A stretch of 64,000 nt of DNA from Phycisphaerales bacterium (GTDB lineage Bacteria > Planctomycetota > Phycisphaerae > Phycisphaerales > SM1A02), in NCBI GenBank assembly GCA_014238965.1, contig JABAAC010000091.1:1-64000 (forward strand). The letters run 5' to 3'. Numbering within the stretch: position 1 is the first letter of the stretch; each line of letters starts with the position of its first letter. The notes beneath the pieces are model-generated. The model was not told where the DNA came from. It did no database searches and worked only from the letters and a program-made list of their open reading frames with translations. A program made the translations under genes and the position numbers. This document shows positions 1 to 64,000 of this stretch, piece by piece.

Positions 1-592
1 CGCCCGCAGCATCTGGATTGCTCTCGAAGAGGCGTTCAGTGAATTCCCAATCCGAATCAATGGCAATGGTTGCAACACGGCATGGCGCATCTTGCCCGCC
101 ACCACGCGATGGAATCGGCGGTTCCCAGCCCGGCGGCAAGCGAAGGTCACACGGTGGTGCCTCGAATGTCGAAGCGGGAAGTTCATCGGCTTGAGCGCTG
201 GTCACTACGCCACGGCTTGCGCCCCAAGGGCCACTGCTAATGATGTGCGTGTTTGCATCGGTCTTGACGAAGCCCAAAACACCCCAGTCGCACACGCTGA
301 TAAAGCACCGTTGGCTCGAACCAGTGCCCCGCCACATTGTCAGACCACCCAGATCAGTTGGGCGACTGCCCGTGGCCGTCATGACCAAAGGCACCACGCC
401 ATCAGCGAGCACATGCACTGGCTCAAAGCGAATGCTCGCAATGGCACCATCGAGTTCCACGTCGAGCATAAGGCTCGTCGGCGCACCCTTGAACCCCTGC
501 TTGAGACTTGCTCCAAGGGCCTCCAGCGAAACAGCTTCAGTTGGACCAGAGGCTACGCTTGTAGCGGCAATCATCACCAGTGCATTCAACAT
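1..592 (-). CDS. Exported M12-like (reprolysin-type) metallopeptidase, N-terminal part, cut by window edge
   Basis: This reading frame is open to the left edge and is absent from the ORF track because its stop lies outside the window. About 197 codons are visible. The start ATG at 592 has a good AGGAG ribosome site six bases ahead, and the protein begins with a short hydrophobic stretch (MLNALVMIAATSVASG) that can serve as a signal peptide. The middle looks like a propeptide region. The last visible segment, CRVATIAIDSDWEFTERLF, resembles the start of the catalytic domain of planctomycete reprolysin-like zinc peptidases. The HExxH motif that would prove it lies beyond the edge, so the family is inferred. 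It sits 123 bp behind the MMPL exporter gene on the same strand. Confidence 0.6.
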   Translation of the reverse strand, partial: MLNALVMIAATSVASGPTEAVSLEALGASLKQGFKGAPTSLMLDVELDGAIASIRFEPVHVLADGVVPLVMTATGSRPTDLGGLTMWRGTGSSQRCFISVCDWGVLGFVKTDANTHIISSGPWGASRGVVTSAQADELPASTFEAPPCDLRLPPGWEPPIPSRGGGQDAPCRVATIAIDSDWEFTERLFESNPDAAG

Positions 593-715
593 CAAACTCT
601 CCTGCCGCGGCCCAATCCGCGTACTGGCCTAGTCGTCCTAGCCCTTGACACCCCCAAGGACCCCTCACCTTACCACCTGATCGAGGCGAGTCGAGTGCCG
701 ATTTCCACAGCAAGG

Positions 716-3229
716 TCAGTGTTTTGTGGTGGACTTCAAGACAGATGCTGATCGGGGACGCAGAGCGGCGGGGACCACAAAAAGTGACGATAGAAGGCAT
801 GCCAAGCACCCAATGAGCATGAGCGCCCCCAAACTCGCCTGCCCTCGGTGCGATGCCAGCATCAAACTCCCAAACCCAACCATCGTGGTCAGGGATGTCA
901 GCAGCACCGCTCGCCGCGTTGCGCCGTCGGTCTCAATTTTGCGACGACGGTGCGCCACATGAATAGCCCCATCGACTCCTAGCCCAATCAACACCGGCAC
1001 GGCAAAGAAATTCGCCAAATTCAAATGCAGCCCAACAAGCGTCGCAACGCCAAGCATCCAGCCTCCGGCAACGACCAATGCAGCCATGCACACCAATGGT
1101 TCTCGAAGCCGCCGTGACTCGACCAACAGAATGACTAAGACCGCGATTGCAGCAACTCCAGTCATCTGTAAGAAGCCCCGCTTCATGTCGCGGATTGATT
1201 CCAAATGCGTAACGGGCACACCCGTTACGTTGGCATCGACACGTCGAAGCGCATCGACGAAGGCCGCCATTGCAGATTCATCCCAAACATCGTCACGTGG
1301 ATGCGCCATAACCAACAGCGTGCCATCGGGAGCCATCGATGCGCCACGCATTGCCAATGGCAGCACGTCGCGTAGCGATGAAGCCGCGCCGGCTCGAACG
1401 CCATCGAAGAACACGGCTGTGCGGTGTGCTGCTGTGCTGAGCTCCTCTTGTGACATGGCTGCCAATCGATCGGCGAGCACTGACAACACTTCCACTTGAT
1501 CTGGCATGATCGCCTTTGCCTGCATTGCCAAGCCGCGGAGTCTCGACACCGCAAGGTCACGTGCATTGCCCGACTCAGAATCCCGTGTCTCTTCACTGGC
1601 GTCAACGCCCGCTCCGCATGATGCCAATTGAGCCCGCGCTCGCCTTCGCACCGGATCAGGCGCGGACACTACGCTGAGAATGCCGTCAACCAAGCCAATT
1701 TCGGGTTCGTTGGCCGCGCGGCGCACGAGCTCCGCAGCATGATCAAGATCACGCGCTTGCATCGCGCCGAACCACGTTGGCCCTGCAGCATCTGCTGCGA
1801 TGCGCCGCTCCCAAATGCCTGCTTGCAGGCCCGGCGCCTGCAGCGCCATGAGATTCGTCTCAAACTGAAGGTTGCGAGCAATACCCCAGCCGCCGATGCC
1901 CGCAGCGAATGCGACCCAAAGGACCAACCGGCGATACCGAGGTGCTCGAGGCGGCGGCGGCACACGAGTGGGGCGAGAGATATAGCGATCAAAGACCACC
2001 AAGAGTGCCGGCAGCACCGTACTCATTGCCACCAGGCTCAGCACTATGCCCATTGACGCAATGATGCCCAGTTCCTGCAACCCTCGAAAGTTCGTTGTCA
2101 GCGCGGCAAGGAATACGGCCACCGATGTCACCGCTGCAACCATGTTGGACCGAATGGTGGTCTTCAACAATGTGTAGATGGTCTTTTCGCGTGAGTTGGT
2201 ACCACGCAGCGCTGCATGGCGAGACACAACATGTACACCAAAGTCGAGCCCGACACCAATCATCACCAGCAAGAAGACGATGCTTAACAACGTCAATCGG
2301 CCAATCGCCAAGGCCACGAAGCCCCATGTCCATCCAACTGCGAGCGCAAATGCAACAATCGTGAGCAACGGCCGCTTCACTTCCCGAAGAATGAGCATGA
2401 CAAGCCCAGACACAAGCACCATGGCCACAATTGCGGCCAATCGCATGTCCTCTTGCGTCACTCGCATTTCATCAGCTTGAATGACGGGCTTTCCCGTCAA
2501 CCCAATGTCCACGCGGGGGAATAGATTGCGAGCCTTCGACAAGATCGCTCGAATGCGCACCAATGGCGCCTCGATGACAGCCAATGTGGAGTAGTCCTTC
2601 TCAGGCAAAATGCCAATAAACGACAGGCGACCCGAGGGTGATGTTAAATAGCGATCCTCCCCAACCGTGTCTTGGCACGGACCACCTTCGCCTACTAGGA
2701 CCGTGATCGCCGTGACCGCCGCGCCGATACGTTCCTGAGGGTCTACGACGTTGTCGCTGAAGGCGGCGCCTGTGGCTTGAAGATCGCCAGATGCAGCCAG
2801 TAGCAGTGCATCGGGGCCGTCCTTGGCTTTGGCAAGCAATGCGCACGCACCTGCGATAGCCTCAACTTCATTCGGCGGTGCTGCCCAAGACACCAGCTTC
2901 GCCTGTTCTGCAGCTGTGATTCGAGCTGCAACTTGTGGAAGATGTAGCGCCTGCAACCGTGGCTCGAGCCAATCAACCACCGGCGCCCCAGCCCCGTGAT
3001 TATCACCGGCGTCGACAACCACCCATATACGTTCAAGATCACCAAATCGAGCCTTGAACGATTCATAGTCCCGCATGAATGGGCGATCGGCGAAAATAAG
3101 GCTGTCGGTGTCAGCGTCGAATCGCACACCGAGCACACCGGCAACGGCACCAGCTATCGCCAGCACAGTGCCGATCAACAAGATGACGCCAGGCCGCGCA
3201 AGCACAAGGTCGGCAAGCCACCGTGTCAT
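716..3229 (-). CDS. MMPL/RND-family inner-membrane exporter
   Basis: An 837-residue integral membrane protein with the duplicated RND/MMPL plan. One membrane helix lies near residues 10-30, followed by a large periplasmic loop to about 250, a cluster of helices (about 265-420), another helix and second large periplasmic loop, and a final helix cluster (about 690-825). The charged segment DADTDSLIFADRPFMRDYESF after the first helix is typical of HpnN-like and other MMPL proteins that move lipids or hydrophobic molecules to the outer membrane using the proton gradient. Substrate cannot be read from the sequence, and no hopanoid genes are nearby to support an HpnN assignment. The downstream exported peptidase gene could be cotranscribed. 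Confidence 0.85.
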   Translation of the reverse strand: MTRWLADLVLARPGVILLIGTVLAIAGAVAGVLGVRFDADTDSLIFADRPFMRDYESFKARFGDLERIWVVVDAGDNHGAGAPVVDWLEPRLQALHLPQVAARITAAEQAKLVSWAAPPNEVEAIAGACALLAKAKDGPDALLLAASGDLQATGAAFSDNVVDPQERIGAAVTAITVLVGEGGPCQDTVGEDRYLTSPSGRLSFIGILPEKDYSTLAVIEAPLVRIRAILSKARNLFPRVDIGLTGKPVIQADEMRVTQEDMRLAAIVAMVLVSGLVMLILREVKRPLLTIVAFALAVGWTWGFVALAIGRLTLLSIVFLLVMIGVGLDFGVHVVSRHAALRGTNSREKTIYTLLKTTIRSNMVAAVTSVAVFLAALTTNFRGLQELGIIASMGIVLSLVAMSTVLPALLVVFDRYISRPTRVPPPPRAPRYRRLVLWVAFAAGIGGWGIARNLQFETNLMALQAPGLQAGIWERRIAADAAGPTWFGAMQARDLDHAAELVRRAANEPEIGLVDGILSVVSAPDPVRRRARAQLASCGAGVDASEETRDSESGNARDLAVSRLRGLAMQAKAIMPDQVEVLSVLADRLAAMSQEELSTAAHRTAVFFDGVRAGAASSLRDVLPLAMRGASMAPDGTLLVMAHPRDDVWDESAMAAFVDALRRVDANVTGVPVTHLESIRDMKRGFLQMTGVAAIAVLVILLVESRRLREPLVCMAALVVAGGWMLGVATLVGLHLNLANFFAVPVLIGLGVDGAIHVAHRRRKIETDGATRRAVLLTSLTTMVGFGSLMLASHRGQASLGALMLIGCLACLLSSLFVVPAALRPRSASVLKSTTKH

Positions 3230-3312
3230 GGCAATTGCGTGCCTCTCGCGTTGCGGTGTATGTGAGCATTCACCATGGGGGCGGTGATTCTACGTCGATG
3301 CCGATGAAGAAC

Positions 3313-3342
3313 AACGCCGTGGGGGAAGGCCCCCACGGCGTT
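3313..3342. terminator. Perfect 13-bp hairpin between two minus-strand genes
   Basis: AACGCCGTGGGGG pairs exactly with CCCCCACGGCGTT around an AAGG loop. It lies 28 bp after the stop of the EF-hand protein gene and ahead of the MMPL gene. On the minus strand it is followed by GTTCTTCATC, a weak T-rich tail, so it may terminate the EF-hand transcript with partial read-through. Confidence 0.65.
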
Positions 3343-3369
3343 GGTGGTGTCTATTTGAATAAAGGGACT

Positions 3370-5169
3370 TCAGACCGGCTCGTTGCCGCCACCTTGTGGA
3401 CGATCGCCACCACGGCGACCTCGGTCGCTGTTTCCGTCGCGATTGCCACCACGATTGTCTCGGAAGGCCTCACGAATGGCTTCCCGCTCTTCATCTGAGA
3501 TCTCGCCATCACCGTTCGCATCGAACCGTTTCATGAACTGCTCACGCATCGCTTCGCGATCTTCACCGCCACCGCCCCATTGCCGGGTGCGATTTCCACG
3601 ATCCCCACCACGCATGCCTGGTAGTGCCTTGGCACGTTCCTCGCCAAGCAAGTCAGTCAACGCTTCGATGTATTCTTGATCCACTTCGGAACGACGCTCG
3701 GTCGCTTCGTCGAGGGGTGTGTCTTCACGGTCACGCCCTGACCAATCGCCGTCCATGCCGCGAATGAATCGTAATTCACGTGGCTCCTCGTACTGCCGTA
3801 CTGCAGCGAGCACACGCTCATTTTCATCCGCCATAGCAGCGGTGCAATCACCTTGCAGTTCAACAATGGCCGTGCGAAGTGACTCCTCAAGGTCTTCCAA
3901 CTGCAAGGCTGCTTCAATTGCCCGCACTGACCTGGCAGGTCGCAACCAGCGGCCATAGCCATCTTGCACAGCGCCTTGCCTAAAGGCAGAACCTGCTTCA
4001 TCAGGCATCGCAGAGGCGATGGACTCGACTGCGGTATCATTGACATTGCGAACAGCCTGCTGCAACTTCAGTCGATCAAGCACAAGGCGTTCAAGCGCCA
4101 CGCTGTCTCGATCCGTCATCAACTCCATAGCCCTAACGCGAGTTGTGGCATCAAAGGCATCGCGTCGAAGCAATGCATCGTCGAGATCGATTGTCCACAC
4201 GTTGACGATGGTGGTCACTGCATCACGGACCTCGTCATTTGAATCTGAGATCGCACTGAGCGTCAATGACTCAACATTGAACGACTCACCTGAAATTCTG
4301 CCCTCTGGCAACAGCCGCTCGCGTCGGATTCGACGAATAACTTTGTCCCAAAGTGCAACTTGCTCTTGGGCAAGAATGGTCAGAATGGCCTCTTCTGTTT
4401 CAGCGTTCATGCTGCGACGGAGCGAGTCGAACTGTTGATACAACGCACGCTGCTGAGCGAACGAGGTCTGCGTTTCGGGCTGCTCCATGCGCTCTTCCAT
4501 TTCCTTTCGGAACGAATCATGCATTTCCTGCATGCGGCCACGAAAGGTCTCTCGCATCTGTTGACGGGCCTCGTCGGTCATCGCCTCGGCGCCTTCGCCG
4601 CGCATTGATTCCCTAGCCTCACGCATTTCCGATCGAATCGTCTCCATGCGGCCACGCATCTCTTCCATTCGCTCCTGCGTTTCGGGGTTGCTTCGGAGTG
4701 TTTCATTCAACGCGCCCACCGCATCACGAGTCTCTTCGGCCGCCAGTTGGAAAGCTGCGTCGTAGTCGGCAAGAACGACCGTGACAATCTCGCCCTGTCC
4801 GTCGTCAAGATCCAGCATGTCAACCATGATGGGCAAGTCGCGCGTCATAAACAACGGACGGAACATCGAACGAGCGATCATGCCCATGGGATTGCCCGGG
4901 CCGCCTGAGCCACGTCCAAAGCCACCACCGCCGCGTCGTTCGCCGCCTCTATCTTCACGGGCATCGCCACGCTGACCACGCTGGCCACGAGCGTTATCGC
5001 CACGCTGAGGACGATCGCCACGCTGGCCACGATTCTGATCTGTTGTTCGCTCGCCCGGATCGCGATCAGGGGCATTCTGCCCAAGCGTCACGTCTGCTGT
5101 GAGCAAGATGGTCGACAACGCCGTGGCGGTAATCCATGCGAGAGGGGTAAATCTACGTGTTTGCTTCAT
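3370..5169 (-). CDS. Exported Arg/Gly-rich, coiled-coil protein with C-terminal EF-hand
   Basis: A 599-residue protein with a signal peptide (about residues 1-30, ending near VTLGQ). It is followed by a low-complexity RGQRGD-type stretch (about 35-90), a long charged helical region rich in Glu, Arg and Met (about 120-260) and a second helical region. Near the C-terminus is a canonical EF-hand loop, FDANGDGEISDEE, then another Gly/Arg/Asp-rich tail. The loop residues fit calcium binding. The charged helices recall Spy/LTxxQ-type periplasmic proteins, but no catalytic motif is seen. It is divergent from a sigma / anti-sigma / EF-hand sensor operon, which suggests it could be a target or partner of that system. 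RBS AGGAG lies ten bases before the ATG. Function unknown. Confidence 0.75.
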   Translation of the reverse strand: MKQTRRFTPLAWITATALSTILLTADVTLGQNAPDRDPGERTTDQNRGQRGDRPQRGDNARGQRGQRGDAREDRGGERRGGGGFGRGSGGPGNPMGMIARSMFRPLFMTRDLPIMVDMLDLDDGQGEIVTVVLADYDAAFQLAAEETRDAVGALNETLRSNPETQERMEEMRGRMETIRSEMREARESMRGEGAEAMTDEARQQMRETFRGRMQEMHDSFRKEMEERMEQPETQTSFAQQRALYQQFDSLRRSMNAETEEAILTILAQEQVALWDKVIRRIRRERLLPEGRISGESFNVESLTLSAISDSNDEVRDAVTTIVNVWTIDLDDALLRRDAFDATTRVRAMELMTDRDSVALERLVLDRLKLQQAVRNVNDTAVESIASAMPDEAGSAFRQGAVQDGYGRWLRPARSVRAIEAALQLEDLEESLRTAIVELQGDCTAAMADENERVLAAVRQYEEPRELRFIRGMDGDWSGRDREDTPLDEATERRSEVDQEYIEALTDLLGEERAKALPGMRGGDRGNRTRQWGGGGEDREAMREQFMKRFDANGDGEISDEEREAIREAFRDNRGGNRDGNSDRGRRGGDRPQGGGNEPV

Positions 5170-5435
5170 CTGAACCAGACTCCTGCACCGCTATGGCGCC
5201 ATCTCCAAGGGGCCCCGATCCCTGCATTTCCTGAGCGAGGGGACCATCAATTGAAAACCTCAGGCGAGGCCATACTTGTGCTACGCCCCTTCGGGTGCCG
5301 ACATCCCCATAATCCCGGCGTCCCGAAAGGCTATCTTCAAAGATCAACACTGTAGTGGCTCAATGGGTTCCACTTCCAGTCTTCACACCCCCAACCCCTT
5401 CCATGCCTATCCCATAGCCGATTGACACCTCACGC
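5170..5435. promoter_or_regulatory. Divergent control region between EF-hand gene and sigma operon
   Basis: This 266-bp gap separates two genes pointing away from each other and must hold both promoters and 5' leaders. I could not identify a convincing -35/-10 pair or an autoregulatory sigma site by eye. No ORF or stable RNA is evident. Confidence 0.4.
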
Positions 5436-6038
5436 TTGAGTACGCCCCACCGCCAACTTGTTGATATCGCTGCCTGCCTCAGTGGCCAGGAACAGGCTTG
5501 GGCTGCCTTTGTGAATGGGACTGTTGGGCTTGTTGTGGCCGCGGTTCGCCGCACAATGGGCAGCCCCCCGCCGCGGGGCATTGACGTAGATGACCTCGTT
5601 CAACAGGTCTATCTACGTCTGTTGCAACACGATATGCGGCTCCTTCGAAACTACGACCCCAGTCGGAGCGGCATTTCTACCTGGATTACGCTGATCACAC
5701 GTTCGACCACAATCGACGCCTTGCGACGACGACGTCTGCCTGTGGTGTCGCTAGACGCTGCATTGTCGATTCCGGTGCAGGATCAACCCCCAGAATTGCG
5801 TGAATCCGCGGTTGCTGCGCTGCCAACGGATCTCCTGACGGACCGGCAAATCGTGGTTCTTAGGCTGCTCTATGACGACGATCTAGACGTGTCACAAGTG
5901 GCCACTGTGCTCGGTGTTGAAGCGCAGACCATTCGAAGCACCCGACACAAGGCCATGATGCGATTGCGTGAGCATTTCTCGGACTGTCAACTAGACGACT
6001 CGCATGTACCAGACACCGAAAAAGGAGGGATGTCATGA
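5436..6038 (+). CDS. ECF-type RNA polymerase sigma factor
   Basis: A 200-residue sigma-70 family protein with region 2 (about 20-100; GIDVDDLVQQVYLRLLQ, then STWITLITRSTTIDALRRRR) and region 4 (about 125-190; DRQIVVLRLLYDDDLDVSQ with helix-turn-helix TVLGVEAQTIRSTRHKAMMR). There is no region 3, as in ECF sigma factors. The only usable start is TTG at 5436: an in-frame stop lies seven codons upstream, and the first internal ATG would cut region 2. No clear Shine-Dalgarno sequence precedes it. The next genes encode a membrane anti-sigma-like protein and a periplasmic sensor, the usual order for signal-responsive ECF operons such as cnr-type systems. Confidence 0.88.
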   Translation: MSTPHRQLVDIAACLSGQEQAWAAFVNGTVGLVVAAVRRTMGSPPPRGIDVDDLVQQVYLRLLQHDMRLLRNYDPSRSGISTWITLITRSTTIDALRRRRLPVVSLDAALSIPVQDQPPELRESAVAALPTDLLTDRQIVVLRLLYDDDLDVSQVATVLGVEAQTIRSTRHKAMMRLREHFSDCQLDDSHVPDTEKGGMS

Positions 6039-6071
6039 CCGCCCCCTCCGTACCACACATTGGAGCAGGAT

Positions 6072-6533
6072 ATGCGCGCTGAAACCCCCCATCATCATGA
6101 ATCCCGCATTGCGGATCTACCAATTGGTAGCAGCTTGGCTGATGCAGCCGCGATTGCGGCATGGATTGATGACCCAACTGCCCAATGCCCGCCTCACATA
6201 GAGGCGGCCATGGCCCACGATCCCGCCCTGCGTAGTTTGATTCGAGACCTGCGGCTGGAGCAATTTCAACCCGAGCCTGCCTCTGCCGCACTGCATGAGC
6301 ATCTCATTGCCTTGCCGATGGGCCCAAGCGTGCTCGCACGCATTGGTGGCTGGTCCATTGCCGCCGCTGCGGCAGTGGCATTGGCCGTACTGGGCTTGCA
6401 ATTGGGCGCGGAAAACGCTTCTGAAAGCCAATGGAATCCATCATCTGATCTGGCCGCCATGGGGCTAACTGTCCCAGCAGACAACGATGTCCTCATTGCC
6501 ATGCTGCTCCCTGACCAGGAGAACCCCTCATGA
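6072..6533 (+). CDS. Single-pass membrane anti-sigma-like protein
   Basis: A 153-residue protein with an acidic, helical cytoplasmic part of about 95 residues, one hydrophobic helix (about 97-117, SIAAAAAVALAVLGLQLG) and a short periplasmic tail. It lacks the HxxxCxxC zinc motif of ZAS anti-sigma factors. Its assignment therefore rests on position (between an ECF sigma gene and a periplasmic sensor gene), size and topology. The ORF track begins at a TTG four codons upstream, but the ATG at 6072 has GGAG at the right spacing and is preferred. Its stop overlaps the next start by four bases (ATGA), so the two are probably translationally coupled. Expected job: hold the sigma factor at the membrane until the sensor is triggered. 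Confidence 0.65.
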   Translation: MRAETPHHHESRIADLPIGSSLADAAAIAAWIDDPTAQCPPHIEAAMAHDPALRSLIRDLRLEQFQPEPASAALHEHLIALPMGPSVLARIGGWSIAAAAAVALAVLGLQLGAENASESQWNPSSDLAAMGLTVPADNDVLIAMLLPDQENPS

Positions 6534-7321
6534 GCCGCATGGTGCTGACCATCCTGCTGCTGTTGTCGCTGGTCTTCAACGCCTTCTTCTTGCTGGGCCG
6601 ATTCAGTGCGGATCCCGTGGCCGTTGCAGACCCTAGCGAACGACTTGCCCAGTCGTTGAAATTGACCGATCGCCAGCGTATTCGATTCGACGAACTTCGA
6701 TCTACTCTCCAAGCTGACACAGCAGCCCCGCGAGCGAGAATCGCTGAACTCCAAGGCAACCTTGCTTCGGTGCTCGAAGAGGAGTCGCCTGATCTAGAAG
6801 ACGTACGCTCACTTGTTGAACAGATTTCGTTTGAACAAGCCCAAGCCCGATCGATGGCCGCCGATCACCTTGGAAGTTTCCTTGACCTTCTCGATCCAGA
6901 TCAGCGACGGCGACTTGGCCGCCGTATGGGCGCGATGTCTCATCGCAGCCGCCCCCCAACTGACCTGTCTGCCTTTGACGTCAATAATGACGGCCGACTA
7001 GACGAAACCGAACGAGCAGAGGCCACGAGGCTCATCCACGAACGGCACGAGGCTATGCGAAAGAAGCGCAAGGACCTTGCTTCGCAATTCGATGCTGACG
7101 GCGATGGCTCCTTGAATCCGGATGAGCGACAAGCATTTCGCGAACACCTGCTTGAACAAGGACTTGCCCCACAACACCCCCGCGGACACCGAGTTGGCGA
7201 GCATGACGGACCACCCGAGGGCAGACGCGGAGAAGGCCGACGTGGCGAAGGACGACGCGGCCCCCATAATGGCCACCCACCGGGCCACAATCCCCCCGAC
7301 GAGCCACCGCCACCTGCCTAA
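6530..7321 (+). CDS. Membrane-anchored periplasmic CnrX/Spy-like sensor with two EF-hands
   Basis: A 263-residue protein with an N-terminal signal anchor (about 5-23), then a four-helix metal-resistance/Spy-type segment (about 35-130; LKLTDRQRIRFDELR is the LTxxQ-like first helix). Two canonical EF-hand loops follow (FDVNNDGRLDETE and FDADGDGSLNPDE), then repeated GRRGE units and a His/Pro-rich end (GPHNGHPPGHN). The fold family includes CnrX, which binds metal and controls the CnrH sigma factor through CnrY. EF-hands suggest calcium, while the His-rich tail could bind transition metal. Which ion is sensed is inference. It is last in the sigma / anti-sigma / sensor operon and overlaps the preceding gene by four bases. 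Confidence 0.7.
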   Translation: MSRMVLTILLLLSLVFNAFFLLGRFSADPVAVADPSERLAQSLKLTDRQRIRFDELRSTLQADTAAPRARIAELQGNLASVLEEESPDLEDVRSLVEQISFEQAQARSMAADHLGSFLDLLDPDQRRRLGRRMGAMSHRSRPPTDLSAFDVNNDGRLDETERAEATRLIHERHEAMRKKRKDLASQFDADGDGSLNPDERQAFREHLLEQGLAPQHPRGHRVGEHDGPPEGRRGEGRRGEGRRGPHNGHPPGHNPPDEPPPPA

Positions 7322-7397
7322 AGGCCCCTAGGCAAAGCTCGAGAACTCAACGGTGTAAACTCACCGCGTCCTGCAATGGACATGGATCCCCACACCC

Positions 7398-7775
7398 ATG
7401 ATTGGTTGGTTTTATCTCGCAATGGCGGTTTGCTTCGAAGTGGCTGCTGCCACGTGCTTGAAGTTCGCCAATGGCATTCCCGGCCTAGACAAGGACGCGC
7501 AGCCACTGCCCTTCGCCCTGATGCTGGTGTTCTACATCACCTGCTTCCTGTTCATGGCCAAATCAATGGAGACGATCCAGTTGGGTGTGCTGTACGCATT
7601 CTGGGCAGGGATGGGCACGATTCTCGTGGCAATCGTGGGGGTGTACCTCTTTCAGGACACGATGCCAGTGATCAAGATTGTGGGCATCGGTCTCATCATC
7701 ACCGGAGTCGCCATGGTGAATCTTGGCGGCACGAAGAATGTAGATCACACGCCGCCTGTTGTTGAGCAAGGTTAA
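7398..7775 (+). CDS. SMR-family small multidrug/guanidinium-type efflux protein
   Basis: A 125-residue protein with four predicted membrane helices, the normal size for the family. The essential membrane glutamate is present at residue 14 (CFEVAAATCLK). The third-helix signature is also present (YAFWAGMGTILVAIVG). SMR proteins work as antiparallel dimers that exchange protons for cationic substrates across the inner membrane. The sequence does not separate EmrE-like from Gdx/SugE-like members with certainty. The gene ends three bases before the convergent M48 peptidase gene, so no terminator fits between them. Confidence 0.85.
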   Translation: MIGWFYLAMAVCFEVAAATCLKFANGIPGLDKDAQPLPFALMLVFYITCFLFMAKSMETIQLGVLYAFWAGMGTILVAIVGVYLFQDTMPVIKIVGIGLIITGVAMVNLGGTKNVDHTPPVVEQG

Positions 7776-7777
7776 CC

Positions 7778-8578
7778 TCAGCGAGCAAGGCCTGATTGTG
7801 CACGAATGGCCCGGGCCTTGGGCAGCAGTGCTTGCAACTGCTCGATGCGACGGTGTGGATCCGGATGCGTGGACAAAAACTCGATTGCCGGCCCACCACC
7901 TTCCTTTGCCATACGTTGCCAAAGCCCAATCGCCTGATCGGGGTCGAAGCCTGCCTCCGCCGCAATAAACAGGCCCAGTTCGTCAGCTTCAGACTCGTGA
8001 AGTCGGCTGTAGGGCAACACAATGCCCAACTGCGATCCAATACCCAATGCAGCAAGTGCAACTTCACGTGTCGTCTCATCGTCATCCCCAATCGCCATAG
8101 CACCAATGACTGTGCCACCAACGATCAAGAGATGTTGCGATAACCGTTCGCCACCGTGCCCCGCGAGCACATGCCCCACTTCGTGGCCGAGAATGATGGC
8201 GAGGCCATCATCACTTTGCGCAACGGGGAGCAGCCCCGTATGCACACCGATGCGACCTCCGGGCAAAGCAAAGGCATTGGCGGAATCGTCGTCAATGAGT
8301 ACGACTTCCCATTCATAATCCTCCAAGCCAGCGCCTGGATAACGACGCTTCCCCGCTTCCACAACACGACGAGCGATACGCCGCACGCGACGGACCTGAT
8401 CACCCTGATCGATTACTTTGCCATTGGCGTGAATATCGGCAAACGCCTCTTGCCCCATCGCATCAACAGTAGATCGTGGAAGCAGGTCGAGCCGATCACG
8501 GTTCGTACCAGGCACCGATGAGCAGCTCATGACCCCTATTCCCAGAACGAACCCAATGCACAATCGTACTGGTCGCAT
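7778..8578 (-). CDS. M48-family zinc metallopeptidase, probable lipoprotein
   Basis: A 266-residue peptidase with the zinc motif HEVGH at about 132-136 and the downstream third-ligand region HESEADELG near 195, as in the BepA/LoiP and Oma1-like branch of M48. The N-terminus has a hydrophobic stretch ending VMSC, a plausible lipobox with Cys at residue 19, so it is probably attached to a membrane on the periplasmic side and acts in envelope protein quality control. It starts nine bases after the stop of the FAD/Fe-S oxidoreductase gene and is probably cotranscribed with it. Confidence 0.88.
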   Translation of the reverse strand: MRPVRLCIGFVLGIGVMSCSSVPGTNRDRLDLLPRSTVDAMGQEAFADIHANGKVIDQGDQVRRVRRIARRVVEAGKRRYPGAGLEDYEWEVVLIDDDSANAFALPGGRIGVHTGLLPVAQSDDGLAIILGHEVGHVLAGHGGERLSQHLLIVGGTVIGAMAIGDDDETTREVALAALGIGSQLGIVLPYSRLHESEADELGLFIAAEAGFDPDQAIGLWQRMAKEGGGPAIEFLSTHPDPHRRIEQLQALLPKARAIRAQSGLAR

Positions 8579-8587
8579 TGCTCAAGC

Positions 8588-11527
8588 CTACCCCCGTGCC
8601 CGACACAATGCGCCATGCGCCAACATCAATGGGTGATGCGATTGGACGGAGAATGCATCACTGATTTGATGTCGGCATGAAGTGCCATTTGCTGCAACGA
8701 TTGCACCACGACGCGAACGAATGGCCTCGCCGAGAGACTGCTCGGCAATGCGCATCGACAAATTACGTGTCTCGCGGTCATAGCCAAATGATCCCGCCAT
8801 TCCACAGCATCCGCTGTCAAGCAATTTGACATCGCTGAATCCACATCGCTCCATGAACTGCTTCGTACGCATAGAGCGGTGTTTCTGGTGGCAATGCATA
8901 TGCAATACGACGGGATAACTGGTGGGCGCAAAGTCTGGATGCCGCGGATGCCTCCCCCATTGACGCAACAGAAAACTCTCAACTGTGTCGGCAGCCTCAG
9001 CAACCTGCTCGGCCATGTGCTGAGCGGCCCCCAACTGTAATTCAGTCCACTCCTGCTGCAATGCGGTTGCACATGACGGTTCAACTGCAAGAACAACTGT
9101 GGCATTGTGCTCGAGCATGGCCGCACGAACAGCTGCTGCCGAGCCAGCCACTTGTGATGCAGCGCGGTCCAACATGCCTGCACTGCAACTCGTTCGCCCA
9201 CAACAGTCAGACTTGGGGATGACAACCCTATAGCCGAATGCTTCAAGCAGTCGAATTGCCGCCTTCCCTAGCTGTGGCTCGCTCCACGTGGTAAAGCAGT
9301 CTTGATACAGCAGTACAACCGGCGCATCGTGCATACGTTGTCGCTTGCGAGACCAGCGTGTTAACGCAGGGCCAAAGGTGGGCAATGCACGAGATTGGTG
9401 CATTCCCAGAAGCCCTCGCACCGCCCATGCAATGGGCCACAATCGACTCATAAGGTTGGCAATGCGATGGAACATTGATCCAATTCGGTTGACCGATCGA
9501 ATGCCGGCCCTTGCTCGCACGCGCCATGGCGCACCGCCGCGAGCTGCCCACCGCTGCGCGTCGTACTCCGCTTTGAGTTTGGTGACATCCACTTGTGATG
9601 GACACTCATAACGGCATGCCTTACAACCAAGGCACAGCGACAGGGTTTCATTCACCTGCGGATCATCAATGGCGACTTCGCCAGGTTGAATCTGCCCGGT
9701 CATTGCTAAACGCAGTGCATTCCCTCGGCCACGCGTGCTGTGGCGCTCATCGCGAGTTGCTCTATAAGACGGACACATTGCGCCGGATCCACTTTTTCGA
9801 CACATGCCCTGCCCATTGCATTGCGCTGCCGCACGTTCAAATGACCCTTCATTGCGCCAATGAAAGCCAGTCGTATGAATCTTCTCCCCAATGTCCGTTT
9901 CTCGGTCAACTCGAAGATGCTCAAGCATGCCTGGATCACTGACGATGATCCCGGGGTTAAATCGACCATGAGGATCAAACAGTTCCTTCACTGCGACGAA
10001 AGCCTCGATGATTTTCGGACCGTAAAACTCGTGCATCAACGCTGACCGTATGCGGCCGTCACCGTGTTCGCCGCTAATTGCCCCGCCGAAACGCTGCACT
10101 AACCCAAGTGCCTCCTCGCCAATGCTCACCAGCAACGCCCGATCCTCCTTGCTTCGAAGATCAAGGCGTGGGCGAACATGCAACAAGCCAACACTGGCGT
10201 GGGCGTACCACGTTGCGGCTACACCATGCGTTGCAAGCATTGCATCGAATGCCTGCTGAAATGCAGCCAGCCGATCTGCCGAAACGACGCAATCCTCGAC
10301 GCCTGGCACTGGCATTCGTTCTGTGTCACCGTATGACAACAGCCCGAGCCCTGCCTTGCGCATGCCCCAGAGTTGATCTTGAGAAGAGACGTCGAACGCT
10401 TCAAGCACATTGGATTCAGGTACGGCAGCACGCACCAGGGCCGCTTGATCGTGCAATTCATTAGGGCCATCGACAAACATGTCAACGAACAGCACTGCAT
10501 GTGACGTACCACCTGAATCCCCAGGGAGTTGATCGACAAGTTCGCTGTAGGCCGGATGACTTCGGGCGGCGAGCAACACGTCCGCGTCGAGCAACTCCAC
10601 CGCCGATGGGTTGGTGGCCAATACACTTGGAACGGCCTGCAACGCCGACTGAACAGAGTCAAAGCCCAGCACAATCAAGCCCGTGCACGCTGGTATCGGC
10701 ACCAATTGCAACTCAATGCTCGTTATGCATGCAAGTGTCCCCTCTGAGCCACACATTAATCGAGCTAAATCAACTTGATCAAATGTGTCCTGCGTACTGC
10801 GATCGAATTGATCGGCGAGTAGATCTAATCGGTAGCCACCGTTGTTTCGCGGAAGTTGCGGAAATGTCGCACGAATCGCCTCTCTGTTGGGCTGCACGAC
10901 ATCGGCTAACGCGTGAGCCAGCCGTGACGCTTCCGCGTCGAAAGCAGAAGCACCCGCTTCGAATCTGGCGATTGCACCATCGCCCAACACAACATCCAAT
11001 GCGAGCACATGGTCACCGGTAGTTCCCCACCACAAAGAGTGGAGGCCTGCAGAGTTGTTCGCCACCATGCCGCCAAGTGTGGCCTGCGCAGAAGTTGACA
11101 CTTCCGGACCAAAGGTCAGCCCGTGCTTCGCCGCAGCTCTTCGCAAGTCGTCGAGCACAACGCCTGGGCCAACGATTGCAGTACGCGTCTGCGCATTGAT
11201 TGTGCACTCCGTCATGTGCACGGAACAATCGACAACAACGGCGTGATTGACCGTTTGTCCCGCCAAAGATGAACCGGCCCCGCGCGGCAACAGTGATAGA
11301 TTGTTGTCTCGACACCACCTCACAAGATTCACGATGTCTCGGCGGTGCTTTGGCTGCACAACACCCAGTGGCTTGACCTGATACGGCGAAGCGTCGGTCG
11401 CATACAGCATGCGGATGTGCTCTTGGGTTCGGACGTCTCCGTCAAGCAGCTGCGTGAGTCGAAGCCAATCAGCCTTTGTGACCTGATCGCCTTGGGGCAT
11501 TGCATTGTTGACGACAGGCAGTTCCAT
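8588..11527 (-). CDS. Fused FAD-linked oxidase / Fe-S oxidoreductase (YdiJ-like)
   Basis: About 979 residues. The N-terminal half is a GlcD-type FAD-binding domain (PRGAGSSLAGQTVNHAVVVD) with an FAD-linked oxidase C-terminal domain. The second half has two ferredoxin-like cysteine clusters (CNGQGMCRKSGSGAMCPSY; CLGCKACRYECPSQVD) and two CCG motifs (CCGRTSCSAGM and DSGCCGMAGSFGYD). This fused plan matches D-2-hydroxyacid dehydrogenases of the YdiJ type, which oxidise a 2-hydroxyacid such as D-2-hydroxyglutarate or D-lactate and pass electrons to the quinone pool. The exact substrate is not visible. The track starts 23 codons upstream; I prefer the ATG at 11527, but ribosome-site support is weak either way. 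Confidence 0.85.
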   Translation of the reverse strand: MELPVVNNAMPQGDQVTKADWLRLTQLLDGDVRTQEHIRMLYATDASPYQVKPLGVVQPKHRRDIVNLVRWCRDNNLSLLPRGAGSSLAGQTVNHAVVVDCSVHMTECTINAQTRTAIVGPGVVLDDLRRAAAKHGLTFGPEVSTSAQATLGGMVANNSAGLHSLWWGTTGDHVLALDVVLGDGAIARFEAGASAFDAEASRLAHALADVVQPNREAIRATFPQLPRNNGGYRLDLLADQFDRSTQDTFDQVDLARLMCGSEGTLACITSIELQLVPIPACTGLIVLGFDSVQSALQAVPSVLATNPSAVELLDADVLLAARSHPAYSELVDQLPGDSGGTSHAVLFVDMFVDGPNELHDQAALVRAAVPESNVLEAFDVSSQDQLWGMRKAGLGLLSYGDTERMPVPGVEDCVVSADRLAAFQQAFDAMLATHGVAATWYAHASVGLLHVRPRLDLRSKEDRALLVSIGEEALGLVQRFGGAISGEHGDGRIRSALMHEFYGPKIIEAFVAVKELFDPHGRFNPGIIVSDPGMLEHLRVDRETDIGEKIHTTGFHWRNEGSFERAAAQCNGQGMCRKSGSGAMCPSYRATRDERHSTRGRGNALRLAMTGQIQPGEVAIDDPQVNETLSLCLGCKACRYECPSQVDVTKLKAEYDAQRWAARGGAPWRVRARAGIRSVNRIGSMFHRIANLMSRLWPIAWAVRGLLGMHQSRALPTFGPALTRWSRKRQRMHDAPVVLLYQDCFTTWSEPQLGKAAIRLLEAFGYRVVIPKSDCCGRTSCSAGMLDRAASQVAGSAAAVRAAMLEHNATVVLAVEPSCATALQQEWTELQLGAAQHMAEQVAEAADTVESFLLRQWGRHPRHPDFAPTSYPVVLHMHCHQKHRSMRTKQFMERCGFSDVKLLDSGCCGMAGSFGYDRETRNLSMRIAEQSLGEAIRSRRGAIVAANGTSCRHQISDAFSVQSHHPLMLAHGALCRARG

Positions 11528-11667
11528 TGGGCAGGATTCTATGCGTGATAGCTTCCGACAGTCGGCCAAGGCGTTGAACCCAAACAAGATGGACAACAGC
11601 CAAACGGGCCACGCGACACAGCCCTCCGCCCAGCCCCCACCTCTACATCACCTAAGAAGAACAAACT

Positions 11668-12570
11668 TCACTGGGCATCTGAGTGCTCCAACAGATGCTC
11701 AATCGAATGGCTGTTGTGCGTCTGCCAGAACAGTACTGGCCCATCGCACTCATCAGCGCAAGCAGCCGCCATCGCTTTACCTGTGTAGGTCGACTCCAGT
11801 TCCACAATGCCCCTAGCGTTATTCACCGCAGCGATTGACGCTGCCGTAGATTCGCCGTAGCCCTCGCCAAGCCAGCGATCATCGATATGTGGCATGGACG
11901 AGGCAAGACCTGTCAGCGACGCGGTGTCTTGCACAAGCCGCTCTACATCTGAGTGTGTCAACCAGTCATCTGGCACAACACGTATGCCGCACACCTCTGT
12001 CGTAAGGCCAACATTGTGTAATGCCAGCGACAGACCAACGATGGTCCCAGCTGTGCCCATAGCAATGTAGATTCGCCTTGGCTCTGGACACACGCCCGAT
12101 TCAATCTGCTCGATCAACTCTTGCCCCGCGCGTACAAAACCCATCGCCCCAACGGGACTTGACCCGCCGGCGGGAATGGCTTGCATGCCCTGGTCCTCCA
12201 GTGCCTCAAGCAACGCCCTTGCGGCAAATACGTCATCAGCTTCGTACGTGACGGCTCGCAGTTTCGTTGCCGCAAACACAGCCCCAACGTGCTTGTTCGC
12301 TGGGCGGGGAAATGTCACAACGTGAACGTCGTGCCCACATCGTGAGCCGTGCACAGCCGTCGCCAGCGCGTGATGCGATCCACAAGCACCCATCGTGGCG
12401 ATGCGTGGCGGCGCATCGTGGAGTAGAAACTCCAGCTTTCTTGGCTTGTTTCCGCCGTAGTGCGGCGCTGACGTACCGTCATCCTTGATCCACAAATTCG
12501 GACGTAGTGCGGAGGCCTCCAACACCGGCGTTGGGCGAACGCCCAAGTCAATTCGATCAGGCAGAATCAT
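11668..12570 (-). CDS. PLP-dependent D-cysteine desulfhydrase / ACC deaminase family enzyme
   Basis: A 300-residue fold-type II PLP enzyme. The PLP-lysine motif GGNKPRKLEFLL is present with the expected Schiff-base Lys at residue 42. ACGSHHALATAVHG and GTAGTIVGLSLAL are the phosphate and cofactor contact regions. Members deaminate D-cysteine or 1-aminocyclopropane-1-carboxylate, and many homologues have other small amino-acid substrates, so a precise reaction is not assigned. The ATG overlaps the stop of the xylose isomerase gene by four bases, so the two are translated together although no metabolic link is obvious. Confidence 0.8.
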   Translation of the reverse strand: MILPDRIDLGVRPTPVLEASALRPNLWIKDDGTSAPHYGGNKPRKLEFLLHDAPPRIATMGACGSHHALATAVHGSRCGHDVHVVTFPRPANKHVGAVFAATKLRAVTYEADDVFAARALLEALEDQGMQAIPAGGSSPVGAMGFVRAGQELIEQIESGVCPEPRRIYIAMGTAGTIVGLSLALHNVGLTTEVCGIRVVPDDWLTHSDVERLVQDTASLTGLASSMPHIDDRWLGEGYGESTAASIAAVNNARGIVELESTYTGKAMAAACADECDGPVLFWQTHNSHSIEHLLEHSDAQ

Positions 12571-13904
12571 GTGGCGGCAAACATCACATCATTGAGCATT
12601 GCCTCAAGTTGCTCTTGACGCCCCGACTTGACGACTGGCTCGCTGGTTGCGGCTTGCGCCTCAAGGTCGACCAGCGATACTGCCCCATCCATAATCCTTC
12701 GCCCCAGCGGATCGCTCCAGGATGCATATCGTTCGCGTACGAAGGCATGCAAGCGGCCGTCCGCTCGAATCGCCGCTGCAGCGAGCAAGCCGCGCGCAAA
12801 CGTGTCCATTCCGGCAATGTGCGCGTGTAATAGATCGACGGGCTCCATCGATTCCCGACGCCGCTTGGCGTCGAAATTCAATCCACCCTTGGAATTCGAG
12901 AAGCCACCGTGCTCCAGCAGTACGAGCATGATGTCGGTGGTCAAGTAGAGATCCGTCGGAAAGCGATCGGTGTCCCAGCCCGCATGAACATCGCCCATGT
13001 TCGCATCGATTGACCCAAGCATGCCCGCTGCAGCAGCAACTCGCAATTCATGCCCCATCGACTTGCCCGCAAGTGTTGCATGGTTTGTTTCAATATTCAA
13101 AGTGATGCGATCATTGAGGCTGTATTCGCGCAGGAAGTTGAGCGTTGACTCCACATCGAAGTCGTATTGATGCCCGCTTGGTTCACGAGGTTTAGGCTCG
13201 ATGTAAAATGCGCCGTCAAAGCCATGGGCATCGCCGTGTTCGACGGCCAGTCGCAAAAGTTGAGCGTACTGCGCTCGCTCGCGACCAATATCGGTATTGA
13301 CCAGTGTTGTGTAGCCCTCGCGGCCGCCCCAAAACACATACCCGCGGCCATTGAGCGCGATGGTTGCATCGAGCGCTCGACGTACCTGCCCCGCGGCATG
13401 TGCGAACACTTGGACATCTGGGCTGGTCGCTGCACCATGCGCATATCGAGGGTGGTCGAACAGGCATGCGGTACCCCAGAGCAATGAAATGCCCGTTGCC
13501 TCCTGCAAGTCACTGAGCACCGAAGTCATATGCGTGAGATTGGCTGCGGATGCGGCTAGCGAATCGCCTTCTGGCGCAACATCGTGGTCATGAAAACAAT
13601 AGGCACCGATGCCGAGCCGCTGGAGTAGGCCAAAGAACACGTGAGCCCGCCGTACGGCATTATCAAGTGACGCAGATCCATCGTCCCAGGGCATAAGGGC
13701 TGTACCGCGTCCAAATGGATCGCTCAGCGCATTACGCATGGTGTGCCAATAGCACGCGGCAAAGTTCAGATGCTCGCGCATCGACTGTCCCTCGACAACC
13801 CGATCAGCGTCGTACCAATGAAAGGCGAGCGGATTCGTCGACTTCGCCCCTTCAAATGCCACGACAGGCAAGTGCGAGATAGTGGGATCGGTGAGCAGGT
13901 CCAT
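12567..13904 (-). CDS. xylA: Xylose isomerase
   Basis: A 445-residue protein of normal length for class II xylose isomerase. Recognisable segments are HWYDADRVVEGQSM near the N-terminus, the active-site histidine region CFHDHDVAPEG, the metal-binding glutamate in IEPKPREPSGHQYDFD, ETNHATLAGKSMGHEL, and the metal-site segment DVHAGWDTDRFPTD. It interconverts D-xylose and D-xylulose with two divalent metal ions in the cytoplasm. No xylulokinase or xylose transporter gene is in the window. Instead it is the first gene of a run with a PLP enzyme, an oxidoreductase and a peptidase. Confidence 0.95.
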   Translation of the reverse strand: MDLLTDPTISHLPVVAFEGAKSTNPLAFHWYDADRVVEGQSMREHLNFAACYWHTMRNALSDPFGRGTALMPWDDGSASLDNAVRRAHVFFGLLQRLGIGAYCFHDHDVAPEGDSLAASAANLTHMTSVLSDLQEATGISLLWGTACLFDHPRYAHGAATSPDVQVFAHAAGQVRRALDATIALNGRGYVFWGGREGYTTLVNTDIGRERAQYAQLLRLAVEHGDAHGFDGAFYIEPKPREPSGHQYDFDVESTLNFLREYSLNDRITLNIETNHATLAGKSMGHELRVAAAAGMLGSIDANMGDVHAGWDTDRFPTDLYLTTDIMLVLLEHGGFSNSKGGLNFDAKRRRESMEPVDLLHAHIAGMDTFARGLLAAAAIRADGRLHAFVRERYASWSDPLGRRIMDGAVSLVDLEAQAATSEPVVKSGRQEQLEAMLNDVMFAAT

Positions 13905-14125
13905 GTGCGAAGTGTAGAAAGTAGAGCGAGGATCAGCAGATCACAGGGGCGCTTGGGTGATGGGATCCATTTCTGCTCTCGCGAGGGCGACTGAGCCAAC
14001 TTCAGGCCCGCTGGTGACGCACAGACACACACTTCCAAACAGATCGCAGTAGTGCCGCGGTGCTTTGGACGACAGACCAAAATGTATTCCGGACGATCGG
14101 TTGGTGCGTCGAGTAGAGTCGCGGC

Positions 14126-15559
14126 ATGTCTATGCTGCCCTCCGGATTGCTGGCCATCGCCTGTGTTTCAAACACGCTCACCCAACCCCCAGGACCCTCA
14201 ACTGAGCCAATCGTCCTCGATGGCACGTTTCAGGACTGGGGCGAGGTGCCTCATGGCGACATGCTCACTGCAACTGCCGATGAATCGAACCTCTATTTGC
14301 TGCTGTCGATTTCAGGTGGACCCGTGAATCTCCAAGGGCTCAAAGAGCCAGGCCTCTTGATGCTCAACCTCGACAATGATGCGTCAACGGGTGGCCGAAA
14401 TCTTGCGCTGCCAGGAACTGATTTGGAAATTACATTTAGCCCATTAGCCGGCGGCCGAAGCGGCGGCGCACAGGTTCGTTTTCCCGGAAACGGAAACACG
14501 TGGCTGCAACCAGATCGTGCTGAGCTGATCTTCGCGCCAACTGTCGCAGACAATCGATTTGAAATTCGACTGCCCAAGCAAATACACACTCCCAACTCGT
14601 CTGTACAAGTTGGCGACACACTTGAATGGGCATCATCGGGCTCATTGGGATCACAACGAGGCTCATGCACGCTTGGATTGCTTCGAGCGACACCCCAACG
14701 CGCATTTGAGTCCATCCCCGAGTGCCCAACAAACGCAACCAGAATTGTCAGCTGGAACGTTGAATTCGGAGGAATACTTGACCACCCAGCGCCATTCGTG
14801 CGCATCATCCGTGCCTTGAAGCCCCACGTTGTACTGCTTCAGGAGTTGGAACCCAAACAGACGGCGGCAGACATTCAAGCTGTGCTCAAGGAAGGCGTTT
14901 CAGGGAACTGGACGGTTGACCTTGGACCCACTGGAGGGTCACTTCGCTCTGCAGTGGCAACTCGATTGCATGCCAGAGATATGCCGCATATTGACACGTT
15001 GAAACGGCGAGACAGCCCCAAACGTGGTGTACGAGCTGCTGCCTTGCGTGTTGCGATTCCCGACGTGGGCGAGGTCGCAATGGTCTCGCTCCATCTGAAG
15101 TGCTGTGGAGTGGCGGAAGGACCTGAAGACATGACTCGAATCGCCGAGGTCATTGCCGTTCGACGCGCATTGCTCGAAGCGCAACGCGAGGAATCGCTCG
15201 ATGGCGTGGTCCTTGGCGGCGACCTCAATCTCGTTGGCTCGCGGAGGCCATTGGATCTTCTCATCTTTGATGGCGAAGTTGACCTCGGTGGCGAAGGAGA
15301 TTTTGCCATTGCCAATCCCATTCGACCCTCGGCGCAGAGTTTTCAAACCTGGGAGAAGGCTGGACAACGCTACACACCAGGGCGACTCGATTGGATCGTC
15401 TATTCGGAGTCCTCACTCCAAGCCGTGAACGCCTTTGTGTTGGCCACCGAGGAGTTGCCCGAATCCCAACTGCAAGCACACAAGCTCAACGCTGACGATG
15501 CGGCGAGCGCTGCAGACCACCTACCCGTTGTGGTGGATGTGGCCCCGCCAAAGCGATAA
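14126..15559 (+). CDS. Exported endonuclease/exonuclease/phosphatase-family protein with N-terminal CBM9/DOMON-like domain
   Basis: A 477-residue protein. A short N-terminal hydrophobic segment ends in LLAIAC, a possible lipobox, so it may be a lipoprotein. Residues about 28-190 (IVLDGTFQDWGEV onward) look like a CBM9/DOMON-type beta-sandwich. From about 205 to the end is an EEP catalytic domain with its motifs in order: SWNVEFGG, LLQELEP, the catalytic GGDLNL and the terminal ADHLPVVVD. EEP enzymes cut phosphodiester or phosphoester bonds in nucleic acids or lipids. The export signal suggests use of extracellular DNA, nucleotides or phospholipid headgroups, which is inference. It is convergent with the TSUP gene. 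Confidence 0.8.
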   Translation: MSMLPSGLLAIACVSNTLTQPPGPSTEPIVLDGTFQDWGEVPHGDMLTATADESNLYLLLSISGGPVNLQGLKEPGLLMLNLDNDASTGGRNLALPGTDLEITFSPLAGGRSGGAQVRFPGNGNTWLQPDRAELIFAPTVADNRFEIRLPKQIHTPNSSVQVGDTLEWASSGSLGSQRGSCTLGLLRATPQRAFESIPECPTNATRIVSWNVEFGGILDHPAPFVRIIRALKPHVVLLQELEPKQTAADIQAVLKEGVSGNWTVDLGPTGGSLRSAVATRLHARDMPHIDTLKRRDSPKRGVRAAALRVAIPDVGEVAMVSLHLKCCGVAEGPEDMTRIAEVIAVRRALLEAQREESLDGVVLGGDLNLVGSRRPLDLLIFDGEVDLGGEGDFAIANPIRPSAQSFQTWEKAGQRYTPGRLDWIVYSESSLQAVNAFVLATEELPESQLQAHKLNADDAASAADHLPVVVDVAPPKR

Positions 15560-15579
15560 AGGGTGCCTCTAGACGCTTC

Positions 15580-16398
15580 CTAACTGAGCAGTTTCACCGC
15601 CGCGACAACGACAAGCACAACGAAGACTGCCCGAACAACGCGCAGCGGCATGCGGTGCGACAACTTTGCCATGCACCAACTGCTCGTCAAACTTGATGGG
15701 ATAAGCCAAGCAGCCAACTCAAGTGGAGTCCACCAGTTGACATTGCTGGGAAGGTCTGGAGTCATCGTCAACGTTGAATCTTTATAGATGGCACCGACGA
15801 TAGACGTCACCACCATCACCGCCGAGGAGGTTGCAATGCACTGTCGCAATGGCAGTTTGCACACAATGCCCAGCAGCGGAACGGTGATTAGCCCGCCACC
15901 GATGCCGAGTAAGCCGGCCCCAAAGCCGAAACAGCCTGCCACGATGATGGCTCGAGGCCACGTTATCAACGACCTTTGATCCGCGGCAATGCGAACACCC
16001 GTCACTAATTTGCGCATGTGGACGAACGCCACCCAAATCAAGAACACACCAAACACGATCCGCAACCACTCGTTGGGGACGTAGATGCTTGCCGTGACCC
16101 CACAGATGATCGCCACGACTGCAATGGGCGCGAGACGTTTCAGCAGCGGAATACACACCATCTTCTCGCTGTGATGTCCCATTGCAGCGGCAATCGCCAC
16201 GAAGGGCGTAGCCGTCATCGACGCCGCTTGGGCGAGATGCATTGGCAAGCCAAGTAACAGGCTGAGCATTGGGATATTCACGACACCCCCGCCAATGCCC
16301 AACATGCCTCCCAATGATCCTGATACGACACCCACACCGATCAAGGTGAGCCCCTGCCAGAGCTCAATTGAGCCAACCGTCGTGTGAAGCCACTCCAT
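15580..16398 (-). CDS. TSUP (TauE/SafE) family transporter
   Basis: A 272-residue protein with about eight hydrophobic helices and the duplicated glycine-rich family signature: GSLGGMLGIGGGVVNIPML in the first half and FGFGAGLLGIGGGLITVPLL in the second. TSUP proteins move sulfite, sulfonates or other sulfur anions and small organic acids across the inner membrane. The substrate here is unknown. The gene is divergent from a DMT transporter with 43 bp between start codons. Confidence 0.9.
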   Translation of the reverse strand: MEWLHTTVGSIELWQGLTLIGVGVVSGSLGGMLGIGGGVVNIPMLSLLLGLPMHLAQAASMTATPFVAIAAAMGHHSEKMVCIPLLKRLAPIAVVAIICGVTASIYVPNEWLRIVFGVFLIWVAFVHMRKLVTGVRIAADQRSLITWPRAIIVAGCFGFGAGLLGIGGGLITVPLLGIVCKLPLRQCIATSSAVMVVTSIVGAIYKDSTLTMTPDLPSNVNWWTPLELAAWLIPSSLTSSWCMAKLSHRMPLRVVRAVFVVLVVVAAVKLLS

Positions 16399-16441
16399 GC
16401 CGCTGCACCGTAACGGATGCTGCCCCTACCATCCGCCACGC

Positions 16442-17344
16442 ATGATTGGTTCCCGTGTCCTTCGAGCCGATGGCTTACTGCTGTTTGTCGCCCTGATCTG
16501 GGGCGTGGGCTTTGTGGTGCAAAAGTCCGCCATGGACGGCGAGGATGCAATTGGCCCAGTCACATTCGCAGCACTGCGATTATTGATGGGGGGGCTCGTA
16601 TTGATCCCCCTGCTCAAACTAGATCGACACATGAAACCCAAGCGGCTCGCTACCCCTCGACAGCGGTGCATTGCCGTGCTCCTTGCGGGCGCTCTGCTCG
16701 CTGCGGGTGGCATTCTGCAGCAATGGGGGCTCGTGTATACCGATGCAGGCGTTGCGGCCTTTGTCACTGGACTCTATGTAGTGCTCGTTCCGATGCTTGG
16801 CCTCTTCATTGGGTACCGCGTTCGACGCACGACGTGGATTGCGGCCATGCTTGCGGTAGTGGGCATGTACTTGTTGAGTGTCGCTGGCCGTCCCGCATTC
16901 AATCCGGGCGATCTGCTGGTGCTCGCCAGCGCTGTGTGCTGGGCTGGACAAGTCCTTGTCATTGGATGGATCGCCTCCAGCATGTCCCCCATTAGGCTTG
17001 CAACTGGCCAAAATATTGTTGGGGGCGTACTGGCCATTGGCATTGCCCTCATCGTAGAAACGACAACATGGGCACAACTCGTGGACGTTGCATGGGAACT
17101 TGCATACTCCGGCCCACTGGCAATTGGCCTTGGCTTTCTTCTGCAAATCCTTGCCCAACGCGATGCGCCACCGGCGCACACCGCGATTCTGTTAGCCATG
17201 GAAGCCGTGTTCGGCGCACTTGCTGCCTGGGCATTTCTGCACGAGGCGTTTACACCAACCATGCTTGTTGGATGTGTCGTTGTGCTTGGCGCGATGGGCG
17301 TTGCGCAACTCAAGCCCCCGGCAAAAATGCAGATCGCACAGTAG
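16442..17344 (+). CDS. DMT-superfamily (EamA) transporter
   Basis: A 300-residue inner-membrane protein with about ten hydrophobic helices in two EamA halves (FVALIWGVGFVVQKSAMDG starts the first; LLVLASAVCWAGQVLVIGW starts the second). EamA proteins export amino acids, metabolites or nucleobase-type compounds. The track frame opens 15 codons upstream at an ATG inside the likely promoter, but MIGSRVLRADGLLLF at 16442 is the natural family start. No substrate can be named. Confidence 0.87.
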   Translation: MIGSRVLRADGLLLFVALIWGVGFVVQKSAMDGEDAIGPVTFAALRLLMGGLVLIPLLKLDRHMKPKRLATPRQRCIAVLLAGALLAAGGILQQWGLVYTDAGVAAFVTGLYVVLVPMLGLFIGYRVRRTTWIAAMLAVVGMYLLSVAGRPAFNPGDLLVLASAVCWAGQVLVIGWIASSMSPIRLATGQNIVGGVLAIGIALIVETTTWAQLVDVAWELAYSGPLAIGLGFLLQILAQRDAPPAHTAILLAMEAVFGALAAWAFLHEAFTPTMLVGCVVVLGAMGVAQLKPPAKMQIAQ

Positions 17345-17396
17345 TCGAAGGCTCGCCTGGCACCCGCTCCCCTTTAGTTCTTGGCTCTGGGACGCC

Positions 17397-18413
17397 CTAC
17401 CCTTCTTCGAGCCGCATTCGATCAACAACTTCGCGTAATCGTTTGGTCAACCGCATTTTTGCGTGGCGAATCGCTGCTTCACTCATGCCAGTTTCCGCTG
17501 CGACAGCTACCGCGGGCGTGCCCCGAACCCCGTACAGTTCAAATGCTCGCCATGTCTTCTCTTCCACCTCGTCACGGACCTCTGCCATGGCACGCGTGAG
17601 CATTTGCTCGGTCCATTGCCTGTCCCACTGTTCATCAACATTATCCGGCAGGGATGGCTCCACATGATCAGCAATGCCCACATCTGGACGCCTTCGACGA
17701 AATCGAGATCGAATTGCGTTGAGCGTTACACGTTTGAGGTAGCCGCGAAATCGACCCTTTTGGGGGTCGTACTCGAATGCCTCTGAAACTCGAAAGAACC
17801 CCAGCAGTACATCCTGCAGCACGTCATCGGCTTCCTGTGGCGGCAAGCCCGCGTTGCGCGCAAAGCCGGCAATGACGCGTGAATACTTCTGTGCGAATTC
17901 TTGCCAACCCAACTCGCGGTCAATCGTTCCATCGGCGCGGAGACGCAAGAAAATGCTCGCGCGAGTCGCATACAGCGGATCGGATCGCCCCTTCAGCGGT
18001 TCGGTCTTCTTCTGCCCCGAAGGAGCGTCAGGCTGATTGGCAGATTCACTTTCCGCAAGTTCATTGTCGTGGTCTTCTGTCTCCGGCTCACTCCCGTCGC
18101 CAGTCACGCGAGCGAGCAACTTCCAGGGGCCCACTCCAATGAGATCGCGATCCGTGAGCGTGACGGTTTCATCCTCATCAACTCTGACCAAGTTGACCGT
18201 GGTGCCTGCACGTGAGCCAAGGTCACGAACGGCAAGCGAGCCGTCCTGGACGACGACCAATGCCGCATGCTTTCGAGACACCGCCGGGTCAGAGAGCACC
18301 ATTGTGCAATCAGCGCTTCGACCCAAGATGGCCTCGGTATCTTCCAGTGTCAACGAAGCCCGCACAAACTGTTGGGGGCCTGAAACGGCTACTAGTTCTA
18401 CTTGCACGGTCAT
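17397..18413 (-). CDS. Sigma-70 family factor with N-terminal FHA domain
   Basis: About 338 residues. Residues about 5-105 form a forkhead-associated domain with its key phosphothreonine-binding positions: ILGRSADCTMVLSD, VSRKHAALVV and the later DLGSRAGTTVN. After an acidic linker come sigma region 2 (about 165-240; EADDVLQDVLLGFFRVSE, then RFRGYLKRVTLNAIRSRFRR) and region 4 (about 270-330; GTPAVAVAAETGMSEAAIRHAKMRL). FHA domains bind phosphothreonine, so the factor may be recruited or released through Ser/Thr kinase signalling. The start at 18413 (MTVQVELV) leaves four bases after the symporter stop at 18418; the longer track start would overlap that gene. Confidence 0.85.
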   Translation of the reverse strand: MTVQVELVAVSGPQQFVRASLTLEDTEAILGRSADCTMVLSDPAVSRKHAALVVVQDGSLAVRDLGSRAGTTVNLVRVDEDETVTLTDRDLIGVGPWKLLARVTGDGSEPETEDHDNELAESESANQPDAPSGQKKTEPLKGRSDPLYATRASIFLRLRADGTIDRELGWQEFAQKYSRVIAGFARNAGLPPQEADDVLQDVLLGFFRVSEAFEYDPQKGRFRGYLKRVTLNAIRSRFRRRRPDVGIADHVEPSLPDNVDEQWDRQWTEQMLTRAMAEVRDEVEEKTWRAFELYGVRGTPAVAVAAETGMSEAAIRHAKMRLTKRLREVVDRMRLEEG

Positions 18414-18417
18414 GTGG

Positions 18418-19965
18418 TCATCCGCTCCTGCGCTCGCTGCTTGCCATTGGATTCGCCCCAAGTTTTGCCGTCTTGGTCGTCTCCTCCTGCACCTGTATCG
18501 GCATGATGAGGCTAACGAGGATATTCACGATGCCAGCGGAAATGAAGGCCATTGGCAAGTTGTACACCTCAATGGGGCCGTCCCAGACCTGTTTCCACAC
18601 AATTGCCACGAGGAAACCCGTTGCAAGGCCCGCCACGCAGCCCCAGGGCGTGGCCCGTTTCCAGAACAGCGCGAGCAAGACCTGTGGGCCAAAGCCCGCT
18701 CCCAAAATGGCCCAGCCATAGGTCAGCACGTAGGTGTAGATTTGAATGTGCTCGTCCATGACGAGCGCCACGGCAACGAGGCCTACCCCCAGCACGCACA
18801 CTCGGTGGACCCACGGAGATCGGCCCACAGTGGTCCATCCCAATACGCGAGCGAGCAGGTCTGCCGCAACGGCCGATGCCCCCACGACCAATTGACTGTC
18901 CGCCGTGGATGCAATTGCCGCGAGAATCGCTGCCAAGGCGAGCCCACCAAAGACCGGCGGCAGCAGCGCCCCAGCCGCGGCAATCAAGGCATACTCGCCA
19001 TCGGGCGCTCCTTCTGCCCCAGCGGTCAGCATGGGCACGGCCCAGTCGGCGCCCGTTTCAGCGAACGCCCGTGCGATCAAGCCAACGGTAATGGCACCTG
19101 TGATGACAAAGAGCGCCCACACGATCGAAATGACCCCACCGACCACTGCGTCGCGGCGATCGCGCATGGCCATGAATCGCACCAGTATGTGCGGCTGACC
19201 GCTGTACCCAAAGCCCACGCCCAGTGCGCCGGATCCAAGCACAAAGCCAATCAACGCAGCGCCGGTGAGTGATGGCCAGAACTGCAGCAAGGCTCCGCCA
19301 TCATCGGCCGCAGCGAGTCCTGTTCGAACGAAATCCAACCCGTCGCCGGACAACAGCAACCACGCAGGCAAACACACCAGCACTGCAACCATGAGTAGCC
19401 CTTGGAGAAGATCCGTCCAGCACGCCGCGCGGAAGCCCCCGAGCACGACGTAGAACAGCACCATGCCCGCACCGATCAGGACTCCCCAGAAGTACTCCAT
19501 CCCATCGAATGCGGCGTGAAACGCTTTGCCCGCCGCAGCAAATTGGGCCGCCACGTACAGCGTCATTGCTGACAGAATGATGATGACGCCGAGCACGCGG
19601 ATGGTGGATGCCGAGGCTGGAAATCGCTTCGCCAAATAGTCCGGCACGGTGACTGCGCCCAGTTCACCCGATTGTTGCCGAAGCGGTCCAGCGAGTATGA
19701 ACCAGTTGAATGCGAACCCCAGCAGCACCGCTGGCAGAATCCAAAACGCCGACACACCCGAGGCAAAGGCCCAACCAACCAGCCCCAGCGTCACCCACCC
19801 GCTCTCTGACGATGCCGAGGCCGACAATGCCGTGACCCATGGCCCGAGTTTGCGGCCGGCGAGGAAGTACTCAGCTTCGCTATCAGCGGCCCGCCGACTT
19901 GTCCACAGGCCCACACCGATCACCAGCAGGGTATAGGTGGCAAATGCGAGGATGAATATGGTCAT
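18418..19965 (-). CDS. Sodium/solute symporter, PutP-like
   Basis: A 515-residue SSS-family protein with about 13 hydrophobic helices. The family signature is seen in YFLAGRKLGPWVTALSASAS and GFGYSGQPHILVRFMAMRD, and these strongly resemble sodium/proline symporters. It would import a small solute, most probably proline, with Na+ across the inner membrane, which fits a marine or saline habitat. It is directly upstream of the FHA-sigma gene with a four-base gap, so the two are almost certainly one transcript. Confidence 0.88.
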   Translation of the reverse strand: MTIFILAFATYTLLVIGVGLWTSRRAADSEAEYFLAGRKLGPWVTALSASASSESGWVTLGLVGWAFASGVSAFWILPAVLLGFAFNWFILAGPLRQQSGELGAVTVPDYLAKRFPASASTIRVLGVIIILSAMTLYVAAQFAAAGKAFHAAFDGMEYFWGVLIGAGMVLFYVVLGGFRAACWTDLLQGLLMVAVLVCLPAWLLLSGDGLDFVRTGLAAADDGGALLQFWPSLTGAALIGFVLGSGALGVGFGYSGQPHILVRFMAMRDRRDAVVGGVISIVWALFVITGAITVGLIARAFAETGADWAVPMLTAGAEGAPDGEYALIAAAGALLPPVFGGLALAAILAAIASTADSQLVVGASAVAADLLARVLGWTTVGRSPWVHRVCVLGVGLVAVALVMDEHIQIYTYVLTYGWAILGAGFGPQVLLALFWKRATPWGCVAGLATGFLVAIVWKQVWDGPIEVYNLPMAFISAGIVNILVSLIMPIQVQEETTKTAKLGANPMASSERRSG

Positions 19966-20078
19966 GGGCGATCCGGGTGGTCATGACCTTACCATTGCTG
20001 CGACCCGCAGCGTGAGGGCGACGTGCCCCTGCCACCTGCCGACCATAGTCCTCCTTCATATGGAAGTGGTACGAACGC

Positions 20079-20525
20079 ATGAACAACGAACGCTGGGACC
20101 TGCGATTCCTTGAATTGGCCGATCACATTGGCACTTGGTCGAAAGATCCATCTCGCGGCGTGGGCGCCATCATCGTTGCGTCGGATCGACGTGTCTGCGC
20201 GACGGGCTACAACGGATTGCCTGAGGGGATCGAAGACCGACCCGAGCGATTGGAACGTCCTGCCAAATACGACTTGATATGTCATGCCGAGGTCAATGCC
20301 ATCGTGCAATGTGCACGCCACGGCGCATCCACCGTGGGCACCACCATCTACACGACATTCTTTCCGTGTAACACCTGCACGCTGGCCATCATTCAGGCTG
20401 GTGTAAAACGGGTCGTGTCTTGGGCGCCGGGCAAAGGTGATGAGCATTGGGCAGAGAAGATTGCAACCAGCATCAACTTGCTCGATGAGGCCGGCGTTGA
20501 GTGGACGCAGGTTGCCCGCGCCTGA
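20079..20525 (+). CDS. dCMP deaminase family protein
   Basis: A 148-residue cytidine/deoxycytidylate deaminase-fold enzyme. The zinc-binding and catalytic motifs are complete: CHAEVNAIVQ supplies His and the catalytic Glu, and FPCNTCTLAII supplies the two Cys ligands. The N-terminal GAIIVASDRRVCATGYNGLP is typical of dCMP deaminase (ComEB-like), which makes dUMP for thymidylate synthesis. The gene is followed 70 bp later by astB on the same strand. No thymidylate synthase gene is in view. Confidence 0.9.
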   Translation: MNNERWDLRFLELADHIGTWSKDPSRGVGAIIVASDRRVCATGYNGLPEGIEDRPERLERPAKYDLICHAEVNAIVQCARHGASTVGTTIYTTFFPCNTCTLAIIQAGVKRVVSWAPGKGDEHWAEKIATSINLLDEAGVEWTQVARA

Positions 20526-20595
20526 GCAGCGACCCCTCGTGCGGTCACCTGCAACTGCACCGCCTTCCCGCTGACACCCGCTAGGCTCTTTCCCC

Positions 20596-21909
20596 ATGCT
20601 CACTGAAGTCCAATTTGACGGCCTCGTCGGGCCCACCCATAACTACGCTGGGCTCTCTAGTGGCAATGTGGCCTCCACCAGCCATGCCGGAGAACCCAGC
20701 CACCCCAAGACAGCCGCCCTTCAAGGCCTCGCCAAGATGCGGCTCGTCCACGGTCTTGGCATTGAGCAAGCCTTTTTGCCACCGCTGGTACGTCCCGACA
20801 TGCCAACGCTGCGAGCGGCTGGCTTTGACGGCGACGACGCTGCGGTGCTCGCAGCGGCTGCCGCGGACAACCCCCTGCTCCTTGCCCAAGCGAGCAGCGC
20901 CTCGAGCATGTGGACCGCCAACGCCGCGACCATCACCCCATCGTGTGACACCCTTGATGGCGCAATGCACGTCACACCGGCAAACTTGATCAGCAAGCCC
21001 CACCGTGCTATCGAGCCTCCCCAGACAGCGAGGTTACTCAAGCACGCGCTGCCCTTTGCAGTGCATCACGACCCGCTTGAGGCCAACACCCTGATGGGCG
21101 ATGAAGGCGCGGCCAACCACACACGACTACACAGCGACACGGGGACCGTTCACCTGTTCGTCTACGGCATCGATCACGACAACCCCAACGCCCTGGCGCC
21201 ACGCACCTTTCCCGCCCGCCAAACCCGACTGGCCTGGGCCACCATCGCCAAGCAGCACCAACTGCCAGATGACATGGTTGTGCTTGCACAACAGAGCCCT
21301 GCCGTCATCGACGCAGGGGTCTTTCACAACGACGTTATCTGCGTGGGCAACGGCGGCCTGCTGCTCCTGCATGAGGCTGCATTCGCCGATACCGACCAAG
21401 TGCTACAGGCACTTCGCGATCGCCTCGGCAACGCGTTTACGCCGCTCATCGTTCGCAGCGACGACCTCACTGTCGATGAAGCCGTCTCGACCTACTTATT
21501 CAACAGCCAACTTCTCAATACACCCGTAAGCGGCGTGACCCTGGTCTGCCCCGCCAAAGTTGAGGATCATGCACGCGCTCGAGCTGTTGTCGATGGCTGG
21601 CTTGATGCTGGTCATATTGACACTGCGCACTACTTGGACCTGCACGAGTCCATGCACAACGGTGGTGGTCCAGCATGCCTTCGCCTGCGGGTCCCGATGA
21701 CCGAATCGCAAGTCAGCGAGATCCCCCCGGGGCTCCGCATCGACAACGCCCGGCTCGACCAACTCACTAGCTGGGTGGAGCAGTGGTATCCAGACACACT
21801 GACTCCGCTGGATCTAGGCAAAAGCGACCTGCTCCACATGAGCAATGCCGCCCTTTGGGCCCTAGGCAGGTGTATCGGCCTGCCAGATCTGTACGCATTG
21901 CCACGATAA
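20596..21909 (+). CDS. astB: N-succinylarginine dihydrolase
   Basis: A 437-residue protein of normal AstB length. The start EVQFDGLVGPTHNYAGLS and the following GNVAST are hallmark sequences. The guanidino-modifying superfamily catalytic His (DAGVFHNDVICVGNG) and Cys (HNGGGPACLRLRVP) regions are intact. It hydrolyses N2-succinylarginine to N2-succinylornithine, ammonia and CO2, the second step of the arginine succinyltransferase pathway. None of the other ast genes is beside it, so the pathway is either dispersed or incomplete. Confidence 0.93.
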   Translation: MLTEVQFDGLVGPTHNYAGLSSGNVASTSHAGEPSHPKTAALQGLAKMRLVHGLGIEQAFLPPLVRPDMPTLRAAGFDGDDAAVLAAAAADNPLLLAQASSASSMWTANAATITPSCDTLDGAMHVTPANLISKPHRAIEPPQTARLLKHALPFAVHHDPLEANTLMGDEGAANHTRLHSDTGTVHLFVYGIDHDNPNALAPRTFPARQTRLAWATIAKQHQLPDDMVVLAQQSPAVIDAGVFHNDVICVGNGGLLLLHEAAFADTDQVLQALRDRLGNAFTPLIVRSDDLTVDEAVSTYLFNSQLLNTPVSGVTLVCPAKVEDHARARAVVDGWLDAGHIDTAHYLDLHESMHNGGGPACLRLRVPMTESQVSEIPPGLRIDNARLDQLTSWVEQWYPDTLTPLDLGKSDLLHMSNAALWALGRCIGLPDLYALPR

Positions 21910-22010
21910 GTCTGCATTTGGGCGAATGATCGACCGATGCTGAGGCATAGTCTCTCCTGACAACTCCTTGTCTGCGTTGGGGGGAAAAACCCATTGTTGA
22001 AGGCAACCAC

Positions 22011-22181
22011 ATGACACAAGACACCCTCATTGTTGAACTCTGGGATGGCCGCCTAGCGACATGGGCCGGCCGACACACGGGCGGCTGTCTGTACATCAAA
22101 GTGCTCGGCGATCGCTACCGAATCTGGATGCCCCGCAGCATGGTGGTCCGTGCTGGACGCATGCATGCGAAAGCCGCGTAG
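22011..22181 (+). CDS. Small hypothetical protein, 56 residues
   Basis: This ORF is too short for the supplied track. It begins ATGACACAAGAC with GAAGG about eight bases ahead and ends TAG at 22181, giving MTQDTLIVELWDGRLATWAG at the start and a basic C-terminus (VVRAGRMHAKAA). The residue use looks protein-like, with a likely small beta-rich body. It lies between astB and a methyltransferase gene and ends 65 bp before the latter. I do not recognise a family. It could also be a leader or a chance ORF. Confidence 0.45.
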   Translation: MTQDTLIVELWDGRLATWAGRHTGGCLYIKVLGDRYRIWMPRSMVVRAGRMHAKAA

Positions 22182-22246
22182 AAGGCAACGAGTACGTACC
22201 ATGCCGCCCTGCACGTGCCATTGGGACTCCCCGTGCACCGCAAGCC

Positions 22247-23002
22247 ATGACAAACACCCCCGCATCCAATCTCAAAACTCGCGTCTATCCCGAAAATGCA
22301 TTCGGTGGATTTACGCGTTGCGATACGACTATTGCATTTTACGGACGACTCAATGCCATCGTCCAAGACGATCATCGGGTGCTCGATGTAGGCTGCGGCC
22401 GCGGTGCCTACTTTGAAGTCAACGCTGATTCGCCATGGCGCATTGGCCTACGCAATTTCAAGGGCAAGGCTCGTGAAGTGGTTGGCATCGATGTAGATAG
22501 CGCCGGCGAACGCAACACATCCCTCGATGAATTCCGACAAATTAAAGACGTAGATCATTGGCCCGTTGAAGACGCGAGCTTCGACGTCGTGTTCAGCGAC
22601 TTCGTCTTGGAACATGTCGATAATCCTGCTGCGTTCTTAGCTGAGGCAAATCGCGTGCTTAGGCCCGGCGGCCTTCTTGCGCTACGAACGCCCAACCGTT
22701 GGTCATACGTCAGCCTCGCAGCGACGGTGATTCCAAATCGCATGCATGGCAAAGTTACCGGCGCTGTGCAAGATGGTCGCGAGGACGAAGACGTCTTCCC
22801 CGTTCGCTACCGCTGCAACAGCCGTGGAGCCATGCGACGAGCCCTGCATCGAGCGGGATTCGATGCCGCAGTCTGGGCCATTGAGGGCGAGCCAGCCTAC
22901 ATGGCGTTCTCGGCGATTGTGTATCGACTGGGCGCCTTCGTACACCGGCTACTGCCCGGGCCCTTCAAGACCACGCTGCTGGCCTTCGCTCGCAAGCGAT
23001 AG
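22247..23002 (+). CDS. SAM-dependent class I methyltransferase
   Basis: About 251 residues from the ATG at 22247. The track frame extends 62 codons further up through the small ORF and is unlikely to be translated that far. SAM-binding motif I is RVLDVGCGRGAYFEV, motif II is seen around VVGIDVD, and the post-I acidic region DASFDVVFSDFVLEHVDNP is followed by EANRVLRPGGLLALRTPN. This is the Methyltransf_11-type arrangement. The acceptor is unknown, and neighbours give no clear clue. Confidence 0.85.
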   Translation: MTNTPASNLKTRVYPENAFGGFTRCDTTIAFYGRLNAIVQDDHRVLDVGCGRGAYFEVNADSPWRIGLRNFKGKAREVVGIDVDSAGERNTSLDEFRQIKDVDHWPVEDASFDVVFSDFVLEHVDNPAAFLAEANRVLRPGGLLALRTPNRWSYVSLAATVIPNRMHGKVTGAVQDGREDEDVFPVRYRCNSRGAMRRALHRAGFDAAVWAIEGEPAYMAFSAIVYRLGAFVHRLLPGPFKTTLLAFARKR

Positions 23003-23086
23003 CCGGTGATGCGCTCTTGAAAGTTGGGCAGGGATGGCCTTGGCGTTGGCCGTACACTGGGCAACCCTACATCGAGGAATTACCCC

Positions 23087-26000
23087 ATGCCCCGTCGCTT
23101 CATTTGGATCGCCGCCCTAGCGGCGCTCATGACCAACCCCATAAGTCTTGCCGGCGTAGATGAACCTGCCCCACGGCCAAATGGGCCCTTTCAGCGTGCT
23201 CATCGCTGCCATGCTCTCACTGGCGCTGATGTGCTCATTCGACCTGGCGAACGAGTTAACAATGCAACGATCATCATCCGCGATGGCATCATCGAAGCCA
23301 TTGGCCCTGATGTGATCATTCCCCCAGACGCGCGCTTGTGGCCCTGTGACGACCTCGTCATCCACGCTGGGTTCATTGAGCCGGCAAAGATGGTCGACGT
23401 CGAGCATGACGCAGCCGCTGGCACGCATTGGAATGCGACGATCCACCCCGAACTCAATCTTGCCCAATCGCTCGACACGCAGCTTTCAAATGCTGATGCC
23501 AAAGCACTTCGGGAATCGGGCTACTGCGTTGTCGCCATGCACCCAGGCACCGGCATTCTCCGTGGCACAGGCACCGTCACCACAACTGATGAAACTGCGC
23601 GTGATCGCCGACAGTACGACGCCGTGCTTCCTCACAGTGCTGGCTTTGACCGTGGCGGCTGGGGCGGCGAGGGCCCGGGTTCACTGATGGGTGCCATCGC
23701 ACTTGCAAGGCAAGTCTTGATGGATGCGCGCTGGCATGCTGCCGCGACTGCTGCTGCAAAACGAAATGCTCTTGAGGCGCCGGCTCGTCGAAATGATCTC
23801 GTCTCGCTGCTGAATGCCTCACTGGGCGAACATCCGATGCTGTTTGAAATCGACGATGTCAAAGACGCGATGCGTGTTGGTGCATTGGCCGATGAACTCG
23901 GTCTCGATGTGTGGATCCTTGGATCAGGCACGGAATATCGCGACATTGAGGGCATTCGCTCACTGAACGCGCCGGTTATTACACCATTGAACTTCCCCGA
24001 TCGACCAAAGCTCGACACGATCGACGCAGCCCAGCGCACGGGGCTGCGCACCATGCAAGCGTGGGAACAAGCGCCGACCAACCTGCGACGATTACGAGAC
24101 GCTGGGATCGCACCCCTTGTCACCACCCGCGGCTTGAGCAAGCCCGACAAAGTGCACGCGGCGATGCGACAGGCTGTACAAGCGGGGTTAACCAACGATG
24201 AGGCCCTCGCTGCAGTAACCACAGAACCTGCGGCACTGCTGGGTATCGGCGATCGTTGCGGCACGATTGAACCGGGCCGTGGAGCTCACCTCGTTGTTCG
24301 TACCGGCGAACCGTTTGCCAAGAACTCGACCATCCAAAGCGTTTGGGTCTCGGGCCGACGCACATCGCTCAAAGAAGATCCCCTAGCGACGATGCAAGGT
24401 AGTGGCATTCTGCTCATCGGCGGGCACCCAGTTGATGCCACTGTAGACACGACGAAAAAGTCCCTCTCACTCACACTCGCCGACGATACGAAAGTCAAAG
24501 CCAAGGCATTTGAAATGACCGGCCACCGCGTAAGCGCCGCCATCGACGGTCGCGTGCTCGGACAGGAACAATGGATTCGCCTTGCTGGCGTCATTCGCGA
24601 TAACACCTTGATCGGCCGTGCAGTATTGCCCGACGGAACGACTCTGCCATTGCACCTGTCATTGCTCGAGGATGTTGAGACGCCAGATGAACTAGACGCT
24701 CCAACTGTTGCAGAGGTAAGTGCCGCAGACGTTGATCCGGTTGCTGGTGTGTGGGAGGGTTCATTAGAGATCCCCAGCGCCGAATTCTCGCCACCATTCA
24801 TGCTCACCCTTGAACGTGACGGAACCATGGTTTCGGGCTCGCTCGAGGTCATGAACTCGGTCATGCCAATCGAGCCCACCCCCTGGAATGCAGATGACAA
24901 CACACTGCACTTCGTCCAGACGATGGGCCGTGGCGGGGAGATGACCTTTGACGCCGTGATCGATGGCAACTCGATGACCGGTAGCGCACAAGGACCAATG
25001 GGCGAAGTGCAACTCTCGGCATCTCGCGCTGGCGATGAGCGAGCAGCTGCCGCGACACAAGAAGAAGGCGATACAAAGGACGATGTCCGATTCACTGAAA
25101 TTCCCCAAGAGGTTCCATTTCCACTTGGCGCACGTGGCCGCATCGCACCCATTGAAGCGCAAAACGTTCGCATTGAACATGCAACGCTTTGGACATGTGC
25201 CGCCCATGGCTTGATTGAAGATGGCTGCCTCATCGTTCGTGATGGAAAATTGTCCTACGTTGGACCAACCAACGCTGCTCCTAGGCGAGACGATGAACAC
25301 GTGATCGATGCCACTGGCATGCATATTTCGCCGGGATTGATCGACTGTCACAGCCACACAGGCATCAGTGGTGGAGTGAACGAATTCAGCACGGCCTGCA
25401 CAGCACAGGTCGGCATCGGCGACGTCATCGCTGGCGATGACATGAATTGGTACCGCCAACTTGCAGGCGGTCTCACCGCAGCAAACCAACTGCACGGATC
25501 GGCGAACCCAATCGGTGGACGCAACTCAGTAGTCAAGCTTCGCTGGGGCCAACCGGCTCGAGCGTTCCCAGTACACAACGCACCGCCTGGCATCAAATTT
25601 GCACTCGGCGAGAACGTCAAACGATCTAGTGGCCGATACCCCGACACCCGGATGGGTGTTGAGTCATTCATTCGCGATCGTTTCGCTGCGGCGAATCACT
25701 ATACAGAATCATGGAATCGGTGGAACGCCTTGAGCGACGAACAGCAACTCGCCGAGATTCCGCCGCGGTGGGACGCGCGACTTGAGACACTTGCTGAAAT
25801 CATTGCCGGCGATCGGCTGATTCACTGCCACTCGTATCGTCAAGATGAAATTCTTGCGCTGCTGCGGACCTGTGAGGACTATGGCATTCGCATCGGTACG
25901 CTGCAGCACATCCTTGAGGGCTACAAAGTCGCCGACGCAATTGCAGACCATGGTGCAGGCGCGAGTTCATTCAGCGACTGGTGGGCGTACAAGGTCGAGG

Positions 26001-26548
26001 TCATGGATGCCATCCCATGGAACGGGTCAATTATGCATGATGTTGGCGTGGTGGTCTCGTTCAACTCGGACGACAGCGAACTCGCAACGCGGATGAATGA
26101 CGAAGCAGCCAAGGCCGTGCGATACGGTGGCGTTGCGCCCATGGAAGCCCTGAAGTTCGTCTGCTTGAACCCTGCCAAGCAACTTGGCATCGATCACCAA
26201 ACCGGCTCTCTGGAAGCGGGCAAAGATGCCGACTTTGCAATGTGGAGCCATGCCCCTCTCAATACGTATGCAAGATGCGAGCAAACTTGGATTGACGGCA
26301 TGCCGTACTTCACTCGCTCTGATGATGCTGCCATGGCACAACGCGACAGTGATGACCGCAGACGGCTGGTTGAGTTGATTTTGTCGCAGAGCCTCGGAGA
26401 ACCACCAGACCTTCCCGAAGCGAAACCAGACGAGACGGTTCCAGCATCGACGTACGCAGCCAATCCGTATGCCCAACTGGACGATCACCGCGGATGCTGC
26501 GGCATACCTGCTGACGACCATGACCACGAACACGGGGAGACACATTGA
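23087..26548 (+). CDS. Exported tandem amidohydrolase-family protein (degenerate N-half, intact C-half)
   Basis: About 1153 residues with a signal peptide (MPRRFIWIAALAALM). Residues about 45-460 are a first amidohydrolase-like domain that lacks the metal-binding HxH (the matching place reads VIHAGFIEPAKMVDVEHD). A lipocalin-like middle section (about 550-670) follows, then a second amidohydrolase domain with apparently complete ligands: DCHSHTG, HCHSYR, LQHILEG and SFNSDDSE. The C-terminus is Cys/His-rich (CCGIPADDHDHEHGETH). The intact domain should hydrolyse an amide or related bond, for example in a dipeptide or imide, outside the cytoplasm. Its stop overlaps the next ATG by one base (TGATG). 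Start chosen at 23087, where the signal peptide begins. Confidence 0.85.
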   Translation: MPRRFIWIAALAALMTNPISLAGVDEPAPRPNGPFQRAHRCHALTGADVLIRPGERVNNATIIIRDGIIEAIGPDVIIPPDARLWPCDDLVIHAGFIEPAKMVDVEHDAAAGTHWNATIHPELNLAQSLDTQLSNADAKALRESGYCVVAMHPGTGILRGTGTVTTTDETARDRRQYDAVLPHSAGFDRGGWGGEGPGSLMGAIALARQVLMDARWHAAATAAAKRNALEAPARRNDLVSLLNASLGEHPMLFEIDDVKDAMRVGALADELGLDVWILGSGTEYRDIEGIRSLNAPVITPLNFPDRPKLDTIDAAQRTGLRTMQAWEQAPTNLRRLRDAGIAPLVTTRGLSKPDKVHAAMRQAVQAGLTNDEALAAVTTEPAALLGIGDRCGTIEPGRGAHLVVRTGEPFAKNSTIQSVWVSGRRTSLKEDPLATMQGSGILLIGGHPVDATVDTTKKSLSLTLADDTKVKAKAFEMTGHRVSAAIDGRVLGQEQWIRLAGVIRDNTLIGRAVLPDGTTLPLHLSLLEDVETPDELDAPTVAEVSAADVDPVAGVWEGSLEIPSAEFSPPFMLTLERDGTMVSGSLEVMNSVMPIEPTPWNADDNTLHFVQTMGRGGEMTFDAVIDGNSMTGSAQGPMGEVQLSASRAGDERAAAATQEEGDTKDDVRFTEIPQEVPFPLGARGRIAPIEAQNVRIEHATLWTCAAHGLIEDGCLIVRDGKLSYVGPTNAAPRRDDEHVIDATGMHISPGLIDCHSHTGISGGVNEFSTACTAQVGIGDVIAGDDMNWYRQLAGGLTAANQLHGSANPIGGRNSVVKLRWGQPARAFPVHNAPPGIKFALGENVKRSSGRYPDTRMGVESFIRDRFAAANHYTESWNRWNALSDEQQLAEIPPRWDARLETLAEIIAGDRLIHCHSYRQDEILALLRTCEDYGIRIGTLQHILEGYKVADAIADHGAGASSFSDWWAYKVEVMDAIPWNGSIMHDVGVVVSFNSDDSELATRMNDEAAKAVRYGGVAPMEALKFVCLNPAKQLGIDHQTGSLEAGKDADFAMWSHAPLNTYARCEQTWIDGMPYFTRSDDAAMAQRDSDDRRRLVELILSQSLGEPPDLPEAKPDETVPASTYAANPYAQLDDHRGCCGIPADDHDHEHGETH

Positions 26549-27879
26549 TGCAATACATCACTCACCACACCATGCTTGGCGTTCTCCTTGCAGCCACATG
26601 CACAGCAACTGCCACGGCCCAGTCGCGGCAAATACCTGGCGCGGAACAATCTCGCCCCATCTTGTTTACTGGCGGCGTGATTCATCCTGTCACCGGACCA
26701 GTACTAGAGCAAGGCTGGATGCTGGTTGAAGATGGCCAAATTACTTCACTGGGCAATGGTGCGACGCCTCGTGCCGTACGGACCGCCATCATCGACCTCA
26801 AGGGCCAACATGTGTACCCGGGACTGATCGCTGCAGACTCACTGCTTGGACTCACGGAAACCGGCGACATTGATGTAACACATGACTACAACGAACAGGG
26901 CTCTTACACCCCTGAGGCGCGAGCCGTAGTTGCCATCAATCCTGACAGCGACATCATTCCCGTTACTCGCGCCTCGGGCATTCTCACCGCGATGGTCGTG
27001 CCAAGCGGCGGACGATTGCCGGGCAAAGCAGCACTGATTCGCCTCGATGGCTGGACGTGGGAAGACCTTGCCATCAAACCCGATGCAGGACTCGTCATTG
27101 AGTGGCCCGGCACAGATCGAAGTGGATGGGGCAGACGTGGCGGCGGTGGTAGCGGCGGCAGCGATAGCGGCGCCAATAAGAACATCCGTGAAATTGACAC
27201 CTTCCTCAACGAAGCCAACGCTTGGCTCACTGCTCGCCAAGCCGACCCATCTTTGCCCATCGACAGCCGGTACGCCGCCATGGCCCCGGCATTACGCGGC
27301 GAACAACCCGTCTTCCTGAAAGCGTCAACGGCGGGACAGATTTCAACCGCTGTGGCCTGGGCGAAAGCACGTGGCCTCAAGCCCGTCATCATTGGCGGGG
27401 AAGAGGCCGATCGTGTTGCGAATATTCTGGTTGAAGCGGATGTGCCAGTGATCGTTCGCGGAACGCATCGGTATCCGGTCGCGCGGCACGAAGCAGTCGA
27501 TGAACCTCATGCACTGCCCGCGCGGCTGCGAGACCTTGGCGTGCAATTCTGCATTGCCCCACGTGATCGACCAGCGCACATGCGAAATCTTGCGCACCAT
27601 GCTGCAACAGCCGTCGCCAATGGACTTACGCCTGATGAGGGCTTACGCAGTGTCACCATCGACGCCGCAAACATCATTGGCGTGGGTGATCGCCTCGGTT
27701 CACTTGAACCGGGCAAGGCTGCCACCTTCATCGTGACCACCGGAGACCCGCTTCAAATCACGACGCACATTGAGCGAGCGTGGATCGATGGCCGCGAAGT
27801 CGAACTGGACAGCCGCCAAAGCGAACTTCGCGACAAGTACCGCGAAAAATACCGCCGACAAGGGCGCATTGCTTCGTAA
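26548..27879 (+). CDS. Exported amidohydrolase-like protein lacking the usual metal ligands
   Basis: A 443-residue protein with a signal peptide ending near TATATAQS. The composite-domain beginning (ILFTGGVIHPVTGPVLEQGW) and the closing GVGDRLGSLEPGKAATFIV are typical of amidohydrolases. Where the HxH metal motif should stand, the sequence reads YPGLIAADSLLGL. A Gly/Ser-rich insert (RGGGGSGGSDSG) lies near 190-205. It is therefore probably a non-catalytic partner or scaffold of the preceding protein, to which it is translationally coupled. This is inference from missing ligands. Confidence 0.82.
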   Translation: MQYITHHTMLGVLLAATCTATATAQSRQIPGAEQSRPILFTGGVIHPVTGPVLEQGWMLVEDGQITSLGNGATPRAVRTAIIDLKGQHVYPGLIAADSLLGLTETGDIDVTHDYNEQGSYTPEARAVVAINPDSDIIPVTRASGILTAMVVPSGGRLPGKAALIRLDGWTWEDLAIKPDAGLVIEWPGTDRSGWGRRGGGGSGGSDSGANKNIREIDTFLNEANAWLTARQADPSLPIDSRYAAMAPALRGEQPVFLKASTAGQISTAVAWAKARGLKPVIIGGEEADRVANILVEADVPVIVRGTHRYPVARHEAVDEPHALPARLRDLGVQFCIAPRDRPAHMRNLAHHAATAVANGLTPDEGLRSVTIDAANIIGVGDRLGSLEPGKAATFIVTTGDPLQITTHIERAWIDGREVELDSRQSELRDKYREKYRRQGRIAS

Positions 27880-27973
27880 CTAATCCGTGGCAGACATTCG
27901 TCTCCCAAGACTCGCCAGATTGGGAGGGGCGATTGTCTCTGAAACCACTCCCTTACCTGCTACCCTACTTGCA

Positions 27974-28192
27974 GGAATGAGGTTCCACGTTGCAACTGAC
28001 GTCAGTTGCAACGTAGGCGAAGAAGGGAAGTGCGGTACATCGAACACACGTTCGAATAGTCCGCCGCGGTTACGCCGCCGTACAGCCCCGCTTGCGGGTA
28101 TCGCAAGCGCAACTCGATCAATGTCACTGCTGCATTATGTGAGCGGGAAGACGACCGAGCCACGGGCTACAGCCGGAAGACCTGCCCATTCC
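27974..28192 (+). promoter_or_regulatory. Cobalamin riboswitch (AdoCbl/B12 element)
   Basis: The 3' B12 box reads AGCCGGAAGACCTGCC (28171-28186), nearly identical to the family consensus. Other core blocks are in the right order: GGTTCC at the 5' end, GAAGGGAAGTGCGGT, GTCACTG and GAGCGGGAAGACG. Helices visible are P1 (GGAATG with CATTCC), a perfect palindromic stem (arm ACGTTGCAACTGAC at 27987), TCGAAC/GTTCGA around an ACAC loop, and CGCTTGCG/CGCAAGCG around GGTAT. A small hairpin, TCGC/GCGA, follows just before the ribosome site and could be the kissing-loop or expression-platform partner. The element ends 42 bp before the start of the PEP-CTERM protein gene, so repression by B12 at translation is the likely mode. 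Confidence 0.92.
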
Positions 28193-28234
28193 CTGTTCGC
28201 GTGCGCTGCGATTTCGGCGTGCGGGAGATTTGCC

Positions 28235-28804
28235 ATGCACACGATGCATCGCTTTGCCGTCATCGGGGCCGCTGCCATCACCTCTATGACGACTGCCGAC
28301 CTTGTCATCGATGAGGCCAATGGCCTGATACTCGATGTCACAGCAACCACTGGGACAGGCTCGTCAACTGCCTACTTCGTCGTCGACTTCAACTACACCG
28401 GCGGAGACACGTGGGCGTTTGCCTACAACTTCGATGGCGATGCAACTGTGCACGACGCCTTCACATCCTTTGGAGGCCTCGGCCTGACGTACTGGTTCGA
28501 TGACTTTGGGGAATGGGGCGTGTTCGCGAGCAACTTTGCCTGGGGCGAGGATGTTGGCGACGTTGACAACTACTGGGCCCACTCCCTCGCCACGCCCGAG
28601 GGTTCTGGCACCGTCACTTGGTCTGATGCCATGTCGAGCGTTGACACGACACCACTGACGAACGGGCTTTTGAGCGGCTGGCATAATGGCTTCAACGATG
28701 ACTACTCGGCCATCGTGCCCACGCTTCCGCTATTCACCGTACCGGCCCCTGGCATTCTTGCGGTGTTTGGCTTGGGCGTGTGCCTGCAACGGCGGCGGCG
28801 ATGA
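28235..28804 (+). CDS. PEP-CTERM-type surface protein under cobalamin riboswitch control
   Basis: 189 residues from the ATG at 28235, which has GGGAG eight bases ahead. The track frame running through the riboswitch is an artefact. A signal peptide covers about residues 1-22 (HRFAVIGAAAITSMTTA). The mature part is acidic and rich in Trp, Tyr and Phe (TWAFAYNFDGDATVHDAF, LTYWFDDFGEW, DNYWAHSL, GLLSGWHNGF). The end, VPAPGILAVFGLGVCLQRRRR, has the motif, hydrophobic helix and Arg cluster of a PEP-CTERM sorting tail, so an exosortase should process it. With the B12 riboswitch in front, binding or capture of cobalamin at the cell surface is a reasonable hypothesis, but no known B12-binding motif is visible. 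Confidence 0.85.
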   Translation: MHTMHRFAVIGAAAITSMTTADLVIDEANGLILDVTATTGTGSSTAYFVVDFNYTGGDTWAFAYNFDGDATVHDAFTSFGGLGLTYWFDDFGEWGVFASNFAWGEDVGDVDNYWAHSLATPEGSGTVTWSDAMSSVDTTPLTNGLLSGWHNGFNDDYSAIVPTLPLFTVPAPGILAVFGLGVCLQRRRR

Positions 28805-28831
28805 AGGCAAAGGGCGCCGGCCCCTTGCGTA

Positions 28832-30829
28832 CTAGCCCCAATTGCCAATCAGGTCGAGCAGATCTTGCATGTTGACGCTGCCGTCGGCGTTGTAGTCGTC
28901 TTCGTTGTGCATCTGATACGCGGCGTCGCCATTGGTTCGACCCCAGTTGGTAAGCAGTCGAACAAGATCCACATGGTCAACGGTGCCATCAAGATTGCCA
29001 TCGCCAGGCTTGGCTGCAGCCACGACTAACGAAACACCGCTTGCATCCTGCCGAACCGACAATGCTGCACCGGGCTGTGGCGTTCGATTCGTAATCTGCA
29101 CGGTGTGGAAACTGCCGAAAACATTGGTGCTGCCGCTCATGATCGGACAGACACTGCCCGCGTGCAGGCCTTCACCAAGGCGGTCGGTGTCGCCGTACAC
29201 GAAGAGCTCCAGCGCACCGTCCAACTCCAGAACACTTGCACGAATGCAGCCATGGGCATCGGTGGCGCCAAGCATGTGAATGGTTGTGTCTTCATTTGAG
29301 AACGAGCACTTCATGCCCTCGATACGGGCATCACTCCACATGGTCAATTGGCCCAATTTCACAACTTGAGACAGGACCAACGAGCCGCCCTCAAGTTCCA
29401 TGGTCCCCGTTGAAGTATCGATGATGGCCAGGGCGGACACCGTGCTTTCCATCACTTGCAACTTGCCGGACATCTTCATGGCCTTGCAGGCGAATTCGGC
29501 GTCGTTGTCAGCAACTTGAAGCGACCCGTCGGCGGCAATGACAACTGGGTCGTCACCTTCAACAACAAGCGTAGCACCATCATAGACACACAAGTAACCT
29601 GCGTTTGGGTAGCCTGTGCCGCGACCAATTTGGAGTTGGCCGTCGATGCGCAGGTTGGCGCCGTCCACAACATACATGACCCCCTGTACATTCGTGCTGC
29701 TGCCACCCAACGTAACATCGCAATTCAGCAGCGACGTTCCAGTGTCAGTGTCATCATCACCGTCACTGAATTCAACCACCGCGTACCCGTACCCGGGGCG
29801 AGGAATGTCCAACGATCCACTTGCAATATTGGCGTTCCCCTCAATTCGCAATATTCCACCAGTCAAGGCAATCGACTCGGCGTCCTCAGCCTCCAGCCCT
29901 CGGCAAGACACCCGACCCACATCATCCACGATCAAATGGCCTCGCGAGGACATGGTGATGTCGCCATCGACGGTCAGCGATCCGCCTTGAACGACGCACC
30001 TGCCAAAGCCGTCACTGGCCTGGTCCGAGGATCGGCCGATGATCATGTCACCGCCGACAGAAACACGCGGTCTTTCCATGTATGAAACACCTTCCTCACC
30101 AATTACCAATATGGATGACCCTGACACACTTGGTCCAGAGCACAACACCACGTCGCGTTCAACCTCAAGTCGACCGCGTTTCACAACACCAACTAACCCG
30201 CTTCCGGTACTCGCTAGCACCAAGTTGCCGCTGATGTCCATCGTTGCGGCGGCGGGATTGGGCGCATCCATCAAAAAGGCGTTACTCGCACGCCCGGTGC
30301 ACAGGGCATCGCCGCCGATCGACAGATACGCATTGTCTTGTAGCCACAGCCCTGCGGAATTCAGTTGAAGAAGATCTCCATCAATGTCCAACCGTGCATC
30401 CGTGATGTGCACTTGGCCGTAGCTCTTGACTGCGCCAACGCGAAGCCAACAGCTGTCCTTGATTTGGAGGTTGGTCTGCGCATAAGCCAGAATGCCCTGT
30501 AACGCAACATTGGGCGCCTCGCCCATGTGGCCACCACCATCACCCACGAGTGCCAAGTGGCTCCCTTGGTTCAACAGAATCGTGCCTGATGCTTGAATCC
30601 AGTCCGAGCAGGAAGGACCAGGCCAATAACAACTGAAATCAGAGACACCCGCATCAGGTGCGTTGAAGATCATCACGGAGTCGCCACTAGGAACACCCCC
30701 ATCAGTCCAACTGGACGCCTCCCATACCCGCGGGCTGTCGTAACTCCACGTCAAAATATCGCCAAGGACGACAGGGCTGAAACATCCAATTCCGATACTC
30801 AAAGCGATGGTCTTCAAAGCGGTATGCAT
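28832..30829 (-). CDS. Exported beta-repeat protein with dockerin-like C-terminus
   Basis: A 665-residue protein starting MHTALKTIALSIGIGCF with a clear signal peptide and AGGAGG nine bases ahead of the ATG. The long middle is made of short beta-strand units (GDALCTG, GNLVLAS, RDVVLCS, GDMIIGRS, GDITMSS), which suggests a right-handed beta-helix of the kind seen in passenger domains and adhesins. The C-terminus has paired calcium-binding repeats: GDGNLDGTVDHVDLVRLL and DYNADGSVNMQDLLDLIGNW. The role is likely at the cell surface or in the medium; no enzyme motif was found. It is convergent with the riboswitch-controlled gene, with 27 bp between stops. Confidence 0.85.
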   Translation of the reverse strand: MHTALKTIALSIGIGCFSPVVLGDILTWSYDSPRVWEASSWTDGGVPSGDSVMIFNAPDAGVSDFSCYWPGPSCSDWIQASGTILLNQGSHLALVGDGGGHMGEAPNVALQGILAYAQTNLQIKDSCWLRVGAVKSYGQVHITDARLDIDGDLLQLNSAGLWLQDNAYLSIGGDALCTGRASNAFLMDAPNPAAATMDISGNLVLASTGSGLVGVVKRGRLEVERDVVLCSGPSVSGSSILVIGEEGVSYMERPRVSVGGDMIIGRSSDQASDGFGRCVVQGGSLTVDGDITMSSRGHLIVDDVGRVSCRGLEAEDAESIALTGGILRIEGNANIASGSLDIPRPGYGYAVVEFSDGDDDTDTGTSLLNCDVTLGGSSTNVQGVMYVVDGANLRIDGQLQIGRGTGYPNAGYLCVYDGATLVVEGDDPVVIAADGSLQVADNDAEFACKAMKMSGKLQVMESTVSALAIIDTSTGTMELEGGSLVLSQVVKLGQLTMWSDARIEGMKCSFSNEDTTIHMLGATDAHGCIRASVLELDGALELFVYGDTDRLGEGLHAGSVCPIMSGSTNVFGSFHTVQITNRTPQPGAALSVRQDASGVSLVVAAAKPGDGNLDGTVDHVDLVRLLTNWGRTNGDAAYQMHNEDDYNADGSVNMQDLLDLIGNWG

Positions 30830-31398
30830 GACAAAAGGCCTCCTGGTGGTTGCGATGCGGCTTTGATGTCAATCAATTCAAAGCCGACCACCTCAGAGAG
30901 ACCTTGGGCGGCATCTCATGCGCTGCAGAACCAACATTTCATTCGATGCTGGGCAAGATTGGCTGCATTTGCGTGCACCAGCGCAACTTGACCTTTGGAT
31001 GTTGCTCGCCGTCATCCCCCCACTGGGGTTGTCGCGAGCCAACTGCGATCGAACGACCTCACCACTAGCCCACTAGATAGGGCCGGGCCTTCACCAGTGA
31101 GCTACGGCAATGCATACCCCAAGCCCTCGCAATAGACGTGACGCGTGAACCTTCTCTTCAACCCCTGGCATGCGTGTCTTTCGCCAGACCAGTGGGCTGT
31201 GACGTTCGTCCTACGGATGAGGAAGAAGGTCGATGACTGTACGTACTTGTGGTGTCACGCCAGATGGCTACCCACGCATGCAGTGCCCCTAGTGAGAACT
31301 CCACGCTATACGCATCTCATCAAGCACCTCAAAGCACTCAATCTGGATGTAGTAGGTATTGATGACGCAAACCTGTACGCCGCAACGGCAATCGACGG
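30830..31398. other. 569-bp gap without a supported gene
   Basis: This region lies upstream of the beta-repeat protein gene and beyond the 3' end of the glycine-zipper lipoprotein gene. Plus-strand ORFs in the track (30850-31068, 31145-31579) have atypical, Cys-rich translations and no family likeness. The minus strand around 31035-31106 has tRNA-like fragments (GTAGCTCACTGG and GGTCGTTCGATC) but does not fold into a complete tRNA. The promoter of the 28832-30829 gene should lie near its right end. Confidence 0.5.
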
Positions 31399-31758
31399 TC
31401 AGCCGTCACCCGGAGACTGTTGCAGTTGGCGACGGAGGCGGGCGTTTTCTCGCTCGAGTTCCAGTTGCTGTTGCAAACGCTCGTTCTCCGCTTGGAGATT
31501 GGCGTTGCCGTTATTGCGCTGCTGCTGTTGCTGTTGCTGCTGCGCCTTCTTCTTGTCCATCTCGTTACCGATGACGTAGCCACCAAGCGCACCGACACCT
31601 GCTCCGATGAGTGTGCCCTCTGTGTTACCGCCAATGGCTTGTCCAGCAAGGGCGCCAATGCCCGCGCCAGCGAGTGAGCCAGTTTGGGCATCGTTTTGGC
31701 ATCCTGCAGCGGTGAGCCCGCCAGCGATCAATACCACCATCATTCTTGTCTTGTGCAT
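31399..31758 (-). CDS. Glycine-zipper (2TM) lipoprotein with polyglutamine/coiled-coil tail
   Basis: A 119-residue protein. The signal ends in the lipobox LTAAGC, so it should be lipid-anchored. The core GAGIGALAGQAIGGNTEG and GAGVGALGGYVIGNEMD form a glycine-zipper domain as in SlyB/YMGG-like outer-membrane lipoproteins. The tail is a run of eight Gln followed by a Glu/Leu/Arg/Asn heptad-like coiled coil (LQAENERLQQQLELEREN). The DNA of the Gln run is a CTG/TTG microsatellite. RBS GGAGG precedes the ATG by eight bases. Expected role is envelope integrity; no partner is evident. Confidence 0.85.
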   Translation of the reverse strand: MHKTRMMVVLIAGGLTAAGCQNDAQTGSLAGAGIGALAGQAIGGNTEGTLIGAGVGALGGYVIGNEMDKKKAQQQQQQQQRNNGNANLQAENERLQQQLELERENARLRRQLQQSPGDG

Positions 31759-31903
31759 AAATAAAACCTCCGTCGGGGAGTATCCAATGCCGATTGACCC
31801 CAGTCAACGCCTGGCCCCCAAAGAACGCAGTTGAAGTTAGCACTCTGCCCTCGCCTGTGATCATTGCAGTGCTATGCTCAGGAATAGGAGCGTTGGAGGA
31901 ACC

Positions 31904-32926
31904 ATGAAATCGATGGCACTTATGGCAGCAGCAGGCTTGGCATCAATAACGATGGCAACCGACTTTCCGGTGGATGAAGGATCCACATCCAGCGTACAAG
32001 GCCTTACGTCCATCTCTCTTGAGGGCACCCTTATCGGTGATTGGGACAGCGAAGGCAACCCCGAGGGCACCAACACGATTCCAGGGCTCTGGGGCGGATC
32101 GGGCAACAACGCCATTCCAGTGGAGATGGGCCCAAGCATTGCATTGGACTTCGCCGGGGACATTTCTGGCTCGATGTCCATTGACATTGACTCGGCCCCA
32201 GGTGCCTGTGTCATGCAGTATGTGGATTGGGATCTGCTGGGCAGTGGCGATGCATCCGCAGACGTGATCCTCTCAATTCAATACGAGACCTTTCGCAGCG
32301 AGCAACCCAGTTCGTTGTTCATTGGCGGATTCCCTGTAGACATTCCCGTTGGCGCAAGCCAGATCACGGAGGCTCGATTCCAACAGATCGGTCCGGGCGT
32401 GGGCCTATCTCTAGAGCGTTCCGATCAACCCGGGGTCTTCGACATTGACGCGGCCGTTGCTGGCTTGTTGCATGTGACGATGGATCTGCTTGGTACCCCA
32501 ACACCCTTGCAGTTTCCCGTTGCAGGTGTCATTGAGGGCACCTATGCGATTGATGATGATGGCGAAACAGTCAACCTCACTGCCCTCTTTGAGGTCAATG
32601 AAACGTCGGACGAACCGGGGGTGGCCTTGCCGACCATTCCAATGGAACTTCCAACCATCCTCCCACCAGGCGATCTGGCAGGCGTCCTTTTAGATCTAAC
32701 GCCGCAGGGGATGGCTGTACAAACCAAGATCCACATGGCAATCACCGGACACGTGAACAACGATGCCATGCCAGGTGATGCCACGGGCGACGGACTTGTC
32801 AATACTGACGACATTCTCGCGGTGCTGTCCCAGTGGGGCCAGTGCAAGGCATGTGATGCGGACCTCAATGGTGATGGCCTTGTCGGCGTGAACGACATTC
32901 TGATCATCATCGACTACTGGACGTAG
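31904..32926 (+). CDS. Exported protein with dockerin-like C-terminus
   Basis: A 340-residue protein from the ATG at 31904, which has GGAGG five bases ahead; the track begins ten codons earlier. A signal peptide covers about 1-20 (KSMALMAAAGLASITMA). The body is beta-rich and acidic, without a motif I recognise. The C-terminus has two dockerin-like calcium loops: GDATGDGLVNTDDILAVLSQ and DADLNGDGLVGVNDILIIID. It is convergent with the large dockerin-type protein gene, with nine bases between stops. Function unknown. Confidence 0.85.
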   Translation: MKSMALMAAAGLASITMATDFPVDEGSTSSVQGLTSISLEGTLIGDWDSEGNPEGTNTIPGLWGGSGNNAIPVEMGPSIALDFAGDISGSMSIDIDSAPGACVMQYVDWDLLGSGDASADVILSIQYETFRSEQPSSLFIGGFPVDIPVGASQITEARFQQIGPGVGLSLERSDQPGVFDIDAAVAGLLHVTMDLLGTPTPLQFPVAGVIEGTYAIDDDGETVNLTALFEVNETSDEPGVALPTIPMELPTILPPGDLAGVLLDLTPQGMAVQTKIHMAITGHVNNDAMPGDATGDGLVNTDDILAVLSQWGQCKACDADLNGDGLVGVNDILIIIDYWT

Positions 32927-32935
32927 CCAACGCGT

Positions 32936-35719
32936 TCAACCCTCAACGCACTCGCCCAACGAGGTCAGCAGTAATAACATGTCGTAAATGTCGACCATTC
33001 CATCCTGCGTGATGTCGGCGATGCACGGCGGAGGGTCGCCCTTGCCATCAGCGGTAGGGCATGCGCCCCAAGCTGTCAGCAAAATCAAAAGATCGCTGGC
33101 GCTGACAAGGCCATCAGAGTCTAAGTCTGCTGGACAGTCCATTGGGCCGCTCTCCCACTGGATGCCAAGGTCGAGATTGGCCTCATCAGGCCACAGGGAC
33201 ACACCCAGTACTTCAATTGGCAATTGCGAGCCCGTGTCCAGAGCACCAAGGTGCAGTGCATTGATCGCCGCAATCGTCGGGAATTGCTTGCCCTCAATAC
33301 GATCAATTGGCTTGCGGCGTCCACCGGAGTGCGCCTCCATTCCTAACGCGCCAATCCCGGCAGCTAACGTAATTCGAAGTGTGTCCAGCCGCGCCATCCG
33401 AACATCGAGACTCCTCGTAATTGCCGTACGAGTGCCCTCGGGGGCAATGTGATCCAAGTAGATTCGGGCGTATTGCAGTTCTGCAGTCACTTCCAACATA
33501 CTGCCGTCAACAAGCCCAATGGTCGCAAGGGTCACGAACTCAAATCGATCCCCCAATCCATAGTCAACACTGTGTTCGGGCAGCACAAGGTCCAATTCCA
33601 ACGTCCAAGGTGCAAGAGTCTCGGGCAGTGACATACCTACGCGCTCAGGCGTTCTGGCTGCAAGTGGTTCGGCCCCGGGCCATGGTGGTGGCGCACCATG
33701 TGTGACACTGGCAATGGTGAAGAGCAGATCGGCTGGCGGCGCAATGCCATTGCCTGGCAGCGACAATTCCAGCGTCGGTGATGCCCCCATCGTTGGATCA
33801 TCTGCATCCGTCACCAATTCAACAGGTACCCATTGCAACTGCGATGCGATGGCAACGCGCCGACGCACATCGTTGGCGCCCAAATCAAGCCGAATTTCTG
33901 GACGCAACATTGCTGCTGTCAGGTTACTCATCCACCCTTGCACCCAAAGTGGTCCCTCTGGCCACCCACCTTTGGGCGTGGGCAACGTAACGCTGGCGAG
34001 TTCCGAGTCTCCAGTGGCATCTCGAGTGACTCGCCAGACGGGAGAGTGTCCAGGCGCAAGCGCTGCGTGTAACGCAATTGGATCACCCCCACCGCGTGGG
34101 ATATCTGCAACCTGCACACCCTCTTGCCCAATGATGCCCAAACTGCCCACCATGTCGGTTCGATGCAACTCATTCACAGACGCAGGGCCAAGCAACAGCG
34201 GTCGGCGAACCTGCAATGAAGGGCGAGGTTGCCAAAAGAGCCCCGACTCAATTTGTGAGGTCAGCGGCGTAGTCACCATGGTGGAGCCGTACAACGCAAT
34301 AGGCGACACCTTGCTTCCAGATGGTCGAAGGCCACCCACCGTGGCAAAGGTCTCAGAATCTTCCGACAATAAGAGCCTTCCATACGAGGCGGATGTCTGT
34401 GGCGACTCTAGATAGAAGCGAGCCAACAGCGGGCCACCTGATTCCGGACGTAGTTGATGCAGTAGCGAGCATGTGCACTGCGCCTCACCACCGTCTCCGA
34501 TATCGCCAGGCTGCACACCCCATAGTCGCTCGAATCGAATGCCATCTGCTGGGTCTGCTGGAATCGTTGTTCCAAAGACGGCACCTGAGACATTGTCGCC
34601 GCCAACAATGACTGTGTTTGGGCTTGGCCCCGGCGCAGCTGACCAAAACTGGTTGGCGCCAACATCGCCACCCTCGCCATCAGCTAGCGGTGCACCATGG
34701 ATATCGTGGTGCGTCGTCCACGAGGCGGGGTCGGTCCACTGGTCAGGCTTGTCGCATGTCAACAGCGCCACTTCCGAGTCGTCGCCGTCGCCAATGGCAA
34801 GCAGCACGCCATTTGGCGTCCATGCAGCGGCGTGGGTGTGTCGTTTGGTTCCAGAAAAGAACTCGTGCAGGACAACCGGGCCGTCAAATACCCACCGCGC
34901 TGCGCCTGTTTCGCTGCGGCGAGCCCGCAAGAGCATGCACTGACCGCCCGTCGATGGATCGGGGACATGATGGAGGTAGTCAACGAAGGGAATCCATGCA
35001 TCCACTAAACGACCGTCAATGACACCGTTTGGATCGGGAAAGTAGTTGGTCATGGAAGATGCAAAAATACGATGCCGACCAAGTGCCCGATCATCACCAC
35101 CAATGGGTGCAACATGACCAATGATGCGCCACCGCCAGGCATCGCTCAGGTGCTCCAGCGCAATGACGCTGACACCTTCAGCGACCCACTGTACATCTGG
35201 GTCTTCCACACGTCGCGATCGCTGGCACAGCAGTACAACGCACCCAGGCAGCACCGTGCCCGCGCGAGGGCGATACGCATGGTCTGATTCCTGCAACGGT
35301 GTCCCCAAAAGGACATCGACTGTCTCCACACCCGATTCAATACGACGCATCGAGTGCTCAAGCACGGGGCCAGATCCAAGCCGCTCACCGAGATACACAT
35401 TCAGTGTCATCAAGGAAGCGTTCACCGTGCCAAGCAAAGGGGTCGTGTCATCGGCATCGAAGCCACTGAGCAGCAACGTGATTGAGCCAGGCGCATCGAC
35501 GACCTGCGTCCACCCCGCAATAGCGCCTGGGGTGGCCCGAGGGCGACCCCAACGAGGCTGATTCGCATCGACAGCGGTCCCATCACTTTGAAGAGCAGCC
35601 ATTGGGCGATCGACAACGATGCCTGGCAGGTCCCCAGATTGGGCACCATCAAAATGCGCATGTAAAACGTCGGAAGTCGACGTCAACAGCGACAGCACAA
35701 TGGCAGTGGCGGCGACCAT
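32936..35719 (-). CDS. Large exported protein with dockerin-like C-terminus, sialidase-like middle
   Basis: A 927-residue protein with an N-terminal hydrophobic signal (VAATAIVLSLLTSTS). The middle third has the spacing and short motifs of beta-propeller/sialidase-like folds (HAAAWTPNGVLLAIGDGDD, GPSPNTVIVGGDNVSG, ARFYLESPQTSASYGRLLLS), but no catalytic set could be confirmed. The C-terminus holds two calcium-binding repeats: DLDSDGLVSASDLLILLTAW and DITQDGMVDIYDMLLLLTSL. It is most likely secreted or on the surface. The start ATG lacks a strong ribosome site, so the exact N-terminus is less certain. Confidence 0.8.
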   Translation of the reverse strand: MVAATAIVLSLLTSTSDVLHAHFDGAQSGDLPGIVVDRPMAALQSDGTAVDANQPRWGRPRATPGAIAGWTQVVDAPGSITLLLSGFDADDTTPLLGTVNASLMTLNVYLGERLGSGPVLEHSMRRIESGVETVDVLLGTPLQESDHAYRPRAGTVLPGCVVLLCQRSRRVEDPDVQWVAEGVSVIALEHLSDAWRWRIIGHVAPIGGDDRALGRHRIFASSMTNYFPDPNGVIDGRLVDAWIPFVDYLHHVPDPSTGGQCMLLRARRSETGAARWVFDGPVVLHEFFSGTKRHTHAAAWTPNGVLLAIGDGDDSEVALLTCDKPDQWTDPASWTTHHDIHGAPLADGEGGDVGANQFWSAAPGPSPNTVIVGGDNVSGAVFGTTIPADPADGIRFERLWGVQPGDIGDGGEAQCTCSLLHQLRPESGGPLLARFYLESPQTSASYGRLLLSEDSETFATVGGLRPSGSKVSPIALYGSTMVTTPLTSQIESGLFWQPRPSLQVRRPLLLGPASVNELHRTDMVGSLGIIGQEGVQVADIPRGGGDPIALHAALAPGHSPVWRVTRDATGDSELASVTLPTPKGGWPEGPLWVQGWMSNLTAAMLRPEIRLDLGANDVRRRVAIASQLQWVPVELVTDADDPTMGASPTLELSLPGNGIAPPADLLFTIASVTHGAPPPWPGAEPLAARTPERVGMSLPETLAPWTLELDLVLPEHSVDYGLGDRFEFVTLATIGLVDGSMLEVTAELQYARIYLDHIAPEGTRTAITRSLDVRMARLDTLRITLAAGIGALGMEAHSGGRRKPIDRIEGKQFPTIAAINALHLGALDTGSQLPIEVLGVSLWPDEANLDLGIQWESGPMDCPADLDSDGLVSASDLLILLTAWGACPTADGKGDPPPCIADITQDGMVDIYDMLLLLTSLGECVEG

Positions 35720-36002
35720 GAACTCAACAATAGCACCGGTCCAAGCCGGGGCAACTGTTCAAGTCTGAGGATTCACCTCAGCGACGCAAGTAACCGCACA
35801 AGCGGCCTTTCTGTAGCCAGAATCGCCATGCAGATTGACCCCGCCAAGGCGGCACGCCATCAATACCAGCGTGAGTTCGAGGATGTGGCGGGCGGTGGGA
35901 CGCATGGGAAAGCTCCGTCGGGGGAAAATCTGGTTCTGGTTGATCCGACAATTCCACCTATGCGGCCCGGCCCTCCGTGTAAGCCCAATACACTGGAGGA
36001 CC

Positions 36003-37301
36003 GTGTTTTTTTCGGTTCTCAGCATGACTGTGGTTCTAGGTGGACCAGTCCCCGATGCCCTGCGGGATTCATGGGCGATATCGCCCTTCTATACCCAACA
36101 TATGGACGTGCAAGGGCTGCCGATTCTGGCCTCCTCACGCGTCAACCCCCAGGCCCTTGACGAAGCCGCCTGGCTCATTGAACACATGATTGGGCACCGC
36201 CCAGACATCTTGAAGGCGATGGCGAAGGCCCGCACACGTTTTGTCGTGATGAGTGTCTCGGAGTACACCACAGACATTCCCGAACACCAGGATCTCTACC
36301 CAAGGTTCTGGTGGGACGTTCGAGCGCGTGGCCTTGGCGCAACGAGTGTTCGCCCTGCAGTGTCATGCGGCGAAGAGAACCTGCTCGCCCTCGATGGCGA
36401 CCCATACGCCACCGAGAATATTCTTATTCACGAGTTTGCCCATGCCATTCAAGATATGGGCCTTGTATCAATCGACCCCACCTTTGATGCGCGATTGAAG
36501 CACGCCTACGATGACGCCATGGCCAATGGCCTTTGGGTAGGCACATATGCCGCCACGAATCGCCGTGAGTACTGGGCGGAAGGCGTGCAATCATGGTTCG
36601 ATACAAATCGATCAGATGACAACCAGCACAATGGAATGGACACACGCGAGGAACTTCGCATGTACGACCCAGGCCTCGGGGCGCTGTGCAATGAGATCTT
36701 TGGTGATGGCACATGGAAGTACGTCAGCCCACGTCGGCGTCTGCCTGGCACGCTAGGCACGAAGCACCTTGCTGAGTTCGATCGTGTGGCAAGCCGTACG
36801 TTTCATTGGACACCAAGCCAACGCGCGGCGTACGAAGCCGAAAATGAGCGACGTTCCACAACCGCTCAGCGCCCTGGAGAGTCCACACTGGTGTGGCTAC
36901 GGCGGCGGTGCGTTGCCAATTGCCCCGATGCCATGCTTGATCTAGGCCGTCACTTTCGAGACGGAGACATGGTTGACAAGGATCATGCCCTTGCCCGTAG
37001 GTGGTTTACCCGTGCTGCAGCACATGGCTACCCCCCGGCATTGGATCACCTTGGATGGCTACAGTGGCAAGGCGACCCCTCGGTCCGAGATCTTGATCAA
37101 GCCCGATTTAACCTCGAGCGTGCTGCTCGTTCAGGCCACGTCCAATCCATGCTGCATATGGCCAACTTCGACACGGAACAAGGGGCTTCTTCACGCGCGG
37201 ATCGATGGTGGCGCATGGCCGCCCAACACGGGCACCCCAAGGCACTTGAATACGTGAAATCTCAAGCCGCAACAGTTCAAAACAAGGACGACGCACAATG
37301 A
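36003..37301 (+). CDS. Exported zinc-peptidase-like protein with C-terminal Sel1 repeats
   Basis: About 432 residues if translation starts at the GTG at 36003, directly behind GGAGG. The track's longer start reads through an unlikely basic leader. The first residues (FFSVLSMTVVLGG) form a short signal. A gluzincin motif HEFAH lies in NILIHEFAHAIQDMGL, and a likely third ligand is Glu in EYWAEGVQSWF, as in the anthrax-lethal-factor-like (M34-type) fold. The last third contains Sel1-like repeats (AMLDLGRHFRDGD, ALARRWFTRAAAHGYPPAL, SMLHMANF, RWWRMAAQHGHPKALE). Its stop overlaps the cyclophilin start by four bases, so the two probably act together. Confidence 0.72.
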   Translation: MFFSVLSMTVVLGGPVPDALRDSWAISPFYTQHMDVQGLPILASSRVNPQALDEAAWLIEHMIGHRPDILKAMAKARTRFVVMSVSEYTTDIPEHQDLYPRFWWDVRARGLGATSVRPAVSCGEENLLALDGDPYATENILIHEFAHAIQDMGLVSIDPTFDARLKHAYDDAMANGLWVGTYAATNRREYWAEGVQSWFDTNRSDDNQHNGMDTREELRMYDPGLGALCNEIFGDGTWKYVSPRRRLPGTLGTKHLAEFDRVASRTFHWTPSQRAAYEAENERRSTTAQRPGESTLVWLRRRCVANCPDAMLDLGRHFRDGDMVDKDHALARRWFTRAAAHGYPPALDHLGWLQWQGDPSVRDLDQARFNLERAARSGHVQSMLHMANFDTEQGASSRADRWWRMAAQHGHPKALEYVKSQAATVQNKDDAQ

Positions 37302-38383
37302 TCACGCTTGGGCTACTAAGCATCGCACTGTCAGTGGCGCCAATTCCCCACCTCGCACCGGTCGGGCGAACAAGTCCATTCATTCCCGTAAGTGGCAGCA
37401 TGCCCATGGCCATCAATCACGATGCGGAACATGCACATCTCGTACTCATGGCCAATGACGGCCGAGTCATTTCCGGGCCGCATCCTATGACGAAAGATGA
37501 AACCGTCGACATACTTGCACTCATGCCTGAGATCCGCGGGCTCGATGAAGCGGCGTATCTTCAATTGATGCACGGTGATAAGGCTGTGAACACGGCATGG
37601 GTTGTTGAGCCCGCACTGTCTCGCCGAATGCCCCTCGTGGAACAAGCTGTGTCTCCCCAACGGGGCACGTGGACAAAGGTCATCGGCTGGCAAGATGAAG
37701 GTGCTTTGGACAACGAAGACTTGCCTGCTGGCGCCGGGCGAATTGACGGGGCGGCCCTTTCCTCACCCGTGCCACGCGATGAAGCAGTTGTTCGAAGCGG
37801 CTGGTGGGTCTACTTAGAACGAGATGTACAGATGCGGACAGACCACGGCGATTTAAGAATTGACTTGCGTGAAGATGCCGCGCCATCAACCTGTCGCAAT
37901 TTTCGTGCACTGGCAGCGATGGGGTTCTACAACGGCACTATTGCCCATCGCATCATTCCCAAAGGACGCAACGGCAGACCATTTGTTATTCAAGGTGGCG
38001 ATCCATTGGGCACCGGAGAAGGCGGCCCAGGTTGGTGGGCACCACTTGAGCCAAGTTTCCTCGGCCATGACTACGGGGTGATTTCAATGGCCCGCGCAGA
38101 CGACCCTGACTCCGCTGGATCGCAGTGGTTCATTGCACTAGATCGTGAAGAAACCGCCCGCCTTGACGGGCAGTACTGTGCCTTTGGTGAGGTCTTTGCC
38201 GGCGCCGATGTGATCGACTCCATGGCCTCAGTTGAACTAGCCGACACTGACTACCTCAGTTCACGACCGCTAAACCCACCTCGGGTCAATCTGACGCGAA
38301 TCATGCCCGCCACACCACGCACTCCTGGCAAGGGCCGCAAAGACCCACGGGTAAAACCTGCGACCTTGCGCGACCCCGCATAG
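37298..38383 (+). CDS. Exported cyclophilin-type peptidyl-prolyl isomerase
   Basis: A 361-residue protein with a signal peptide (MITLGLLSIALSVAP), an N-terminal region of about 170 residues with no family that I recognise, and a cyclophilin domain from about 177 to 325. Domain hallmarks are APSTCRNFRALAAMGFYNG, the active-site stretch FVIQGGDPLGTGEGGPG, ISMARADDPDSAGSQWFI and YCAFGEVFAGADVID. It should speed proline isomerisation in exported proteins. It is translationally coupled (ATGA) to the zinc-peptidase-like/Sel1 gene upstream, which suggests a shared folding or processing job. Confidence 0.9.
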   Translation: MITLGLLSIALSVAPIPHLAPVGRTSPFIPVSGSMPMAINHDAEHAHLVLMANDGRVISGPHPMTKDETVDILALMPEIRGLDEAAYLQLMHGDKAVNTAWVVEPALSRRMPLVEQAVSPQRGTWTKVIGWQDEGALDNEDLPAGAGRIDGAALSSPVPRDEAVVRSGWWVYLERDVQMRTDHGDLRIDLREDAAPSTCRNFRALAAMGFYNGTIAHRIIPKGRNGRPFVIQGGDPLGTGEGGPGWWAPLEPSFLGHDYGVISMARADDPDSAGSQWFIALDREETARLDGQYCAFGEVFAGADVIDSMASVELADTDYLSSRPLNPPRVNLTRIMPATPRTPGKGRKDPRVKPATLRDPA

Positions 38384-38472
38384 CCCAAGCGACGTACACC
38401 ATGGAACCGAAACGGAACCCGACCACGTGATCGGGGCCGTTGCATGCCAATGCCCAAACAGGAGGTCCCCCC

Positions 38473-39372
38473 ATGGCACTTTCAAAAACCGCACTCGCAA
38501 CCCTCGCCGGATCCGCCCTACTGGGCACAACTGCAATCGCATCAGCTCAGAACAGTTGCTCTGGCAACAACCTGCGACCCGTCGGTGCAACACCTAGCGG
38601 CGTCAGTTGCTCAAGCAGCAACACCATCTCTCTTGAACAACAGCCCGGCCAAAACCCGGTGCTCCTCATCAATGGCCAACGCGTCGATGACAGCAACATA
38701 GAACTCGCACCTGACGGACGCATTTTCGTCCGTGACGGCAATGGCAATCGCGTTGATGTATTTGCCCAACTGGGCCCGATGATCAACAACGGTTTTGGTG
38801 CAATGCCCACATCCGTGGCTGCCTCCAACGCCAATTGGTCAGCGCAACAGTACGCAGCCAAACCAGTCATCGGCGTACGCCTGCAACGGGTGACACCTGG
38901 CCTCGCCGCACATTTGGGACTCGCGCAAGGCACCGGCCTGCTCATCGCAGGCGTACATCCTGACCTGCCCGCCGCCCAAGCAGGGCTCCAGCAATGGGAT
39001 GTCATCACGAATGTCGGGGGAACCCCAGTGAGTTCTGCCGACGGCCTCACTGCGATGTTGTCACAAGTTGAACCAGGGACGGGCATCACAATCGACTGCA
39101 TCCGCCACGGCGTTGCAACGACCATAACCGTTGCCCCAACAATGGTGGACATCCCCGCGCAGCAGGCACAAGCATGGCCTGCCGCCCCACGTAACCCACG
39201 TGAATTGCAGGCCATGATCAATGCGACGATGCAAAGGAACCCCGCTGGCAACGTACAACACAAAGCTTGGCCCGGCACCGGCACACAGCAACTGAAGGCC
39301 ATCCCCACGCCCCCTGTAGGCAGCGCACAACGCCAGCAACTCTTGCAGGGCGGGTCCAAAAACGCGATCTGA
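38473..39372 (+). CDS. Exported PDZ-domain protein
   Basis: A 299-residue protein from the ATG at 38473, with AGGAGG eight bases ahead. A signal peptide ends near TTAIASAQ. A low-complexity Ser/Asn/Gln region follows (about 25-130). One PDZ domain lies at about 135-225 (KPVIGVRLQRVTPGLAAHLG, GVHPDLPAAQAGLQQWDVI, VEPGTGITIDCIRHG). No protease domain is attached, so it is not a DegP/HtrA enzyme; it may bind C-termini of exported proteins. It lies 89 bp after the cyclophilin gene and ends before a strong terminator. Confidence 0.85.
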   Translation: MALSKTALATLAGSALLGTTAIASAQNSCSGNNLRPVGATPSGVSCSSSNTISLEQQPGQNPVLLINGQRVDDSNIELAPDGRIFVRDGNGNRVDVFAQLGPMINNGFGAMPTSVAASNANWSAQQYAAKPVIGVRLQRVTPGLAAHLGLAQGTGLLIAGVHPDLPAAQAGLQQWDVITNVGGTPVSSADGLTAMLSQVEPGTGITIDCIRHGVATTITVAPTMVDIPAQQAQAWPAAPRNPRELQAMINATMQRNPAGNVQHKAWPGTGTQQLKAIPTPPVGSAQRQQLLQGGSKNAI

Positions 39373-39424
39373 TCACAAACGACCTACGAACCCACAGATT
39401 GATCGTGAAGATCGATCAAACAAG

Positions 39425-39452
39425 AGACCCCGGCCATGGAAGGCCGGGGTCT
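39425..39452 (+). terminator. Rho-independent terminator after PDZ gene
   Basis: AGACCCCGGCC pairs perfectly with GGCCGGGGTCT around ATGGAA, followed by TTCGTT. It lies 53 bp after the PDZ gene stop and before the convergent M36-like peptidase gene. Confidence 0.85.
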
Positions 39453-39483
39453 TTCGTTATGAATCAACTCATGTATCGAAACG

Positions 39484-42375
39484 CTATTGGCAGCCGAAGT
39501 CGCCAATGACAATCAGCAGGTCATCGACATCTGTGGTGCCATCGCCGGTGACATCGCCACCGGCTGTGCCCCACCCTGCAAGCAGCGCGAGAACGTCATC
39601 TGCACCAACAGCACCATCACCGTTGATGTCACCAGGGCATGCAGGCTCTGAATCGCAATCTGGCCGCAACAAAGTGATGGCATCGATACCTGCTTCAACG
39701 ACTGATCCGCTTGCAGCTGCATCGGACGTCGTAAACCGCAACCGGAAGTTCGACGTGGGCTGATAGCCCGGCAGTGCATCAAGCACCCACTCCTTTACGT
39801 ACCAACCACCCGACACTTCGGGGCCGCTGGGCCCAACTGTCTCAACAGTTGTCCAATTGGCTCCACCATTGAAGGATGCCTGGACTACGAAGGTGTCCGT
39901 ATTCGGCGATGCACCGGAATCGTTGGAGAACCAACGGGCATAACTCACGCTGCAGCCAGGCTCAGACGCATCCATATTCGGCGACTCCAACACAGCCGTG
40001 CCATCGTCAACGTCGCTGTTACAACTGTTAGCCGAACTATTGTCGGTCAGTGCACAACGATTGTTGCCGTCATAGTCCGTAGGCGGATCACCACGGTTGC
40101 AATTTACTGGTACGCCAAAGTTCCACAGCCCATCGGCAGCAGTGCCGCTTGTTGACCATCCATCATTGGTGCCAAAGTTCTCATCGAACGTAATGACGGG
40201 TGGGCCATCGGCATGTTGAGCGTTGTATGCGCTGCCCGCTCCAGAAGAGGGCAGATTGATTTGCACGCCAGATGACGTATTTGCCGAGAAGTAGTAACTC
40301 GATGATTCGCCACACTCAGCTGGGGGAATGTACGCATCAAAGTCATCGCCACCAGCAGCCATCATTGAGAATGACTCCCAGACACCCGACTGATTGACGT
40401 ACAAACGGACGCTATCGGAAAGCAGTGAGCCAGAGAGTTCTTCTACACGCAGACGGATATAGGTTCCTACGCCACTTGTTGCCAGATTGTCTGGTTGGCC
40501 ATCCGGCAACGACAAGCCCAACAGAGCAAGCTCAGGCGTGTCAATGCCATGGGTGCCAAACGCCGCAGCGATTTGAGAAAAGTGTGGCGTGCCATTGTCG
40601 ATGTTGCCGTCGGTGTCATCAATCGTTAGATAGTCGATGGCAAGGGCCGCATTGATTGATGTTCCCGAGTGCAGGGGCATTGTGTTAATGGCCACGCTTC
40701 GAACAACATCCATACCTGCTGCGTCGCCAAAGCCACCCATATTGTTCATGAAGTCCCATACGACGCCGGAGATCAACTGCCCGCAAGCGTGAATCGCACT
40801 GCCGCAAGAGGAACAACCACTCGCGGAGTATTGGCAACTATTGTCAGCATTGCGAATGCCATTGTTGCAATCGTTGCTGTAGAAACCCCGAGCCAATTTA
40901 GGATCACCTGTCAGGATGACGCCCCACACGTCGCCATACCCCTCGCCGTACTCACCTTGTCCTGACCCGGCGCACGACACGCCATGATGGCCATACTCAT
41001 GGTGCACTACAACTGAGAAACCAAGGTTGTTGCAGCCGCCACCTGATTGGTAGAAATTGATCGAGGAGTAATCGTAGTAAGCATTGCAACTCCCGCTGAC
41101 ATTGACGTTGCACGGGAAGTTCGTCTGCCCAGCAATGACCGGGAATGACGGGCTGTACTGCAGAACCAGATCACGTATTCGATTCGCTTCGAGATACGTG
41201 TTCGTTTGCGCTGTAACGGCTTCTGTCGGCGACGGGTTGTAGGTGATGGTGATATCGCTACCGGAGGCACCATTGGCCGAAGCACTTGCCTCGGAGCCCG
41301 CTGAGTTGTTCATGTTGAAATACAGACCATCAATGGTGCCGCCGAAACTGGTGGATCCCCCATCGTGAGGATGGCTAAAGTTGCCGTTCGCATCGGTATA
41401 GACCGTCGATCCACCTCCGGTGACGGCCGCATACGGCAATCCCTGGTAGATCTCATTGCTGCACGCTGAGGCTGCCGTGTCTCCCGTTGTATAGGCACGG
41501 ACTTGGCCAGACACATCACTGACCAATACCGGAGCGAGAGCTGCCACTGCTGGTGAGCCATGAAAACAATTGAGAATCTGGTCTTCCTCATACAGAACGT
41601 CACCGGACTGGGCGTCCACGACGAAGCGAAATCGAACATGCCCTTCGGGTACGGCTGGGGAGCCCGCTTCTGCAATGAACTCAATGCCCATCACAGGCGA
41701 TGCCGAATCGTTGTCGTAACCAGCAAAGACGACTAGCCGGGATGAGTCGATGATCATCGCATCTGCGCCAACAAGCTCTTGAGCGAGACTTTGAACTCGT
41801 GCGTGCGACAACAGGCTTGCGCTTGGACGAGTGACTTGGAAGCCAGTCATGTCGCGCAAGTCAGCGGCGGCTAGGACAACTGGGTTGCCACTAGTGTTCC
41901 GCGTGAGCAGTGTCAGCCTGCCCTCAAAGACTGGAACGCCTTGGCAGTACTGGCTGAAGTAGACAGCGTTAAATCGCATTGAGCCATCGGCATCAACGAC
42001 CAACGGCAGGACGACATCGCCCGAAGGCAACACGCCACCTTCTACAAGATCACGGCTATCAAGATTCCAGATGCCAGCCCACTGGTCGGCCCAGTTATGC
42101 GCGCTGTCAAGAGGGGTTGCACCAAATCCAACGGGCCGACCGTACACACGCTGGACTCGACCATCTGGGCCGTACCACGCACGGACTCCAGGGTTCTGAT
42201 TAACCAATCGTTGCAGCGAGCCTGCCGGTGTGGCATTGTCCTCGTTAAACCACCCAGGCTTCGTTGTAGACCCTGGATCGGCGAGCGCCATCCCCGGAGC
42301 AATAATGACGGGGGCAATCATCACAGTGGCGGCCAAAGCGACGAATCCGGAGGTCACTGCGGACAGCATCTTCAT
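39484..42375 (-). CDS. Secreted M36/thermolysin-like metallopeptidase with dockerin-like C-terminus
   Basis: About 963 residues from the ATG at 42375 (MKMLSAVTSGFVALAATV), where the signal peptide begins; the track frame starts 46 codons earlier. A propeptide (FTP/PepSY-like, about 40-270) precedes the catalytic part. That part carries HHEYGHHGV with the third zinc ligand Glu in GEGYGDVWG, the arrangement of fungalysin-like gluzincins. Beta-sandwich domains follow, with text such as SYARWFSNDSG and FVVQASFNGGANWTTV. Two calcium repeats close the protein: GDINGDGAVGADDVLALLAG and GDVTGDGTTDVDDLLIVIGD. It should digest extracellular protein. Confidence 0.87.
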   Translation of the reverse strand: MKMLSAVTSGFVALAATVMIAPVIIAPGMALADPGSTTKPGWFNEDNATPAGSLQRLVNQNPGVRAWYGPDGRVQRVYGRPVGFGATPLDSAHNWADQWAGIWNLDSRDLVEGGVLPSGDVVLPLVVDADGSMRFNAVYFSQYCQGVPVFEGRLTLLTRNTSGNPVVLAAADLRDMTGFQVTRPSASLLSHARVQSLAQELVGADAMIIDSSRLVVFAGYDNDSASPVMGIEFIAEAGSPAVPEGHVRFRFVVDAQSGDVLYEEDQILNCFHGSPAVAALAPVLVSDVSGQVRAYTTGDTAASACSNEIYQGLPYAAVTGGGSTVYTDANGNFSHPHDGGSTSFGGTIDGLYFNMNNSAGSEASASANGASGSDITITYNPSPTEAVTAQTNTYLEANRIRDLVLQYSPSFPVIAGQTNFPCNVNVSGSCNAYYDYSSINFYQSGGGCNNLGFSVVVHHEYGHHGVSCAGSGQGEYGEGYGDVWGVILTGDPKLARGFYSNDCNNGIRNADNSCQYSASGCSSCGSAIHACGQLISGVVWDFMNNMGGFGDAAGMDVVRSVAINTMPLHSGTSINAALAIDYLTIDDTDGNIDNGTPHFSQIAAAFGTHGIDTPELALLGLSLPDGQPDNLATSGVGTYIRLRVEELSGSLLSDSVRLYVNQSGVWESFSMMAAGGDDFDAYIPPAECGESSSYYFSANTSSGVQINLPSSGAGSAYNAQHADGPPVITFDENFGTNDGWSTSGTAADGLWNFGVPVNCNRGDPPTDYDGNNRCALTDNSSANSCNSDVDDGTAVLESPNMDASEPGCSVSYARWFSNDSGASPNTDTFVVQASFNGGANWTTVETVGPSGPEVSGGWYVKEWVLDALPGYQPTSNFRLRFTTSDAAASGSVVEAGIDAITLLRPDCDSEPACPGDINGDGAVGADDVLALLAGWGTAGGDVTGDGTTDVDDLLIVIGDFGCQ

Positions 42376-42571
42376 AGTCAATCTCTCGCTTCTCCCTCCC
42401 CAGGGAACACTTGTATGAGACACGGGTGCTGGGATCTGATACGTAATGGTGGCCTCATACGATGCATCAATCAAGTGTTCTGGCGACAGATTCGGGGGGC
42501 ATTTGCCATGCAACGGGCGGACAGTGACAAAAACGTGCGTTTCTGACGCGGCAGGGCACTATCCTGCGACC

Positions 42572-43735
42572 ATGTCCCCAACAGGCACGCTTGCCACCCA
42601 CCCGTCATCTGCCTCAGCTTCGCTTTGGCGAAGCGAAATGGCCCTCTTCGCTTCGATCATCACCCTGATTGTGTTCTTGTGCTTCGGTGGCAACTGGCTC
42701 ACGGCCCCTATCGACAACCCAGTGCAATCGGTCATCTTGTTTGGCTGGTTATTCACAGTCGTGCTCTGGTCGGCCTTTTCGGTCGTCCGCCATGCTGAAG
42801 CCTTGGCCCACCTGCTGGGGGAACCTCTTGGCACGCTCATTCTCACGCTGTCAGTGATTGGGATCGAAGTGGTCATGATCTCAAGCATCATGCTTGCGGG
42901 CGACAACAACCCGTCACTGGCGAGAGAAACGATGTTCGGCGTCCTCATGATCGTGATGAACCTGCTCGTTGGCCTGACGTTGCTTATTGGTGGCCTGCGG
43001 CATCATGAACAGATGTTCAACTTACAAGGTGCTGGGGCCTATCTCGCAGTCATCTTGCCCTTGGCAGCGCTTGGATTGATCTTGCCGACGTTCACTACAT
43101 CTACCCCCGACGCATCAGTCTCAACGCTGCTGGCATGGTTCCTAGGCATTGCGTGCATCCTGCTCTATGGCATCTTCCTGGGCATTCAAACTATGCGACA
43201 TCGCGGCTGGTTTCTGCCGCCACAAGTTGAAGGGCCCGCGGGCACACACGACTTCGAGCAAGAACACCCGCATATGGAAATCCGCAGCGTCAAAGTACAT
43301 GCCTTCTTACTTGTGGCAACGATGATTCCAATTGTGTTGCTCGCAAAGTTTCTCGCGCAGTTTCTAGATGTGGGCATTGAAGTGGCCGGTTTCCCTGCAG
43401 CGGCTGCTGGCCTTGTTGTTGCACTATTGGTCTTAACCCCGGAAGGACTTGGCGCAGTGCGGAGCGCATGGAACGACCATCTCATGCGTTCTGTCAACAT
43501 CTGCCTTGGTTCTGCGCTGGCGACCATTGGCCTGACGATCCCAGCGGTGCTTGCGGTCGCTGCCATATCTGGCCGCACACTTGAACTTGGGCTGCACAGT
43601 GTCGACATGCTATTGCTTGTGGTGACGTTGGCCGTGTCGATGATCACGTTTGGCGGGGGCCGCACCAACATTCTTCAGGGGGCAGTCCATCTAGTCCTGT
43701 TCATGGCTTATGTGGTCTTGATTTTTGACTTCTGA
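42572..43735 (+). CDS. chaA: ChaA-like calcium(sodium/potassium)/proton antiporter
   Basis: About 387 residues from the ATG at 42572; the track extends 42 codons upstream without support. About eleven hydrophobic helices are present. The two CaCA-family repeats are clear: GEPLGTLILTLSVIGIEVVM in the first half and LTPEGLGAVRSAWNDHLMRS in the second. An acidic/histidine cytoplasmic loop (FEQEHPHMEIRSV) lies between. ChaA-type proteins exchange Ca2+, Na+ or K+ for protons at the inner membrane at high pH or salt. The gene is divergent from the M36-like peptidase gene. Confidence 0.9.
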   Translation: MSPTGTLATHPSSASASLWRSEMALFASIITLIVFLCFGGNWLTAPIDNPVQSVILFGWLFTVVLWSAFSVVRHAEALAHLLGEPLGTLILTLSVIGIEVVMISSIMLAGDNNPSLARETMFGVLMIVMNLLVGLTLLIGGLRHHEQMFNLQGAGAYLAVILPLAALGLILPTFTTSTPDASVSTLLAWFLGIACILLYGIFLGIQTMRHRGWFLPPQVEGPAGTHDFEQEHPHMEIRSVKVHAFLLVATMIPIVLLAKFLAQFLDVGIEVAGFPAAAAGLVVALLVLTPEGLGAVRSAWNDHLMRSVNICLGSALATIGLTIPAVLAVAAISGRTLELGLHSVDMLLLVVTLAVSMITFGGGRTNILQGAVHLVLFMAYVVLIFDF

Positions 43736-44110
43736 CAGGTCCATGACGCACATTGCGGGCCCAGTTCTTGCCTGACTTGATAATCAAGGGCGACTCAACA
43801 GGCCTGAACCACCTCGGTCGACGTACGCAACACATAAGCGGCCTCTTACGCTCCATTAGGCGTGCAACCAGTCCTTCTTCATGGCCTCCTTGGACAGGCA
43901 CCATGCACCTTCAATTGAACCTGTGGGAGGCGATGCAATTGGTGCGTCGTCTGCGGGCGGCAGGTGAATGTTCCGCGGCGTCACTGCAGCAGCTATTCGG
44001 TCGATGCTAGCACTTGCATTCGGCCTAAGACAACGGAAACGTCACGTGGCCTGCTAGCATCGCCATAGTCCAACGAAAATCCCGTTTGGACACCGAGGAA
44101 CAAAGCACGC
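43736..44110. other. 375-bp intergenic region ahead of the ThDP enzyme gene
   Basis: No supported gene is present; the 85-codon plus ORF at 43753 and the 67-codon minus ORF at 43701 have no recognisable content. Its right end carries a perfect 11-bp inverted repeat, listed separately, and probably the promoter of the pyruvate-oxidase-like gene. Confidence 0.5.
44002..44062. promoter_or_regulatory. Inverted repeat, possible operator or leader hairpin
   Basis: CGATGCTAGCA (44002-44012) is exactly repeated in inverse as TGCTAGCATCG (44052-44062), with 39 bases between. It lies 48 bases ahead of the ThDP-enzyme start. It could be two half-sites for a looping or dimeric regulator, or a stem in the leader RNA. 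No regulator gene is next to it. Confidence 0.5.
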
Positions 44111-45871
44111 ATGGCCAAGACACTCAGTGATCAGGTACTCGAAACACTTAAATCCATCGGGGTGCGCCGAATCTTCGGCATTCCGGGGGACACCATTGAC
44201 ACGCTCATGGAGAGCCTGCGTGTTGAGGATGATGTTGAATTCGTTGTGTGCCGTCACGAAGCCAATGCTGCATTCATGGCCTCAGGTGAAGCGCGGGTCT
44301 CCGGCGGGCTAGGGGTTGCCGTGGCGTGCCAAGGGCCCGGCACGAACAATCTCATTAACGGGCTTGCCGATGCCGCGGGAGATCGTATTCCGATCTTGTG
44401 CATTACCGGCCAGGTCGACAGCAACCACATTGGCTCGGGCATGCCTCAAGAGTCGAGTCAACTGAAACTGCTCGATGAACTCACCGTATTCAATGCCGAA
44501 GCCCGAACTCCGATCAACTTAATAGAGTTGCTCCACATTGCCATCAATGCTGCCTTGACCAAGCGGGGCGTGGCGCACATCTCAGTGCCCTCAGACGTCA
44601 TGCTTGAATCTGCGGTGCACTACCCGTTGCCTGTCCCGGTCACTGCACATGATTCTGAATGTGTGCCCTCGGACAATGTCCTGCAGGAGGCGGCCGAGGC
44701 GATCGCTGCATCAAAAAAGCCAGCCATTCTGTATGGAGCAGGCGCTCGTTCCGCCGCAGCTGAGGTTGTTGCGCTGTCGGAAAAATTACAGGCGCCCCTG
44801 CTGCACACGACGCGTTCTAAGGACATCATCGATAACAACCATGACAACGTGCTTGGTGGCATTGGCATCATGGGCAACCACCCAGCGAATCACGCCATGC
44901 ATAAGGCAGACTTGCTGATCATTGTTGGGTGCAACTTCGCGTGGCGGCAGTTCTACCCTTCAGGTGTTCCAATCGTAAAGATTGACATCGACCCGGAGCA
45001 CCTTGCAACACATATTCCGGTGACACACCCAGTGCTCGCTTCGGCTCAACCAGCTGTGCAGGGGCTGCTTGATCGACTCGACGATCGCACCGATGACCGG
45101 TTCCTTAAGAAGTCACGTAAACCTCTGGTCAAACTGATTGACGACTTCGTCTTTAAAGCCAAAGCAACCAAGCCCGACAAGCCAGTCCACCCCGCGGCGA
45201 TTATGGATGCCATTGCCAAGACGATGGATGACGACGCGATCATCTGCGGCGACTCTGGCTCGACGACAATTTGGTTCAACAACGCCGTCCGCATCACCGA
45301 GAAGCAGCGGTTTATCTGGAGTGCAAATCTCGCCACGCTCGGCGGGGGCATGCCACAGGCCATCGGCGCATCGTTTGCCGCACCTGATCGGCAGGTCATC
45401 ATGATCGGCGGCGATGGGGGCTTCCAAATGTCGATTCAAGACCTCGTCACGGCGGCGATGTATGCCCGACCGATCAAGTGTTTCATTCTCAACAACGGGT
45501 GCTACAAGTTCATTGAATTTGAAGAAGCCAGCCATGATGGCAATGTTGCTTCGGGCACCCGATTCTTAAACCCGGACTACGCCGCTCTTGCCGAAGCATG
45601 CCATTGCAAGGGCATTTCAGTGAAAAATTACGATGACTTAGGGCCAGCCGTAGAAGCCGCGCTTGCCCATGACGGCCCGGTCGTCGTGGATTGCAATACC
45701 GATCCTGACGCGCTCATGATCCCGCCAGCTGTCACGCCTCACATGGCGGCAAATTACATCAAGAGTGAAATCAAGAGTTGGTTTGCGAAACCCTCACCGG
45801 AAGTCGTGCGCCTCGCTGCAGAAGCTGAAACGGAAAGCAACCGACTCCACCGTGAGGCTGCTGGCGACTAA
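44111..45871 (+). CDS. ThDP-dependent enzyme, pyruvate oxidase/dehydrogenase (PoxB)-like
   Basis: A 586-residue protein with the three-domain plan of the acetolactate synthase/pyruvate oxidase family. The N-terminal PYR domain includes the catalytic Glu (VCRHEANAAFMASG), a central FAD/nucleotide-type domain lies near 190-340, and the C-terminal ThDP domain has GDGGFQMSIQDLVTAA to ILNNGCYKFIE as its cofactor motif. The likeness is closest to PoxB-type enzymes that turn pyruvate into acetate and CO2, but acetolactate synthase-like or other 2-oxoacid activities cannot be excluded. It stands alone, with an inverted repeat ahead of it. Confidence 0.87.
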   Translation: MAKTLSDQVLETLKSIGVRRIFGIPGDTIDTLMESLRVEDDVEFVVCRHEANAAFMASGEARVSGGLGVAVACQGPGTNNLINGLADAAGDRIPILCITGQVDSNHIGSGMPQESSQLKLLDELTVFNAEARTPINLIELLHIAINAALTKRGVAHISVPSDVMLESAVHYPLPVPVTAHDSECVPSDNVLQEAAEAIAASKKPAILYGAGARSAAAEVVALSEKLQAPLLHTTRSKDIIDNNHDNVLGGIGIMGNHPANHAMHKADLLIIVGCNFAWRQFYPSGVPIVKIDIDPEHLATHIPVTHPVLASAQPAVQGLLDRLDDRTDDRFLKKSRKPLVKLIDDFVFKAKATKPDKPVHPAAIMDAIAKTMDDDAIICGDSGSTTIWFNNAVRITEKQRFIWSANLATLGGGMPQAIGASFAAPDRQVIMIGGDGGFQMSIQDLVTAAMYARPIKCFILNNGCYKFIEFEEASHDGNVASGTRFLNPDYAALAEACHCKGISVKNYDDLGPAVEAALAHDGPVVVDCNTDPDALMIPPAVTPHMAANYIKSEIKSWFAKPSPEVVRLAAEAETESNRLHREAAGD

Positions 45872-45883
45872 CGCCATTTCTAC

Positions 45884-46474
45884 TTAACAATCGCCCCATG
45901 CTGAGATCACCAGCAGGATGTCTTCGACATCTGTTACGCCGTCGCCGTTGGCATCTCCGCCCTCAGCACCGCCCCAAAACGCAAGCACGCGCAGCATATC
46001 GTCAACGCCCACCATGCCATCGCCTGACACATCGCCGGGACAGTGCTCAGCATTGAGATCAAGCGGCCCCGGACCAGACACCAGAATGTCGGTGGCCTGA
46101 GGCGTCGCAAAAACGAGCCCACTGAGGACCAACTCGCCAAGGCTCACGGGCACATCGACAGTGATGAGGTGCGTCGGGGTGCCAAGAGGGGGAATGAGGG
46201 CTGTTGGATCCGATGTAAAGCACAGGACAATGTGGGGCTCGACGTACACCTGCCAGCCCAGTTCCTCGACCTCGCCTCCTCCCGCTGCGAGAAATGCAGA
46301 TGCATCGCAATCGAATTGGAATCCCGCGAGGTACTCATCGCTCTGCCAAAACAGTTGGGCAGATGCAACACCCTCGACCGTTGCCACCTCACCCCAAGAC
46401 AACACGCCCTCGCCAGAGGCCACGCCGCAGAGTCCTGCAACCAACACAAGTTCTTTCAGGATCCGCATCTCCAT
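45884..46474 (-). CDS. Small exported protein: cohesin-like fold plus dockerin-like repeats
   Basis: About 196 residues starting at the ATG at 46474, chosen because the signal peptide ([18 protein letters not shown]) begins there; the track start is 23 codons earlier. The middle ([40 protein letters not shown]) resembles cohesin-type beta-sandwich domains found in planctomycete exported proteins. The end has two calcium loops: [20 protein letters not shown] and [20 protein letters not shown]. If the fold call is right, one polypeptide carries both cohesin-like and dockerin-like modules. It is convergent with the ThDP enzyme gene. Confidence 0.8.
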
Positions 46475-46608
46475 CAGAGTGTCATTGCCCACTTGACTCA
46501 CGTCAAGGACTAAATTACACCTCCCCTTTGGGCAGGGCACCAATACCCGCCCGCAAAAGGCCTGCTAGGCTGCCCATGGGCACAGTGCCCAGGAGCTCTC
46601 TGCCTCAG

Positions 46609-48174
46609 ATGAAGATCGGTATTCCCCGCGAAGTGCACCCCGAGGAACGCCGCGTAGCGGTGGTTCCTGCCACGTTACAGCGACTGCAAGGCCTAGGCTT
46701 TGAAGTGCTCGTGCAATCTGGTGCCGGCGACGGCTCCAACGCTAAGAACGCCAAGTACGCAGAGATGGGCGCGACGATTGTCGAGGACGCCAATGCGTTG
46801 TGGTCGCAGAGCGACATCATCCTCAAGGTTCAGCCGCCCACACCTGCCGAGATCCCACTGATTCGCCCCGGGACCGTGCTCATCTCATTCATCAACCCAG
46901 CCGATGACAGCGAGCGAGTACAAGCACTTGCTTCATCGGGTGCAAGTGTGCTCGCGATGGATCAGGTGCCGCGAATCAGCCGGGCGCAAAAACTCGATGC
47001 CCTGAGTGCGATGGCGAATATCGCGGGCTACAAGGCCGTCATCGAATGCGCACACCACTTTGGACGTTTCTTTGCAGGACAAATGACCGCTGCAGGCAAG
47101 GTCCCCCCCGCAAAGATGCTCGTCATTGGTGGTGGCGTTGCAGGGCTCGCAGCAATTACGGCAGCCAAATCGCTCGGAGCAATTGTGCGTGGGTTCGATA
47201 CGCGGCTTGCTGTAAAAGAACAAGTTGAGAGCCTTGGTGGCGAGTTCCTGATGCTGGACTTTGAAGAGTCCGGCGAGGGCTCTGGTGGCTATGCCAAGGT
47301 GATGTCTGACGCCTTTCTTGAAGCTGAGCGAAAGCTCTTTGCTGAACAAGCCATCGACGTTGACATGATTGTCACGACTGCGAACATCCCCGGCCGAGAA
47401 GCGCCGAAACTGATCACTGCAGGCATGGTTGAGAGCATGCGAGAAGGCTCCGTGATTGTTGACCTTGCCGCGGAACGCGGCGGCAACTGCGTACTGACCG
47501 AGCCCGGAGAGATCATCGAACACCACGGGGTGACGATTCTTGGATGGACAGATCTCCCTGGTCGGATGCCCGCGCTTTCTAGCAAGCTGTATGGCAATAC
47601 CCTTGCAGCGATGGTTGAAGAACTCGGGGGCAACGACGCATTCAACCTTGATATGGATAACGAGGTCATTCGAGGCGCAATGATCTCGCACGATGGTGAA
47701 GTTGTCTGGCCACCTCCAAAGCCCACCGCCCCGACAACCGAAAAGGACTACTCCAAAGACTTCGGCAAGAGGCCCAATGAAGAGTCTGCAGAAAACACGG
47801 CCGCCGCCAATGAGCCCAGCGCACCCTCAAGCAACATTGGCATGGTTGCAACGCTCATTGGCGTTACCGCCTTGATGCTGTGCATCGGCCTGTGGGCCCC
47901 CGCTGACTTCACAATGCACTTCACCGTGTTCGTACTGGCCTGTTTCGTGGGGTGGCAGTTGGTGTGGAACGTGACGCCTGCGTTGCACACGCCATTGATG
48001 AGTATCACCAACGCCGTCAGCGGCATCATTATTCTCGGTGGCTTGCTGCACCTGTCGGTTGACTCAACAACGGCTGCAGTCGTGCTTGGTGCCCTTGCCG
48101 TTTTCTTTGCCACAATCAACATTGTTGGCGGGTTTCTGGTCACGCGCCGGATGCTCGCCATGTTCAGGAAGTAA
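46609..48174 (+). CDS. pntA: NAD(P) transhydrogenase alpha subunit
   Basis: 521 residues from the ATG at 46609 ([20 protein letters not shown]), the normal PntA start; the track runs 105 codons further up without reason. Domain I binds NAD(H): the Rossmann motif is [20 protein letters not shown], and [20 protein letters not shown] follows. A polar linker (about 365-400) leads to about four membrane helices. With PntB it couples hydride transfer from NADH to NADP+ to proton entry, supplying NADPH. A possible AGGAG lies 14 bases upstream. It is followed by pntB after nine bases. Confidence 0.95.
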
Positions 48175-48183
48175 TTCACCCTC

Positions 48184-49581
48184 GTGCCTGCAAACCTCGC
48201 CACAATCATCTACCTCGCCGCTGCGGTGCTATTCATGCTCAGCCTCGGTGGACTGTCTCGCCAAGAGACAGCCCGGCGTGGCACATTGTGTGGCATCGTT
48301 GGCATGGTGCTCGCCCTCGTAACGAGCATTTGGAGTGAATCCGTAGGGCTGTACGGCATTGTCGCATTGGCCATGGTGCCTTCAGTACTCATCGGTGCTG
48401 GGCTGGCCATGCGCGTGCAAATGACGGGCATGCCGCAACTCGTGGCCTTGTTGCACTCATTCGTCGGTGCCGCCGCCGTGTTGGTGGGCTTTGCGTCCTA
48501 CCTAGACCCGGGCCCACTTGAAGGCGCTGCGTTGCTGGTGCATCACATCGAGGTGTACATCGGCGTTGGCATTGGCGCGATCACCTTCACTGGCTCAATC
48601 ATCGCCTGCCTGAAACTCCATGGCTCCATGTCGGGCAAGCCACTACTGATTCCTGGCCGGCATGCATTGAATGTGCTTGTCCTCCTGACAACGATTGGCT
48701 TGGGTATTTGGATGGTGACCACCCACGATCACGCCACAGGCATCGTCCTGCTGGGGATCGCCACGGTGCTGACCTCGCTCCTGGGTATCCACATGGTCAT
48801 GGCCATCGGCGGGGCAGACATGCCTGTCGTGGTGTCGATGTTGAACTCCTATTCAGGTTGGGCCGCAGCGGCAGCAGGCTTCATGCTCGGTAATGACTTG
48901 CTCATCATTACCGGCGCACTTGTGGGCAGCAGTGGCGCGATCTTGTCACTCATCATGTGCCGCGGCATGAATCGGTCGCTGGCCAACGTCATTCTCGGTG
49001 GATTCGGAACCGATGGTGGTGGCGGGCCGGCTGCTGATATGCCTGAAGGCGAAGTCCAGCCCATGGATGCAGTCGACGCCGCAACACTCATGCACAACGC
49101 CTCGAGTGTTGTCATCGTGCCTGGTTACGGCATGGCAGTTGCGCAGGCCCAGCACGCACTCGCTGGCGTGACGCAGATGCTTCGTGACAACAACGTCACT
49201 GTGCGATTCGCCATTCACCCCGTCGCCGGACGGCTTCCAGGTCACATGAACGTGCTGCTTGCCGAAGCGGGTATTCCCTACGATATCGTCATGGAAATGG
49301 ACGAGATCAACGACGATCTGCCCGACACCGACGTCGTGCTCGTCATCGGCGCCAATGACATCGTCAACCCTAGCGCAGAAGATGACCCCAACAGCCCCAT
49401 CGCGGGCATGCCTGTCTTGCAGGTGTGGAAGAGCGGCACCGTCGTCGTCATGAAACGCAGCATGGGCACTGGCTATGCCGGTGTCGGGAATCCGCTGTTC
49501 TTCAAAGACAACACGCGCATGCTCTTTGGCGATGCCAAAGCGAGCGTCGACGCCATTGCATCGGCCATCAGTGCGGAGTGA
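48184..49581 (+). CDS. pntB: NAD(P) transhydrogenase beta subunit
   Basis: 465 residues starting at GTG 48184. About eight or nine membrane helices occupy the first 270 residues. The C-terminal domain III binds NADP(H), with [58 protein letters not shown] and the late [16 protein letters not shown] as recognised signatures. It is the membrane and NADP partner of PntA and is cotranscribed with it. The operon ends about 25 bp before the oppositely oriented tRNA-Ala gene. Confidence 0.95.
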
Positions 49582-49605
49582 TCAAGGGGTTCGAAAATCG
49601 AACAA

Positions 49606-49678
49606 TGGAGCCGATCGGGCTTGAACCGACGACCTCCTGCATGCCATGCAGGCGCTCTCCCAACTGAGCTACGGCCCC
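49606..49678 (-). tRNA. tRNA-Ala (anticodon GGC)
   Basis: The minus strand folds into a full cloverleaf of 73 nt. The acceptor stem is GGGGCCG/CGGCTCC (one G-U pair), the D arm GCTC/GAGC, the anticodon arm CCTGC/GCAGG around ATGGCAT with anticodon GGC, and the T arm GTCGG/CCGAT around TTCGAGC. Discriminator base is A and CCA is not encoded. It lies between pntB and trxA and follows trxA, folP and glmS on the same strand. Confidence 0.95.
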
Positions 49679-49725
49679 TGAATATCTATTGAATTGTCGA
49701 GCGAACAGTCTAGCGAATGAACAAC

Positions 49726-50055
49726 TCAGAGCAGTTCGTCAATGGCTGCCGCATACTGTTCCTTGGGCTGCAATCCGACGATCTTCTTGGCCACTTCGCC
49801 ACCTTTGAAGATGAGGACTGTCGGAATCGACATGATCTGATGCGCTGTGGCAACCTCTCGGTTGTCATCAATGTTCATCTTGCCAACCTTCGCGCGACCG
49901 GCATAGTCGTCTGCAATCGCTTCAATCGTGGGCGTGAGCATCTTGCATGGGCCACACCACTCGGCCCAGAAATCTACGAGCACGGGCTGGTCGCTGTTGA
50001 TGACATCCGCGTCGAAGGCGGCGTCGGTAAAGGTCATGATGGCGTCGCTGGCCAT
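49726..50055 (-). CDS. trxA: Thioredoxin
   Basis: 109 residues from the ATG at 50055 (MASDAIMTFTDAAF), with GGAGA ahead; the longer track start is not needed. The active site is FWAEWCGPCKMLTP, and the cis-proline loop is SIPTVLIFKGGE. Size and sequence match cytoplasmic thioredoxin 1, the general protein disulfide reductant. It follows folP by 60 bases on the same strand. Confidence 0.95.
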   Translation of the reverse strand: MASDAIMTFTDAAFDADVINSDQPVLVDFWAEWCGPCKMLTPTIEAIADDYAGRAKVGKMNIDDNREVATAHQIMSIPTVLIFKGGEVAKKIVGLQPKEQYAAAIDELL

Positions 50056-50115
50056 AGTGGGAAGTCTCCAAAATTCGATCCAATGTGGGCCGAGCATGCC
50101 ATTCTAGCACGCTGC

Positions 50116-51009
50116 TCAACCTTCTTGGGCCCCAGAAGTCGATGCAATCCCTGCATCATCAAGACTGGCCAACGCAGCGGCGTGCACAGTCACGTCATGG
50201 ACCCTAAAAAGCCTAACGCCCCCTGCATGCTGCATGGCCGCAACAGCAGCCGAGGCCGCATCGCGGGCCGCAGGATTCGGCTCGCAAGTCACCGCTCCAA
50301 TGAACGACTTGCGGCTGGCAGCACCCAGCACAGGCAGGCCTGTGGCGACAAATTGGTCCGATGCTGCGATTAATGACCAATTCTGCGCCACACTCTTGCC
50401 AAAGCCAAGCCCTGGATCAATGCAAATACTTGCGTTGTGCACACCTGCCTCCAAGGCCGCCTGCGCTCGCACTTCAAGCCAGCTGCGTACCTCGCCCACG
50501 ACATCGGCGTATGCCGGCGGGGCCTCGTACGCGTCGCTGTAGTGATCTGTATCCGGTGGTCCAAGCCGATGCATCAACACGATCCCACAGTCTCTACGAG
50601 AGGCAAGTGCGAGCATATCACTGTCTTCTAGCCCGGCGGCAACGTCATTGATCGCATCAGCCCCTACATCAAGCGCAGCCTCGGCGACGGAGGCCAATGT
50701 GGTATCGATCGTGATTGGGGTATTGGATTGGGCACGAATCCCCTCAATCACGGGCAACACGCGATCCAATTGCGATTGGGCAGGCACACGCACGGCCCCC
50801 GGGCGTGTGGATTCACCACCGATGTCAATCACAGTTGCCCCCGCTTCAATCATGGCTAAGGCGCCATCGACCGCATGGTCGACATCATGCCAATGCCCAC
50901 CATCACTGAATGAGTCTGGCGTGCAGTTGAGAATGCCCATCAAGTGTGCTCGCGAGAGACCCAGTGAACAACTCGCCCCAAGACGCCAAGCCACCGCGGG
51001 CGAGATCAC
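50116..51009 (-). CDS. folP: Dihydropteroate synthase
   Basis: 297 residues from a GTG start at 51009 that overlaps the glmS stop by four bases (GTGA), which indicates translational coupling. Substrate-binding signatures are MGILNCTPDSFSDGG, DIGGESTRPGA, NDVAAGLEDSDML, IDPGLGFGKS and the late GAASRKSFIG. It joins 4-aminobenzoate to dihydropterin pyrophosphate in folate synthesis. The C-terminus is slightly extended. A second folate gene (5-formyl-THF cyclo-ligase) lies 4 kb away on the other strand. Confidence 0.94.
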   Translation of the reverse strand: MISPAVAWRLGASCSLGLSRAHLMGILNCTPDSFSDGGHWHDVDHAVDGALAMIEAGATVIDIGGESTRPGAVRVPAQSQLDRVLPVIEGIRAQSNTPITIDTTLASVAEAALDVGADAINDVAAGLEDSDMLALASRRDCGIVLMHRLGPPDTDHYSDAYEAPPAYADVVGEVRSWLEVRAQAALEAGVHNASICIDPGLGFGKSVAQNWSLIAASDQFVATGLPVLGAASRKSFIGAVTCEPNPAARDAASAAVAAMQHAGGVRLFRVHDVTVHAAALASLDDAGIASTSGAQEG

Positions 51010-52838
51010 TCCACCGTCACAGACTTAGCAAGGTTTCGAGGCTTATCGACATCGTGCCCACGCAATAACGCGGCGTGATACGCCAACAATTGCAATGGCA
51101 CGATTGTCAGAAGTGGCTGCAATGGCGCTGGCACATCGGGCACGGTGAAAACGGCTTCGCATAACGAGGCGGCTTCATCGTCGCCCTCGGTGATCACACC
51201 GATGACATGGCCACCGCGAGAGCGGACCTCTTCGATATTAGAGAGGACCTTTCGGTACTGGCTGTTCCTCGTCGCCACAACCACGACAGGCATGCCTTCG
51301 TCGATCAAGGCTATGGGGCCGTGTTTCATCTCCGCTGCGGGCATGCCTTCGGCGTGAATGTATGAAATTTCTTTGAGCTTCAACGCGCCCTCAAGCGCCA
51401 CGGGGTAGTTGTACCCGCGACCAAGGAACAGCCAGTTATCCCGCGAAATGAATCGCTGTGCAACTGCACGTGCATGATCGCCATCGGCGCACACGCCTTC
51501 GAGCAAGGTTGGAATGGTCTCCAACGCCCGCAACAACTCCGCTGCTTGTTCCTCGCTCATGACACGGCTTCGACCGAGGTAGCACGACAGCAGCACCGCT
51601 GCGGTTACTTGGCCGAGGAATGCCTTGGTCGAAGCCACCCCAATCTCTGGTCCAACTCGCAAGTACACCCCTGCATCTGTTGTCCGGGCAATCGTCGACC
51701 CAACAACGTTGACCAATCCAAGCGCAAGGGCTCCACGTTGCTGCGCTTCTTGTACCGCTGCGAGCGTGTCCGCGGTCTCGCCCGACTGACTGACGGGAAT
51801 GACCACGGTGCCATCTTCAATGATGGGATTTCGATATCGAAATTCGCTGGCAAACTCCGCGGTGCAGGGAATCTTTGCAAGATCTTCGATAAGCCGAGCA
51901 CCGATCATGCCCGCATGCAGCGCGGTGCCTTGCCCGAGAAACACAACGCGCTTAGCCCGAACTAACGTCCGTGCATGTTCTGCAACACCGCCCAAGACGA
52001 CTCGTCCATTCTTGGCATCCATCCGCCCGCGTAGACATCGAGCCACCGATACCGGCTGTTCCTCGATTTCTTTGGCCATGTAGTACTCGTGCGCACCAAG
52101 TTCAATTTGCTCAAGCGTGATATCGAGCTCTTGCAACTTCGCCGTTACGGGCGCATTGTCGAGATCTGCCGTGACGAATCCATCACCGGTGATGCGCGCC
52201 ACCACGTCATTATCGATGGCTGCAACTTGCCTCGCGTGCGTCACAAGTGCCTGAGCGTCGGAGGCAACAAGGTAGCCCTCTGGGCCCACCCCGATCATCA
52301 GCGGGGACCCTCGTCGCGCGGCAACGAGAACACCTGGTTCTGCTTTGCACATCACTGCTATTGCGTAGGCCCCTTCTACTTGGCGAAGCGCGGCACGAAC
52401 GGCCGCGGCAAGGTCGCCTTCATACAATTCACTGATCAGGTGCACCAACGCCTCGGTGTCGGTCTCGGATGCGAACTCGTGGCCCTGCTGCCCCAGCCAC
52501 GTTTTCAGCGCCGTGTGGTTTTCAATGATGCCGTTGTGCACGAGCACGATGCCGTGGTTGCCACCATCGTTGTGTGGGTGGGCATTTATTTCGGTGACGC
52601 CACCGTGGGTCGCCCACCGCGTATGGGCGATACCAAGCGTGCCCTCAAAGCGATCATCCCCGTCAATAGACTGTTCAAGCACCCGAACGCGGCCCACAGC
52701 ACGAGCCAACTGCATGCCCTGCCCGTTCAGTACAGCAATGCCTGCCGAATCATAGCCCCGGTACTCAAGCCGCTTGAGACCTTCCATGAGAATCGGCTTG
52801 GCCGACGCTTGTCCTACGCATGCAACAATTCCGCACAT
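51006..52838 (-). CDS. glmS: Glutamine-fructose-6-phosphate aminotransferase (isomerizing)
   Basis: 610 residues, the normal length. Cys2 after the start Met (MCGIVACVGQ) is the glutaminase nucleophile. The N-terminal Ntn domain has GIAHTRWATHGG. Two SIS sugar-isomerase domains follow (IPVSQSGETADTLAAV; GRGYNYPVALEGALKLKE). The C-terminus KPRNLAKSVTVE is diagnostic. It makes glucosamine-6-phosphate for peptidoglycan and LPS, evidence that the organism builds amino-sugar envelope polymers. No glmS-ribozyme-like sequence is seen in the 63-bp gap to the divergent rarA. Confidence 0.96.
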   Translation of the reverse strand: MCGIVACVGQASAKPILMEGLKRLEYRGYDSAGIAVLNGQGMQLARAVGRVRVLEQSIDGDDRFEGTLGIAHTRWATHGGVTEINAHPHNDGGNHGIVLVHNGIIENHTALKTWLGQQGHEFASETDTEALVHLISELYEGDLAAAVRAALRQVEGAYAIAVMCKAEPGVLVAARRGSPLMIGVGPEGYLVASDAQALVTHARQVAAIDNDVVARITGDGFVTADLDNAPVTAKLQELDITLEQIELGAHEYYMAKEIEEQPVSVARCLRGRMDAKNGRVVLGGVAEHARTLVRAKRVVFLGQGTALHAGMIGARLIEDLAKIPCTAEFASEFRYRNPIIEDGTVVIPVSQSGETADTLAAVQEAQQRGALALGLVNVVGSTIARTTDAGVYLRVGPEIGVASTKAFLGQVTAAVLLSCYLGRSRVMSEEQAAELLRALETIPTLLEGVCADGDHARAVAQRFISRDNWLFLGRGYNYPVALEGALKLKEISYIHAEGMPAAEMKHGPIALIDEGMPVVVVATRNSQYRKVLSNIEEVRSRGGHVIGVITEGDDEAASLCEAVFTVPDVPAPLQPLLTIVPLQLLAYHAALLRGHDVDKPRNLAKSVTVE

Positions 52839-52901
52839 ATGAACATGGTATCCGCGCCAGCGAGACGCGCCCCGATTGGCGTTGGTGGATACGCTCAGGG
52901 C

Positions 52902-54179
52902 ATGCCTGACCTATGGCACAACCAACGCACGAGCCGGCTCGACGCCGCACTGCCCCTTGCCGCCCGTATGCGGCCAGCATGCTTCGATGACGTACTTGGC
53001 CAAGATGCCGTCGCTGTCCTTCGTCGCATGGCCGCGCGGCCGCGACTTGGCAGCGTGCTGTTGTGGGGGCCCCCAGGCACTGGCAAGACGACATTGGCCC
53101 GAGTCCTTGCCGCAGAAACCTCTCGGGATCTGGCCGAAGAAAATGCAGCGACCGTCGGCGTGGCTCGCATCCGCGACATACTCGTTGAATCCAAGCACCG
53201 CATCGAAACGGACAGGCCGCCGCTAGTGTTGTTTCTCGATGAAATTCACCGCTTCAATCGAGCGCAGCAGGACGTGCTGCTTCGCGATGTTGAAGCTGGC
53301 ATTGTCGATCTGGTTGGCGCGACGACCGAGAACCCTTGGGCGACATGTACCAAAGCCCTCATTTCGCGAGCCACTGTGTTGGGCCTTGTGCCCTTGTCAG
53401 ACGACGCAATTGAAGCGCTGCTTCGTCGAGCATGTGATGAAGATCCCATGCTCAGTGGCATGACGGTGGACGACGAAGCTGTCGCAATGCTCACACAGCA
53501 AGCTGCTGGCGATGCACGCCGGGCCCTCAACGGGCTTGATCTTGCCTCAACAAGTGCAATCGATGGGTGTATCGATGCTGATGCTGCTGCGAAGGCTATT
53601 GGCCGTCGCGGCGTGTCATGGGACCGAGATAGCGAGGCGCATTTCAACCACGCCAGCGCATTGATTAAATCGATTCGCTCATCGCATGTCGATGCATCGC
53701 TGCACTGGCTTGCCGTCATGCTTGAAGGTGGCGAGGACCCAATGTTTATCGCTCGACGTCTAGCGATTGCCGCATCGGAAGATGTGGGACTAGCATCGCC
53801 TCAGGCGCTTTCGCTTGCTGCGGCCATGTTGCAGGTGGTGGACCGCGTGGGCATGCCTGAAGCGGAATATGCCCTTGCCCAGTGCACGATCTACCTCGCG
53901 TGCGCCCCCAAGAGCAACTCCACCACCTTGGCCATCCAAAAGGCCCGCCAGGACGTACGAACGAATGGCCCAGCGCAAGTGCCCCTGGCGTTGCGACCAA
54001 GCCGCGCGCCAGGCGGCGAGGTCCTCGATCATGGTGTGGGCTACGTCCATGGGCACGATGATCCAGCCCGAGCATGGGCCATGTGTGATCTGGGCGATGC
54101 ACATCGGTACTTTCAACCAGGCTTGACTGGCTTTGAAGCCACGCTGAGCGAACGCCTCAGGGCCCCAGAGACACCATGA
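52902..54179 (+). CDS. rarA: Replication-associated recombination protein A (AAA+ ATPase)
   Basis: 425 residues from the ATG at 52902; the track frame reads back through glmS antisense and is wrong there. Walker A is LLWGPPGTGKTTLARVLA, Walker B is LVLFLDEIHRFNRAQQD, and sensor 1 is VGATTENPW. The tail LIKSIRSSHVDASLHWLAVM and FIARRLAIAASEDVGLA are typical of RarA/MgsA/Mgs1. It works at stalled replication forks with SSB. Its stop overlaps the next start by four bases. Confidence 0.93.
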   Translation: MPDLWHNQRTSRLDAALPLAARMRPACFDDVLGQDAVAVLRRMAARPRLGSVLLWGPPGTGKTTLARVLAAETSRDLAEENAATVGVARIRDILVESKHRIETDRPPLVLFLDEIHRFNRAQQDVLLRDVEAGIVDLVGATTENPWATCTKALISRATVLGLVPLSDDAIEALLRRACDEDPMLSGMTVDDEAVAMLTQQAAGDARRALNGLDLASTSAIDGCIDADAAAKAIGRRGVSWDRDSEAHFNHASALIKSIRSSHVDASLHWLAVMLEGGEDPMFIARRLAIAASEDVGLASPQALSLAAAMLQVVDRVGMPEAEYALAQCTIYLACAPKSNSTTLAIQKARQDVRTNGPAQVPLALRPSRAPGGEVLDHGVGYVHGHDDPARAWAMCDLGDAHRYFQPGLTGFEATLSERLRAPETP

Positions 54180-54754
54180 CAGCCCCAAACAAGGCAGATC
54201 TTCGCCACAGCATGAATGAGTGCCTCAAGGCACTGGACGAAGCTCAGCGGCGTGCTGGCGCACAGGCCGCCTGTGAGCTCCTCAAGGGCGTTCTGGGGGA
54301 GCCTGCTGGCCAAACATTGCTTGGCTATCTACCCCTACCAAGTGAATTGGATGTCACCGCCTGCCTGACGTGGTGGCTCAAGGGTGGTGGCCGCCTTTGC
54401 GCACCGGTGGTGGACTGGTCTGCTGGCACCATGGTCGCAGGTGTACTCACTAGCCTCGATGATGGCTGCCTTCGCACAGGCAAGCATGGTGTGCGTGAGC
54501 CGTCATCTGGGCAGGTGATGCCACTTAACGAGGTGAGCATGATCCTCGTGCCAGGTTTGGCCTTCGATGAGGCGGGCAAGCGGCTGGGGCGAGGCGGCGG
54601 GTTCTACGACCGGCTGCTGGCAAACAGACATGAACATGTTGGGTGCATTGGCGTGTGTTTCAACGAACAGCGGGCCCAGGCCGTACCTGTGGATGCACAT
54701 GATCAGTGTGTGGATGTGCTTGTAACGCCTGCGGGCATTGTCGAGTGTCGCTAG
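54176..54754 (+). CDS. 5-formyltetrahydrofolate cyclo-ligase
   Basis: 192 residues. The family signature is complete near the end: ILVPGLAFDEAGKRLGRGGGFYDRLL, which holds the ATP/Mg and substrate loop. The N-terminal Lys/Arg-containing helix (NKADLRHSMNECLKAL) is also normal. It turns 5-formyl-THF into 5,10-methenyl-THF with ATP. It overlaps rarA by ATGA, a purely positional coupling. Confidence 0.92.
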   Translation: MTAPNKADLRHSMNECLKALDEAQRRAGAQAACELLKGVLGEPAGQTLLGYLPLPSELDVTACLTWWLKGGGRLCAPVVDWSAGTMVAGVLTSLDDGCLRTGKHGVREPSSGQVMPLNEVSMILVPGLAFDEAGKRLGRGGGFYDRLLANRHEHVGCIGVCFNEQRAQAVPVDAHDQCVDVLVTPAGIVECR

Positions 54755-54818
54755 ACTCGCACGGTGGGAGTGGCTCCCATCACCCCGATCGCCAATCTCA
54801 GCACAGGAATGCCCCGCC

Positions 54819-55940
54819 ATGGCCCTGCCAAGCCAATCTGCTCGCCCAATGAAGATTCGTGGAGGCGTTGGTGGACGCCGACGTCGACGACGCGGTGGTG
54901 GTGGATTCATTGTCGGCGTGATTTTGGTAGCTGCTGCAGCGGGGGCAACGTGGTGGCTCTGGCCAGAGGCATCCGAAGAATCCGCGTCCATTGGCCCGGT
55001 GCCCGATGCATCCAACGATGACACGCTGGCCACGCCCATTGCCGCCACGCCGGGTGTTGAAGTGCACAATGTGGACCAAACAACGCCTCCTATCATCGTC
55101 GATGCCGGCACAACAGACACCCCTGTCACCCCAGATGCTCCCACGCCACCACTAGACCCGCCACCGGCGGACACGGGGCCCTCTGTGCTGGATCAAGCTG
55201 CAATCTTGGTGCGAGAGCGTCGCCCAGTGGAAGCTAGAGCACTGTTGAGTGTTGCCCTTCGAGACGGCACGCTCTCGCCATCGGACGCGGATCATGTCCG
55301 CGCAACATTGTCTGCCATCAACGAAGGGCTTGTGTTTTCCGACGATCTTGCCAATGGCGACCCCCACGTCGATCTCTACACCATTAAGTCTGGCGATTCG
55401 TTGACTCGAATCGTTGATGATCAGAATCTACCCATCAATTGGCGATTCTTGCAGCGCCTCAACGGCATTCGTGATCACAACAAGATCGGTGTTGGCCAAC
55501 GGCTCAAGACAATCGTCTCACCCTTCCACGCGGAAGTATTCAAAGATGATCATCGACTGGATCTGTGGCTTGGCGAAGGCGACAAGGCTGTCTATGTTCG
55601 ATCGTTCAAGGTTGGCCTCGGTGAATTCGATTCAACACCCTTGGGCGTCTTTCGTGTTGAACAAAACGGCAAACTCGTAAATCCCGCGTGGCGAAACCCA
55701 CGCACCGGGGAAAGCTTCGACCGCGACGACCCAAAGAATCCCATTGGCGAATACTGGATCGCACTGGAGGGGATTGAGGCACACAACTTGCAAGAGCGAG
55801 GCTTTGGCGTACACGGCACAATTGACCCGGACTCCATCGGCCGCAGCGAGTCGATGGGCTGCGTGCGACTTGGCGATGACGACATCGCACTCTTGTTTGA
55901 GCTGCTTGCCTCAGGCCAAAGCACCGTTACCGTTCAATAA
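54819..55940 (+). CDS. L,D-transpeptidase (YkuD) with LysM domain
   Basis: About 373 residues from the ATG at 54819; the track frame runs 27 codons further up. A basic cytoplasmic start (GGRRRRRRGGGG) and one membrane helix (about 31-48) are followed by a Pro/Thr-rich periplasmic linker (to about 120). A LysM repeat lies at about 185-235 (YTIKSGDSLTRIVDDQNLPI), then a YkuD domain to the end with the catalytic His and Cys in GVHGTIDPDSIG and SMGCVRLG. It should form 3-3 peptidoglycan crosslinks or attach proteins to the wall. This argues for a peptidoglycan sacculus in this organism. Confidence 0.92.
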   Translation: MALPSQSARPMKIRGGVGGRRRRRRGGGGFIVGVILVAAAAGATWWLWPEASEESASIGPVPDASNDDTLATPIAATPGVEVHNVDQTTPPIIVDAGTTDTPVTPDAPTPPLDPPPADTGPSVLDQAAILVRERRPVEARALLSVALRDGTLSPSDADHVRATLSAINEGLVFSDDLANGDPHVDLYTIKSGDSLTRIVDDQNLPINWRFLQRLNGIRDHNKIGVGQRLKTIVSPFHAEVFKDDHRLDLWLGEGDKAVYVRSFKVGLGEFDSTPLGVFRVEQNGKLVNPAWRNPRTGESFDRDDPKNPIGEYWIALEGIEAHNLQERGFGVHGTIDPDSIGRSESMGCVRLGDDDIALLFELLASGQSTVTVQ

Positions 55941-56036
55941 GGCTAGAACACGGGGCCCCTTCGGTAGAGCACGGGTACCCTTCGATCAAGAACGCCGGGC
56001 ATCTGATCACGCTTAAACGTATGACCCAAAAAGAAC

Positions 56037-56062
56037 AGCCCCTCTCCCGAAGGAGAGGGGCT
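56037..56062 (-). terminator. Rho-independent terminator after the porin gene
   Basis: On the minus strand AGCCCCTCTCC pairs with GGAGAGGGGCT around TTCG and is followed by GTTCTTTTTGG. It lies 37 bp after the porin stop. The stem could also serve the L,D-transpeptidase transcript coming from the other side, though its T tail is weaker there. Confidence 0.92.
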
Positions 56063-56098
56063 GGTTTGGATCAAGTGATCCTGAACAGAGCAATCAGA

Positions 56099-57499
56099 TC
56101 AGAATGCGACCTGAAGCTGCGTTCGCAGCATCCATTGGCTGCCGGAGGTCTGGGCTGCGCCGCCGCCCCACCAACCTGTGTAGCCATGAGCGCTGCCGCC
56201 CGCGGCCAAGGTTGTGTGTGGATCGGAGAAGTTCCAAGACCAGTCAACACTCAACTTGACGTTGCCACCCATGTGGTGGTTCCAGCCAAGTGTGAGCATG
56301 TTGAGACGACTGCTGGTTACGCCAGTAGTCTGACCTGGGTACAGCCACTGCCACGAGGCATAGGCTTGGTCGGCATCGCTGAGCCAGTAACCACCGAGCA
56401 CTTCGAAACCGAAGGAGTTCTCGTTGGTCGTGTTACTGCGATTCTGACCATAGGTCGCTGAACCCATAAGGCTCCAGCCATCAGCTGCAATGCTGTAGTC
56501 AGCAGAAACGAGCCAGTTGTTGGGCACGTCAAAAGTAAGAGGATCTTTGTCAGTGTTCTTGAGATACGCAGCACCAACGCCGAGCATCATGCCCATGGCA
56601 GCACCACGAGTGGAGCCCATGGTTTGATCGAACTGTGACCAGTCACCTTGAAGCAGCATTTCGCCACGACCTGAGACACCCCAACCATGGTTGTTGTTGG
56701 CCCAGTCCTGTGAGTTCACAGCACCGTTGCCAGTTGAACCATTGGAGAACATGACGTTACCACGCAAGTTGTTGTTGTCATACAACAACTTGATGCCGTT
56801 GGTCAGGTTCGAGGTGTACCAGAAGTAGGTACCCGCACCACGCTCGATGCCAAGTTGGTTTTCAGCATTAACAATGAAAGCGCGCTGGACTTCGTACTTC
56901 TGACGACCCATTTGCAACTTCATGTTGTCGTTAAGGCTGAAGCCACCGTAGGCCCACTCAAGTGGGTTGTTGGAAATGCCGCCACCAGCACGAGTGCCTG
57001 AAGCATTACCGTTGTTGTACGGTGACCAGTCGAGGCGAGCGTTGTAATAGATGTCGCCGGCAAGGGAGCCAGAGAAGTTCAACGCAGCACGAGTGGTTTC
57101 GAAACCAAAGGCCGTGGTGTAGTCACCCGCAGCATCAGCGCTAGCGCCAGCATTGCCACCGTTTCGACCGGAGCCAACATTGAATCGCTCTTGGAAGAGG
57201 CCATTGATCTTCATTGACCACTTGCCATCAGCACTCTGGATATAGAAGCCATCGTTGTAGCCGGACGTGGAACCATCACCCTGAAGGCTGGCCCGCGTGT
57301 CGGCATCGGACAGCACGTCTTGGACCAGACCACGGATTTGCTCCGAGCGTTGCTCGGTCATCCAGTCTGCATCCTGGTTTACGGAAAGCTCGGCAATGCG
57401 TGCTTCCGCTGCTTCGAGGCGAGCAGAAAGGTCAGGAGTGACCTCTGTGCTGCCCATAGATGCGCTCATAATGGCGCCAATTGTGATCGAAATACTCAT
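56099..57499 (-). CDS. Outer-membrane porin (OprO/OprP-like) with N-terminal coiled coil
   Basis: 466 residues starting at 57499 with AGGAG nine bases ahead. A short signal-like start (ISITIGAIMSASMGS) precedes a coiled coil (LSARLEAAEARIAELSV) of the kind that trimerises porins or anchors them to the wall. From about 90 on, the sequence alternates polar and aromatic residues as in a 16- to 18-strand beta-barrel (MKINGLFQERFNVG, YYNARLDWSPYNN, ADQAYASWQWLYPG). It ends in Phe (QLQVAF), the BAM targeting signature. It would let small, perhaps anionic, solutes cross the outer membrane. The strong terminator suggests high expression. Confidence 0.88.
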   Translation of the reverse strand: MSISITIGAIMSASMGSTEVTPDLSARLEAAEARIAELSVNQDADWMTEQRSEQIRGLVQDVLSDADTRASLQGDGSTSGYNDGFYIQSADGKWSMKINGLFQERFNVGSGRNGGNAGASADAAGDYTTAFGFETTRAALNFSGSLAGDIYYNARLDWSPYNNGNASGTRAGGGISNNPLEWAYGGFSLNDNMKLQMGRQKYEVQRAFIVNAENQLGIERGAGTYFWYTSNLTNGIKLLYDNNNLRGNVMFSNGSTGNGAVNSQDWANNNHGWGVSGRGEMLLQGDWSQFDQTMGSTRGAAMGMMLGVGAAYLKNTDKDPLTFDVPNNWLVSADYSIAADGWSLMGSATYGQNRSNTTNENSFGFEVLGGYWLSDADQAYASWQWLYPGQTTGVTSSRLNMLTLGWNHHMGGNVKLSVDWSWNFSDPHTTLAAGGSAHGYTGWWGGGAAQTSGSQWMLRTQLQVAF

Positions 57500-58094
57500 C
57501 GATCGACTCTCCTACGCTCGTGGGTGTTTGCAGCCGGCTCTGTAGTGAGCGAACCACTTGCACCCGGGACCAAGTTGGGCCCGCGACGTCCGCGCGGTGC
57601 GCCGCGGAGGAACCAACATCCGCCTATCGGCCAACCGTGGCCGTAGAGTTGAAGGCGAGAAGATAGCGATTTCACATTAGATCGCTAGGGGCATCGCCCT
57701 GAAGTATGACTATTTGATGCACATTGCTGCGACAGGAGGCGATAAGTCACTTCTGAACAGCAACTTACGCGCTGCTGAGCCGGTGCACTTTGATGCTCTT
57801 TTTTGCCCAAACAGCCCTATTACAGCCCAAAGGCCAATCAAGGCTATTTCGGGTCTCAAAACCGCCGCATATGCCAAATCCAACGACCAAATCGAAAAAT
57901 AGCCCTGCGCCGGCCCTGGGGGGTCATTACCCCATTTTGAGGCGATCCAAAGGCGGTTTCGCGTCGCCAGCGCCACCAATTTCCTCGTATTTTCCAGCTT
58001 GTCCGATAACCGGCATAGCCCAATCCGAGAAGTGCGCGAAGAAACTGCATTGGCGACACGATAGTCGATCTGACAAACGATGCCCGAGGCCCTT
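57500..58094. other. 595-bp region without a supported gene
   Basis: This stretch lies ahead of the porin gene and behind nuoH. It is locally richer in A+T than its surroundings. Track ORFs here (57710-57979 minus, 57714-57902 plus, 57790-58104 plus) have no recognisable content. The porin promoter should lie in its left part. A hairpin AGCGAT/ATCGCT is visible near 57664-57685. Confidence 0.5.
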
Positions 58095-58213
58095 GGTGCC
58101 CTAGCTCATTCTGCTGGGCTAAACCCGGCTCCCGACCATGGGAATTCTCTGGTTGGTGCCCTAGCTCATTCTGCTGGGCTAAACCGGCTCCCGACCATGG
58201 GAATTCTCTGGTT
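58095..58213. repeat. Two-copy tandem repeat (60 + 59 bp) covering the nuoH stop codon
   Basis: Copy 1 (58095-58154) and copy 2 (58155-58213) each begin GGTGCCCTAGCTCATTCTGC and end CCATGGGAATTCTCTGGTT. They differ by one C (AAACCCGG versus AAACCGG). A partial third start, GGTGCCC, follows at 58214. Copy 2 encodes the last residues of NuoH; copy 1 lies past the stop codon. Confidence 0.95.
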
Positions 58214-59338
58214 GGTGCCCTTGGTTTGCGGCAACACTGGCAGCAACAGATACACAAGGGCCAAGCAGCCCAGGGATCCGGCCCACAGATACGGTGTCCA
58301 GCCCAAGTAGACGAAGAAGCTCGTCATCAGCAGTAAGAGCAAGGCCAAGGGGATAAGGCCTTCCCAGGCGAGCTTCATGAGTTGATCAAACCTGAACCGC
58401 GGGAGCGTCCATCGCACCATCATGGTGAGTACGACAAGGGCAAAGACCTTGCCCATGACCACGGCAAACTGAATCAGGATCATCCACCACGCCCCGCCAG
58501 CGGGCAGATCCCAGCCCCAGAAGGGGTTCAGAGACCAGCCACCGAGGAATAAGGTGGCAAAGAAGGCACTGCCAACGACAACGTGCACGTACTCGCCAAG
58601 GAAGAATAAGGCCCACTTCATCGAGGAATATTCAGTGTGCCAACCACCGATGAGCTCCTGCTCGGCCTCAGCAAGGTCGAATGGCGCTCGATTCGCTTCA
58701 GCCAGAAGACATATATAGAAGAGAATGGCCGCAAGGGGCTGCTGCACAAGGAACCACTGCCCGTTCAACTGCTGCTGCACGATGTCCTGGGGCAACAATG
58801 TGCCCGCCGTCAAAATCACGCACAACAAAGCAAGGCCCATGGGAATTTCGTACGAAATCATCTGGGCTGACGCTCGCAGGCCGCCCAGGAATGAGTATTT
58901 GTTGTTGGACGCCCAGCCACCGAGACCAACGCCATAGACGCCCAACGACGCCACGGCGATGAGATACACGATGCCTATGTTCAAATCGGCACCCATGATC
59001 TGCACGGTGCCCCATGAACCCATATCCAGTGTGCCGGCCCAAGGAATGATCAGGAAGCCGATCAAGGCGGGCAATACCGTCAACGCTGGTGCCAGCGTAA
59101 AGAGCACCTTGTCTGCTCCACGGGGCGTGAAATCTTCCTTCATAAAGAGTTTCAGCCCATCAGCAATGGGCTGAAGCAGGCCTTTGGGGCCCACACGATT
59201 TGGGCCAACACGATCCTGCACCCAGGCACAAATCTTACGCTCAAGCAGAATGAGATAGGCCGCCGCGCCTAAACACATGTGCAAGACGACCAAGATGACC
59301 ACGATGGAGGCAATGAATTGCGGAAGCCAAGGGGGCAT
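58166..59338 (-). CDS. nuoH: NADH-quinone oxidoreductase subunit H
   Basis: About 390 residues from the ATG at 59338; the track uses a TTG nine codons earlier, also possible. About nine membrane helices. Family hallmarks are ERKICAWVQDRVGPNRVGP, the quinone-site loop SYEIPMGLAL, LAEANRAPFDLAEAEQELIG and GWHTEYSSMKWALFFLGEY. NuoH forms the link between the peripheral arm and the proton-pumping membrane arm of complex I. No other nuo gene flanks it here. Its last residues come from a tandemly duplicated 60-bp segment. Confidence 0.94.
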   Translation of the reverse strand: MPPWLPQFIASIVVILVVLHMCLGAAAYLILLERKICAWVQDRVGPNRVGPKGLLQPIADGLKLFMKEDFTPRGADKVLFTLAPALTVLPALIGFLIIPWAGTLDMGSWGTVQIMGADLNIGIVYLIAVASLGVYGVGLGGWASNNKYSFLGGLRASAQMISYEIPMGLALLCVILTAGTLLPQDIVQQQLNGQWFLVQQPLAAILFYICLLAEANRAPFDLAEAEQELIGGWHTEYSSMKWALFFLGEYVHVVVGSAFFATLFLGGWSLNPFWGWDLPAGGAWWMILIQFAVVMGKVFALVVLTMMVRWTLPRFRFDQLMKLAWEGLIPLALLLLLMTSFFVYLGWTPYLWAGSLGCLALVYLLLPVLPQTKGTNQRIPMVGSRFSPAE

Positions 59339-59418
59339 GAGAATCGCACGATAGTCGAAATGCAAACATCACATCTCGAAAGTCTGAAGATGCCTCAGCG
59401 GAGACTCCTTCCGCGAGG

Positions 59419-62400
59419 TCAATGTTCGCCTATCGACTGCTCCACGCTGAGGTTGGCTGCATCCCCAAACGCATCTTGCAACGCATGAACTCGCCAGGTG
59501 CCTGCTCGCAGTGACGCAATTGCTCGCACCGCAGCACTCGCGCCAGTGAGTGTCGTGATCATCGGCGTCCTTGACCGCACGGCCATGGCACGAATGCGAC
59601 CTTCGTCTGTATTCGAACCCGTCCGCGTAGGTGTGTTAATGATGAGGTCAATTTCACCATTGGCCATCCGATCGATGATGTTGGGCCTTGCACCTTCTGA
59701 AATCTTCCGCAAGACCGTTGCGTCAATGCTGTTGGATGCCAGCAACGCAGCCGTGCCACTGGTCGTGCATATTGTGAAGCCCATCGAGGCAAGTTGTCGT
59801 GCAACATCAACGACACCTTGTTTGTCTGCATCGCGGACTGAGATGAACACCGTGCCCTCAACAGGCAAGGGCATGCCTGCGGCCATCTTTGCCTTGGCAA
59901 GCGCAGCGGGCGCGCTGCGATCCATACCCATCACTTCACCGGTTGATCGCATCTCGGGGCCCAGCACAACGTCGACCCCAGGAAATTTCTCAAACGGGAA
60001 CACGGGCTCCTTCACTGAGACAAATTCAAGCGAGTCCACTTCTTGAATCGCGAGTTCATCGAGCGACGCACCCATCATCACTCTCGCTGCAAGACGCGAC
60101 CATGGCACGCCCGTGGCCTTGGCAACAAACGGAACCGTTCGAGAGGCTCGAGGATTGACTTCGATCACATACAACTCGTCGTCGCGAATAGCCAACTGCA
60201 AGTTCATCAGCCCGCGCACGTTGAGCGCCTGGGCCAGTGATCTGGCAGTATCCGCAATGCGCCGCCGCATTGACGGCGCAATACCGTCAGTTGGCAAGAT
60301 GCACGATGAGTCCCCCGAATGGACGCCTGCTTGCTCGATGTGCTCCATGATGCCCGCGATCACACCACGACTTGGATCGCTTGACAACGAAAGCTGCAAG
60401 CTGCGTGTTCCTTCATTGGGCATGTAGTCAGCCACGACATCCACATCGATTTCCGTTGCGTCAGATAAAAATCGGTCGATCAACACCGGCGCATCAGCTA
60501 AATCTGACACGTCAACGGCTGTCCGCATATACCGCTCAAGCGACGATTCGTCATAACAGATTTCCATGCCCCGCCCGCCAAGTACATACGACGGTCGAAC
60601 GAGTACTGGATAGCCAATGTTTGCCGCAGCCGCGCATGCTTCGTCCATCGATCGAACGATGGCGTTTTCTGGCTGCCGCAAATGCAGCTCATCAAGAATG
60701 GCCTTAAAGCGATCGCGGTCTTCGGCAGCATCAATTGAATCGAGCCCGGTTCCAATCAACGGCACACCAGCAGCAGCAAGACCATGCGCAAGATTCAGCG
60801 GTGTTTGTCCGCCGAACTGCACAATGCAGCCCACAACACCGCCGGAACGCCCCTCCGTATCCACCCCACCACCATTGAGTCTCTCGACAATGTCCAACAC
60901 ATCTTCAAGTGTCAGGGGCTCAAAGAAGAGCATGTCGCTTGTGTCATAGTCGGTACTGACAGTCTCAGGGTTCGAGTTGATCATGACCGATTCAAAGCCC
61001 ATGTCTTCGCATGCAAAGGCGGCCTGACAACAGCAATAATCGAACTCTATGCCTTGCCCAATGCGGTTTGGGCCGCCCCCGAGAATAATGATCTTGGGCG
61101 TATCCGTAATACGAACTTCATCATCGACAACCAATACACCATCACATTCGTGTGGCATTTCATACGTTGAGTAAAAGTACGGCGTCACTGCGTCGAATTC
61201 AGCAGCGCACGTGTCGACCAATCTAAACACCGGCTCAATGCCAAGCGACTTACGATGCGCTCGCACCTTGAGAATGTTCTCGGTCGACACAACGCCGCAG
61301 TAAATTCTCGCTAATTGCGGGTCGCTATAGCCCTCACGCTTTGCCTCCGCAAGCAATGCTGCGGGAACATCGGCAAGGTGCTCGTACGCAAGCAACTGAT
61401 CTTCAAACAGCACCAGGTGCTCTATCTCGTGCAGGAACCACGGATCGATGCCGGTCAAGTCGTGAATACGTTCAACCGACCAACCAGCCTTCATGGCGTA
61501 GCGGATGTAATACAGCCGCCCCTGAGCGGGCACTGAGAGCTTGCGAGTCAGTGTGTCGTGGTCGAGTGGCCAATCACCATCATCTTTACACGACCAGTTG
61601 CGCTCCGCTGCAAGCCACCGGTCATTCATGTCTAGGCCAAGCCCAAAGCGCTTCACCTCCATCGACCGAATAACTTTCTGCAAGGCTTCTCGAAATGTCC
61701 TGCCAATACTCATCGCCTCGCCGACGGACTTCATCTGCGTGGTCAACGTTTCATCGGCCTCAGGAAATTTCTCGAACGTCCACCGTGGCATCTTCACAAC
61801 GACGTAGTCGATTGACGGCTCAAAGCAGGCGCTTGTGGTTCCCGTAATGTCGTTGCGAAGTTCGTCGAGTGTGTAGCCCACGGCGAGTTTGGCGGCGATA
61901 CGTGCGATTGGAAATCCGGTTGCCTTCGATGCCAGCGCAGAACTACGAGACACACGCGGGTTCATTTCTACAACGACAAGTCGAGCCGTTTCTGGACACA
62001 CCGCAAATTGCACATTCGCGCCACCGGTGTCTACCCCAACCTTGCGCAAGATGGCAAAAGCTGCATCTCGCATGCATTGATATTCGCGATCAGAAAGCGT
62101 GACAATTGGTGCGATCGTGATCGAATCACCGGTGTGCACCCCCATCGGGTCGACGTTCTCCACGCCACACACCACAATGCAATTGTCCGCGGAATCTCGC
62201 ACCACCTCAAGCTCATATTCCTTCCAGCCCAGTACAGACTGGTCGATCTGCACCTGACCGATGGGTGATGCCGCAATGCCGCGCCGCACTTGATCCTCGA
62301 ACTCTTCTCGGTTGTAAGCAATGCCGCCGCCAAACCCACCGAGCGTGAACGCTGGCCGAATAATGGCGGGCAATCCGATTTTCTCGAGAAAGACGAACGC

Positions 62401-62877
62401 CGCGTCAAGGTCGGTGACCGACTCTGCTCGTGGAAGATCAAGGCCGCACTCGGCCACGACTTTCCGGAAAGCCTCACGATCTTCCGCGCGTTCGATGACC
62501 TCCGGTGTGGCACCAATCATCTCCACGTTGCGTGAGGCAAGCGCGCCGGATGCTGCTAATCCCATCGCGCAATTTAGCGCTGTCTGGCCACCCAATGTTG
62601 GCAAGATCGCTTCGACGGGCGTGCCTCGTTCAGCCTCGAGGTCAAGCACACGCTCCACCGCTTCGGGCGTAATGGGTTCGATGTACGTTCGATCTGAGAA
62701 CGACGGATCAGTCATGATCGTCGCGGGATTGGAATTGACCAAAACGACTCGATAGCCTTCTTCGCGAAGCGACTTGCACGCTTGTGTTCCTGAATAGTCG
62801 AACTCACAGCCCTGTCCGATCACTATTGGACCGGAACCCAGAATCAAGATGTTCTTAATGTCTTCGCGGCGAGGCAT
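59419..62877 (-). CDS. carB: Carbamoyl-phosphate synthase large subunit
   Basis: 1152 residues from the ATG at 62877 ([20 protein letters not shown]), the usual start; the track extends 26 codons further. Two homologous ATP-grasp halves are present. The first has [20 protein letters not shown] and [16 protein letters not shown]; the second has [17 protein letters not shown] and [18 protein letters not shown]-terminal MGS-like allosteric domain follows (about 1000-1140; [20 protein letters not shown]). It makes carbamoyl phosphate for arginine and pyrimidines with the CarA glutaminase, which is not in this window. Confidence 0.95.
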
Positions 62878-62978
62878 TGGCCGGGTAACCGTGGTTCGGA
62901 TAAGGGTATCCAAATCCAGCCCTTGCTGCCAATGCCTTGGTGTTGACAGAACCATATTGATGCCGCGAGGATTGACTC

Positions 62979-63731
62979 ATGTCTACCGGTGCATGTGTCC
63001 TGCTCGTCGCCGCCATCGCCCTTGCCTGCTCCGGGCTATGGGCTGTGGTGGTCACACCCCGACTACGAGGCATCCAAGGCGAATGCAGTGCCTTGGTAGC
63101 TGTGCGTGCTTGCTCAAACAGGTTCTGCCGAGCCATGCATCGGGTTCAAGTTGATGGGCTCGACCATCTTGAGCAAATCGCCCCTGACCGGGGGGTCCTG
63201 CTGGTCGCGAATCACACAAGTGCAATTGACCCCTTTCTGCTCCAAGTACCCTTGGATCGCTTCATTCACTGGATGATGGCTCGAGACATGATGGTGCCTG
63301 TACTCGATGACCTATGGGAGTTGGTCCAAGTTGTCCCAGTGGATCGAGATCGAACCGATTCCCTCGCCTTGCGACGTGCCATGCGGCTGCTACGAACGAA
63401 TCACATCGTGGGCCTGTTCCCTGAAGGCCGCATTACCCGCCCCACAGGCACGATCCGGCCATTCTTAAATGGCGTGGGCCTGCTGGCAACACGGGCTGGG
63501 GCTCCAGTGTTGCCGGTGCTCATCGATGGAACGCCTGAGAGGCAAAGCGTGATGGCATCGATGATTGGCCCCTCGCGAGCGCGTTTGCGCATCTTGCAAC
63601 CCATGTCCTTTGACCGCACCACAACCCCCGAGGCCGCGGCAAAGGCCATTCGTCTGGCGATGAGCGTCGCCTCTGGCTGGCCCCTTGTCAACGAGCCGAT
63701 GCCACTGGAGATGGGCTGGGCCACGAATTGA
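62979..63731 (+). CDS. plsC: 1-acyl-sn-glycerol-3-phosphate acyltransferase family protein
   Basis: 250 residues with an N-terminal membrane helix (VLLVAAIALACSGLWAVVV) and the PlsC domain. The catalytic NHTSAIDPF is the NHx4D motif, the glycerol-phosphate contact is GLFPEGRITRPTG, and the third block is GAPVLPVLIDG. It should add the second acyl chain to make phosphatidic acid at the inner membrane. Other lysophospholipid acceptors are possible. Divergent from carB and 49 bp ahead of ruvA. Confidence 0.9.
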   Translation: MSTGACVLLVAAIALACSGLWAVVVTPRLRGIQGECSALVAVRACSNRFCRAMHRVQVDGLDHLEQIAPDRGVLLVANHTSAIDPFLLQVPLDRFIHWMMARDMMVPVLDDLWELVQVVPVDRDRTDSLALRRAMRLLRTNHIVGLFPEGRITRPTGTIRPFLNGVGLLATRAGAPVLPVLIDGTPERQSVMASMIGPSRARLRILQPMSFDRTTTPEAAAKAIRLAMSVASGWPLVNEPMPLEMGWATN

Positions 63732-63780
63732 ACCTCCCCTTGCACGCTTAGATTGTGCTGGGCCGGTACCATCGACACCC

Positions 63781-64000
63781 ATGCTCGCTCGCATTACCGG
63801 CCAACTCCGTAGCGTCGACGATGAACGAATTCTGGTCGAAATGGGGCCAGTCATGGTTGAAGCACTGGTGCCCGCTTGCGACATGCCGGATCTAGAGCAC
63901 CGAATCGGCGAAACCATCGAGCGATTCACCATGCTGCTGCTGGATGGCGCAGGCATTGGCTCCACACTCACGCCACGGCTGCTGGCGTTTGCCTCAGCGC
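63781..64000 (+). CDS. ruvA: Holliday junction branch migration protein RuvA, N-terminal part, cut by window edge
   Basis: The frame is open to the right edge and so is missing from the ORF track. 73 codons are visible: MLARITGQLRSVDDERILVE, then ALVPACDMPDLEHRIGETI and STLTPRLLAFASA. This matches RuvA domain I, an OB-fold that starts MIARL and contains VLVP and a GF/AF-A end segment, in the form common in Phycisphaerae-like sequences. RuvA tetramers bind four-way junctions and load RuvB. The call depends on domain I only. Confidence 0.8.
   Translation, partial: MLARITGQLRSVDDERILVEMGPVMVEALVPACDMPDLEHRIGETIERFTMLLLDGAGIGSTLTPRLLAFASA

Follow-up and report, generated by a model that had tools for sequence, protein, structure and literature searches.

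A conserved ECF sigma factor module with a predicted EF-hand pair on a putative CnrX/Spy-fold co-sensor in marine Phycisphaerales

Genes A to D in the window, the 64 kb stretch of DNA analysed here, form a real conserved module and no chance neighbourhood. The gene set, its order, the protein folds and the conservation of the promoters were established by computation. We consider it likely that the module is an ECF switch in which C holds the sigma factor B, D serves as co-sensor, and B, once freed, transcribes A and C-D. The window belongs to a 2.6 Mb metagenome-assembled genome whose nearest named relatives are Phycisphaerales from ALOHA. All four genes were confirmed where the initial annotation had placed them, and are listed here with the two putative promoters.

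3370 to 5169, minus strand: gene A, exported protein of 599 aa, the likely output, with homologues in most EF-type loci
5279 to 5308, minus strand: promoter P_A, GGGGATG-N16-CGTA, facing gene A
5436 to 6038, plus strand: gene B, ECF sigma factor of 200 aa with a TTG start
6026 to 6055, plus strand: promoter P_CD, AGGGATG-N16-CGTA, an exact match that spans the end of B and faces C-D
6072 to 6533, plus strand: gene C, predicted single-pass anti-sigma factor of class I that lacks the zinc motif (open reading frame with TTG from 6060)
6530 to 7321, plus strand: gene D, membrane-anchored candidate sensor of 263 aa

Conservation of the neighbourhood was assessed in two surveys. In the first, D was searched in 60 relatives, followed by tblastn with all four genes; A divergent from B-C-D was found in nine genomes, the window genome counted, and a further four had B with D. 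The second, independent survey used the sigma alignment alone against 84,980 species genomes and returned 46 loci, with marine Phycisphaerales as the source of almost all. In about 40 of the 46, B was followed immediately by C and D; A was divergent in most, and the nearest relatives retained the whole layout. Loss of the neighbourhood in relatives had been set beforehand as evidence against the module; with the neighbourhood retained in relatives, that objection fails. Where A was not divergent, as in L065 and L067-L069, it lay directly 3' of D in the same direction, still behind the B/C promoter, and another D-like EF-hand protein took the divergent position. Three records, L070, L046 and L049, are titled Oceanobacillus or Actinomycetes and hold module loci that are planctomycete- or proteobacteria-like, possibly through mislabelling or mixed bins. 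Among the 46 loci, the module was adjoined by an SMR-type gene in 16, by an M48 metalloprotease gene in 16 and by the gene for a large FAD-linked oxidase in 17 (window 7398-11596). DUF1800/DUF1501-like genes, named by reading the sequence, lay 3' of the module in L071 (6591-9397), and a Cobalamin riboswitch (RF00174, 47.5 bits) was found elsewhere in the window at 27963-28203 on the plus strand.

The strongest evidence on the module came from a promoter motif absent from the initial annotation. Gapped k-mer counting revealed one dominant motif 5' of B, GGGGAT(G/A)-N16-CGTA, in 26 of 44 loci compared to a shuffle maximum of 5. The N16 spacing and the CGTA box are features of ECF-type promoters. 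A weight matrix was then trained on A-facing sites only, with the B/C sites left out of training. It scored P_A at 20.8 and, wherever a scored locus had a divergent A, placed a strong site before that gene (22/22). A result we had not expected was a second site, in 40 of 44 loci, at the B/C junction; other sites in the same loci numbered 4 in 424 kb. In several loci the B/C site lay in noncoding DNA past the B stop, and it is thus no by-product of coding sequence. The strict form of the motif had two matches in the 2.6 Mb window genome, both inside the module. The C-D arrangement was also seen beside unrelated ECF sigma factors (L105, L107, L108 and L110, with C undetected in L107), and no GGGGAT-type site was found in these control loci. 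EF-less loci with the module's sigma (L106, L031) do carry the motif.

These sites alter the reading of B-C-D as a tight operon. C and D do overlap, with a stop-start of 4 nt in most loci, but a conserved, predicted sigma-type promoter sits inside, at the B/C junction, and B-C-D is not one simple operon. Sites facing B were weaker and present in about half of the loci, and the weight matrix recognised no promoter of its own for window B. Judging promoter activity and sigma specificity from co-conservation, B probably drives A together with the genes for its own inhibitor and sensor, C-D, which would give the switch one arm for output and another for negative feedback. On the simplest reading, B itself would be largely outside its own regulon. 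For the window genome itself, we discarded the idea of a wide regulon: a looser pattern gave 6 sites versus 7 for a reversed control, and the placement of the four outside the module was not clearly promoter-like. Two relatives, G014 and G009, have additional sites ahead of genes for secreted proteins, suggesting a wider regulon there. The genes behind these extra sites, named by reading their sequences, encode Spy-like paralogues (L145, L148), an amidohydrolase (L147), a thioredoxin-like protein (L149), di-haem cytochrome c peroxidase-like and LamG-like proteins (L146) and, in G009, a DUF1800-like protein (L151).

The assignments of B as an ECF sigma factor and of C as a single-pass protein lacking a zinc motif were borne out. 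B matched the models TIGR02937 (1.7e-18), Sigma70_r2 (5e-10) and Sigma70_r4 (2e-7); regions 2 and 4 were present and region 3 absent, as in ECF-type factors. C showed one TM helix, no HxxxCxxC motif and no Pfam match. Its start is most likely ATG 6072 rather than TTG 6060, since a putative GGAG ribosome site lies 7-10 nt 5' of the former and the latter falls within that site. Profile searches with C matched chain 3hug_B (3.6e-5), which we take to be the anti-sigma factor RslA of M. tuberculosis, and CnrY was not among the matches. A zf-HC2 match was found in 6 of 11 C homologues, and HxxxCxxC was kept in about 10 of 45 C proteins, so the motif was rejected as a required part of C. The RslA match, the zf-HC2 matches in homologues and the motif in some relatives together place window C among the class I anti-sigma factors, as a member that lacks the zinc motif. 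Zinc-bearing and zinc-free members are known to occur intermingled in class I (PMC7406223).

TM residues were among the most conserved positions of C and D outside the EF loops. A glycine pair (GxxxG) in the TM helix of C was kept at G112 in 37/39 and at G116 in 39/39 proteins, and L10, S13 and N17 in the TM helix of D were invariant (39/39), compared to mean column identities near 30%. These motifs are a hint of a C-D contact within the membrane.

D had been described as a membrane-anchored, CnrX/Spy-like protein with two EF-hands, and each part of that description held. A TM anchor (residues 2-25) precedes a Spy/CnrX-fold domain (about 35-137), and a low-confidence tail begins near residue 215. 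In the HMM searches that had been proposed as a check, the LTXXQ match (34.2) exceeded the Pfam gathering score of 24.3, and the Metal_resist match was weak (8e-6); the EF-hand loops were canonical. The structural model (mean pLDDT 81) comprised the TM helix, a hooked helical hairpin and the EF region. Its best PDB matches were ZraP, CpxP, CnrX and Spy, with probabilities of 0.98-1.00 and a TM-score to target of about 0.7 against CnrX structures. Foldseek E-values were weak (0.07 and above) owing to the short domain; local TM-scores were high and the ten best targets all belonged to one fold family. We therefore regard D as a membrane-anchored, predicted periplasmic protein of the CpxP/ZraP/CnrX/Spy fold with a predicted calcium-binding EF-hand pair.

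The kinship with CnrX raises the possibility of heavy-metal (Ni/Co/Cu/Zn) sensing of the cnr kind, in line with the combination of a CnrX-fold co-sensor, an ECF sigma factor and a single-pass anti-sigma factor and with Metal_resist matches in 37 of 38 D homologues. Apart from Met123, the ligands of the CnrX metal site are His and Glu. Met123 is itself a residue of that site (PMC7689651). In residues 26-140 of D, no His column exceeded 32%, leaving no conserved CnrX-type His ligand set, and across the aligned D proteins the Spy domain likewise lacked a shared set of His/Met ligands. The anti-sigma factor is of class I, and RND efflux control was not seen: sigma-type sites precede A and C-D only, with no metal-efflux target among them. 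An RND gene adjoining the module is kept in 1 of 46 loci (the nearest relative found) and has no sigma site. Metal sensing of the cnr kind is thus improbable. The His-rich tail of D, put forward as a sensing element, was rejected as it is not conserved among D proteins.

The EF-hand ligands of D, by contrast, are conserved. Two canonical 12-residue loops begin at residues 150 and 188, 38 residues apart, and calmodulin was among the profile matches. Both loops, at this constant spacing, were present in essentially every full-length EF-type D; loop position 1 was Asp in 94-100% and position 12 Glu in 100% of EF-bearing D proteins. The fixed spacing and the acidic residues at positions 1 and 12 favour a reading in which the EF-hand pair is the switch, with binding or loss of calcium (or Mg/Mn) reshaping D so that C releases or holds B. 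Also in its favour, A has an EF-hand too, and in the Caulobacter CaBP-SigV system, which is induced by calcium chelation, an ECF sigma factor is coupled to an EF-hand protein of the periplasm (PMC13171946). However, the same sigma factor and B/C promoter occur with a D that has no EF-hands in L031, L049, L066, L071, L074 and L078, and the EF-hand of A is missing in L073 and in A proteins placed 3' of D. Marine calcium, moreover, is high and steady; the loops may always be filled, which makes a structural role at least as likely as gating. Calcium gating is plausible, and we hold the EF-hand pair as the switch as a tentative reading. The fuller proposal, that EF-hand occupancy of a CnrX-fold co-sensor gates sigma release and that the direct targets in this organism are essentially A and the module's own inhibitor and sensor, is doubtful.

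With the same sigma group, EF-less D proteins were found in other lineages (L049, L066, L070, L071, L074, L078 and L079) and in one member, L031, of the window's own family. In the sigma tree, EF-bearing loci clustered, with 4 state changes compared to 10.4 in shuffles; the branch that sets them apart had moderate support (93/89). The complete TM-Spy-EF architecture was restricted to the window's family in a class-wide survey. By this evidence the EF-hands appear to be a later gain on a CnrX/Spy co-sensor. As D proteins without them accompany the same sigma factor, the switch presumably works without EF-hands, which would modify it. Genes for secreted proteins in which W/V-PG-H/Y-Y/W-E-like motifs recur lie 3' of some EF-less modules (L049:6542-7156, L066:6650-7156, L074:6608-7261), a possible alternative output of these modules.

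Every D protein has the Spy domain, whereas only some have the EF-hands. This is consistent with envelope protein stress of the CpxP/Spy type, in which the Spy-fold domain would detect envelope proteins that are unfolded or misplaced, with the EF-hands serving only to stabilise it. The match of the D fold to CpxP, Spy and ZraP, the secreted outputs (A, and the repeat proteins behind EF-less D in L049, L066 and L074) and the M48 metalloprotease as a frequent neighbour (16/46 loci) point the same way, but the near-invariant EF ligands are left unexplained. We regard envelope stress as a serious candidate for the signal, a little short of probable; it and a shift in calcium or another divalent ion, sensed through the EF-hands, lead the candidates.

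The secreted protein A had been described as an exported EF-hand protein with Spy-like helices. A signal peptide is followed by an RG-rich disordered linker to about residue 91, an all-helical core (94-514) and a single C-terminal EF-hand with its loop at residue 550, in keeping with the first part of this description. The likeness to Spy was weak: the Metal_resist match was sub-threshold (8.9e-5), and a fold search with the confident all-helical model gave no good PDB match. The suggestion that the divergent gene is the output gained from the predicted ECF-type promoter before A at every scored locus where A is divergent, and A is likely the output of the sigma switch.

In the ECF switch that we favour, C, as a single-pass class I anti-sigma factor, would hold B. 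D, in the same membrane and with its Spy-fold domain and EF-hand pair outside, would tighten or loosen the grip of C through TM contacts. Freed B would transcribe from the GGGGAT-N16-CGTA promoters ahead of A and ahead of C-D, yielding the secreted EF-hand protein A as output and fresh C and D, which would restore inhibitor and sensor as negative feedback. Three of these steps are inferred: recognition of P_A and P_CD by B, binding of B by C, and signalling from D to C.

Planctomycetes are rich in ECF sigma systems, and for most such systems we know of no signal. Here a promoter code, a likely output, feedback wiring and a candidate ligand domain can be read from sequence, which makes the signal directly testable. 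A CnrX/Spy co-sensor that carries a fused EF-hand pair would show, as a clean experiment made by nature, how sensors of this sort change ligand. Literature searches pairing Metal_resist or LTXXQ, or Phycisphaerae, with ECF and anti-sigma factors found nothing.

Among known systems, the fold of the D periplasmic domain is shared with CpxP, Spy and ZraP, which are soluble periplasmic proteins under two-component systems; D, in contrast, has a membrane anchor and comes with an anti-sigma factor. CnrYXH of Cupriavidus metallidurans likewise joins an ECF sigma factor, a single-pass anti-sigma factor and a membrane-anchored periplasmic co-sensor of the same fold (PMC7689651, PMC4598750). It differs in that CnrY is class II and C class I, that D adds an EF-hand pair without CnrX-type ligands, that the order here is sigma, anti-sigma, sensor, and that CnrYXH drives an RND efflux pump whereas the likely output of the module is a secreted protein. 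In the CaBP-SigV system of Caulobacter vibrioides, the gene for a periplasmic EF-hand protein is linked to, and activated by, an ECF sigma factor. CaBP, however, carries a signal peptide and three EF-hands, and no Spy/CnrX domain or C-D pair is described (PMC13171946). Operons of an ECF sigma factor, a hypothetical protein and a periplasmic heavy metal sensor (for example Azospirillum RpoE8, PMC12826043, and the EF-less loci here) have the same three-gene order and a short Spy/Metal_resist D; they lack EF-hands and a divergent A, and for several from planctomycetes the ECF sigma factor is another one. Finally, the sigma-type promoter between the sigma and anti-sigma genes suggests that the module acts as a homeostat, unlike the usual self-amplifying loop.
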